Assembly (NCBI GenBank): GCA_943354905.1
Contig: CALRDL010000005.1
Coordinates: 1 to 42,513 of the forward strand
DNA from: Candidatus Nomurabacteria bacterium
Lineage (GTDB): Bacteria > Patescibacteriota > Minisyncoccia > Phycocordibacterales > UBA9973
Direction of reading: 5' to 3'
DNA length: 42,513 bases
Below the pieces are notes generated by a model. It was not told the DNA's origin. It worked only from the letters and a program-made list of their open reading frames with translations, and searched no databases. A program made the position numbers and the translations under genes. This document shows positions 1 through 42,513 of the stretch, piece by piece (the stretch's first letter is position 1; every line of letters starts with the position of its first letter).

Positions 1-2
1 CT

Positions 3-146
3 AGAAGAACTTGGAAAACACTGCAAGAATATTTGCATTTCTACAATTATGAGAGAATCCATTTAGGAAAATATTTAAACGGAATGATACCGGTCGAAAA
101 ATTCAATTATTACTTATCCACAGTGTCACCCTTGAAGGTTAACTAA
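3..146 (+). CDS. C-terminal fragment of IS481-like integrase-type transposase (truncated by contig edge)
   Basis: Frame 3 reads RRTWKTLQEYLHFYNYERIHLGKYLNGMIPVEKFNYYLSTVSPLKVN*, typical rve/IS481 C-terminus; identical inverted copy at the other end. Confidence 0.8.
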   Translation, partial: RRTWKTLQEYLHFYNYERIHLGKYLNGMIPVEKFNYYLSTVSPLKVN

Positions 147-149
147 ACA
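4..149. repeat. Terminal inverted repeat, left copy (146 bp, identical to reverse complement of 42368..42513)
   Basis: Read base by base; IS end on the opposite strand begins TGTTTAGTTAACC. Confidence 0.95.
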
Positions 150-189
150 TATTCTTGCTTTTTTAGATATTTATGTTAAGCTTCTAGAT

Positions 190-498
190 ATGTTAAAAAT
201 AAGACTTCAGAGAATAGGCAGAAAGAATGATCCGAGTTTTCGTGTCGTTTTGACTGACTCAAAGAACAGCACAAAGAGTGGGAGATTTTTAGAAATACTT
301 GGTACATACAATCCTAAAGCCGGAGAAAAGAAGCTTGATGCTGAAAAGATAAAATATTGGATGAGCAAAGGTGCACAGTGTTCAGGCACTATGCACAATT
401 TCTTAGTTCACGATAAAATCGTAGAAGGCAAGAAGAAGAATGTTTTACCAAAGAAAAAGCCTACAGTAAAAAGAAAAGAGTTGAAAGCTAAAAAATAA
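190..498 (+). CDS. rpsP: 30S ribosomal protein S16
   Basis: MLKIRLQRIGRKNDPSFRVVLTDS... S16 signature. Confidence 0.97.
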   Translation: MLKIRLQRIGRKNDPSFRVVLTDSKNSTKSGRFLEILGTYNPKAGEKKLDAEKIKYWMSKGAQCSGTMHNFLVHDKIVEGKKKNVLPKKKPTVKRKELKAKK

Positions 499-582
499 TT
501 TGCTAATATTACAGATAGCAGTAATTTGTCGGAACGACTGCCAATTAATTATAAGATTATAAGACATTAATTTAATAAAATT

Positions 583-963
583 ATGGAAGAAGCAGATAAG
601 ATATTTCTAGAATACGTAGTCAAGGCTCTTGTAGACAATCCAAATGATGTAAAGATCGATCGAACTGTGGACGAGATGGGAGTTCTCATAACTCTCACTG
701 TGAATCCTGCCGACATGGGCAAGATAATCGGACGAATGGGTAACACAGCGAAAGCTATTCGAACCCTGCTCCGTATCATCGGTATGAAGAACAATGCTCG
801 TGTAAACCTGAAGATCAACGAACCAGAAGGAAGCATGAGACCAGACCATGGCATGGGTATGGGTGATATGTCTGGAAGTCACAACACAAACAGTGGCTTA
901 GGCAAAGCTCCAAGTTCTCTCAAGACTGTAGACGAAGCGATGGAAGACTTGAAGGGGATTTAA
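583..963 (+). CDS. khpA: KH domain RNA-binding protein (KhpA/YlqC-like) with C-terminal extension
   Basis: VNPADMGKIIGRMGNTAKAIRTLLR KH GxxG motif; rpsP-khpA-trmD context. Confidence 0.88.
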   Translation: MEEADKIFLEYVVKALVDNPNDVKIDRTVDEMGVLITLTVNPADMGKIIGRMGNTAKAIRTLLRIIGMKNNARVNLKINEPEGSMRPDHGMGMGDMSGSHNTNSGLGKAPSSLKTVDEAMEDLKGI

Positions 964-1601
964 TGCGTTTTCACATCATTACAATTTTCCCAGAGATGTT
1001 CGATTCTTATTTAAGGGAGTCTATTTTGGGGCGGGCGATCAAAGATAAAAAGATTTCTATAAAATTTTATAACCCTATGTCTTTTTGTAAACCTAAAGAG
1101 CATGTCGATGGACGGCCTTATGGTGGAGGTCCGGGGATGGTTTTGCGACCAGAATTTTTCTTGCAGGCCTTTTCAAAGATAAAAACCAAAGACAAGAGAA
1201 AAACTAAAATAATTCTATTTTCTCCTTCCGGTAAAAAATTCGATACAGCTTATGCCAAAAATTCTGCAAAAAAGTATACAGATATTGTTATGATTTCTGG
1301 CCGATATGAAGGCATAGATGCTCGAGTGCAAAAAATATTAAAGGCAGAAGAAATTTCCATAGGGGACTATGTGCTTACTGGTGGCGAGCTTCCTGCGATG
1401 GTTTTGATCGATTGTATCTCTCGTCAAATTAAAGGAGTTTTAGGTAAATATGAATCTCTCGAGGAAGAAAGAGTATCAAGCTCTGAAGTTTACACTCGTC
1501 CAGAAGTCCTCAAATATAAAAACAAAAACTACAAAGTCCCAAAGGTTTTGCTTTCTGGGAATCATAAACTTATTGAAGAGTGGAAGAAAGCTAAAAAATA
1601 A
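963..1601 (+). CDS. trmD: tRNA (guanine-N1)-methyltransferase
   Basis: MRFHIITIFPEMFDSYLRESILGRA, PYGGGPGMV, GDYVLTGGELPAM motifs; TAATG overlap with previous stop. Confidence 0.96.
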   Translation: MRFHIITIFPEMFDSYLRESILGRAIKDKKISIKFYNPMSFCKPKEHVDGRPYGGGPGMVLRPEFFLQAFSKIKTKDKRKTKIILFSPSGKKFDTAYAKNSAKKYTDIVMISGRYEGIDARVQKILKAEEISIGDYVLTGGELPAMVLIDCISRQIKGVLGKYESLEEERVSSSEVYTRPEVLKYKNKNYKVPKVLLSGNHKLIEEWKKAKK

Positions 1602-1652
1602 AGCTATTATATAAACTTGCGTGTATTTTATGCGTTGTGATATTATATATTC

Positions 1653-2000
1653 ATGGAAAAAGAAGTTACAAATGGAGAACTTTTAGAAGCCATAATCGGT
1701 GGTTTTTCAAAGATCGAAAATAGATTCAATAAAGTTGAAAATACTATGTCAAACGTGGCCACGAGAATGGCCACGAAAGACGAACTTAGTGCCTTAAGAT
1801 TAGATCTCAAAACTGATATTGCACAAGTGAGCACTGACCTCCAAAGTTTTAAATCTGAAACACACGCACGATTTGACACCCTCGAAGAACATCTTAAGGA
1901 AAATGAAGAAAGTGTGGGTGCTATTGTTGCAGATTATCACCCTCGTATTATTGCTCTAGAAGAGAAAGTTTTCGGGCATTCTACATTGGCTGAAAATTAA
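1653..2000 (+). CDS. Hypothetical coiled-coil protein
   Basis: 115-aa ORF, heptad-like charged repeats. Confidence 0.65.
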   Translation: MEKEVTNGELLEAIIGGFSKIENRFNKVENTMSNVATRMATKDELSALRLDLKTDIAQVSTDLQSFKSETHARFDTLEEHLKENEESVGAIVADYHPRIIALEEKVFGHSTLAEN

Positions 2001-2001
2001 A

Positions 2002-2343
2002 TTATAATTCCAAATAAATTTTCAAAATCTTTTTAACTTTGACCATTTTTAGAGCGTCCAATTTCCCGATTTGCCCGAGGATTACTATTTTATCTAGAGT
2101 TGCGATTTTAGTTACTTTAATTGTTGAGTCTGTCTTCAATCCAGTTTGCCTAAAGTTCTTGTCTTTTGAATCGATTAAAACTTCCAATGCCTGAATTTTA
2201 TTTTGTGTATTCGAAGAAATAAAACAAACTGTCACATCATCGCCATTTTTCTGGGTTCCTAAGATCAAAGCTGGCCGGACTTTATTTTGAGAAAGGTCGG
2301 TGAATGGGAAAGGGGTCAAGACTATGTCTCCGATTTTATGCAT
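2002..2343 (-). CDS. PemK/MazF family toxin
   Basis: GDIVLTPFPFTDLSQNKVRPALIL is the MazF/PemK N-terminal signature; overlaps antitoxin gene. Confidence 0.85.
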   Translation of the reverse strand: MHKIGDIVLTPFPFTDLSQNKVRPALILGTQKNGDDVTVCFISSNTQNKIQALEVLIDSKDKNFRQTGLKTDSTIKVTKIATLDKIVILGQIGKLDALKMVKVKKILKIYLEL

Positions 2344-2593
2344 ATTTGGTTTTTATATCTTTTATAGAATAAATTTCGGGTTCGTCTTTTAGAAAGTCAA
2401 AACTTTTGGAATAGGTGTTGATATTTGTTATCTCAGAGAGTTTACCATTCCAAAATGCTGGAAAGGGAATGAGCACAACTTCTGGTACGTTCCTGCGTCC
2501 AATAACAATAGGTTTGCGACTCCTAGAAACAATGTCTACTAGGTCGCTTATATCTTTTCTCATTTGGGTTGTCGAAAGTGTTTTTATGTTCAT
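2336..2593 (-). CDS. Phd/YefM-like antitoxin
   Basis: MNIKTLSTTQMRKDISDLVDIVSRSRKPIVIGRRNVPEVVLIP; upstream of toxin, 8-bp overlap; start chosen at internal Met. Confidence 0.8.
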   Translation of the reverse strand: MNIKTLSTTQMRKDISDLVDIVSRSRKPIVIGRRNVPEVVLIPFPAFWNGKLSEITNINTYSKSFDFLKDEPEIYSIKDIKTKYA

Positions 2594-2600
2594 CCTTGTA

Positions 2601-2617
2601 TTGTACAAAATGTACAA
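2601..2617. promoter_or_regulatory. Palindromic operator candidate TTGTACA-AAA-TGTACAA upstream of antitoxin
   Basis: Perfect 7-bp inverted repeat ending 8 nt from the antitoxin start codon. Confidence 0.55.
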
Positions 2618-2784
2618 ATTAAAGGCAAGCGAAGTTATCCCCAGTCCCGTCTGAATTTACTTGACTAAAATGTTGAAATAGAGTAGGCTACCTTTGATTC
2701 ATTGATTGAGTAACTCTGGAATCCTGTGTATAAATAGCGTTTTTATTACTAGGGTTTTAACTTAATCATCTAAATAAATTTAAG

Positions 2785-2821
2785 AACCCGCCCGAACGTA
2801 ACGTTCGGTACGGGCGGGGTT
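2785..2821. repeat. GC-rich palindrome CCCGCCCG...CGGGCGGG
   Basis: AACCCGCCCGAACGTAACGTTCGGTACGGGCGGGGTT, upstream of rpoB. Confidence 0.85.
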
Positions 2822-2896
2822 AAAGAAAAATATTTTGCTATTTTATTCTTGATGTTTTTCTTTGGTCTTTTTCTCGTTTATTTGGGCTAAATAAAT

Positions 2897-5800
2897 ATGC
2901 AAAAAACAAATGCATTTCCGAAGAAATATTTTGGAAGATACAAGAAACCTTTGGTTCCATTTCCGAATTTAATCGAGGCTCAAGTTAAAAGTTTTAAGTG
3001 GTTAGTCGAGACAGGTATTGCTGAAGTCTTTAAAGAATTTTCTCCCATTCTGGATTATTCTGGAAAGAAATTTCAATTAGAGTTCACTTCATTTTCTTTG
3101 AGCGAATCAAAGACTGATGAAAATGAATCCAAGAGAAATAAACTTCCTTACCAAGGCTTACTCAAAGCACGAGTCAAACTCACAAATAAAATTTTAGGAA
3201 CAGTCAAAGAGCAAGAGATCTTTATGTCTGAATTTCCGCTTATGACTCCGCATGGAACATTTATCATAAATGGAGTAGAGCGTGTCATTGTCCCACAGCT
3301 TGCCAGAAGTTTTGGAGTTTTTTTTACAGAATCCGAGAGTAAAGGCAACAGATATTTTGGCGCAAAGATAATTCCAGCTCGTGGAGTTTGGATCGAGATA
3401 GAATCCGAATCTGATGGTGCGATATATATCCGAATAGATAAAAAGCGAAAATTCCCTATGACGTCTCTTCTTCGTGCTCTTGGTTATGAAAACGATGAAG
3501 CTATATTAAAAGCTTTTCAAGGAAAATCTGAATTCAGCGAAGCGTATCAAAAGACACTCCAAGCTTGTCTAGCTAAGGATGGGATCAAAAGTTTGAACGA
3601 TTCATACATTGAAATATATAAGCGTCTGCGAGATGGCGACATGGCCACGGCCGATAATGCCAGAGAATTTATAGATTCTTTATTTACTCCTGAGCGGTAC
3701 GACCTTTCTCCAGTCGGACGTTTTCGTTTCAATCAACGTTTTGGAAAAGGAATGGAAGAAGTTGATCTGGCTCGTCGAACTATCTCGAAAGAAGACTTGG
3801 TGACAGTGATAATGCACATTATTACTTTAAATAATACACCGAGTTCAAAAAGTGATGACATAGATCACTTGGGTCAGAGACGGGTGCGTTTTGTCGGAGA
3901 AATACTTCAGCAAAAAGTTCGCACAGGTATGATGCAGATCAAGAGAAATATTCAGGACCGCATGTCTATCATAGATGTGGATACTGCCATGCCAATTGCC
4001 ATCATCAACCAGAGACCACTCCAAGCTCGTATCAAAGAATTTTTCACGACAAACCAACTTTCTCAATTTATGAACCAGGAAAATGTCCTCGCTGAACTTG
4101 AACATATACGTCAGCTATCTGCTCTTGGCCCTGGAGGCCTTACCCGCGAACGCGCTGGGCTCGAAGTGCGTGACGTGCATCCGTCTCACTATGGAAGAGT
4201 TTGTCCGATTCACACTCCGGAAGGACCAAATATAGGACTTGTTTTACACATGTCTACTTACGCCAAGATAAATGAATTTGGAATTATCGAAACCCCATAC
4301 GTGAAAGTAATAAATGGAAAAATAACTGGTGAAGTTGTTTATTTGAATGCATTGGAAGAAGAAAAATATAATATTGCTCACGCCGGAATTCCTTATGATG
4401 AAGAAACAGGAAAAATAACTGAAGAAAAAGTCGAAGCGAGAGTCCGTACAGAACCAGGTACGGTTTCAAAAGATGAGATTGATTTTATTGATGTGGCGAC
4501 AAACCAAGCTTTCTCTGTTGCTACATCTATGATTCCTTTCTTGGAACATAACAATGCAAATCGTGCGCTTATGGGAAGTAATATGCAGAAGCAGGCTGTA
4601 CCTTGTGTACTACCGGAAGCTCCACTTGTGGCTACAGGTATGGAAGAATTGGCTGCTAGAGATTCAGGAAGATTGATTTTGGCTGAAGAAGAAGGAGTGG
4701 TGACTTATCTTGATGCAAAGAAAATAGTAGTAAAAAGTTTCACTAATAAAGCTACGTCCGAGGGTAAGCAAGAAAAAGAAAAAACTTATTCTTTAGTGAA
4801 CTTCATGCGCAACAACAACTTTGCAGTTTTTCATCAACGACCTAGAGTAAATGTCGGTGATAAAGTAAAAAAAGGAGAAGTCTTGGCTGATACTAGTAGC
4901 TCTGTTGATGGTCAAATAGCAGTCGGTCAAAATATTTTCGTGGCTTTTCTTTCTTGGTTTGGTTCTACATACGAAGATGCGATCATTGTTTCTGAACGTC
5001 TTGTAAGAAAGAGCAAATTTACTTCTGTATATGTTGAAGAATTCACGGCTGTTGTTCGTGATACCAAGCTCGGGCCTGAGATCACTACTCGTGATATTCC
5101 AAACGTTGGAGAATTAAAATTAAAAGATCTAGATGAAGATGGTATTGTCCGCATTGGAGCTGAAGTTCGTGAAAATGATATTTTGGTTGGTAAAATTACT
5201 CCAAAAGGTGAGACCGAACTCACTCCAGAAGAAAGATTGCTCCGCTCTATTTTTGCAGAAAAAGCTCGCGACGTAAAAGATACTTCTTTGCGTGTAGAAC
5301 ACGGCAAGCGTGGAAGAATTATCGGAGTAAAAATATTCTCTCGTGATTTGGGTCATTCACTCGAAGCAGGAATAATCAAAAAAATAGTTATTGAAGTAGC
5401 TCAGATCAGAAATATTTCTATTGGTGACAAGCTCTCCGGACGTCACGGAAATAAAGGTGTTATCTCTACAATTCTTCCAGAGGAAGATATGCCTTACACT
5501 GCTGATGGTCGACCTGTCGATATCATACTTTCACCTCTCGGTGTTCCTTCTCGTATGAACTTGGGACAGATCTTAGAAATTCATTTAGGTATGGCAGCTA
5601 ACACTCTCGGCTACCAAGCCATTGTGCCTCCATTTCTCGGAGCAAAACATGAAGAGATAAAAGAAGAATTAGTAAAAGCTGGTTTGCCAGAATCTGGTAA
5701 ACTAAAACTTTTTGACGGACGAACTGGAGAAGCTTTCGAGCAAGATGTAGCTGTCGGTTATATGTATATGCTCAAATTGCACCACATGGTGGAAGACAAG

Positions 5801-6112
5801 ATCCACATGCGTTCGATTGGCCCCTACTCACTCATCACTCAGCAACCACTCGGAGGTAAGGCCCAAGGTGGAGGACAGAGATTTGGAGAAATGGAAGTCT
5901 GGGCTCTCGAAGGTTACGGCGCAGCTTACACACTTCGTGAGATGTTGACCATAAAATCTGACGATATTCTCGGTAGATCAGCCACATTCGATTCTATTAT
6001 CAAAAATGAAACTATCCGTCCACCAAATTCCCCAGCTTCGTTCAATGTGCTTCTTAATTATTTGCGAGGGCTTGCTCTTGATGTCGATTTAAAGAAAATA
6101 GGGGATAAGTAA
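2897..6112 (+). CDS. rpoB: DNA-directed RNA polymerase subunit beta
   Basis: 1071 aa; HYGRVCPIHTPEGPNIGL, GDKLSGRHGNKGV, KAQGGGQRFGEMEVWALEGYGAAYTLREMLT. Confidence 0.99.
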   Translation: MQKTNAFPKKYFGRYKKPLVPFPNLIEAQVKSFKWLVETGIAEVFKEFSPILDYSGKKFQLEFTSFSLSESKTDENESKRNKLPYQGLLKARVKLTNKILGTVKEQEIFMSEFPLMTPHGTFIINGVERVIVPQLARSFGVFFTESESKGNRYFGAKIIPARGVWIEIESESDGAIYIRIDKKRKFPMTSLLRALGYENDEAILKAFQGKSEFSEAYQKTLQACLAKDGIKSLNDSYIEIYKRLRDGDMATADNAREFIDSLFTPERYDLSPVGRFRFNQRFGKGMEEVDLARRTISKEDLVTVIMHIITLNNTPSSKSDDIDHLGQRRVRFVGEILQQKVRTGMMQIKRNIQDRMSIIDVDTAMPIAIINQRPLQARIKEFFTTNQLSQFMNQENVLAELEHIRQLSALGPGGLTRERAGLEVRDVHPSHYGRVCPIHTPEGPNIGLVLHMSTYAKINEFGIIETPYVKVINGKITGEVVYLNALEEEKYNIAHAGIPYDEETGKITEEKVEARVRTEPGTVSKDEIDFIDVATNQAFSVATSMIPFLEHNNANRALMGSNMQKQAVPCVLPEAPLVATGMEELAARDSGRLILAEEEGVVTYLDAKKIVVKSFTNKATSEGKQEKEKTYSLVNFMRNNNFAVFHQRPRVNVGDKVKKGEVLADTSSSVDGQIAVGQNIFVAFLSWFGSTYEDAIIVSERLVRKSKFTSVYVEEFTAVVRDTKLGPEITTRDIPNVGELKLKDLDEDGIVRIGAEVRENDILVGKITPKGETELTPEERLLRSIFAEKARDVKDTSLRVEHGKRGRIIGVKIFSRDLGHSLEAGIIKKIVIEVAQIRNISIGDKLSGRHGNKGVISTILPEEDMPYTADGRPVDIILSPLGVPSRMNLGQILEIHLGMAANTLGYQAIVPPFLGAKHEEIKEELVKAGLPESGKLKLFDGRTGEAFEQDVAVGYMYMLKLHHMVEDKIHMRSIGPYSLITQQPLGGKAQGGGQRFGEMEVWALEGYGAAYTLREMLTIKSDDILGRSATFDSIIKNETIRPPNSPASFNVLLNYLRGLALDVDLKKIGDK

Positions 6113-6125
6113 AATAATAAATAAT

Positions 6126-9100
6126 ATGAAAACTTTAAACACAACTGAATTTGATCGCATTACTTTAAGACTCGCTTCTCCAGAACAAATAAAGGAATGG
6201 TCTTTTGGAGAAGTTACTAAGCCAGAAACTATAAATTATCGTACTGGCCGAAGTGAAAGGGGAGGACTTTTCGATGAAAAAATATTTGGTCCAGAAAAGG
6301 ACTACGAATGTTATTGTGGAAAATATCGTCGAATTCGCTATAAAGATATTATCTGTGAAAAATGTGGAGTCGAAGTTACTCGCTCTATCGTTCGTCGTGA
6401 ACGCATGGGGCATATAGAGCTTTCTACTCCGGTCTCTCACATCTGGTTTTTGCGTGGAGTACCAAGTCGTATGAGTATTCTTCTCAACATATCCGTATCT
6501 GATCTTGAAAAAGTTATTTACTTTGCTGGATACATAATCACCAAAGTTCATGAAACAGAAAAAGAAGAAATTATAGATGGTCTTGAAAGAGAATACAAAG
6601 CTAAATTAAAAAATTCTTCTGATGATGAGACTAAAGAAAAATTAAAAACTCTTCTATCTATTACTAAAAAGGAAATCGGGGAAATATATGAAGGAAAAGT
6701 TTTAAATGAAATATCTTTCCATCATTTTTCTTTGAAATATGGTACTTGCTTTGAAGCAAACATAGGAGCTGAAGCTATTTATTCTATTTTTAAGAATTTG
6801 GATTTGAATAAATTGAAAGTTCATACCGAAAAGTTGATAGAGCATGCGAGCATGATAGAAAAAGAGAAGCTGCAAAAAAGACTTTCTCTTATTCGAGCTA
6901 TGACTTATGCCAACATTCGTCCAGAATGGATGTTTTTGACTGTGATTCCTGTTATTCCTCCAGTACTTCGTCCGATGGTGGCTCTCGATGGTGGACGACA
7001 TGCGACCTCTGATCTAAACGACTTATATAGAAGAGTTATAAATAGAAATAATAGATTGAAGAAGTTAAAAGAAATAAATGCTCCAGACGTTATTCTTCGA
7101 AACGAAAAAAGAATTATTCAAGAAGCGGTCGACGCCCTCATCGATAACTCTATCGCCAAGCAAAACGAATCTGCAGCTATGAGTCAATCTCAAAAGCGTC
7201 CACTAAAATCTTTGTCTGATAATTTGAAATCCAAACAAGGACTTTTTCGTCAGAATTTACTCGGAAAGCGTGTGGACTATTCTGGTCGTTCTGTGATCGT
7301 CGTCGGTCCTGAACTCAAACTCAATCAATGTGGACTTCCAAAACACATGGCGCTCGAGCTCTTCCGACCATTTGTTATTTCAAAAATATTACAAGCTGAA
7401 CTCGCTTTCAATATTCGCGGAGCAAACAAATTGATTGAAGAGCGAGAAGCAATTGTTTGGGCAATGCTCGAAGAAGTTATCGCGGGAAAATATGTTCTTT
7501 TAAATCGCGCGCCGACTTTACACCGTCTCGGTATTCAAGCTTTCAATCCAATACTTATCGAAGGAAATGCTATCCAAGTACACCCACTCGTCTGTCAGGC
7601 TTTCAACGCTGACTTCGATGGAGACCAAATGGCTGTGTATGTGCCTTTACTTGAAGAAGCTCAAGCTGAAGCGAAAGAATTAATGGCGTCAAACAAGAAC
7701 CTACTAAAACCCCAAAACGGAGATCCTATCGTTCATCCTCGTATGGACATGGTCCTCGGAAGTTACTGGATGACAAAATTTATGGATGGGGAATTAGGTG
7801 AAGGCAAATATTTTTCAAGTCCAAACACAGCGATATTGGCTTATGAATACAGTATAGTATCTCTTCGGGCAAAAATAAAAGTTTTGGCGACGGATTCAAT
7901 TAAATACAAGAAATTTAACGAAGAAATATTTGAAACATCTGTCGGAAAACTTCTCTTCAACAGCACCTTGCCTGCAGACTTTGCTTATGTGAATGATGAA
8001 ATGACTCAGGATAGACTCTCTACACTATTAGACGAGCTTATTATGTATAGTGGAGTAGATAATACACCTGTAATCCTCGACAAGATCAAAGCTTTTGGAT
8101 TTAAATATTCTACGATTTCAGGTACCACTTGGGGATTAGACAATGTTCAAGTTCCAGTTGAGAAGAAAAAGATTATTGAAGAAGGTAAAAAATTAGAAGA
8201 GAAAATAATTTCTGAATGGAGTGATGGTCTTCTTTCTCTCGAAGAAAAATATCAGAAAATAATCGAAGTCTGGACATATACTAAAAAGAATTTGGAAAAA
8301 GTTTTACCAAATACTTTAGGTAAAAATAGTTCTACTTACGATCTTTTTACTTCTAAAGCGAGAGGGACTGTGTCATCCCTTATGCAGATGACTGGTATGA
8401 TCGGACTTATTCAAAATAATCAAGGTAAAACTCTAGAATTCCCCATAATCCCTTGTTACCAAGAAGGACTTTCTCCGATCGAATATTTTGTCATTACTCA
8501 TGGCGCTCGTAAAGGTGCATCCGATACTGCGCTCAACACAGCCAAGGCCGGATATCTCACTCGTAGACTCGTAGATGTGGCTCAAGATGTGGTCATTACT
8601 GAAGAAGATTGTGGTACAAAAGAAGGGAAAATAGTTTCTAAAGAAAATATTTCTGGAATCGAGATTCCTCTTTCTAAAAATATTCGTGGACGTGTCTTAG
8701 CCCTTGATTTGAAAGATAAAAATGGAAATGTGACTTACAAAAAAGGATTCTTGGTTACAAAAGAAGAAGCTTATAATATCGAAAATGCTGGTTTTACTGA
8801 AGTTTTCGTTCGTTCTCCATTAACATGTCGTACTGTACACGGTCTTTGTGTTATGTGTTACGGACTTGACCTAGGAAGAAATCATCTCGTGAAACAAGGA
8901 GAAGCTGTAGGTATCATAGCCGCCCAAGCTATCGGTGAACCTGGTACCCAGCTGACATTGCGTACATTCCACGCTGGAGGTGTTGCGGGTACCGACATCA
9001 CTACAGGTCTACCTCGTATCGAAGAAATTTTTGAACGCAGAATTCCAAAGAATCCAGCAATTATTTCTGAAACTGACGGTGAAGTTATTTCCATTGGTCT

Positions 9101-9734
9101 AAATGATTCTAAAGAAAAAGTAATTAAGATTTTATCTGACAGTAAGGAAGATGGAAAGAAAAACGAGATGGAATATATTGTGGCTTTCCGCCGAACTTCG
9201 ATAGTTAAAATCGGAGACAAGATAAAGAAAGGTGAACTTTTGACCGACGGGTCGGCTGACATAGCTGAGATATTCAAATGGGGAGGTAAAGAATTGGTGG
9301 AAGAATATATCATCCGCGAAATAAATAAAGTTTACGAACTGCAAAGTGCTTCTATTTCTCGAAAACATACCGAGATTATTATTCGTCAAATGTTCTCTCG
9401 AAGAAAGATCAAGGATTCTGGAGAAACAAATTTCTCAGCTGGAGATATTGTAGAAAATACAGCCTTCATTGAAGAAAACGCTCGAATTTCAAAGGAGGGT
9501 GGCGTAGAATCAAAAGCAGAAATCGTAGTTCTCGGTATCACTGAAGTTTCTCTCCGTACAAAGAGTTGGCTATCTGCTGCCTCATTCCAAAATACAAATC
9601 GTGTGCTCATAGAAAACGCAGTAAAGGGTGGAACTGATTCTCTCCGAGGACTCAAAGAAAATGTCATTATCGGACGGCTCATACCCGCTGGGACTGGGTT
9701 TAAGAAAAAGACGAAAGAAGTGGTAGAGAAATAA
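6126..9734 (+). CDS. rpoC: DNA-directed RNA polymerase subunit beta'
   Basis: 1202 aa; [15 protein letters not shown] catalytic motif, zinc-finger [22 protein letters not shown]. Confidence 0.99.
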
Positions 9735-9765
9735 TACCAAATAGTGCCTTAGGCGCTATCTGGTA
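9735..9765. terminator. Hairpin after rpoC
   Basis: TACCAAATAGTGCC-TTA-GGCGCTATCTGGTA, 14-bp arms, 12/14 matching; no strong T tract. Confidence 0.5.
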
Positions 9766-9842
9766 AGGCAAAATTGCGGTTTAATTTTTCTTTGCTTATT
9801 TTCCATTTTTTGCTACACTGAAAAGATAATAAATATAAAATT

Positions 9843-10043
9843 ATGATAGACGTATCAAAAATTGCAAAAAAATATGCTGGGCAGTGGGTGGCTTTTGCCG
9901 AAGACCAGAAGACCTTGCTCGCCAGTGGCAGGACAGCCAAGGAGGCTTATGAAAAAGCGAAAAGGAAGCACAAAAACCCAATTCTTTCATATATGCCCGA
10001 TAATTTAATCTCTTTTGTCGGTTATTATGAAATACGAGTATAA
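9843..10043 (+). CDS. Small DUF5678-like protein
   Basis: KIAKKYAGQWVAFAEDQKTLLASGRTAKEAYEKAKRK pattern. Confidence 0.7.
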   Translation: MIDVSKIAKKYAGQWVAFAEDQKTLLASGRTAKEAYEKAKRKHKNPILSYMPDNLISFVGYYEIRV

Positions 10044-10446
10044 ATATTTTGGATATACACCAGAACTGCGTGAAGTTATTCGTCCAGTCATACCTGTGAC
10101 TGTCAAATACGAAAATGTTTCGATAGAGTATGAAGCTCTTATCGACTCAGGCGCGGACGGATGTGTTTTTAGTCAAGATATTGCAGATCTGATGGGTATT
10201 AATCTAAAGCGAGCCAAGAAAGTTATTTTCCAAGGAGCAACAGGTACTCAAAAGTTTGCGCTAGAATATCCTTTGGAAATCTCAATCGCTGGTAAGTCTA
10301 TAACTATTAATGTATTATTTTCTTCCAATATGCGGCATGCAAAATATGGAATTCTAGGACAGCAAGGATTTTTTGAAAATTTTGACGTCAAGTTTTCATA
10401 TTTCAAAAAAGAAATCACCATAATACCTACCAAAAAGAAAGTATAA
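10027..10446 (+). CDS. Retropepsin-like aspartyl protease
   Basis: EALIDSGADGCVFSQDIADLMG (DSGA active-site motif), GILGQQGFFENFDVKF; ATG at 10027 overlaps upstream gene. Confidence 0.78.
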   Translation: MKYEYKYFGYTPELREVIRPVIPVTVKYENVSIEYEALIDSGADGCVFSQDIADLMGINLKRAKKVIFQGATGTQKFALEYPLEISIAGKSITINVLFSSNMRHAKYGILGQQGFFENFDVKFSYFKKEITIIPTKKKV

Positions 10447-10470
10447 TAATTATTAGTTAATTAAAGTAAT

Positions 10471-11079
10471 ATGAAAAATAATCAGAAAGGTTTTGCGAAT
10501 CTTGTTTTGATTGGGATTGTCACACTACTTGTTATAGGAGGGGGGTATTTTATTTTGTCTGGAAAATCAAAAGAACCGGAGATTAAAGAAATTTCTAGCA
10601 CTGATACTTCTAATAGTACTGACTGGGAAACTTATATAAACGAGGAATATGGGTTTGAGTTCGACTATCCTTCAATTTATACAGTGAAGTCCTATAATGA
10701 ACCTACAGTTAGAGGACATTTATTTGGTGTGGGCATCAGTAGTATAGCGATGGGTGAAGTGGAAGGAGGATACGGTCCTTTATCAAATATAGGTATTTAT
10801 GTATGGGATAATTCTAAAAAATTATCTTTAGTAGATTGGGCATCAGATGAATACAACAATAGTTTTTCAAACTATTCCGGTAGCAATGATTTAAAGAATG
10901 AAACAATCTCTGGTCATAAAGCTATAAATTACTCATGGGAGGGGCTCGGTTACGGAAAAACAGTGCTGATTGAAAATAATAAAATGATCCTTATGTTGGA
11001 TACCGGCGCAAACAGCAAGACCAACCAAGGCTGGCAAGACTTTGAGGGTATTCTTTCCACATTTAAGTTTACCAAATAA
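10471..11079 (+). CDS. Membrane-anchored extracytoplasmic protein (paralog 1)
   Basis: N-terminal TM segment, then NEEYGFEFDYPS; N-terminus nearly identical to 11618..12247. Confidence 0.75.
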   Translation: MKNNQKGFANLVLIGIVTLLVIGGGYFILSGKSKEPEIKEISSTDTSNSTDWETYINEEYGFEFDYPSIYTVKSYNEPTVRGHLFGVGISSIAMGEVEGGYGPLSNIGIYVWDNSKKLSLVDWASDEYNNSFSNYSGSNDLKNETISGHKAINYSWEGLGYGKTVLIENNKMILMLDTGANSKTNQGWQDFEGILSTFKFTK

Positions 11080-11082
11080 ATT

Positions 11083-11463
11083 ATGGATCAAGATTACAAT
11101 AATTGGAATATAAACAAAAAACAATTAGCTAATGCTAGTAGAGTTTATTTTCATAAGGGAGAAATTTGGTTTGCATCCATAGGAAAAAATATAGGAGACG
11201 AAGAAGATGGGAAGCATGATAGTTTTGAAAGGCCTATTTTGATAGTTAGAAAATTTAACAATAATATATTTCTAGGAGTTCCTTTGACTTCAAATGAAGA
11301 AAAAGATGGCAAATATTATCATAAATTAATTTCCTTTACTGGCTCAACTGCAATTTTGTCACAGATTAGGCTTTTTGATGCCAAGAGATTATTAAGACTT
11401 ATGGGTAAGATAGATAATGAAGAATTAAAAGAGGTCAAGATAAAGTTAGGAAAGATCGTATAA
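11083..11463 (+). CDS. PemK/MazF-like protein (paralog 1)
   Basis: GEIWFASIGKNIGDEEDGKHDSFERPILIVRKFN...VPLTS. Confidence 0.75.
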   Translation: MDQDYNNWNINKKQLANASRVYFHKGEIWFASIGKNIGDEEDGKHDSFERPILIVRKFNNNIFLGVPLTSNEEKDGKYYHKLISFTGSTAILSQIRLFDAKRLLRLMGKIDNEELKEVKIKLGKIV

Positions 11464-11468
11464 AATAC

Positions 11469-11490
11469 GAAACCCCCTTTCGGGGGTTTC
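11469..11490. terminator. Hairpin GAAACCCCC-TTTC-GGGGGTTTC
   Basis: Perfect 9-bp stem directly after the mazF-like stop codon. Confidence 0.75.
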
Positions 11491-11617
11491 TCGGGGTCTC
11501 CGACAAGGGAGACATTTACAGATAAAGTATAGCAAAAATACATCAAATATGTCAATCAAATTATTAACAGTCGAAAATAACATTAATATATAAGCTTATT
11601 AACTAACAAAAAGTAAT

Positions 11618-12247
11618 ATGAAAAATAATCAGAAAGGTTTTGCGAATCTTGTTTTGATCGGAGTCATTGTTGTGCTTATTGCTGTAGGGGGGTATTTTAT
11701 TTTATCTGGAAAATCAAAAGAACAGGAGATTAAAGAAATTTCTAGCACTGATACCTCCAATAGTACTTATTGGAAAACTTATACAAACGAGGAATATGGG
11801 TTTGAGTTTCAGTATCCTGAAAAACTTAAACTTATGGAGTCTAATTCAAAAGTCAGTTTAAACCATACTCTGCCATACAGAGGGAGTGCATGTGATATGA
11901 CCGGAGGATTTGAGCCCGATCTAGATATAACGGATTTTAAAGTTACATTTGAGATTCTTCATGGAGTTGTTTCTTCGCCATATACCGATGGGGAATATAA
12001 AAAAGGTAATCTTAAAGGAGTTTGGGCTCTCGAGGGAGCTGAGGGCTGTGGAGATACTAAATATTACTTCCCCGTAGAAGGTGATAAGACTTTACTGGTT
12101 ACTCGAGAAAATATCCAAATTTTATCAGGGATAAGAAATAATGCAGATGAAATAAAGGTAATATTAGAAATTTCTGAAGCTATAAACAAAGAACAGAATC
12201 AAGTAATCTTCGACCAAATTCTTTCCACTTTTAAATTTACAAAATAA
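11618..12247 (+). CDS. Membrane-anchored extracytoplasmic protein (paralog 2)
   Basis: MKNNQKGFANLVLIG...NEEYGFEFQYPEKLKL; duplicate of 10471..11079 N-terminus. Confidence 0.75.
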   Translation: MKNNQKGFANLVLIGVIVVLIAVGGYFILSGKSKEQEIKEISSTDTSNSTYWKTYTNEEYGFEFQYPEKLKLMESNSKVSLNHTLPYRGSACDMTGGFEPDLDITDFKVTFEILHGVVSSPYTDGEYKKGNLKGVWALEGAEGCGDTKYYFPVEGDKTLLVTRENIQILSGIRNNADEIKVILEISEAINKEQNQVIFDQILSTFKFTK

Positions 12248-12250
12248 ATT

Positions 12251-12694
12251 ATGGAAAAAGATTTTGATAAATGGAATACAGAAAAGAAGATTGTAGATGC
12301 AAAAGCTGTCAATACAGAGCTTTTCTTTTATGCTAGAGAAATATGGTGGTGTAGTGCAGGGTTAAATATTGGAGTAGAAGCCAATGGAAAACATGACAAC
12401 TTTGAAAGACCAATGCTAATAGTAAAAAAATTCAATGCAGATATGGTATGGGCTCTTCCACTTACTACCCAAGGACAAAATAATAAGTATTACTACAAAT
12501 TGGTTCATGAAGATATTAAATCTTGGGTTGTTTTATCTCAAATAAAAACAATAAGCACAAAAAGATTTTTGCGAAAGGTTGGATCTATCTCGGAGTCAGA
12601 TTTTAGAGAAGTAATTTTAAGACTACAAAACTTCCTAAAAATCGAAAACCCCCTTACGGGGGCTTTCTCGGAGGCCGAAGCCACTAATACTTAG
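12251..12694 (+). CDS. PemK/MazF-like protein (paralog 2)
   Basis: REIWWCSAGLNIGVEANGKHDNFERPMLIVKKFN...LPLTT; parallels 11083..11463. Confidence 0.75.
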   Translation: MEKDFDKWNTEKKIVDAKAVNTELFFYAREIWWCSAGLNIGVEANGKHDNFERPMLIVKKFNADMVWALPLTTQGQNNKYYYKLVHEDIKSWVVLSQIKTISTKRFLRKVGSISESDFREVILRLQNFLKIENPLTGAFSEAEATNT

Positions 12695-12742
12695 TATAAT
12701 AGCAAGTGTAAAAGAAATGTCAAGAAAAAAATATTTAAAATT

Positions 12743-14452
12743 ATGAATTCACCCGTTGCAAAAATTAAAGAAAGACTGACGATCGAGGATGTAGTCTCTT
12801 CTTACATAAAGCTCGATCGGGTAGGTCCGAATTTGAAGGCGCGATGTCCTTTTCACAATGAAAAGACTCCCTCCTTTTTTATCTCGCCTGATCGAGGAAG
12901 TTACTATTGCTTTGGTTGTGGAGCGTCTGGAGATATTTTTACTTTCGTGGAAGAATTTGAAGGGTTAGATTTCAAAGGTGCTTTGAAACTTTTGGCTGAA
13001 AAAGCTGGTGTGCCACTCGAGTCTTATACTCCAGAAATGAAAGAGGCTGAGAGTGAAAAAGACAGACTGTACCAAGTCATGGAAGAGGCAACTGTATTTT
13101 TCGAAAATAATTTGAAAGACAATACAGAAACTAGTAAAAAAGTAATGGAATATTTGCAGTCTCGTGGGTTGGTAGAGAAAAGTATAAAAGATTTTCGTCT
13201 TGGTTATGCTATCTTGGATTGGCGAAAGTTATATGATTATTTGAAATCTAAAAGTTTCTATGATAGAGAGATAGAACGAGCCGGACTGGCTAAAAAACCA
13301 GAGGATATGAGTAAAGCCATGTATGATAGATTTCGTGGACGAGTCATGTTTCCGATTTCTGATTCGAGTGGACGTATTATCGCATTTTCAGGACGTATAT
13401 TTGTAGATGACGAAAAAAGTGCGAAATATTTAAACAGTCCTGAGACTCCTATATTTAGTAAAAATGCAGTTTTGTATGGTCTTGATAAAGCTAAAGAAGC
13501 GATTCGCACAAATAATTTTTCTATTTTAGTGGAAGGTCAGATGGATTTGGTTTTATCACATCAGGCAGGTTATAGAAATACAATAGCTACATCTGGCACG
13601 GCTCTATCAGATTCTACTATCTCCAAAGAAAATGTTGTAAGTAATTTAGGGCTGATACGGCGTCTATCAGACAACATAGTTTTAGCTTTTGATGGTGACA
13701 AAGCTGGTTTTAATGCTTCAAATAGAGCTGCGCGGATTGCGTTGTCGCTCGGTATGGATGTGAAGGTGACCACCATGCCAACAGGGATAGATCCAGCGGA
13801 TCTTATTTCCAAAGAGGGAGTAGATGCGTGGAGAAAAGCTATAAAAGATTCAAAACATATTATAGAATTTCTTCTCAATAAAACATTGGAAGAATCCGGA
13901 TCTGATCTACGCAAGGCTGGAAGATTGATCAAAGAAAATATCTTACCTTATGTAAATGCTCTCGATAGTTCGATTGAAAAAATGCATTTTATAAAAAAGA
14001 TAAGCATTTTGTCAGGTATACCAGAGGTAGCGCTCCAAGATGATTTGAAAAAGATAGAGCAAGAATTAAAGTATGAAAAGAAAGAAATAATCGAGGTGGA
14101 AGGGTCTCTTGCCAAGATGTATCGAAAAGACTATATTGAGAGAAGATTGGCAGGGATAGCTTTTTGGAAACAAGATAGTGGACTTGAGGGTATTTTGGGG
14201 GAAATTTTAGATAAATATAAAGATGTAAAAAATGATTTAATTTTTGAAGCAGAAATATTTTATCAAAATAGTCAGAATTTACAAAAGGAAATAGACAATT
14301 TGCTCACCAACCTAGAAACAGAAAAAATAAACGAAGAACTCTTGCAAAAAATGCGGGAACTATGCACCAATAAAGATAAAATAGATGAAATTAGATTATT
14401 AAAAGAAATACAAGAGTTAAACAAAAAAAAGCATGATAAAAAAGAAAAATAA
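12743..14452 (+). CDS. dnaG: DNA primase
   Basis: [35 protein letters not shown] zinc finger; toprim region [14 protein letters not shown]. Confidence 0.98.
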
Positions 14453-15659
14453 AAAATTGAATAAAAAAACAAAAAAACAAGTAGTAAAGAAAGTAAAAGT
14501 AGTAAAGAAATTTAAACCAAAGGTTAAGAATGTGGTGAAAAAAATAACTGAAAAGAAGATTTTTAAAGTAAAAAAGATTTCTGCGTCAGAAAAAAAAGCG
14601 GAGACTTTAAACCGTATTTCAAAGGAACTCATTGAAAAAGGACGCAAGAGAGGTTTCATCACTTATGATGAGATTTTAAAAATTTTCCCAGATATTGAAA
14701 ATAATATTTTATTCTTGGATGAGCTTTATGATAAATTCTCTATCGCTGGAATAGATGTTCTCGAGGGTGGAAATTTACTCAATCTAGACAATGATCTAAC
14801 TGACAAAGATTTAAACAAATCCAGTATTAATGATTCGATTCAAATGTATTTGAAAGAAATAGGTCAATACCCACTCATTCATGCTGGAGAGGAAAAAGAT
14901 CTAGCCAGAAGAATAGAACAGGGAGACCTCGAAGCCAAAAATTTGCTTGCTCGAGCAAACTTGCGTCTAGTGGTTTCAATTGCCAAGAAATATGTCGGAC
15001 GATCGGCAAACCTTACTCTGCTTGATTTGATTCAAGAAGGAAACTTGGGTCTTTTTAAAGCGGTGGAGAAATTTGACTGGACTAAGGGCTATAAATTCTC
15101 AACTTATGCGACTTGGTGGATCCGTCAGTCTATCACTCGAGCTCTTGCCGATCAATCTCGAACTATCCGTATTCCAGTCCACATGGTGGAAACAATTTCT
15201 AAATATAAACAAACCCACCGTCGACTTTCTCAAGATCTCGGTCGTGAGCCACTCGCTGAAGAGATAGCTACCGAGATGGGTTTGCCTGTAGAAAAAATTC
15301 ACGTCATAGAAAATATTTCTCAAGAGACAGTTTCTCTTGAACAACCTGTCGGAGATGATGACGATAAATCAACATTAGAGAACTTTATCCCAGATGACAA
15401 AATATTGCGCCCAGATCAAGAATCTTCTCGTCGCATCTTGTCAGACCAGATTCGTGAAGTTTTAGACGAATTAAATCCAAAAGAAAGAAAGATTCTAGAG
15501 ATGCGTTATGGACTTATTGATGGTATTCAACATACTTTGGAGCGAGTAGGGGAAGAATTCGGAGTGACCCGAGAACGTATTCGTCAAATCGAAGCCAAGG
15601 TACACGAAAAACTTCGCAGTCACGAAAAGATTGCTAGATTGAAAAACTATTTCGACTAA
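14433..15659 (+). CDS. rpoD: RNA polymerase primary sigma factor with Lys/Val-rich N-terminal extension
   Basis: [48 protein letters not shown]; overlaps dnaG end. Confidence 0.97.
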
Positions 15660-15688
15660 CAGGGGTATTGTGTCATAATATAAAATAT

Positions 15689-16216
15689 ATGAATCATCAC
15701 CATTTAAGAATAGAAGACCCTCGAAACTCTAGAAAACAAGAAGCCAATCCCTCAATGATAATTGAGTTTATTAAAAAAAATAATTTTTCATCTCAAGAAC
15801 TTCAGATAGCTTACAATGTGTTTTTAGGTATAAATGAACCAGAAAATGAAATCGATCAGGGTGTGTTGGAATTAGTAAAAGTTATAACAAAAAATACTAA
15901 AAATGGTTTAGCCTTAACTCAAGTGGTAGGCTTGATAGAAGAAATGGTGTACTATGAGAAAGCACCTGAAAGATATGCGTCAATGGTAAATTCGATGCCA
16001 CTAATCGAAAATGAAAAACGAGCTTTATTGTCTATTGTAGCAAAAAAAAGAGAAGGTTCGTTAAAAATAATAGATGCTAAATCAGACAGGGAATTTGAAA
16101 GTATAAAAATACCCCCTAAAGATTTAGAATTTAATGAAAATGAAATTGCTTTATATTTGATAAATAAGTTTAAAATATATCTTCAAAAGAAGATTAAAAT
16201 TTCATTCGAAGAATAA
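15689..16216 (+). CDS. Hypothetical protein
   Basis: Open reading frame downstream of rpoD; start at internal Met (MNHHHLRIEDP). Confidence 0.6.
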   Translation: MNHHHLRIEDPRNSRKQEANPSMIIEFIKKNNFSSQELQIAYNVFLGINEPENEIDQGVLELVKVITKNTKNGLALTQVVGLIEEMVYYEKAPERYASMVNSMPLIENEKRALLSIVAKKREGSLKIIDAKSDREFESIKIPPKDLEFNENEIALYLINKFKIYLQKKIKISFEE

Positions 16217-16236
16217 CTTTTTATAAGATCTAACAA

Positions 16237-16263
16237 AAACGACTAGGTCTTGCCTAGTCGTTT
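16237..16263. terminator. Bidirectional terminator between convergent genes
   Basis: AAACGACTAGG-TCTTG-CCTAGTCGTTT, perfect 11-bp arms. Confidence 0.85.
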
Positions 16264-16282
16264 ATCAATCAACAATAGATTT

Positions 16283-17002
16283 TTATGAAGTGATTTCGAA
16301 AACCTTATCTGTGTATTTCCAAAATGCATCATTGCCACCTTGTTCCCATGCACATTCAGTTGCTTCCGCTTTTTGGAATGCATTAGGGTGAAGTTGTGGA
16401 ATCGGATAATGTCGATATACCCACGCGACATCTCCATTCATGTCCTTCACTACTCTATGCATAGTTTTATGGAATGTTTTACAGAACGGGCAATCTAGGT
16501 CTGAATATTCTACTATTATTATCTTTGCATTAATATTACCAATTATGTGGTCATCTGGATTAACTGGTTTCAATTTGGTTTCCACCGATCCTACTTCTTC
16601 GTTCTTTATTCGTTCCAAATTTTTCATTATTGTCTCATATGGCTGAGCGCCAGGTATGGTGTTAGACGATATACCATTATCAGAGATGAAAGATACCACC
16701 TTACCTTCTTTTACCATAAAAGAAGAGGGAGTTCCAGTCACACCGGCTTTAATTCCGTCGTCAATATCGGCTTGCACTTTATCTTTAAATTTTCCACTTG
16801 CAATACAAGCGTCAAATGATTTTATTTTTAGGCCAATTTGTTTTGAAATAGGTACAGTACCTGCTGGCGCGCCTACTCGAGAACTACCTCGCAGGAGTAT
16901 TGCTCCCGCTATAAGCACTCCGACTATCAGGATAGCTCCAGCTATCTGCTTTGCCCCATTATTATCTACCTTATGATGATGTTCTATTTTCTGTTCTTCC
17001 AT
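16283..17002 (-). CDS. Membrane-anchored DsbA/thioredoxin_4-like oxidoreductase with apparently permuted domain order
   Basis: N-terminal TM; FDACIASGKFKDKVQADIDDGIKAGVTGTPSSFMV...GAQPYETIMKNLERI precedes NPDDHIIGNINAKIIIVEYSDLDCPFCKTFHK...WVYRHYPIPQLHPNAFQKAEATECAWEQGG. Confidence 0.88.
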   Translation of the reverse strand: MEEQKIEHHHKVDNNGAKQIAGAILIVGVLIAGAILLRGSSRVGAPAGTVPISKQIGLKIKSFDACIASGKFKDKVQADIDDGIKAGVTGTPSSFMVKEGKVVSFISDNGISSNTIPGAQPYETIMKNLERIKNEEVGSVETKLKPVNPDDHIIGNINAKIIIVEYSDLDCPFCKTFHKTMHRVVKDMNGDVAWVYRHYPIPQLHPNAFQKAEATECAWEQGGNDAFWKYTDKVFEITS

Positions 17003-17084
17003 ATTATTAAATAATTAAATACTAATAGTTGTAGTATATCATACTTAAAAGACATGCTCTAATGAGCTGGAACGGATTACGCAT

Positions 17085-18396
17085 GACCTCATCTAAGAAT
17101 GTTACCAAGGATTAATCTAGGCGCGGTTACTTTTTAATACCAATAGTATATCACAAATGCCATTTTCCATGCTTTTGGATTTCTTTAACTAAGCCATCGA
17201 CTTCTTTTCGCAGTTTAAATGGATCAAGAGTCGTGAATAAGCTCTTTAAAGAGCTCTTTAGACCCATCAGAAATTTTTGGATGAGTCAACACTCGTTCGT
17301 ATGGAGTCTTGGCTACGTCATATGTTTTTTTTATATGTGAACCGATTCTAGTTTTCTTTATGCACTTCACTGATGGCTGAAAGAAATTTATGTAGAGTCG
17401 CAGTGGTCCACGATACAATTTTTTCATTAACTCAAGAACTTCTTCGGTATCAAACCTCTGATAACCCAAGACTTGCCTCACGGTTGTATAATTCTTTTGT
17501 TCAATGTGTGCGTTATCATTTTTCTTGTAAGGTCGTGAACGAGTAAAGATAATTTTTCTACTCTGACAGTGTCTATACAATTGTTGGTTGATAAATTCTG
17601 ATCCATTATCTGAATCAATGCCAAGAAGTTTAAATGGAAGTCTCTCCTCAATCAACTCCATTCCACCAAGGATTCTCTCCTGAGATTTACCCATCACTGG
17701 CTCAGCTTCAAACCACGCTGTCGCAATATCGCTGGTATTTAAGGTCGAAATGAACATTCCAGCCGCATTGTCTCCACAGTGAGCGACACAATCAATCTCT
17801 AGAAACCCTGGATCTGTTTCTATCCAGACTCCGACTCGGAGTGGTATTTCACTTTTCAAAAATACTCCGGGTCTTGTTGTTGATATTCCTTTGATTGCAT
17901 TTCGAGTTCGTACTCTACTAACCATTCTATCAAGAGTGCTCTTACTCATCGTGAGCACTTTTAACTCTGTAATCGGATCTGTTTTGATATGACCAAATTC
18001 TATCCCTTTTTCTAAAATTGTTTTAATAAGTGGGTGCATTCTTTTAGTTCCAATGCCACCGAGAGCTTCATAAATTTTTTCAACCACTACTTCTACATAA
18101 CCATCGTACATCCGTTCTCGATTTCGACTATGTACCCCAGCCTTACTCTCATTTAAATGCGGAGTGAGTTGTAATGCCTTTAATTTTCTAATAGCTGACT
18201 TGCGATGATATCCTGTTGTCAAACAAAACTCATTCAAGATCGACTTCTTTTCTTCTTTGTTAGCTTTTAAATACCTTGGCAATACCTCCTTTGTGACTTC
18301 ATGTTTTATGTGCATTTTCATATGCACCCATATTAGTCCTCGGTAACCAATTTGGTGAGGTTACGATATATGCTTGGTAACATTTTTGGTGAGGCC
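17085..18396 (-). mobile_element. Insertion sequence with integrase-type DDE transposase
   Basis: Imperfect terminal inverted repeats: GACCTCATCTAAGAATGTTACCAAGG (left) versus GGCCTCACCAAAAATGTTACCAAGC (right, opposite strand). Confidence 0.8.
17224..18327 (-). CDS. Transposase, integrase catalytic core
   Basis: VGVWIETDPGFLEIDCVAHCGDN...GIDSDNGSEFINQQL...RSRPYKKNDNAHIEQKNYTTVR. Confidence 0.88.
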   Translation of the reverse strand: MHMKMHIKHEVTKEVLPRYLKANKEEKKSILNEFCLTTGYHRKSAIRKLKALQLTPHLNESKAGVHSRNRERMYDGYVEVVVEKIYEALGGIGTKRMHPLIKTILEKGIEFGHIKTDPITELKVLTMSKSTLDRMVSRVRTRNAIKGISTTRPGVFLKSEIPLRVGVWIETDPGFLEIDCVAHCGDNAAGMFISTLNTSDIATAWFEAEPVMGKSQERILGGMELIEERLPFKLLGIDSDNGSEFINQQLYRHCQSRKIIFTRSRPYKKNDNAHIEQKNYTTVRQVLGYQRFDTEEVLELMKKLYRGPLRLYINFFQPSVKCIKKTRIGSHIKKTYDVAKTPYERVLTHPKISDGSKELFKELIHDS

Positions 18397-18445
18397 ATTC
18401 GGATTATGTACTTTTCTAGCTAAATATGTTATATTATATGGATAT

Positions 18446-19693
18446 ATGGCTTTAATTATGGACCTATTTTTTTATGCGTTGATTTTTTTGTCCGTCTATG
18501 TGCAGATTTTTTTCCTAGTTACTTTTTTAGAAAATAGAAAAAAAATTATTGTTCGAGAAGGGGCGATAAAACTGGACCATTATCCAGCTGTGACCATAGC
18601 TGTCCCATGTTGGAATGAAGAGGCGACTGTATACAAAACTGTCAGATCCCTCCTTGCCTTAAATTATCCAAAAGATAAATTAAAAATATTCCTCATTGAT
18701 GATGGTTCTACTGACGGGACTTATAGAGTTATTAAAAGATTTGAGAAATATTCCAACATCACCGTTTTCCAAAAAGAGAATGGTGGTGGAAAACATTCCG
18801 CTCTAAATTTTGCTTTAAGTAAATTAAAGACTAATTTTTTTAGTTGTTTAGACGCGGATTCTTTTGCTGATAGTGAGTCTTTAGTCCGGATAATGAGCTA
18901 TTTTGCTTTTGATCCTATGGTTATGGCTGTAGCTCCATCTGTGACTGTGAGTTCAGCTGGTAACATGATCCAAAGAGCTCAACAGGCCGAGTATTGTATG
19001 GGTGTTTATACTAAAAAAATGCTTGGTTTTTTAGGAGCTATCAATGTAACTCCTGGACCGCTGACTGTCTTTCGTAAAAAAGTTTTCGATGATCTAGGGC
19101 CTTATCGTCATGGACATAATACCGAAGACATGGAGATAGCTTATAGAATGCAAAAAAATGATTACAAGATAGAGCATTGCAATGATGCATATGTTTATAC
19201 CAACACCCCTGCGACTATCAAAAAACTTTACAAACAAAGACTGCGTTGGATATATGGTTTTATCAACAACACGATAGATTATCGTAGTGTTTTGTTCCAA
19301 AAGAAATATGGTAATTTTGCGCTCTTTACTTTACCAACAGGGGTTATTTCTATCTTAGCTATTAGTTATCTTTTTGGAGGTATTATCTATAATTTATTTA
19401 AGAGTTTGTATTCAAAATTTATACAGTTTAAAACTGTTGGCTTCTCTTTATCTTCACCAAAGTTTGACTTTGATTGGTTTTTCGTCAACACCCAGTCTTC
19501 TGTTTTTCTAGTTATTTTCATTTATGCTTTAGTTGCATTTGCGATAATTTTTGGTCAGTGGATGTCTGAACGTAAATGGAAAATATCCCTCAATATGATT
19601 TATTTCTTTGTTATTTTTCGTTTGATCGCACCCTTTTGGCTTTTAAAAGCTATTTACAATACAATCTTAAAAAGAAAACCAGACTGGAGATAA
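18446..19693 (+). CDS. Membrane glycosyltransferase family 2
   Basis: VTIAVPCWNEEATVYKTVRSLLALNYP, LIDDGSTDGT, CLDADS, QRLRW motifs, multiple C-terminal TMs; start placed outside the IS end. Confidence 0.9.
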   Translation: MALIMDLFFYALIFLSVYVQIFFLVTFLENRKKIIVREGAIKLDHYPAVTIAVPCWNEEATVYKTVRSLLALNYPKDKLKIFLIDDGSTDGTYRVIKRFEKYSNITVFQKENGGGKHSALNFALSKLKTNFFSCLDADSFADSESLVRIMSYFAFDPMVMAVAPSVTVSSAGNMIQRAQQAEYCMGVYTKKMLGFLGAINVTPGPLTVFRKKVFDDLGPYRHGHNTEDMEIAYRMQKNDYKIEHCNDAYVYTNTPATIKKLYKQRLRWIYGFINNTIDYRSVLFQKKYGNFALFTLPTGVISILAISYLFGGIIYNLFKSLYSKFIQFKTVGFSLSSPKFDFDWFFVNTQSSVFLVIFIYALVAFAIIFGQWMSERKWKISLNMIYFFVIFRLIAPFWLLKAIYNTILKRKPDWR

Positions 19694-19748
19694 TTATTAA
19701 TTAGGTGCTAGTGACTCTTACTAGAACCTAGAATCTAAAAACTAATTT

Positions 19749-20426
19749 ATGATAGATTGGAAAAAGTATTTGATAGTGTTTATGTTGACAATAGGTATTT
19801 TTTTTACTGCGAGTTATATCAGTAATTATTTCGGTGATAAAAAAATCAATGAAATAAAATCAATCCAAGACAAGATAGCAATAAATATTTTGTCTTCTGA
19901 AACTCAGTTTTCTTTACTGCAAGAACTTTCATGCAAAAATGTTTCAGGGTCTCTTCTTTCCGGTGAGCTCGATGAGATAGGTGGCAAGCTCGAGTGGGGA
20001 CAGGAGAATCTTGGTGCTGAAGAAGTTGCTTATCTAAAACAATATTACGCCCTCTTGCAAATAAAAGATTATCTTTTGATGAAAAAGATTTCTACCGATT
20101 GCAAAATTAAATCAGCTTTTATTTTATATTTTTATACGACTGCTGAGAATTGTAGTGAATGCCAGCGTGAGAGTTTTGTTTTGTCTAGTCTGCGTGGAAA
20201 ATACCCAGAACTACGGGTCTATTCTTTTGATTACAACACGGACCTCTCTGCAGTCAAAGCTATGCTTCAGATTTATAAAATCAAAGATACCGAACTTCCA
20301 GCCCTAGTGGTGGGAGAAGATCTTCTGACAGGTTTTCATAGTGTCGAAGAGCTAGAGACGAGAATTAAGGAGTCTTTTAAAATACAAGAAACAAAATCTA
20401 CAGATTCTAAACAGGGAAGTAACTAA
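19749..20426 (+). CDS. Membrane-anchored thioredoxin-like protein
   Basis: N-terminal TM; AFILYFYTTAENCSECQRESFVLSSLRGKYPELRVYSFDYN with CxxC. Confidence 0.65.
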   Translation: MIDWKKYLIVFMLTIGIFFTASYISNYFGDKKINEIKSIQDKIAINILSSETQFSLLQELSCKNVSGSLLSGELDEIGGKLEWGQENLGAEEVAYLKQYYALLQIKDYLLMKKISTDCKIKSAFILYFYTTAENCSECQRESFVLSSLRGKYPELRVYSFDYNTDLSAVKAMLQIYKIKDTELPALVVGEDLLTGFHSVEELETRIKESFKIQETKSTDSKQGSN

Positions 20427-20435
20427 ATATCTTTT

Positions 20436-22214
20436 TTATTGATTCTGAGTTTTTATATATTTTGCCCAAAGTTTTTTGAAGTCTTTTGATTTTGTTTTCA
20501 GTTGTTCTAGATTTCCTCGAGCAACTATTTTTCCATCTTTAAAAAAGAAAATGTCATCGAATAAAGATAGCAAATGAAGTCTATGAATAGAGGAAATAAT
20601 AGTCTTGTCCGGTAGGCTCGAAAAAATGTTCTCGTAAATTTTTAGTTCGTTGTGAAAATCCACACTACTCGTCGGTTCATCTAATAATATAATATCCTTA
20701 TCTTTTGAAGCTAAAAGTCCGCGCGCTAAAGCTAAGCGCTGTTTTTCTCCTCCACTTAAATTAACTCCTTTTTCTACAATATTTGATTCTAGGCCTTTGG
20801 GCAATCGAGCGATTACTTCCGTAAATGAAGCCATGTCTGTAATTTTTTTTATTTCTCTATCTTCATAGTCCACGCCAAGCGTAATATTTTCTCGAATTGT
20901 TGTAGAAAAAATTTCTGGATCTTGCGGTATCAGAGAAATAGAATCACTTATTATATTCAAGTCGTCCCCGCATTCTTTATCGTCAATACATAGAAGAATG
21001 CTCTTTGGTAAATAAAGCCCACGAAATATTTTTAGAAAAGTCGTTTTACCACCACCGCTCTCACCAATAACTGCAATTTTTTCTCCCTTAGTAAAATCTA
21101 CATTCACATTATCCAAATGTAAATCGGCATCTGTCTCATTATGGTATGAAAAAGATAGGTTTTTGATTTCAATCAATGACCAATTTTTAGGTAGGTGCCT
21201 ATTTTCTAGTAATGCAATATTTGTAAAATCTGCTGATATTTCTTCAGCGTTTGATATGTTAGACCTCCATTTTACGGCATTATTATAAAGCTGAGCAAAG
21301 CTAAAAAATGTCTCTCTGACTTTTGATGCATAACTATATAAAATAAAAATAGATCCAATTAAAATTACATTTCCTTTAGAAACATTTCCGAAAAGATAAA
21401 TCCCTATGGTCAAAATAACTGAAAGTTGCCCCAATGTGGCTGCCCACAGCCATTTCATTTCGTTATTTAAAATATTTTTCTTAAACTGAGAGAATGGTGT
21501 ATCGATAGATTCACTGATAGCTCTGAATACAAGATGCTCTATGCGTAGTATGATCACGGTGGTAATGTTGCTGATCACATCATAAACTTTTGCGGATATT
21601 TTGTTTTCCAAACGATTGACGACACTATATCCAGGTATTAATTTTTTGTCATAAATAAACATTATGTAAAAAATAAAGGCGGATACAATTATTACCATGA
21701 AGGAGGCGTACAAGTCCAAATATATCAAAGCTCCCAGAGAAATAACTAACCGAACAAATGCTTGTATGAACATAAAAGTTTCTGTTGAAAAAGAAAATAT
21801 AGCACTAGTGCCTTTTTCCATTTTGTCTATCGTATCTCCTGAGTGATGATCAGTATGCCACGAGAGAGGCAAAGCCATTGTCCCTCGCAGTAAATATTCC
21901 TTGTAATTTTTTTTTGTTGCAAAAGCAGTTTTCTGTTCGATGATTCTAGCCGGTGCCCAAAATGCCCAAAAAATAATTTCGGACGCAAGGAAAAGAAGGA
22001 GTATTAAAAATAAATGTGTTAGATTTTCCTTTGTTATTCCATTTTTCTGAATGTAATTTAAAAAATATCCAAAAATAAGCGGTTGAGCCGCATCAGCTAT
22101 GTTTGCAAAAATAAATAGAGTAGTTGCTCCTATGATATTCTTACGCCTATTTTCAGCATAAAAATACATCTTGCGCCATAGATATACTACAGGATTGTTC
22201 AGTATACTTTTCAT
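20436..22214 (-). CDS. ABC transporter ATP-binding/permease protein
   Basis: Walker A GESGGGKTT, signature NLSGGEKQRLALARGLL, Walker B IILLDEPTSSVD, N-terminal TM domain. Confidence 0.94.
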   Translation of the reverse strand: MKSILNNPVVYLWRKMYFYAENRRKNIIGATTLFIFANIADAAQPLIFGYFLNYIQKNGITKENLTHLFLILLLFLASEIIFWAFWAPARIIEQKTAFATKKNYKEYLLRGTMALPLSWHTDHHSGDTIDKMEKGTSAIFSFSTETFMFIQAFVRLVISLGALIYLDLYASFMVIIVSAFIFYIMFIYDKKLIPGYSVVNRLENKISAKVYDVISNITTVIILRIEHLVFRAISESIDTPFSQFKKNILNNEMKWLWAATLGQLSVILTIGIYLFGNVSKGNVILIGSIFILYSYASKVRETFFSFAQLYNNAVKWRSNISNAEEISADFTNIALLENRHLPKNWSLIEIKNLSFSYHNETDADLHLDNVNVDFTKGEKIAVIGESGGGKTTFLKIFRGLYLPKSILLCIDDKECGDDLNIISDSISLIPQDPEIFSTTIRENITLGVDYEDREIKKITDMASFTEVIARLPKGLESNIVEKGVNLSGGEKQRLALARGLLASKDKDIILLDEPTSSVDFHNELKIYENIFSSLPDKTIISSIHRLHLLSLFDDIFFFKDGKIVARGNLEQLKTKSKDFKKLWAKYIKTQNQ

Positions 22215-22472
22215 AAACAGGTTTTATTATAACACAAAAATTTTTCTGAGAATGATTTGTGTTTATTTTGGGGTGGTTATAAGATTCCGCTAGAATTTAC
22301 TTTATCAAAAATTCTAATCATACACTCGTAGGCGGTAACGGTTCGTCCACAGATGCCGTTGTCTACTTCAACGGCTCATTTACCGGTATTTGAGCCGTTT
22401 GAGGTTTTGGAGTTGGTTTGGTCGGGAGGCATAAAAAAATTATTTTTTTAATTATCTTTTTAATGCAATTCG

Positions 22473-22701
22473 CCCACAACTAAATCCTGATGTTCTTGTT
22501 CAAATTGATTTCGATCAAGTCTTAACCGTTACTTCTTCTTGGCTTGATGAGTTTCTTACAAATCTTGCTGACTTTAATAAAGGCAAGGTGGAATTACTTT
22601 CTACAACAAATCCTTCTGTGCTTGCTACATTGCCAGTTTTAGCAATAGCTCGAAAAGACTTGGTGGCGGATATAGTAAATAGAGCATTAGTTGCAAAATA
22701 A
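22473..22701 (+). pseudogene. Remnant of STAS-like/DUF4325-like protein (no start codon)
   Basis: Open frame without ATG: RPQLNPDVLVQIDFDQVLTVTSSWLDEFLTNLADFNKGKVELLSTTNPSVL...RALVAK*. Confidence 0.55.
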
Positions 22702-22808
22702 ATATTCAAGTTCTCATCAAATGCGTAATACACAAAGGCTGATTCCGGTTTGCGTTCTTCATTTTCAGTGCTCACAACCTCACCTTTTATACTTGCAGTA
22801 CATAAGCT
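22700..22808 (-). pseudogene. Truncated pyridoxamine 5'-phosphate oxidase-like fragment
   Basis: KSLCTASIKGEVVSTENEERKPESAFVYYAFDENLNIYFAT, then runs antisense to the STAS-like fragment. Confidence 0.5.
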
Positions 22809-22810
22809 TT

Positions 22811-24118
22811 TTATTTCAATAAATCATCGAGATCGCATCTAATTAAGTCTTCTTTCCGAAGAACAATCTGCTCTTTCTGATTCAAATTGTCAGCGGTTAC
22901 ACGAATAAGTTTTGTCGTCAGTGTGTCGCCAACAAGTTCATAATTAACCTTTTTTAAATACACCTCTATTTTCTTACGGAACAGTGATGCGTATTCCGTC
23001 TGTTTTTTTTCTGATGTTGACCTACTACTGGAACCGTTCGCTGAAAACTCTATATTTTCGCTTACTTCTTTGTCGATTGGAAACGACACTTCAATATCCT
23101 TAAAGAGAAACCAGTATTCACTCAAATTACATATAATGCGTACCCGGTCGCCTTCTTCCGTGCCATATTCAAACGTGCCATACTCAAAAATGAAGGAGAA
23201 TACATCAGTGCGAAAATCTTCGAATACACGCACCTTTTCAAATTTTGACACTGTTCTAATTTTATACGCATTGCGTAACTGGAAGAAAGTATCGCGCCAA
23301 CTTTTAAGCCAGTTGGTGACATAACGAGAATCAAGAAAGAGTGGTGTGATGTCGTTTTTCAAATTTTCATCGCTCACATTATTCATTTTCACTGCAAGTT
23401 TAGTAAACAGTGTCCGATAGTCTTTTGCCTCCTCAACTTTTTTTGCTTTGAGGTAATCAAGATCAGGTACAATTTTTTTGCTCATATACCAAAGCAAATC
23501 GTAAATATCGCGTCCTTTTTCTTCGTATATCGCTTTACCTGCGCCGCGTGTCCCACGTAGAAAAATAGCGGCAATTTTACTCGCCATAAGAGAAGAGAGA
23601 TTATACGTCAGTATCACGAATGATAACTGCCCATGATTTTGCGGCATACGCTCTTTTACTACGCTAGAAGTTGGGACAAACTGGTTGAGATCAACTTTTA
23701 CATGAATCCATTCAGAAGCGTAACCCTCGACTAGACCACCAACTCTAAATTTAAACACTATGCCTCTGCTATTAGTGATGCTGATTTTCAAAAATTCGGA
23801 ATCAACCCCATACACCTTCGAGAAATGTTTTTCAGCTTCCTCTTTAAGTTTATTAAGAAAATCATTATCTACATCGCTACTTATCTCAAAATCTAGGTCA
23901 ACTGACATACGATCAAGGTCATAGCAGATGCGAAGTGCTGAGCCGCCATACATTATCCATTTGTTGTATTCCGGATGATGGTAAATAAAATCGAGAACAT
24001 AAAACTGCAGTTCTTCTTTAAGGGTATTGGATCTTATTTCGGGATCGGTAATGCTAATGCCATAGGTCGAAAGACCATCAAGTTTACGCTTTAGAATTGT
24101 TGAAATCTGTTCACTCAT
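22811..24118 (-). CDS. AbiEii/AbiGii-type nucleotidyltransferase toxin
   Basis: MYGGSALRICYDLDRMSVDLDFEIS nucleotidyltransferase motif; partner directly upstream. Confidence 0.85.
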   Translation of the reverse strand: MSEQISTILKRKLDGLSTYGISITDPEIRSNTLKEELQFYVLDFIYHHPEYNKWIMYGGSALRICYDLDRMSVDLDFEISSDVDNDFLNKLKEEAEKHFSKVYGVDSEFLKISITNSRGIVFKFRVGGLVEGYASEWIHVKVDLNQFVPTSSVVKERMPQNHGQLSFVILTYNLSSLMASKIAAIFLRGTRGAGKAIYEEKGRDIYDLLWYMSKKIVPDLDYLKAKKVEEAKDYRTLFTKLAVKMNNVSDENLKNDITPLFLDSRYVTNWLKSWRDTFFQLRNAYKIRTVSKFEKVRVFEDFRTDVFSFIFEYGTFEYGTEEGDRVRIICNLSEYWFLFKDIEVSFPIDKEVSENIEFSANGSSSRSTSEKKQTEYASLFRKKIEVYLKKVNYELVGDTLTTKLIRVTADNLNQKEQIVLRKEDLIRCDLDDLLK

Positions 24119-24747
24119 GCCTGTACGCCTTTGGCGTGGAAGTATTTATTAATCATTGCATAAAACTTATCCTGTTCACTCTTTTCCATTTCATCGATAT
24201 CTATTCTTAATTCTGCAATCATCGCTTTGACTTTTTCTATGTCCAGACCATTAAACTGGTGTGTTCGGAAGTAGAGCAGATCAAACAATGCCTTAGAGGG
24301 AGAAGCTATGTAGAAATCAAACTTTCCTTTGGCTAAAGAAAAATTCGTAAATAAGTCTTTACCAATTGACTGATAGGAAAAATTACCGGCCTTTGTCTGG
24401 TATTCCTTCGTCACCTTAAGCGTGACCGAAGTTATGGAATGGATCGCTTCAGTGGCGAGATTATAATACTGGAGTGCCGCCCACGAGCTGATGTATGACG
24501 GCGTGCGGATTATGTTTGCAAAGTAAAACGAGTAAGAAACATCGTTCTTGTTCTTCTCGAAAAAATCAGCAGAAACATACAACCCTCTTTTAAGCTGAAT
24601 AATATCTTTATACTTCAAAAACCGGCTAATATAAACATTAATCGTTGAGTCCTTCAATCCCAGCTGTTTACCAAGCTGACAAACAGTATTTTTACTGAAA
24701 TGAGGCAGGGATTTAAGCTGTTCTAACAAATTACTCTTGCTTTTCAT
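24115..24747 (-). CDS. AbiEi-like antitoxin / wHTH regulator
   Basis: LGLKDSTINVYISRFLKYKDIIQLKRGLYVSAD, ATGA overlap with toxin; start at internal Met. Confidence 0.8.
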   Translation of the reverse strand: MKSKSNLLEQLKSLPHFSKNTVCQLGKQLGLKDSTINVYISRFLKYKDIIQLKRGLYVSADFFEKNKNDVSYSFYFANIIRTPSYISSWAALQYYNLATEAIHSITSVTLKVTKEYQTKAGNFSYQSIGKDLFTNFSLAKGKFDFYIASPSKALFDLLYFRTHQFNGLDIEKVKAMIAELRIDIDEMEKSEQDKFYAMINKYFHAKGVQA

Positions 24748-24874
24748 AATATAACAAAAGTGTATCATATCAGAAACACCCCTGTCAATAAGGCTAAAGT
24801 GAGTGAATATAAGCCCAAAATGTGGATAACTACAAAACACCATTCAAACTGAGTGGTTTTTTGTATTGATCGAC

Positions 24875-27800
24875 TTAGATTTTTCTTCCGAATCTCTCTA
24901 ATAGTACTGGCATAAAGAATAGTGATGTTATCGTAGAGGTTATAAGCCCTCCCATAGTAACGACAGCGAGTGGTGCTAGAAACTCATTACCAGGAGAACT
25001 AGCTCCAATAATGAACGGGATCAAAGCTAGACCTGCAACTATAGAAGTCATGATTATTGGAACTACTCTTTCCTTTGTTGCCATAATGACTGTATTCAAT
25101 GGTATTCCTGGAATATTCTCATCATCTAGCTCTTTTACTCTTGAGATAAGCATAATTCCATTACGAGAAACTATTCCTGCAAGAGAAATAAAACCGACTA
25201 GATGAGCAAGACTAATGGTCCCTCCTTCTATGTACACAAACAGTAGTCCACCAAAGAATGCCACAGGTATATTAAGAAGGATAAGTGCTGTAAGTATCCA
25301 AGAAGAGAAAACATTGTAAAGAATAATCGCAATGAGTAGTATTACTATAATAAACAAAAATAATAATTTATTACTGTTTTCTTTTTGGCTTTGGTAGGTA
25401 CCCTCGTAACTAATAGTAATATTTTCTGGTTGTTCTCCTTTTTCTAGTATTAATTTTGCAGAATCTACTGCTCCGATAATATCACCACCTTCATAGTTTG
25501 CACTCACGACTACGACACGTTTTCCACCTTCATGACTTATGGATGTTCTTCCTTCGCCAAATTCTATGCTTGAACTATTTCCAATATTAACGCCTGTCTC
25601 GCTCACAAGTGTATCCCGTAGTCCACTAAATGAATTTCTACTTTCATTATCTAACTTTGTTACTACGGGTATTCGTTGTAATCCCGACACTACTTCGCCA
25701 ACATTATTTCCAATAAATCCTGATTCAATTTCCTTTCCAAGAAGTCCAGGATCATTTCCTTGTTTAAAGAGTGTGCCTAAGTCTGGGTATATATGGATTT
25801 CTGGAACTTTTACATCTCGTGATAATTGAGCGTTACTTACTCCCGACTGCGAAGTAAGAGCGGTTATAACCACATTTCCATAGCTTCGCAAATTGTCTAC
25901 ATCATCTCCGTATAATTTTATAACAATTGGAGCACGCACACCTGAAAGTAGTTCTTCTACGCGATGGGTAATAGGTTTACCAAGTGAAAAACTAGCACCA
26001 GGGAATTTATCTAGTATGTTTTGAACTTCCAATATATACTCATCTATTTTTTCTGTAGATCCTTCTTTAAAGACTATTTGCATTTCACCTGAATTTGCAC
26101 CACTTGCATGAGGATCTGCTCCTGCACGACCAGTCGTATTACTGACATTTAATACAAAAGGTAGTGATTTGATTTGTGCACCAATATTTTGAGAAAAAAG
26201 ATTTGTTGTTTCAAGACCAGTACCATTTGGAAGAAGTACTCCTATAGTTAATGAATCTTCATTAAAGGGTGGTATTCCTTCTCTGCCTGCATTAACATAT
26301 AAAATAATAGTTGCAATCATTATTATTATAAATATACCAGTAACTACTTTCCAAGAATAAATGATTGATTTTAATATTTTTTCTGTTCCTAATTCAATCC
26401 AAGTAATTATTCTTGGGGGTTTTTCTTCGTGTTCATCTTCGTTGAGGAACAATGATGCAAGTGCAGGCGTAAGAGTTAACGAAACAATAAGTGATGCAAT
26501 CAATGACACTATATAAGATAGACCTAATGACGTAAGTAATTTTCCTTCAACACCAGGTAAAAAGAACACAGGAATAAACACAAGGACTACTAAGATAGTT
26601 GCGTATATGATAGACCCTCTTACTTCTTGAACTGCATTAACAATGAGTTTTAGTCTTTCAAGTCCAGTAACTTTTTTACCGCGTAATCTTTTAATAATAT
26701 TTTCAACACTGACAATTGCATCGTCCACTAATTCACTAACTGCTACAGCTATACCACCAAGTGTCATAACATTTACTGATAAACCCAAGATATAGAATAT
26801 GATCGCCGTAAATGCAATCGAAGTAGGTATTGCTAGTAGGGTTATAAGTGTTGGTTTCCATTTTACTAAAAATAGAAATACAATAAGAGCAACAATGATA
26901 AGCGCCTCAAATAGAGCCTTTTCAACATTTGAAAGTCCTGCAGAAATAAACCATTCCTGTCTAAAAAGATCAGTACGAAGAGTTATTTCACTTGGAGCTG
27001 TTTTTTGCAAATCTGTAAAAAGTGTATCCACTGCCTTACTTACTTTTAGCGTTTCAGCATCTGGCTGTTTGAATATTCTAAGAATTATTCCCTGACTGCC
27101 GTCAACAGATGCACCACCACGGACAATACTCGCTCCTTCAACAAATGAGGCGATTTCGCCGAGGCGAACAACACCTTTTTCAGTTTGTATCGCAATTTCA
27201 GCCAATTCGCTAATTTCTTTTGGGGCTACAAAAATTCGAACGGGATACTCTTTGTTTTGTTGTTGCAATATCCCCGCAGATGCATTTTGTAAATTCCTCT
27301 CCAAAACAAGATTTACTTCTTCTTGAGTAATACCATATCTTCCTAATGTGTCTGCATTAAGACGCACTTGCCACTCAAGCACATCTCCACCCATTACAAT
27401 TACATCAGAAATACCTTTAACCTTTAGTAAGTTAGGTTTTAGAGTGAAGTCTGCATATGTTCGTAACTCTACAGGTGAAAAATGTACATCACTTTTTATA
27501 CCTGCCCACATTATTTCTCCCATCACAGAAGAAACGGGGCCTAGTGAAACTTTTACGTTCGAAGGTAATGCAACAGCGGATATTCTCTCTTGGACTAATT
27601 GTCTATTTTTATATATATCACTACCAAACGGAAATTCGATATTTATAATACCAAGCGCAAATGAAGCAGTACCACGAACTCTTTCAACATTTGCCGTACC
27701 AAGTACTGCATTTTCTAGTGGTATCAATACTGCTTTTTCCACTTCTTCTGGTGCAAGCCCATCTGCCTCCGCAAAAACTATTACAGTAGGTTTGTTAATG

Positions 27801-27922
27801 TCTGGCAATACATCTACTTTCATATTCATACCAGCATATATACCCAAAAAAGTAAGTAATACTGAAAAGAAAATAGTTTTATTTCTATGTAAGGTTGACC
27901 AACTAATTATTTTTTTAAACAT
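24875..27922 (-). CDS. RND-family efflux transporter (AcrB/CusA superfamily)
   Basis: 1015 aa; DINKPTVIVFAEADGLAPEEVEKAVLIPLE, GIAVAVSELVDDAIVSVENIIKRLRG, repeated TM blocks. Confidence 0.93.
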   Translation of the reverse strand: MFKKIISWSTLHRNKTIFFSVLLTFLGIYAGMNMKVDVLPDINKPTVIVFAEADGLAPEEVEKAVLIPLENAVLGTANVERVRGTASFALGIINIEFPFGSDIYKNRQLVQERISAVALPSNVKVSLGPVSSVMGEIMWAGIKSDVHFSPVELRTYADFTLKPNLLKVKGISDVIVMGGDVLEWQVRLNADTLGRYGITQEEVNLVLERNLQNASAGILQQQNKEYPVRIFVAPKEISELAEIAIQTEKGVVRLGEIASFVEGASIVRGGASVDGSQGIILRIFKQPDAETLKVSKAVDTLFTDLQKTAPSEITLRTDLFRQEWFISAGLSNVEKALFEALIIVALIVFLFLVKWKPTLITLLAIPTSIAFTAIIFYILGLSVNVMTLGGIAVAVSELVDDAIVSVENIIKRLRGKKVTGLERLKLIVNAVQEVRGSIIYATILVVLVFIPVFFLPGVEGKLLTSLGLSYIVSLIASLIVSLTLTPALASLFLNEDEHEEKPPRIITWIELGTEKILKSIIYSWKVVTGIFIIIMIATIILYVNAGREGIPPFNEDSLTIGVLLPNGTGLETTNLFSQNIGAQIKSLPFVLNVSNTTGRAGADPHASGANSGEMQIVFKEGSTEKIDEYILEVQNILDKFPGASFSLGKPITHRVEELLSGVRAPIVIKLYGDDVDNLRSYGNVVITALTSQSGVSNAQLSRDVKVPEIHIYPDLGTLFKQGNDPGLLGKEIESGFIGNNVGEVVSGLQRIPVVTKLDNESRNSFSGLRDTLVSETGVNIGNSSSIEFGEGRTSISHEGGKRVVVVSANYEGGDIIGAVDSAKLILEKGEQPENITISYEGTYQSQKENSNKLLFLFIIVILLIAIILYNVFSSWILTALILLNIPVAFFGGLLFVYIEGGTISLAHLVGFISLAGIVSRNGIMLISRVKELDDENIPGIPLNTVIMATKERVVPIIMTSIVAGLALIPFIIGASSPGNEFLAPLAVVTMGGLITSTITSLFFMPVLLERFGRKI

Positions 27923-27937
27923 ACTATATATGAAGAA

Positions 27938-29698
27938 TTAATGTTCATGAGGCTTGCTTTCATCTTGGATTAGAGGAGATGATATTTCGACCTTTGATTT
28001 AGTTTTAATAACTTCAGAGAGAGATTTTCCATTTTCTAATATAACAAGAGGGTCAAGTATAACGAGATACGAAAATTCTCGTTCAAGTCCTGAAAGAATT
28101 TCCACATACTCCCCAAGTCCTCTTCCAACTTTTATTTCTTGCTTACGAATTGTATTGCTCTCGGTAACGATCCAAACGAACGGTGTTACTCCTTCAAATA
28201 CCACGGCTTTACGATTTATGAATACTCCTTTTTTAGAATTTTCGGGAATAATACGAACTGACGCTCCCACTGGAAATACTGTTTCTTTGGAAATTACAGC
28301 TTCTGCTTGATATCCACCTTTCTCATCAATTATAGGACTAATACCAGCAATAATCGCACTACCCATTCCATATTCTGACCGCCATGCAATTGAAAGACTA
28401 TCTCCCTTGTTTATATCCTTCCATGAAGCAGGTATGGTGAATCTCACACTTTTTCTGGGATTTGCATTGGATATAAAGCCTATACGATCAGAGATTGTCA
28501 CATAGTCACCAACATTTTTCTCAACAGTTGCCACCACTCCTGACTTTGTAGAGAGTATAGGGATAACTCCACCAGCACTCACTGCAAGTTTTTGAGCAAG
28601 AATTAAAGCTACTTTAGCATTATTTTCTGCCTTACTTTGAGTATTTTTTTGATCAAGCTTTTTTAAATCTAATTCAGTTTCGAATGAAATGAGGTTTTTT
28701 TGCAAATCTACACCCACCAAAGATTGTTCTCGGTATCGAGTTGACACATCTGCTGTTTTTTCTTGATAATCTTTTACAAGTGCAAAAGCATCATCAATAT
28801 TTTTTTGAGTAAAAAGATCACCTTGAGGAAAACTCTCTGTAAGAACCTCGGTTGTTTTTTTAAGGAATTGTTGTAAGTCTCCGATTTCTACATTTCCATC
28901 TCTTATTTTTTTTACATACCCATTTGTATAACTTTGGTATTCAGAATCTAGTAAGGTTCTTTTTACCCCTACACCGTATTTAATCCCTAGGTATGTTTTA
29001 TCATTGAAGATAGAACTTCCTGTTTGAAAAAGAACCCCCAGAGAGGAATACGACTGATTTGGGATTCCTATCAGAGGATAAATTTCAGAAAATGAAAGGC
29101 GTGCAAGATTATTGATTTCACTCTCGACTACATTTTCATTTTTTATCTTTCCATATGCTTGATTTTGTGATTCAGACAAGTTTTTATATTTTTCTTGAGC
29201 TTGTGAGAATACATCACCTGAGTCTTGAGCTATACTCATAGCTAGTTCAGCATCTAGTTTTGCTTTAATTGCTTCAGATTCTGCAACAGCAATTTGTTGT
29301 TGCTGTTCTGAAGATACTCCAGTAACTGTAATGTATCCAAGAACACTGCCTGTAGATACGCTATCACCCACAGAAACATTCCAAGAGCTAATCACTCCTT
29401 CTCGAGAAGGATTAATTGATGCCACATCCTTTGATACGATCTCGCCATAGAAACTACCAAGACCTTCCTGTGATATAGCATCAGTATCTGTATCACCAAC
29501 CTTCCTGACAACTACTTGTTCATTTTGTTTTACTTCAACAACAGGAGTATCATGTCCATCAGGACTAGCATACACGATAGTTGTTGTAACTACGACCAAA
29601 ACAAACAGTCCTACTATAGAAAAGATCTTTTGATTTTTTGTTAACTTTTGTAGTATTTCAAAAGACCTCTTTTTGTATAAAGAGATTTTTTCTTTCAT
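27938..29698 (-). CDS. RND/HlyD-type membrane fusion (adaptor) protein
   Basis: Single N-terminal TM, EGVISSWNVSVGDSVSTGSVLGYI and KSGVVATVEKNVGDYVTISDRIGFI lipoyl-like halves, coiled-coil insert. Confidence 0.85.
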   Translation of the reverse strand: MKEKISLYKKRSFEILQKLTKNQKIFSIVGLFVLVVVTTTIVYASPDGHDTPVVEVKQNEQVVVRKVGDTDTDAISQEGLGSFYGEIVSKDVASINPSREGVISSWNVSVGDSVSTGSVLGYITVTGVSSEQQQQIAVAESEAIKAKLDAELAMSIAQDSGDVFSQAQEKYKNLSESQNQAYGKIKNENVVESEINNLARLSFSEIYPLIGIPNQSYSSLGVLFQTGSSIFNDKTYLGIKYGVGVKRTLLDSEYQSYTNGYVKKIRDGNVEIGDLQQFLKKTTEVLTESFPQGDLFTQKNIDDAFALVKDYQEKTADVSTRYREQSLVGVDLQKNLISFETELDLKKLDQKNTQSKAENNAKVALILAQKLAVSAGGVIPILSTKSGVVATVEKNVGDYVTISDRIGFISNANPRKSVRFTIPASWKDINKGDSLSIAWRSEYGMGSAIIAGISPIIDEKGGYQAEAVISKETVFPVGASVRIIPENSKKGVFINRKAVVFEGVTPFVWIVTESNTIRKQEIKVGRGLGEYVEILSGLEREFSYLVILDPLVILENGKSLSEVIKTKSKVEISSPLIQDESKPHEH

Positions 29699-29706
29699 AT
29701 ATTTTT

Positions 29707-29859
29707 TTAATTATGAGGAACAATATCGGTATGAGGTTTACTCTCATCGGTACGACCGTCTGAAGCCATGGGGGCAGTTTTATTTTGTGAAGTTGTGTAA
29801 TAGATGCCACCCCCCATCAAGAGGATAGCAACAAGAGCAATAATAATTTTTTTGTTCAT
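29707..29859 (-). CDS. Small membrane-anchored peptide with His-containing tail (50 aa)
   Basis: Hand-translated: MNKKIIIALVAILLMGGGIYYTTSQNKTAPMASDGRTDESKPHTDIVPHN*. Confidence 0.65.
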   Translation of the reverse strand: MNKKIIIALVAILLMGGGIYYTTSQNKTAPMASDGRTDESKPHTDIVPHN

Positions 29860-29906
29860 AGAATATAAATAGTTAAATTAAATAATTAATAAAAATTACT
29901 TACTAT

Positions 29907-30257
29907 TTATATCAGGAATGTATTATTTTTTATATATCGTGGAATTTTATCGGGCGGATCGTATAAAATAGTATAACTATCAAAAATAGTAACGATAGGA
30001 GTTAATGATGTAATCTCAATAATAGATGGAAGGATTGTTGTAACTAACATTATATACTCTTGCTCTCTTGAGCAAGAGTATATTGCTCCCTGATGATCAA
30101 CACAAACTACTTGATTATTGGAGTATTCAGTATTAGCTTCAATGATACCATAAAGGGATCGAGGGTTTATATGAAGCGTACAAGCAAAAAATCCCACCAA
30201 AACAAGCATCGAAGTGAGGGCAAAATATTTTTTACTGGGTATTTTTCTTCTAAACAT
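29907..30257 (-). CDS. Hypothetical secreted/membrane protein
   Basis: 116-aa ORF with hydrophobic N-terminus and CVDHQGAIYSC segment. Confidence 0.55.
   Translation of the reverse strand: MFRRKIPSKKYFALTSMLVLVGFFACTLHINPRSLYGIIEANTEYSNNQVVCVDHQGAIYSCSREQEYIMLVTTILPSIIEITSLTPIVTIFDSYTILYDPPDKIPRYIKNNTFLI
30052..30083. repeat. Perfect hairpin inside ORF 29907..30257
   Basis: ATATACTCTTGCTC-TCTT-GAGCAAGAGTATAT, 14-bp arms. Confidence 0.85.
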
Positions 30258-30317
30258 AGAACACTTTCATTATAACATATTTGTTTAAAATAATGAGTCG
30301 TCAGGAGAATTTGCTCT

Positions 30318-31190
30318 CTATCTTTTTACAAATACAAGAAAACAGGAATCTAATTTTACAATACCATTTTTATTGTGAATAAAACGAGAACCTAGATATA
30401 TTCCTTCAAGGAATATATTATTTAAATTTTGCTTGAAAAAATTAACAATACATTCAATGTCACCTAAAAGTGATTTACCTTTTGTAATAAATTTATTTTT
30501 ATCTTGTTTTATTTTTAAGACAGGTTCACAAGGAAGTAATCCTTCAAAAATTATTTTACCGCCTGATTTTAAAATTTTTGATGTCGCTTTGAATGTTGAA
30601 ACTTGATCAATGTCATAATCAATAAAATAACTTAGAAAAATTAGGTCAAAATAATTCTGTTCAAAATTTAGATTTTCTAAACGACCAACTAATGCAGAGA
30701 TTTCTAATGTAGAAATTTTTTTACATGATTCCTCTGATACATCAGTTACGGTAATATCTTTAGGATTGCAACCTTGTGTGATAAGAAATTTCTCTAGCTC
30801 TCCACTACCAGCACCGACATCAAGAATTTTCTTACCTTTAAGATTCTCAATATTTATCCCAGATATTTTATTAAAACCATTTTCAAAAAGAAGAGCATTT
30901 AAAAATTTATAATTACAATTATTTAGTGTGTTCTGGTTATATTCAATATTATAAATATCTGAAATTGTTGCATTTGTAACATTGCTCGAACGATATAATT
31001 CTTGTAATTGTGGTCTAGATTTTAGAAATGATAAAGAACTCTGATTTTTTTTAAAATCTTTATATTTATCCGCTAAATTTTTTCTAATTATTATATCTGC
31101 AGGTAAATATAAAAAATTTGCACCAAGATTGTGAGCATATTTTTGTATTGAGTAATTGTAAAGATTACCGAAAATATTGTACAAATTCAT
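30318..31190 (-). CDS. Class I SAM-dependent methyltransferase
   Basis: LKGKKILDVGAGSGELEKFLITQG motif I. Confidence 0.85.
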   Translation of the reverse strand: MNLYNIFGNLYNYSIQKYAHNLGANFLYLPADIIIRKNLADKYKDFKKNQSSLSFLKSRPQLQELYRSSNVTNATISDIYNIEYNQNTLNNCNYKFLNALLFENGFNKISGINIENLKGKKILDVGAGSGELEKFLITQGCNPKDITVTDVSEESCKKISTLEISALVGRLENLNFEQNYFDLIFLSYFIDYDIDQVSTFKATSKILKSGGKIIFEGLLPCEPVLKIKQDKNKFITKGKSLLGDIECIVNFFKQNLNNIFLEGIYLGSRFIHNKNGIVKLDSCFLVFVKR

Positions 31191-31475
31191 AAATTATTTT
31201 GAGAGCAAATCAGACAATGGAGGGCAATAGCTATGCCCGAAGTTTTACTCATCATTTTTTTCAAATCAGGTTTTCTGTCTTTTCCATATAAAATGATTTT
31301 ATCATTTTAGGAGTATTTTTTCTAGTTGCAACCCAATCTCCATTAAAAAAATCAGAAGGCATTCGGTAATCGTGAGGATAAAAGTACCTGACACCATTAC
31401 TTCGGGTGGCGCGTTGGCAAACGCTAGTCTTTCATTTTTTCTTGGAAAAAAGTTCGAGCAAATGATATAATGACA

Positions 31476-31525
31476 CCACCATACGTTAAAAATCTCCCAG
31501 AAGGGAGATTTTTAACGTATGGTGG
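31476..31525. repeat. Perfect 23-bp inverted repeat with 4-nt loop, overlapping tRNA-Ala 3' end (probable tRNA terminator)
   Basis: CCACCATACGTTAAAAATCTCCC-AGAA-GGGAGATTTTTAACGTATGGTGG. Confidence 0.95.
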
Positions 31526-31595
31526 ACCGTACAGGACTCGAACCTGCCACCCCCTCATTGCAAATGAGGTGCTCTACCAGATGAGCTAACGGCCC
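31520..31595 (-). tRNA. tRNA-Ala(TGC), CCA encoded
   Basis: GGGCCGTTAGCTCATCTGGTAGAGCACCTCATTTGCAATGAGGGGTGGCAGGTTCGAGTCCTGTACGGTCCACCA; cloverleaf read by hand. Confidence 0.95.
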
Positions 31596-31724
31596 AAACA
31601 GCATTTAAGCAATTGCTCAAACACTAGGTTATTCTAACTTATTTTATCAATAATGCAAATTTTGATGTTGTTTTTTACTTAAATTCTGTTAGTATGGAAG
31701 AAGTTCTTTGTTTTAATTAAATAT

Positions 31725-31796
31725 TCGGGAGTAGCTCAGCGGTAGAGCGGTCGCCTGTTAAGCGATTGGTCGTAGGTTCGATCCCTACCTCCCGAG
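31725..31796 (+). tRNA. tRNA-Asn(GTT), CCA not encoded
   Basis: TCGGGAGTAGCTCAGCGGTAGAGCGGTCGCCTGTTAAGCGATTGGTCGTAGGTTCGATCCCTACCTCCCGAG. Confidence 0.94.
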
Positions 31797-31798
31797 CA

Positions 31799-31842
31799 AA
31801 ATCAAAAACACCCATACATATATGTATGGGTGTTTTTGATTT
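31799..31842. terminator. 44-nt perfect palindrome immediately after tRNA-Asn
   Basis: AAATCAAAAACACCCATACATATATGTATGGGTGTTTTTGATTT. Confidence 0.85.
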
Positions 31843-31977
31843 ATGTTTCCGGGGGAGAATGTGAACTGCTTCACATGCGGGTAGGGGTCGAACAGCTTTT
31901 GTGTCTTTTTAAAAACTTGTTTCAAAAAAGTACAAAAGGTATACTGTTTATGTAAGGAAAGATTTCTTACCTCTCGG

Positions 31978-32044
31978 GCCAATTAGTAGAACATCTAAAA
32001 AATGAATCGCGCGCAAGCATTTTTTAGATGTTCTACTAACTGGC
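31978..32044. repeat. Long hairpin, 27-bp arms with one mismatch, 13-nt loop
   Basis: GCCAATTAGTAGAACATCTAAAAAATG-AATCGCGCGCAAG-CATTTTTTAGATGTTCTACTAACTGGC. Confidence 0.92.
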
Positions 32045-32156
32045 TCACTCTGTCAGATAAACTCCGAACTTATTTTTAAAACAATACTGAAAGCTAATGT
32101 GCTATATACTAAAAAAAGATTTTGCTACTTTTGAAACTTTTTGCTAAAATAGAGGT

Positions 32157-32711
32157 ATGGAAAAATTAAAATTTACATTGTTTTCTATTGTGGTTCTGGT
32201 CGGATTTGGGCTTCTCGGATATTGGGCTATTGTAAATATACAATCAGGTTCTGAACATTCAATCAAACAAAAAGTCGAGCAACTACAGGATGAGAATGAA
32301 AATCTGAAGACAGAATTAGTATCGGTAAAAAAAGAATTAGGTACTCTAAAATCAGAGCTAGAAATACCACCAGCTTTAGTTGGTGAAGAGAAACCAAAAG
32401 AGACACCAGAAGAACTAAAACCAACAGAGACGACTAAGTACAAATACCAGATCTTGATAGACGAATTAAATAAATTGGTAAAAGATAATGTATATATGAA
32501 ATTGAAGTCTTCTGGTTCGAGAGTTGGGACAGTCCAGAAATTTTTAAATCTTTTCAATAATACGACAAGTAAGATAGATAATGACTATGGTCCGACTACG
32601 GTAAAGCTTGTAACAGTTTTCCAAAAAGATCAAGGCTTGTCGGCAGACGGAGAGGCTGGACCAACTACATTTATCAAAATGATAGATTGGTTAAAAAAGA
32701 AAGGTGTCTAA
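32157..32711 (+). CDS. Membrane-anchored coiled-coil protein with peptidoglycan-binding_1-like domain
   Basis: N-terminal TM; SRVGTVQKFLNLFNN...IDNDYGPTTVKLVTVFQKDQGLSADGEAGPTTFIKMI. Confidence 0.8.
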   Translation: MEKLKFTLFSIVVLVGFGLLGYWAIVNIQSGSEHSIKQKVEQLQDENENLKTELVSVKKELGTLKSELEIPPALVGEEKPKETPEELKPTETTKYKYQILIDELNKLVKDNVYMKLKSSGSRVGTVQKFLNLFNNTTSKIDNDYGPTTVKLVTVFQKDQGLSADGEAGPTTFIKMIDWLKKKGV

Positions 32712-32764
32712 AAATAGGTTTTATGTTAAGATATATAAATAAGTATTATAAATAATAAAAGTAG

Positions 32765-32828
32765 CGTCGCACAGGTCGTGTTTTAAAGGAGAACACGACA
32801 TAATTTATCAAAATTAACCCGTGCGACG
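32765..32828 (+). ncRNA. Candidate structured 5' leader (nested hairpins)
   Basis: Outer CGTCGCAC/GTGCGACG and inner GTCGTGTT/AACACGAC with TTAAAGGAG loop. Confidence 0.5.
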
Positions 32829-32844
32829 TGATTTGCAAAATCAT

Positions 32845-32976
32845 ATGGCAAAAAGAAGTACAACATTAAGTCCTAAGAAGAAGTCTCGTCGTTCACACAA
32901 GACTAAGAAACGCTTGGCAGTAAAGAGGATCATGAAAGCAAAAAGAGCTACTCGAAGAAGTCGTAATACTAAATAA
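32845..32976 (+). CDS. Small polybasic protein, 43 aa
   Basis: Hand-translated: MAKRSTTLSPKKKSRRSHKTKKRLAVKRIMKAKRATRRSRNTK*; below ORF-track length cut. Confidence 0.75.
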   Translation: MAKRSTTLSPKKKSRRSHKTKKRLAVKRIMKAKRATRRSRNTK

Positions 32977-32992
32977 AAAAAATTAAAGGGAA

Positions 32993-33505
32993 ATGTCTAA
33001 AAAATCTCCATACACAAAGCTAGAAAAAATAGTCATGGTTAGTGGGGGGTTTGATCCCATTCACCCAGGACATGTGCGACTGTTTAAGGAAGCCAAGAAG
33101 CTCGGTGATAGGCTGGTGGTGGTGATCAACAACGATAACTGGATTCGAAATAAAAAAGGTCAAGGTTTCATGAATGCAAAAGACAGAGCTGAAGTAATCT
33201 CGCATTTTCGTGATGTAGATCGAGTTATTATTTCCGTGCATCGAAAAAATTCAAAAGATGCGCGAGCTATGAGTGTCTGTGCGGAGTTGTCTAAAATTCG
33301 TCCATATATGTTTGTGAATGGGGGTGACCGAAACAATAAAGATGCAGATAATCCACTTTCTTCTTTACACCATGATATAAATATGTGTAAAAAGCTCGGA
33401 ATCAAAATTGTTTATAATGTCGGCAAAGGTGGAAAAATTAATAGCTCCTCCAAATTGCTCAAAAAATACGTTGATAAAAAATTAAAAAGTAATGCTTCCA
33501 AATAA
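32993..33505 (+). CDS. Nucleotidyltransferase (cytidylyltransferase-like, HIGH motif family)
   Basis: VSGGFDPIHPGHVRLFKEAKKLGDRLVVVINND. Confidence 0.88.
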   Translation: MSKKSPYTKLEKIVMVSGGFDPIHPGHVRLFKEAKKLGDRLVVVINNDNWIRNKKGQGFMNAKDRAEVISHFRDVDRVIISVHRKNSKDARAMSVCAELSKIRPYMFVNGGDRNNKDADNPLSSLHHDINMCKKLGIKIVYNVGKGGKINSSSKLLKKYVDKKLKSNASK

Positions 33506-34259
33506 AAAAATTATTGCTTTCGATATCGATGGTACGTTGACAGTGAGCAAGATGCCCATTACCGAGTCAATGGCTAGTTTGATTAAAGAATTAATAAAAA
33601 AGAAAATGATTTTTGTGATTTCAGGTGGTGGCTTTAGACAATTAGAGACGCAATTCCTCCCACCATTTCTAAAAGATGAGGATCTGATGCCATTTATAAA
33701 TAATTTAAAATTATTACCAACGAGCGGTAGTCAGAGATACGAATATGATAAAGAAAAAAAGGAATGGGTGCTAACCGATAAAGAACCACTACAGGAAGAA
33801 GTAAAAGATCGAGCCAAGAAATTATTACAAATAGTGATTGATTCTCCAGAATATGGCATACCGCTCAACCCTATTGGAGCAATTATTGAAGACCGAGATA
33901 CACAGATAACTTTTACCCCGAATGGGCAACAAGCTCCAATCGAGATGAAAAAGCTTTTTGATCCGGACAGAAAAAAGAGAGAAAAGATTCGAGCCATACT
34001 CGCCCCCCACTTACCTGAAGTTGAGATTTTGGTTAATGGTACTTCGAGTATCGATATTTTACCCAAAGGATTTAATAAAGCAGTGGGACTTTCACGCTTA
34101 CTAGACAAGTTGGGTTTACAAAAATCTGATATGATATTTGTTGGCGATGCGCTTTTTCCTGGGGGGAACGATTATTCAGTTCATGAAGCGGGTATAGAAA
34201 CTATTGCAGTTGGGGGGCCAGAAGAAACTACGGAAGTTATTAAAAACTGGCTTAATTAA
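33492..34259 (+). CDS. HAD-IIB phosphatase, phosphomannomutase-like
   Basis: IIAFDIDGTLTVSKMPI, ISGGGFRQLETQF, VGDALFPGGNDYSV; PMM-like arrangement. Confidence 0.8.
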   Translation: MLPNKKIIAFDIDGTLTVSKMPITESMASLIKELIKKKMIFVISGGGFRQLETQFLPPFLKDEDLMPFINNLKLLPTSGSQRYEYDKEKKEWVLTDKEPLQEEVKDRAKKLLQIVIDSPEYGIPLNPIGAIIEDRDTQITFTPNGQQAPIEMKKLFDPDRKKREKIRAILAPHLPEVEILVNGTSSIDILPKGFNKAVGLSRLLDKLGLQKSDMIFVGDALFPGGNDYSVHEAGIETIAVGGPEETTEVIKNWLN

Positions 34260-34287
34260 ACATTTGGTTGTATACTTATATACAATT

Positions 34288-34638
34288 ATGGCTGAATTTA
34301 AACCATTTACAATAGAGCGTCCGTGGGGGAATTTTCGACAACTTACTCATAATAATCCGTCCACAGTAAAAATTCTTTTTATAAAAAGAGGCGAAACGTT
34401 CAGTTTACAATATCACAACAAACGAAAAGAATTCTGGCGAGTGATTTCAGGGTTGCCAGAAATAACAATGGGAGAATCTATGGTTAATGCAAAAGCTGGA
34501 GATGAATTTGAAATACCACCCAAAATGAATCATCGTGTTAGATCCACAGGTGGTGATACTGAAATTTTAGAGATATCGACAGGGGATTTCGATGAAAATG
34601 ATATTATAAGAATAGAAGACAAATATGGCAGAGTCTAA
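34288..34638 (+). CDS. Cupin, mannose-6-phosphate isomerase type II-like
   Basis: ERPWGNFRQLTHNNPSTVKILFIKRGETFSLQYHNKRKEFWRVISG...IPPKMNHRV. Confidence 0.85.
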   Translation: MAEFKPFTIERPWGNFRQLTHNNPSTVKILFIKRGETFSLQYHNKRKEFWRVISGLPEITMGESMVNAKAGDEFEIPPKMNHRVRSTGGDTEILEISTGDFDENDIIRIEDKYGRV

Positions 34639-35743
34639 AAATAAAAAAATAATTAAAAAGGTTTCAACCAAAGTTGGGATAAAAAAAGTTGTAAAAAAAG
34701 TTACAAAGAAAAAAGTTGCAAAAATAAAAAAAAGGGTAGAGCTCACTCGCGCTCTACATAACCCGATAATTTCTCCACGTCTGTATCCATGGGAGTCGAA
34801 AGCAACATTTAACCCGACAGCATTTCTGGGCACAGGAAAGATTCATCTTATTTATCGTGCTATCGGGCATGATGATTCGTCTGTACTCGGCTATGCTGGA
34901 AGCCACGATGGTTACAACATCATCGATCGTCCTACGTACACTATTTTTATGCGCAGAAATAATTTTAATAGGGTAAAATACACAGTTGCGCCGATAGACT
35001 ATATCTCAGGAGGTGGATGGAACGGTGGATGCGAGGATCCACGTGTTACGCGGATAGACGACACGGTATATTTACTTTACATAGCTTTTGACGGCTGGGG
35101 TTCAGTTCGTATTGCTCTTACTTCAATAGCGTTTTCAGATTTTGAAGCAAAAAGGTGGCAATGGAAAAATCCAATACTAATTTCACCCCCAAATGAAATA
35201 CATAAGAATTGGGTTATCTTTCCAGAAAAAGTGAAGGGCAAGTACGCTATTTTACATAGCATTTCACCTAAAATCTTAATTCACTATTTCGATAGTTTTG
35301 ATGAATTTGATGGCAAGAAATTTATAAATAGTATTCATCAAGGCAGTCCAGAGTGGCAGTCGCGCGAGCGCGGGGTGCGCGGGGTTGGGCCAGCACCCAT
35401 CAAAACTGAGCTTGGATGGCTGATGCTTTACCACAAAATCGAAGAACATGATCCTGGGCGATATAAAATTTGGGCAATGATCCTAGACAGTGAAGATCCG
35501 ACGAAAGTTCTTTACAAATCACCAGAGCCAATTCTCGAACCGGACGAGGATTATGAAAATAACGGTTGCAAATGGGGAGTTATTTATACTTGCGGAGCGG
35601 TGGTGAAAAACGATAGGCTTTTTGTATATTACGGTGGAGCAGACATGGTGGTCGGGGTAGCAACGATTTTACTTACTGAACTACTCGAAGATCTGAAAAA
35701 ACACAAAGTTGTAAAATTTAAAAAATATGTAACGAGGATTTAA
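34625..35743 (+). CDS. GH130-like mannoside phosphorylase with polybasic N-terminal tail
   Basis: HNPIISPRLYPWESKATFNPTAFLGTGKIHLIYRAIG; GGCEDPRVTRIDDTVYLLYIAF. Confidence 0.85.
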   Translation: MAESKNKKIIKKVSTKVGIKKVVKKVTKKKVAKIKKRVELTRALHNPIISPRLYPWESKATFNPTAFLGTGKIHLIYRAIGHDDSSVLGYAGSHDGYNIIDRPTYTIFMRRNNFNRVKYTVAPIDYISGGGWNGGCEDPRVTRIDDTVYLLYIAFDGWGSVRIALTSIAFSDFEAKRWQWKNPILISPPNEIHKNWVIFPEKVKGKYAILHSISPKILIHYFDSFDEFDGKKFINSIHQGSPEWQSRERGVRGVGPAPIKTELGWLMLYHKIEEHDPGRYKIWAMILDSEDPTKVLYKSPEPILEPDEDYENNGCKWGVIYTCGAVVKNDRLFVYYGGADMVVGVATILLTELLEDLKKHKVVKFKKYVTRI

Positions 35744-35746
35744 GAT

Positions 35747-37684
35747 ATGTTTGTTGTTAAACGTTCACATCACAATCCAATACTTACTCCAGATAAAGAT
35801 CGCTACTGGGAGGCCTTTGCCACTTTTAACATGAGTGTGGTTTTGCACGGGAATATTTTTTACGGGGTTTATCGCGCTATCTCCTCACCCGATAAGCTTC
35901 GTACTCCGGAACAGATTTCAGTTATCGGTATTGGTGAGAGTAAAGATGGAACGCATTTTGAAAAACGTCGGCAATTTATTACCCCAAAAGAAGAATGGGA
36001 AAAATATGGATGCGAAGATCCACGCATAACATATTTTGAAGGTAAATTTTATACTTTTTATACGGCGTTGGGCGGGTATCCGTTTGGACCTGAAAATATC
36101 AAAGTCGCAGTGGCCGTTTCAAAAGATTTAAAAACTGTATTTGAAAGGCATTTAGTAACCCCGTTTAATGCCAAAGGTGCAACTCTTTTTGGAGAACGTA
36201 TCGGAGGCAAGGTAGTCCTTATCTTTTCTTCTCATACCGATGAGGCAGGTACTGAAATGGTCTTAGCCTTGACAAACGAAGTTGCAGATTTTTGGGATCC
36301 TGAATTTTGGAATAAATGGAATCAGGGTGTGGGGAAATATGTGTTAAATCCTCGCCGTGCTCCGCATGACCATATAGAGGTTGGCGCCACACCGATAAAA
36401 ACAAAGTCTGGCTGGTTGCTCATTTACTCATACATTCAAAATTATTTTTCTAGTTCAGAAAATTTACCGCGCATCTTTGGCATTGAAGCTCTACTTTTGG
36501 ATTTAGATGATCCGAGTAAAATAATCGGTGCGACCAAAGGGCCGATACTGGTGCCCTCAGAAGTTTACGAACTCTCTGGCCACGTTGGCGATATTGTTTT
36601 TCCGAGTGGGGCAGTACTCGAAAAAGACCGCCTAACTATCTACTACGGTGCGTCTGATACCACTATTTGTAAAGCATATATGAATATAATTGATCTTATT
36701 TCCACCATCAATCCAAAGACCGAAAGCAAATGGCATTTTTCTCGTTATGTAAAGAATCCAATTCTTTTGCCTCTTTTAGATCACACATGGGAATCAAAAG
36801 CTGTTTTCAATCCAGCGGCTCTTCAGATCGGCAAGACTACCCACATTGTTTATCGAGCGCTTTCGAACGACAACACTTCTACTTTGGGTTATGCTTCTGC
36901 CGAAGACGGGTGCAATATCAAAGAGCGTTTTACTGAACCGATATACATTCCGCGTGAAGAATTTGAAACCAAGAAAATTTCCGGAGCAAATTCTGGATGC
37001 GAGGATCCGCGCATTACTAAAATAGGGAAAACTATTTACATGTGTTACACCGCATTTGATGGAGTCGGACCTCCGCGGGTTGCCATTACTTCCATCAGCG
37101 AAAAAAACTTTCTCGCTCACAATTGGAAATGGGAGCGTCCGATGATCATAACCCCAACTGGATTCGACGACAAGGATACCTGTGTTTTTCCAGAAAAGGT
37201 AGATGGAAAATATTTTATTCTGCATCGAGTTAATGACCAGGTGTGCGGAGACTTTGTGCGTACCCTTGATTCAAAAAATGATATCGTAAAAAAATGCATA
37301 CGCATTTTCGGGCCGAAAGTAAATGCTTGGGATAGTGTCAAAGTTGGCATTGCCGCACCGCCGATCAAAACAAAGTACGGTTGGCTATTGCTTTATCATG
37401 GGGTGTCACACACGCATGGTACTTATCGCATCGGCGCTGTGCTTTTAGATAAAAAAGACCCCACCTTGGTTCTTGCTCGCACGGCTGATCCAATATTTTG
37501 GCCAGAGGAAGAGTACGAAAAAAAGGGTGTGGTGAATAATGTTGTTTTTCCCTGCGGGATGGCTAAAATAGGTGAGAAACTATACATATATTACGGAGGA
37601 GCTGATACCGTGGTCGGGGTTGCGATGATGAATCTCGATGTCATGCTTACAGCACTTACTCGAAATCTTAGCATCAAACGTTAG
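35747..37684 (+). CDS. Tandem double GH130-like protein
   Basis: Two modules: YGCEDPRITYFEGKFYTFYTAL and SGCEDPRITKIGKTIYMCYTAF, each with HNPIL/KNPIL start and YYGASDT/YYGGADTVVGVA end. Confidence 0.87.
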   Translation: MFVVKRSHHNPILTPDKDRYWEAFATFNMSVVLHGNIFYGVYRAISSPDKLRTPEQISVIGIGESKDGTHFEKRRQFITPKEEWEKYGCEDPRITYFEGKFYTFYTALGGYPFGPENIKVAVAVSKDLKTVFERHLVTPFNAKGATLFGERIGGKVVLIFSSHTDEAGTEMVLALTNEVADFWDPEFWNKWNQGVGKYVLNPRRAPHDHIEVGATPIKTKSGWLLIYSYIQNYFSSSENLPRIFGIEALLLDLDDPSKIIGATKGPILVPSEVYELSGHVGDIVFPSGAVLEKDRLTIYYGASDTTICKAYMNIIDLISTINPKTESKWHFSRYVKNPILLPLLDHTWESKAVFNPAALQIGKTTHIVYRALSNDNTSTLGYASAEDGCNIKERFTEPIYIPREEFETKKISGANSGCEDPRITKIGKTIYMCYTAFDGVGPPRVAITSISEKNFLAHNWKWERPMIITPTGFDDKDTCVFPEKVDGKYFILHRVNDQVCGDFVRTLDSKNDIVKKCIRIFGPKVNAWDSVKVGIAAPPIKTKYGWLLLYHGVSHTHGTYRIGAVLLDKKDPTLVLARTADPIFWPEEEYEKKGVVNNVVFPCGMAKIGEKLYIYYGGADTVVGVAMMNLDVMLTALTRNLSIKR

Positions 37685-37844
37685 TATTTTAAGCACACTC
37701 TAATTCGCGCATGTAGGTGAATAGTTATTAAATCAAATGAACGAATTAACTTAATTATTACCTATCCAGTAGGGTTTGGGTATCATTTATTATTAGTTGG
37801 AACGATATATTTCCATTATAGTAAAAAATTGTTAGAATATAAGA

Positions 37845-38456
37845 ATGGCTGAATCAATAGAATGGTTGCGTTTGTTTATAATTGACTATCAGTCAATAGA
37901 ATATCTCATAATTTTCTTAGCGGCGATGTTCGGAGGAGAGATTGTTTTATTTTTAGTTGGGTTTCTCATAGCTCAAAATTTTTTTTCGAGTTTTCTGATT
38001 GTGCCTATAATTTTTTTAGGTGCTTTTTTGCCAAATATTTTTTGGTTTTTTTTGGCGAAAACAAAATTGATAGACAAGACCGCTACATCTAGACATGGCA
38101 GTGTGACCTTTGCTGTCATTACAGAAGCCATACATAGAGCTAGTAAAGGCAATCATTTTTTGGCATTTATTATAATAAAATTTCTTGTCGGCACTCCAGT
38201 ATTGTTGGTCACTTACATACACAAGACCCAATTATCATTTAAAAAATTTATGTATTACCAATCTACATCCTTGGCTCTATCCATATTCATCATTGCATTT
38301 ATTGGTTTTACTGCAGGCAAGGGCTACGCGTATGTTTCTGAAATTTCTGAGAATATATATACTTCGATTGGATTTATTTTATTTTTCGTGTTTATCTTAC
38401 TTGTTTTTCAAGTATGGTTTGAGAAATTTTTCACCAAGAAAAATATAGATAAATAA
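37845..38456 (+). CDS. DedA/VTT-like membrane protein
   Basis: Multiple TM segments, FGGEIVLFLVGFLIAQ...FLGAFLPNIFWFFLAK, FIIIKFLVGTPVLLVTYIHK. Confidence 0.6.
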   Translation: MAESIEWLRLFIIDYQSIEYLIIFLAAMFGGEIVLFLVGFLIAQNFFSSFLIVPIIFLGAFLPNIFWFFLAKTKLIDKTATSRHGSVTFAVITEAIHRASKGNHFLAFIIIKFLVGTPVLLVTYIHKTQLSFKKFMYYQSTSLALSIFIIAFIGFTAGKGYAYVSEISENIYTSIGFILFFVFILLVFQVWFEKFFTKKNIDK

Positions 38457-38484
38457 AAGTTTTTGCCTTTAATTTTATTTGCTG

Positions 38485-38883
38485 TATAATATGGGTATGA
38501 ATATAAATTTACAAGCTAAAAATATGGAGTTGACAGAAGCTATCAGGGATTATGTTTTAAATAAAGATACCAACCTAGGTAGATTGCTTGCCAATAAAAA
38601 TGGACTGAATATTTCTTTTGAAGTTTCAAAAAATACGAATCATCATAAATCCGGGAATGTTTTTCATGCGGATTGTTTGATCAACCTAGATGGTGAGAAA
38701 TTTTATGCGAGTGCTGACGAAGAAGATCTGTATCAAGCTATAGATGTGGTCAAAGAGAATCTTTTTCGAGAAATAAGTAAGAACAAAGATCGTAAGCAAA
38801 CTCTCTTTAAACGTGGAGCAACTAGTGTCAAAAAAATGTTGAAAGGTCTTTCCAAGAGAAATCCTTTTACTTCGAAGTATTAA
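38485..38883 (+). CDS. raiA: Ribosome hibernation-promoting factor / RaiA
   Basis: MNINLQAKNMELTEAIRDYVLNK...ADEEDLYQAIDVVKENLFREI; short-form HPF. Confidence 0.87.
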   Translation, partial: YNMGMNINLQAKNMELTEAIRDYVLNKDTNLGRLLANKNGLNISFEVSKNTNHHKSGNVFHADCLINLDGEKFYASADEEDLYQAIDVVKENLFREISKNKDRKQTLFKRGATSVKKMLKGLSKRNPFTSKY

Positions 38884-39739
38884 TCTTTAGAAATTCTTCC
38901 CATTTTATTTCTTTTCTACCCTCAGGGAGGACTTTTTTGATGACAAAAACACTGTCACCACCAGCCCGACAGGTGTCGTCCGGTCGGGCGGGAATTAGGT
39001 CAGCGTCAGTAATTATGATTCTTTTGTTGTTTTGGAAAAAGAAAGTCCTTGGCCAAGAGGCGTATGCTCTGAATTTATTATAATTTTTTATAGGATCATC
39101 ATTTAAATTTATCAGCCCGTCTTCTTTCTTTATTTTTTTGCAAAATGTTGTCTGAGATTCATCTTGCTTTTCTCCATCTTTGAAAGGACTCTGTAATAAT
39201 TTTACCAAAAGTTCTCCACCGATTTTTATTAAACGTGTTCTCAATGCAGGGGCTGTTTCATTTTTACCTATTTGAACTTTTTCCATTGCTAAAATGTTTC
39301 CAGAATCTAATTTAAATTCCATTTGTTGAATCGCTACTCCTGTTTCTGTTTCACCATTTAATATTGCTGATTCTACAGGCGAAGCACCCCGATATTTGGG
39401 TAAAAGAGAATAATGGATATTAATTGATCCTAATTTTGGAATTTTTAAAATATTTTCAGGGATTATTTTCCCATAAGCCACTATAATAGATAAGTCATAT
39501 TTTTTAAATTTTAATTGGTTAGCAAATTCAGCATCTAGTTTTTCTGGTTTTAGGCAGGGGATATTGTTTTCTTCTGCAAATAAGCCGGCGGGCGAAGTTT
39601 GCATATGTAAACCTCGCCCGCTTTTTGCATCCGGTGACGTAACAATAAGCATAGGCAAAAACTCTATTTTTTTTAAAATTTCAAGTGTATCAGAGGCAAC
39701 ATCTGGTGTACCAAAGAATATAAAATTTAATTTTTGCAT
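38867..39739 (-). CDS. fmt: Methionyl-tRNA formyltransferase
   Basis: FIFFGTPDVASDTLEIL, SINIHYSLLPKYRGASPVESAILNGETETGV. Confidence 0.96.
   Translation of the reverse strand: MQKLNFIFFGTPDVASDTLEILKKIEFLPMLIVTSPDAKSGRGLHMQTSPAGLFAEENNIPCLKPEKLDAEFANQLKFKKYDLSIIVAYGKIIPENILKIPKLGSINIHYSLLPKYRGASPVESAILNGETETGVAIQQMEFKLDSGNILAMEKVQIGKNETAPALRTRLIKIGGELLVKLLQSPFKDGEKQDESQTTFCKKIKKEDGLINLNDDPIKNYNKFRAYASWPRTFFFQNNKRIIITDADLIPARPDDTCRAGGDSVFVIKKVLPEGRKEIKWEEFLKINTSK
38961..38992. repeat. GC-rich palindrome inside fmt (3' part)
   Basis: CCAGCCCGAC-AGGTGTCGTCCG-GTCGGGCGGG, encodes IPARPDDTCRAGG on the minus strand. Confidence 0.8.
39588..39621. repeat. GC-rich near-perfect palindrome inside fmt (5' part)
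   Basis: GCGGGCGAAGTTTGCATATGTAAACCTCGCCCGC. Confidence 0.8.
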
Positions 39740-39740
39740 A

Positions 39741-40331
39741 TTATTTTCGTACTTCTTCTTTTAAATCTTTAGCGTGATCTGTAAAAAGTATGCCATTTAG
39801 ATGATCTGTCTCATGTTGAAAGATCTGAGCGAGTAATCCTGAAGCACCACGGATAAATTTCTTTCCATTTTCGTCATAGGCTGTGACGGTGGCTTTTAGA
39901 GAGCGATAAGTTTTACCATAAATTGGACGTACTGAAAGACAACCTTCAGGTACCCATTCTTTTTTTTTGGACATTTTCGAAATTTTTGGATTTATAAATA
40001 CCATATCTTTTTCTGCAACAGGGTCAATGTTGTCGCTCCCTCCCCGCACGCCATCGCTTCGCTCTGGCGAAAGCGGGTGGGTCGGCGCGTCCGCCTGCGA
40101 GAGACCTTGTGGAGCGAATTCTGCTGAAAAGACTTTTCCTGAGACTACAAAAATTCGCAGACTATATCCTATCTGTGGGCCTGCAATAGCTACACCATCA
40201 CTTTCTTTAGCCAAAGACTCTGACATTTCTTTTAACACTTTTTGTATTTTGGGCGTTTTTATATCTACGATACGTATTTCTTCCGCTATTTTATGCAAAA
40301 CTTTGCTATCTTTTTGAAGAATTTTCTTCAT
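39741..40331 (-). CDS. def: Peptide deformylase with internal insertion
   Basis: DGVAIAGPQIG, EGCLSV, HETDHLNGILF motifs. Confidence 0.95.
   Translation of the reverse strand: MKKILQKDSKVLHKIAEEIRIVDIKTPKIQKVLKEMSESLAKESDGVAIAGPQIGYSLRIFVVSGKVFSAEFAPQGLSQADAPTHPLSPERSDGVRGGSDNIDPVAEKDMVFINPKISKMSKKKEWVPEGCLSVRPIYGKTYRSLKATVTAYDENGKKFIRGASGLLAQIFQHETDHLNGILFTDHAKDLKEEVRK
40043..40077. repeat. GC-rich hairpin inside def insertion
   Basis: CCCGC-A-CGCCA-TCGCTTCGCTC-TGGCG-AAA-GCGGG. Confidence 0.75.
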
Positions 40332-40348
40332 GATTATTATCTATCAAA

Positions 40349-41653
40349 TTATTTTAACTCTTTCAAGTATTCCAGAAGCTCAGTTAATTTTACTGTGTTT
40401 TGGGACCGGTTACTCATGTCCCTTACTATTACCGAATTGTCCAAAGCTTCTTTGACTCCAAATATTAGAGCGTAAGGGACGGCGAGTTTTTCAGCTATAG
40501 CGAGCTGAGAACTTAGGCTATCTTTGGATAATGATTGAGCTATTGGTATATGCGCTTTTCTTAATATTTCAATAATGTTCAAGCTCTTTAATTTTGCTTC
40601 TGTTCCAAGCTGAATGAAATAAATTTTCGGTTTTTTTAATATTCTTGGAGCGAGTTTTTTATACCAAGGGGAAGCCACTATTCTATCTACGCCTATAGAC
40701 ATACCCACAGCTGGGACGTCTTTCTTTGACCCTATTTGGCGAGCTAGATAATCATAACGTCCACCACCAGCGAGTGCGATCGCGGAACTATTCTCTCCTG
40801 TTGTTTCTTCTAGAACCTCAAAAACAGTGCGAGTATAGTAGGAAAGTCCACGGACTAGATTTTTATTTATATTATATTGAATACCCATCTCTTCTAGGTA
40901 TTCCAAAACTTCTTTGAAGTGTTTTTTGCATGAAGGACAAAGAAAAGAAATAGAATCAGGCGCATTTATATTTAGTTCCTTAGTTTTTTCTTCTTTTGAA
41001 TCAAGAATACGAAGCGGATTTATTTTTAGTCTTTCTCTATCCACGCTCGGTAGTTGACTTAGATTTTTTTTGTAATAATTTGTTAGCTCTTTAGTGTATG
41101 CATTTCTACATTCTTTGTCACCGATAGAATTTATATCGATAGAAAGATTGGTTGCACCAGCTTCTTCGAGAATGGTCATACATGTCTTGATCACGAGTGC
41201 GTCCATGATACTCTTTTCACTACCGAGTACATCAGAATCAAATTGCCAAAATTGTCGATAGCGTCCACGTTGAGGTTTTTCGTGTCTAAAAGACGGACCA
41301 TATTGATAGAGCATTACTGGTTGGGGCATGCTCTGCATTCCGTGTTCGATGTATGCGCGGACGAGGGGAGCAGTGTGTTCTGGTCGGAGGGCCAGATTGT
41401 CTCCACCTTTAGTTTTCAAATTATACATTTCTTTTTCTACTATGTCTGTGCCTTGACCTATCCCTGTGGTAAAAATTTCTTCGTGTTCTAATATGGGAGT
41501 CTCGAGAGGTTTAAAGCCATAGTATACAGCTATCTCTTGAGCTTTCTCAAAAAATCCTTGAAAGGCATAATATTCTTCATTCATCAGATCTCGCATTCCT
41601 TTTGGAGAAGTTACATCTTCGATTTTTAAATTTTTACTTATTTTATTTTTCAT
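40349..41653 (-). CDS. hisS: Histidine--tRNA ligase
   Basis: PKGMRDLMNEEYYAF, LRPEHTAPLVRAYIE, QFWQFDSDVLGSE, GGGRYDYLARQIG. Confidence 0.97.
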   Translation of the reverse strand: MKNKISKNLKIEDVTSPKGMRDLMNEEYYAFQGFFEKAQEIAVYYGFKPLETPILEHEEIFTTGIGQGTDIVEKEMYNLKTKGGDNLALRPEHTAPLVRAYIEHGMQSMPQPVMLYQYGPSFRHEKPQRGRYRQFWQFDSDVLGSEKSIMDALVIKTCMTILEEAGATNLSIDINSIGDKECRNAYTKELTNYYKKNLSQLPSVDRERLKINPLRILDSKEEKTKELNINAPDSISFLCPSCKKHFKEVLEYLEEMGIQYNINKNLVRGLSYYTRTVFEVLEETTGENSSAIALAGGGRYDYLARQIGSKKDVPAVGMSIGVDRIVASPWYKKLAPRILKKPKIYFIQLGTEAKLKSLNIIEILRKAHIPIAQSLSKDSLSSQLAIAEKLAVPYALIFGVKEALDNSVIVRDMSNRSQNTVKLTELLEYLKELK

Positions 41654-41659
41654 ACAAAT

Positions 41660-42250
41660 TTAGTTTACTTGTTGTTTATAATCGCCCGGCATAAAATCTA
41701 TATCATTTATCGGAAGAAGTCGTAGTAATGCTCTACCGGTAATGAATTTTCTTTGAAGAGGTCCCCAGTATCTGGAATCAGAACTCGCGTTTCTGTTGTC
41801 TCCCATCACAAAATACTCATCATCTTTTAATGTTAGATGCGTAGTATTGGTTTGCATTTCTTTTATATAGGGTTCATTTAGTACAAATCCATCTATATAC
41901 TCATCGTTAAATATAGTTATAGTATTATTTTTTATGTCTACTGTTTCTTCAGGTAATCCTATGATTCTCTTGATCAAGAATTTTTTCGGATTAGGTGGAT
42001 ATTTAAAAACAACAACATCATCTCTTTCTGGTTTATCTAATCTGTAAGATATTTTGTCTACTATCAAATAATCCGCATTCTCGAAAGTAGGGAACATAGA
42101 ACTTCCAGAAACTACGAATGGCTCGGCTAAGAAAAAACGAACAGGAATGACTACCAAGAGTGCTATAAATGCGAAACGCACCAATTCCCAAAATGATTGC
42201 CATGTGGTTTTTTCATTTTCATTTGGTTGAGCTGTCGTATTTTTTTCCAT
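41660..42250 (-). CDS. lepB: Signal peptidase I
   Basis: EPFVVSGSSMFPTFENADYLIVDK, FLIKRIIGLPEETVDI, FVMGDNRNASSDSRYWG. Confidence 0.96.
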   Translation of the reverse strand: MEKNTTAQPNENEKTTWQSFWELVRFAFIALLVVIPVRFFLAEPFVVSGSSMFPTFENADYLIVDKISYRLDKPERDDVVVFKYPPNPKKFLIKRIIGLPEETVDIKNNTITIFNDEYIDGFVLNEPYIKEMQTNTTHLTLKDDEYFVMGDNRNASSDSRYWGPLQRKFITGRALLRLLPINDIDFMPGDYKQQVN

Positions 42251-42345
42251 TTGTGTAGTAAATATAACACATTATGTGCTTGACAGTATAGAAGATTTTG
42301 TTGTGTAATACTTATACCCCTACCCAGTCCCTTCCCCAAAACTCG

Positions 42346-42361
42346 CCCCCTATATAGGGGG
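42346..42361. repeat. Perfect palindrome CCCCCTATATAGGGGG next to IS end
   Basis: Direct reading. Confidence 0.8.
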
Positions 42362-42367
42362 AGGTGC

Positions 42368-42513
42368 TGTTTAGTTAACCTTCAAGGGTGACACTGTGGA
42401 TAAGTAATAATTGAATTTTTCGACCGGTATCATTCCGTTTAAATATTTTCCTAAATGGATTCTCTCATAATTGTAGAAATGCAAATATTCTTGCAGTGTT
42501 TTCCAAGTTCTTC
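42368..42513. repeat. Terminal inverted repeat, right copy
   Basis: Reverse complement identical to 4..149. Confidence 0.95.
42371..42513 (-). CDS. C-terminal fragment of the same IS481-like transposase, truncated by contig edge
   Basis: Reverse complement of 4..146. Confidence 0.8.
   Translation of the reverse strand, partial: RTWKTLQEYLHFYNYERIHLGKYLNGMIPVEKFNYYLSTVSPLKVN

Follow-up and report, generated by a model that had tools for sequence, protein, structure and literature searches.

The window analysed here, the whole stretch of 42,513 nucleotides from a Candidatus Nomurabacteria genome, contains a tight operon of five genes at positions 32993-37684. They encode a nucleotidyltransferase (NTase), a PMM-like HAD enzyme, a cupin resembling type II phosphomannose isomerase (PMI), and a single (GHs) and a double (GHd) GH130 protein. 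The set looks operon-like because its genes overlap by 14 bp at two junctions (NTase/HAD and cupin/GHs) and leave gaps of only 25 bp (HAD/cupin) and 3 bp (GHs/GHd). Open reading frames and profile matches confirm the gene order already read by the first-pass annotation. The double GH130 frame spans 35747-37684 and comprises modules 2A and 2B. The operon and its flanks are laid out as follows:

32157..32711, + strand: left flank, peptidoglycan-binding-domain protein (PF01471)
32993..33505, + strand: NTase, cytidylyltransferase-like (HldE-domain-II / TagD-like), 170 aa (PF01467, 2.3e-16)
33492..34259, + strand: HAD-IIB phosphohexomutase (eukaryotic-PMM / L. lactis alpha-PGM type), 255 aa (PF03332, 4bnd)
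34285..34638, + strand: cupin, type II phosphomannose isomerase-like, 117 aa (PF01050, 1.9e-18; TIGR01479)
34625..35743, + strand: GHs, single GH130 propeller, corresponding to module 1B of the ancestral set (PF04041, residue table)
35747..36709, + strand: module 2A of GHd, GH130 propeller with an altered phosphate site (residue table)
36710..37684, + strand: module 2B of GHd, predicted canonical beta-1,2-mannan phosphorylase module (7fip/9fj8, residue table)
37845..38456, + strand: right flank, VTT/DedA-like membrane protein (PF09335, weak match)
38494..38883, + strand: right flank, ribosome hibernation factor HPF (PF02482)

By inspection, the operon proteins are soluble and carry no evident signal peptide. 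Neither a transporter nor a secreted mannanase is found in the operon by open reading frames and domain profiles, nor does it hold a flippase, a polymerase or a membrane glycosyltransferase. Scans of the window for RNA families and repeats yielded two tRNAs but no feature that bears on the operon. Statements below about the source genome as a whole come from targeted family searches.

The HAD protein scores 38.7 bits with the PMM profile PF03332 (cut-off 22.4), shows the DxDGT motif as DIDGT at residues 11-15, and has the alpha-PGM of L. lactis as its best PDB match (4bnd, 1.2e-33); it presumably interconverts Man-6-P and Man-1-P. No phosphohexomutase of family PF02878 was found elsewhere in the source genome by family search. 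The cupin scores 67.2 bits with PF01050 (cut-off 23.6) and covers positions 359-467 of TIGR01479, the PMI end of this model, and is presumed to interconvert fructose-6-P and Man-6-P. The NTase matches TIGR02199 with 1.6e-19, below the cut-off of the model, and 3glv and 1coz in the PDB. It is a candidate sugar-1-phosphate nucleotidylyltransferase, a substrate that we infer. It adjoins the GH130 genes in most loci of the genus; a strict partnership with GH130 was rejected, since the NTase also occurs in 11 GH130-free genomes.

Conservation of the cluster was followed in a sample of 100 related genomes, termed GHd+ when they contain the double GH130 protein. The arrangement is not due to chance, since GHd is present in 54 of the 100, mostly with a single GH130 gene beside it. 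The cupin accompanies 36/54 GHd+ genomes and 0/45 GHd- genomes (Fisher 9e-14), the co-occurrence p-values given here and below being too small because genomes do not count as independent observations. Three unrelated enzymes that almost exclude one another serve as the mutase, namely the present HAD, a Cof-like HAD and PF02878 mutases, which together cover 47/54 GHd+ genomes and overlap in 2 cases versus 11.8 expected (0/20000 permutations as low). In G007, a ManB-type mutase takes the slot of the HAD beside the cupin. All three mutases are missing from seven GHd+ genomes and the cupin from 18, some of these genomes being incomplete drafts.

The GH130 profile PF04041 matches GHs with 6.5e-43 and GHd with 5.4e-96, above the gathering cut-off in each module, and a search of the source genome found no GH130 module beyond these three. 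The GCEDPR motif had been reported in all three and is indeed present in their translations, with a catalytic Asp (within EDPR) invariant in 39 2B, 35 1B and 40 2A modules. Throughout the phylum sample, neither this Asp nor the main mannose-binding residues vary in 1B or 2A. The determinant of beta-1,2 specificity is a lysine, Lys199 in BT3780 (PMC4599007). Its counterpart by alignment, Lys159 of Teth514_1789, is invariant in 1B, 2A and 2B.

The phosphate site tells the modules apart. Loss of phosphate-binding residues, named beforehand as a refutation of the beta-mannan proposal, is observed in GHs and 2A; among the three modules only 2B keeps both residues tested. In the numbering of Teth514_1789, 2B retains Lys159, Arg177, Lys211 and the catalytic Asp109, its orthologs have Arg177 in 39/39 cases and Lys/Arg211 in 38/38 of those with a residue there, and its best PDB matches are 7fip/9fj8 (E 1e-57). 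In GHs, Ser and Val replace Arg177 and Lys211, and a new Arg appears at 212. Among 35 1B orthologs, position 177 is S/N/G/A in 32, K211 is lost in 32 and Arg212 is present in 32. Module 2A shows another conserved alteration (Ser/Thr177, His211, Glu213, Ser230), with S/T/A/G at 177 in 40/40 orthologs and K211 lost in all. The motif taken as a sign of GH130 function is thus kept but is not enough, given that GHs and 2A have lost the phosphate-binding residues tested. Because this loss is conserved, the cluster is, as judged from its residues, made of one canonical phosphorylase (2B) and two re-purposed propellers (GHs and 2A).

In the residue table, decay is complete in the outgroup 1A modules. 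Comparison of ortholog tails shows that GHs has an N-terminal tail rich in lysine and arginine. AlphaFold models were obtained for GHs (pLDDT 87, pTM 0.88; nearest fold 7fir/9gph) and for the whole GHd (pLDDT 93, pTM 0.90). A natural fusion in G466 joins the single and double proteins into a four-propeller protein of 1281 aa.

Glycogen phosphorylase was found in 0/54 GHd+ versus 8/46 GHd- genomes (p = 0.0014) and, within the genus alone, in 0/44 versus 4/16 (p = 0.004), both values subject to the reservation above. Within the genus, one site with constant flanking genes is occupied either by the GH130 cluster or by a GlgA-GH57-GT35 glycogen operon, and all four glycogen operons of the genus sit at the GH130-cluster site. 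The left flank genes of the glycogen-type G031 match those of the GH130-type G009 (78%, 86%), with HPF-fmt-def-hisS-lepB on the right; those of the glycogen-type G005 match those of the GH130-type G046 (77%, 75%), with VTT-HPF on the right. The peptidoglycan-binding protein at 32157..32711 has a 55% identical homologue left of the G031 glycogen operon (L079, 1888-2442), and the VTT/DedA-like gene lies between cassette and HPF in mannan and glycogen versions alike (L045, L050, L092, L093). HPF, which is downstream of GHd in 25 of the 36 genus loci whose sequence extends far enough, opens a conserved HPF-fmt-def-hisS-lepB block that also adjoins glycogen operons. The HPF-fmt-def-hisS block is also present without any cassette (L055, L056, L057), which weakens the linkage to HPF as a sign of a role in dormancy and leaves it as a locus marker only. 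Both cassettes follow a common logic, with a mutase, a nucleotidyltransferase (in 2/4 glycogen operons), a cupin hexose-phosphate isomerase (PMI in the mannan version, the GPI PF06560 in the glycogen version) and polymer enzymes. Since the glycogen genes of close relatives occupy precisely this chromosomal position, mannan and glycogen reserves are suggested to be interchangeable.

Taken together, the operon rather probably serves a beta-1,2-mannan reserve kept in the cytoplasm, which would do the work of glycogen in Nomurabacteria-like Patescibacteria. The nature of the polymer is suggested by the nearest solved relatives of all three modules, the beta-1,2-mannan phosphorylases Teth514_1788/1789. 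Fructose-6-P would become Man-6-P through the cupin and then alpha-Man-1-P through the HAD mutase; the GH130 proteins would then lengthen a beta-1,2-mannan, which 2B would shorten by phosphorolysis, returning Man-1-P to glycolysis without ATP cost. Synthesis might proceed by reverse phosphorolysis in 2B or through the altered GHs, possibly with nucleotide-mannose from the NTase, and 2A could be a mannan-binding or weakly hydrolytic module. Phosphorylases in cells usually run in the degrading direction, which counts against this reading. The first-pass proposal of a mannan made or recycled via Man-1-P is well supported by the co-occurrence, the interchangeable mutases and the glycogen-locus swap, but GCEDPR alone is insufficient. 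A bolder version, which we regard as doubtful, is that GHs is a GH130-fold synthase using nucleotide-mannose from the HldE-like NTase. In that case the operon would parallel the glycogen operon in every step (activation, synthesis and phosphorolysis), with mannan as the polymer. It would have evolved separately from the mannogen of Leishmania, and in Patescibacteria it would trade places with glycogen genes, as a cassette, at a single locus.

A narrower model, overlapping with the reserve system proposed above, is a serious contender that we still hold to be somewhat improbable: GHs and 2A would be non-catalytic, mannan-binding or regulatory, and 2B alone would make and degrade the polymer by reversible phosphorolysis. 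The lost phosphate sites fit this model, the complete decay of outgroup 1A gives a precedent for N-terminal module decay, and the Teth514 enzymes are able to synthesise from Man-1-P (PMC4264767). However, the invariant catalytic Asp and main mannose-binding residues of 1B and 2A are not obviously needed for mere binding.

An alternative in which beta-1,2-mannan oligosaccharides of other microbes are imported and salvaged, with GH130 phosphorolysis, mutase and isomerase feeding glycolysis, appears unlikely. CPR bacteria live on other cells, which counts in its favour, the pathway is reversible, and salvage, there into GDP-mannose, is the role proposed for Teth514_1788/1789 in Thermoanaerobacter (PMC4264767). 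But no ABC transporter or extracellular glycosidase lies beside the genes in the window, unlike in the Teth514 cluster, the phosphate site is lost in two of the three modules, and the exchange with the glycogen operon at the same locus favours an internal reserve. Most improbable is a role in providing mannose to a surface glycan or some other mannoside, in which Man-1-P would be activated and the GH130-like proteins would act as transferases making a product that is exported or small: the NTase in the operon and G055, where a GT4 glycosyltransferase and a canonical GH130 replace GHs and GHd, speak for it, but the operon has only soluble proteins and none of the export or membrane enzymes listed above, and no GDP-Man pyrophosphorylase was found in the source genome. 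GDP-mannose supply as the main role was likewise rejected, since the sole PF00483 protein of the genome looks GlmU-like on inspection and only 2/100 relatives (G041 and G097) match the GMP part of TIGR01479.

To our knowledge, no bacterial storage polysaccharide is made of mannose. If the beta-1,2-mannan reserve is real, many uncultured bacteria with reduced genomes store energy in this form, exchanging one cassette at one locus decides between mannan and glycogen, and a phosphorylase fold may lose its phosphate site yet stay under strict selection. Starvation survival of ultrasmall bacteria would become directly testable with few recombinant enzymes. A literature search found no description of this cluster, GH130 in CPR being encountered only as two genes mentioned for a Microgenomates genome (PMC7143001).

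Several known systems can be compared. GH130 beta-1,2-mannosidases of the Bacteroides BT3780 type similarly have no basic phosphate residues and keep the beta-1,2 lysine. In them two Glu stand where the basic residues would be, whereas by the Teth514_1789 numbering 1B has none there and 2A has Ser/Thr177 and a single invariant Glu213, two residues off. The Leishmania mannogen enzymes (MTPs), previously cited as GH130 synthesisers, turn out to belong to GT108 (PMC8950772). They share the five-bladed propeller and beta-1,2-mannan as proposed product, and a transferase/phosphorylase division of labour may exist in both. However, their fold similarity is far weaker than that to GH130, the family to which the profiles assign the modules; the MTP structures 6q50 and 6q4x are absent from the 1B and 2B profile matches up to E = 10, and GT108 membership was rejected by sequence on this basis. 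Teth514_1788/1789 are closer, with the same fold, catalytic Asp and beta-1,2 lysine, two GH130 genes side by side, and phosphate residues found again in 2B. In contrast to them, the present cluster has fused doubles, lacks the phosphate residues in two of its three modules and has PMI and PMM in the operon, with no transporter and no GDP-Man pyrophosphorylase. Finally, the GlgA-GH57-GT35 glycogen operon of sister genomes differs by its glucose instead of mannose chemistry, the cluster here having no branching enzyme and only GH130 propellers as polymer enzymes; it nevertheless has in common the association of polymer-making and phosphorolytic enzymes, a mutase, a cupin isomerase, the locus and its flanks.

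The cluster consists of five consecutive genes on the same strand, with overlaps and gaps that range from 3 to 25 bases. All five assignments made by the first-pass annotation were confirmed by searching each gene against Pfam, NCBIfam and PDB:

32993-33505, +, nucleotidyltransferase (NTase)
33492-34259, +, PMM-like HAD enzyme
34285-34638, +, type II PMI-like cupin
34625-35743, +, single GH130 protein (GHs; module 1B)
35747-37684, +, double GH130 protein (GHd; N-terminal module 2A, C-terminal module 2B)

No further GH130 module was found in the whole source genome (750 kb in 31 contigs, 96% complete). About 1.2 kb to the left of the operon, at 31520-31797, are divergent tRNA-Ala and tRNA-Asn genes. 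From sequence reading, two long genes at 24875-29698 encode an RND-type transporter (1015 aa) and an adaptor-like protein (586 aa), a pair that seems unusual for so small a genome.

About 115 modules from related genomes were aligned with reference enzymes (Teth514_1789 numbering). Glu108, Lys159, Arg54, Asn39 and the catalytic Asp109 show little or no variation in any module type. By alignment, Lys159 is the equivalent of the lysine described by Cuskin and colleagues as marking beta-1,2-mannan enzymes (PMC4599007). Three basic residues hold phosphate in phosphorylases (PMC4599007); their positions were assigned here from the literature and the alignment, not from an inspected structure. Module 2B keeps Arg177 (39/39) and a basic residue at 211 (37 Lys, 1 Arg). 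In 1B, position 177 is Ser, Asn, Gly or Ala in 32/35, Lys211 is absent in 32/35 and a new Arg appears at 212 in 32/35, with Lys274 and Tyr279 both present in 35/35. In 2A, position 177 is Ser, Thr, Ala or Gly (40/40), 211 is His or Gln (39/40, Tyr in one), 213 is Glu (40/40) and 230 is Ser instead of His (37/40). The 2A and 2B states persist throughout the whole phylum sample. The equal standing initially given to the three modules is thus not borne out: the loss of phosphate-binding residues, which had been considered fatal to the proposal, affects 1B and 2A but not 2B.

In the maximum-likelihood tree, 1B and 2A each form one clade (both 100), and 1B joins 2B (99). Distant 1B modules (L036-L038, L070, L071, L075, L076, L080-L084, L089) still have Arg177 (Lys in L076) and Lys211. 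Since the altered ones, including that of the window, form a single clade (99), their sequences are compatible with one loss. The counterpart of the single protein in many outgroups has two modules, the N-terminal one (1A) being decayed. The window genus has lost 1A and carries at that place a tail 25-100 residues long, with a Lys+Arg content of mostly 30-49%; these histone-like tails (34625-34740 in the window, and orthologs) replace the lost propeller. All four propellers occur in one 1281-aa protein of genome G466 (L075 4136-7981), a natural fusion which ties GHs to GHd.

Among 100 related genomes (those named being Nomurabacteria, Taylorbacteria and Vogelbacteria), 54 have GHd. The cupin is present in 36 of these 54, versus 0 of the 45 genomes in which nothing matched GH130. 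The mutase role is shared between a PMM-like HAD (17), a Cof-like HAD (16) and a PF02878 phosphohexomutase (16; none in the source genome), with 2 overlaps observed versus 11.8 expected, a statistic treating genomes as independent samples, which they are not. Between NTase and cupin stands the Cof-like HAD in most of the genomes that encode it; several have the PMM-like HAD in this slot, and G007 a ManB-type enzyme. Because of its exclusive distribution, the Cof-like HAD-IIB (L045 2682-3437, also L039, L044, L046-L050; about 73-86% identity among genomes) may be an undescribed phosphomannomutase. The sole PF00483 protein of the source genome reads as GlmU type, and the GDP-Man pyrophosphorylase half of TIGR01479 was matched only in G041 and G097; there is thus no obvious GDP-mannose outlet for Man-1-P, though other pyrophosphorylase families could escape these searches.

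GT35 glycogen phosphorylase occurs in 8/100 genomes, none of which has GHd (Fisher 0.0014; 0.004 inside the genus, genomes being treated as independent); exclusivity and locus swap do not depend on exact p-values. In the window the mannan cluster is followed by a block conserved in the genus, HPF-fmt-def-hisS-lepB (38494-42250; HPF, ribosome hibernation factor), at the edge of which cassettes of differing chemistry are exchanged. Four genomes of the genus are of the glycogen type, and their glycogen operons adjoin this same block, HPF-fmt-(def)-hisS-lepB.

Gene order at two glycogen loci (PGb, peptidoglycan-binding-domain protein; GPI cupin, PF06560 hexose-P isomerase; VTT, DedA-like membrane protein)
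G031: PGb-120aa-162aa-PGM-NTase-GPI cupin-GlgA-GH57-GT35-HPF-fmt
G005: 394aa-224aa-148aa-HAD-NTase-GPI cupin-GlgA-GH57-GT35-VTT-HPF

In G031, the 120-aa and 162-aa genes share 78% and 86% identity with genes left of the G009 mannan cluster, and PGb is a homologue (55%) of the window's left neighbour; the G005 394-aa and 224-aa genes match (77%, 75%) those left of the G046 mannan cluster. In a third version (G055), NTase, HAD, cupin and HPF are retained and a GT4 glycosyltransferase and a canonical GH130 replace GHs and GHd (such a pair lies at L058 1268-4524, with a 741-aa GT4 and unchanged neighbours). An HldE/TagD-like superfamily NTase is common to the mannan, glycogen and GT4 versions, which suggests nucleotide-sugar supply; it also occurs in genomes with none of the three, and the glycogen-version enzyme is only 27% identical to the mannan one. 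Within glycogen operons (L079 5249-5650, L093 8133-8537; 88% identity, G031 versus G005), it might substitute for GlgC in supplying nucleotide-glucose.

Hexose-phosphate handling is constant at this locus and polymer chemistry variable, and it is mainly for this reason that the window cluster is read as a reserve-polymer system. The mannan pathway is supported by genome content: making or recycling mannan through Man-1-P was right in outline, its support from co-occurrence, mutases and locus swap having been understated and its three modules wrongly equated. Solved relatives of 2B convert beta-1,2-mannan and phosphate reversibly into alpha-Man-1-P (PMC4264767), and 2B would by analogy do the same. 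Mannan could be synthesised either through reverse phosphorolysis by 2B or through transfer by GHs, both being candidate routes; directionality, linkage, chain length and reserve role are proposals read from the genes.

GH130 members are already known; no description of a mannan cassette replacing glycogen genes was found in the literature searched. Profiles of 1B and 2B gave no sequence match to the structures of the Leishmania mannogen enzymes (MTP, GT108). The AlphaFold models of GHs (pLDDT 87, pTM 0.88) and GHd (pLDDT 93, pTM 0.90) are confident. Among solved structures the Teth514 phosphorylases resemble them most in fold, with the Leishmania MTP structures far behind.
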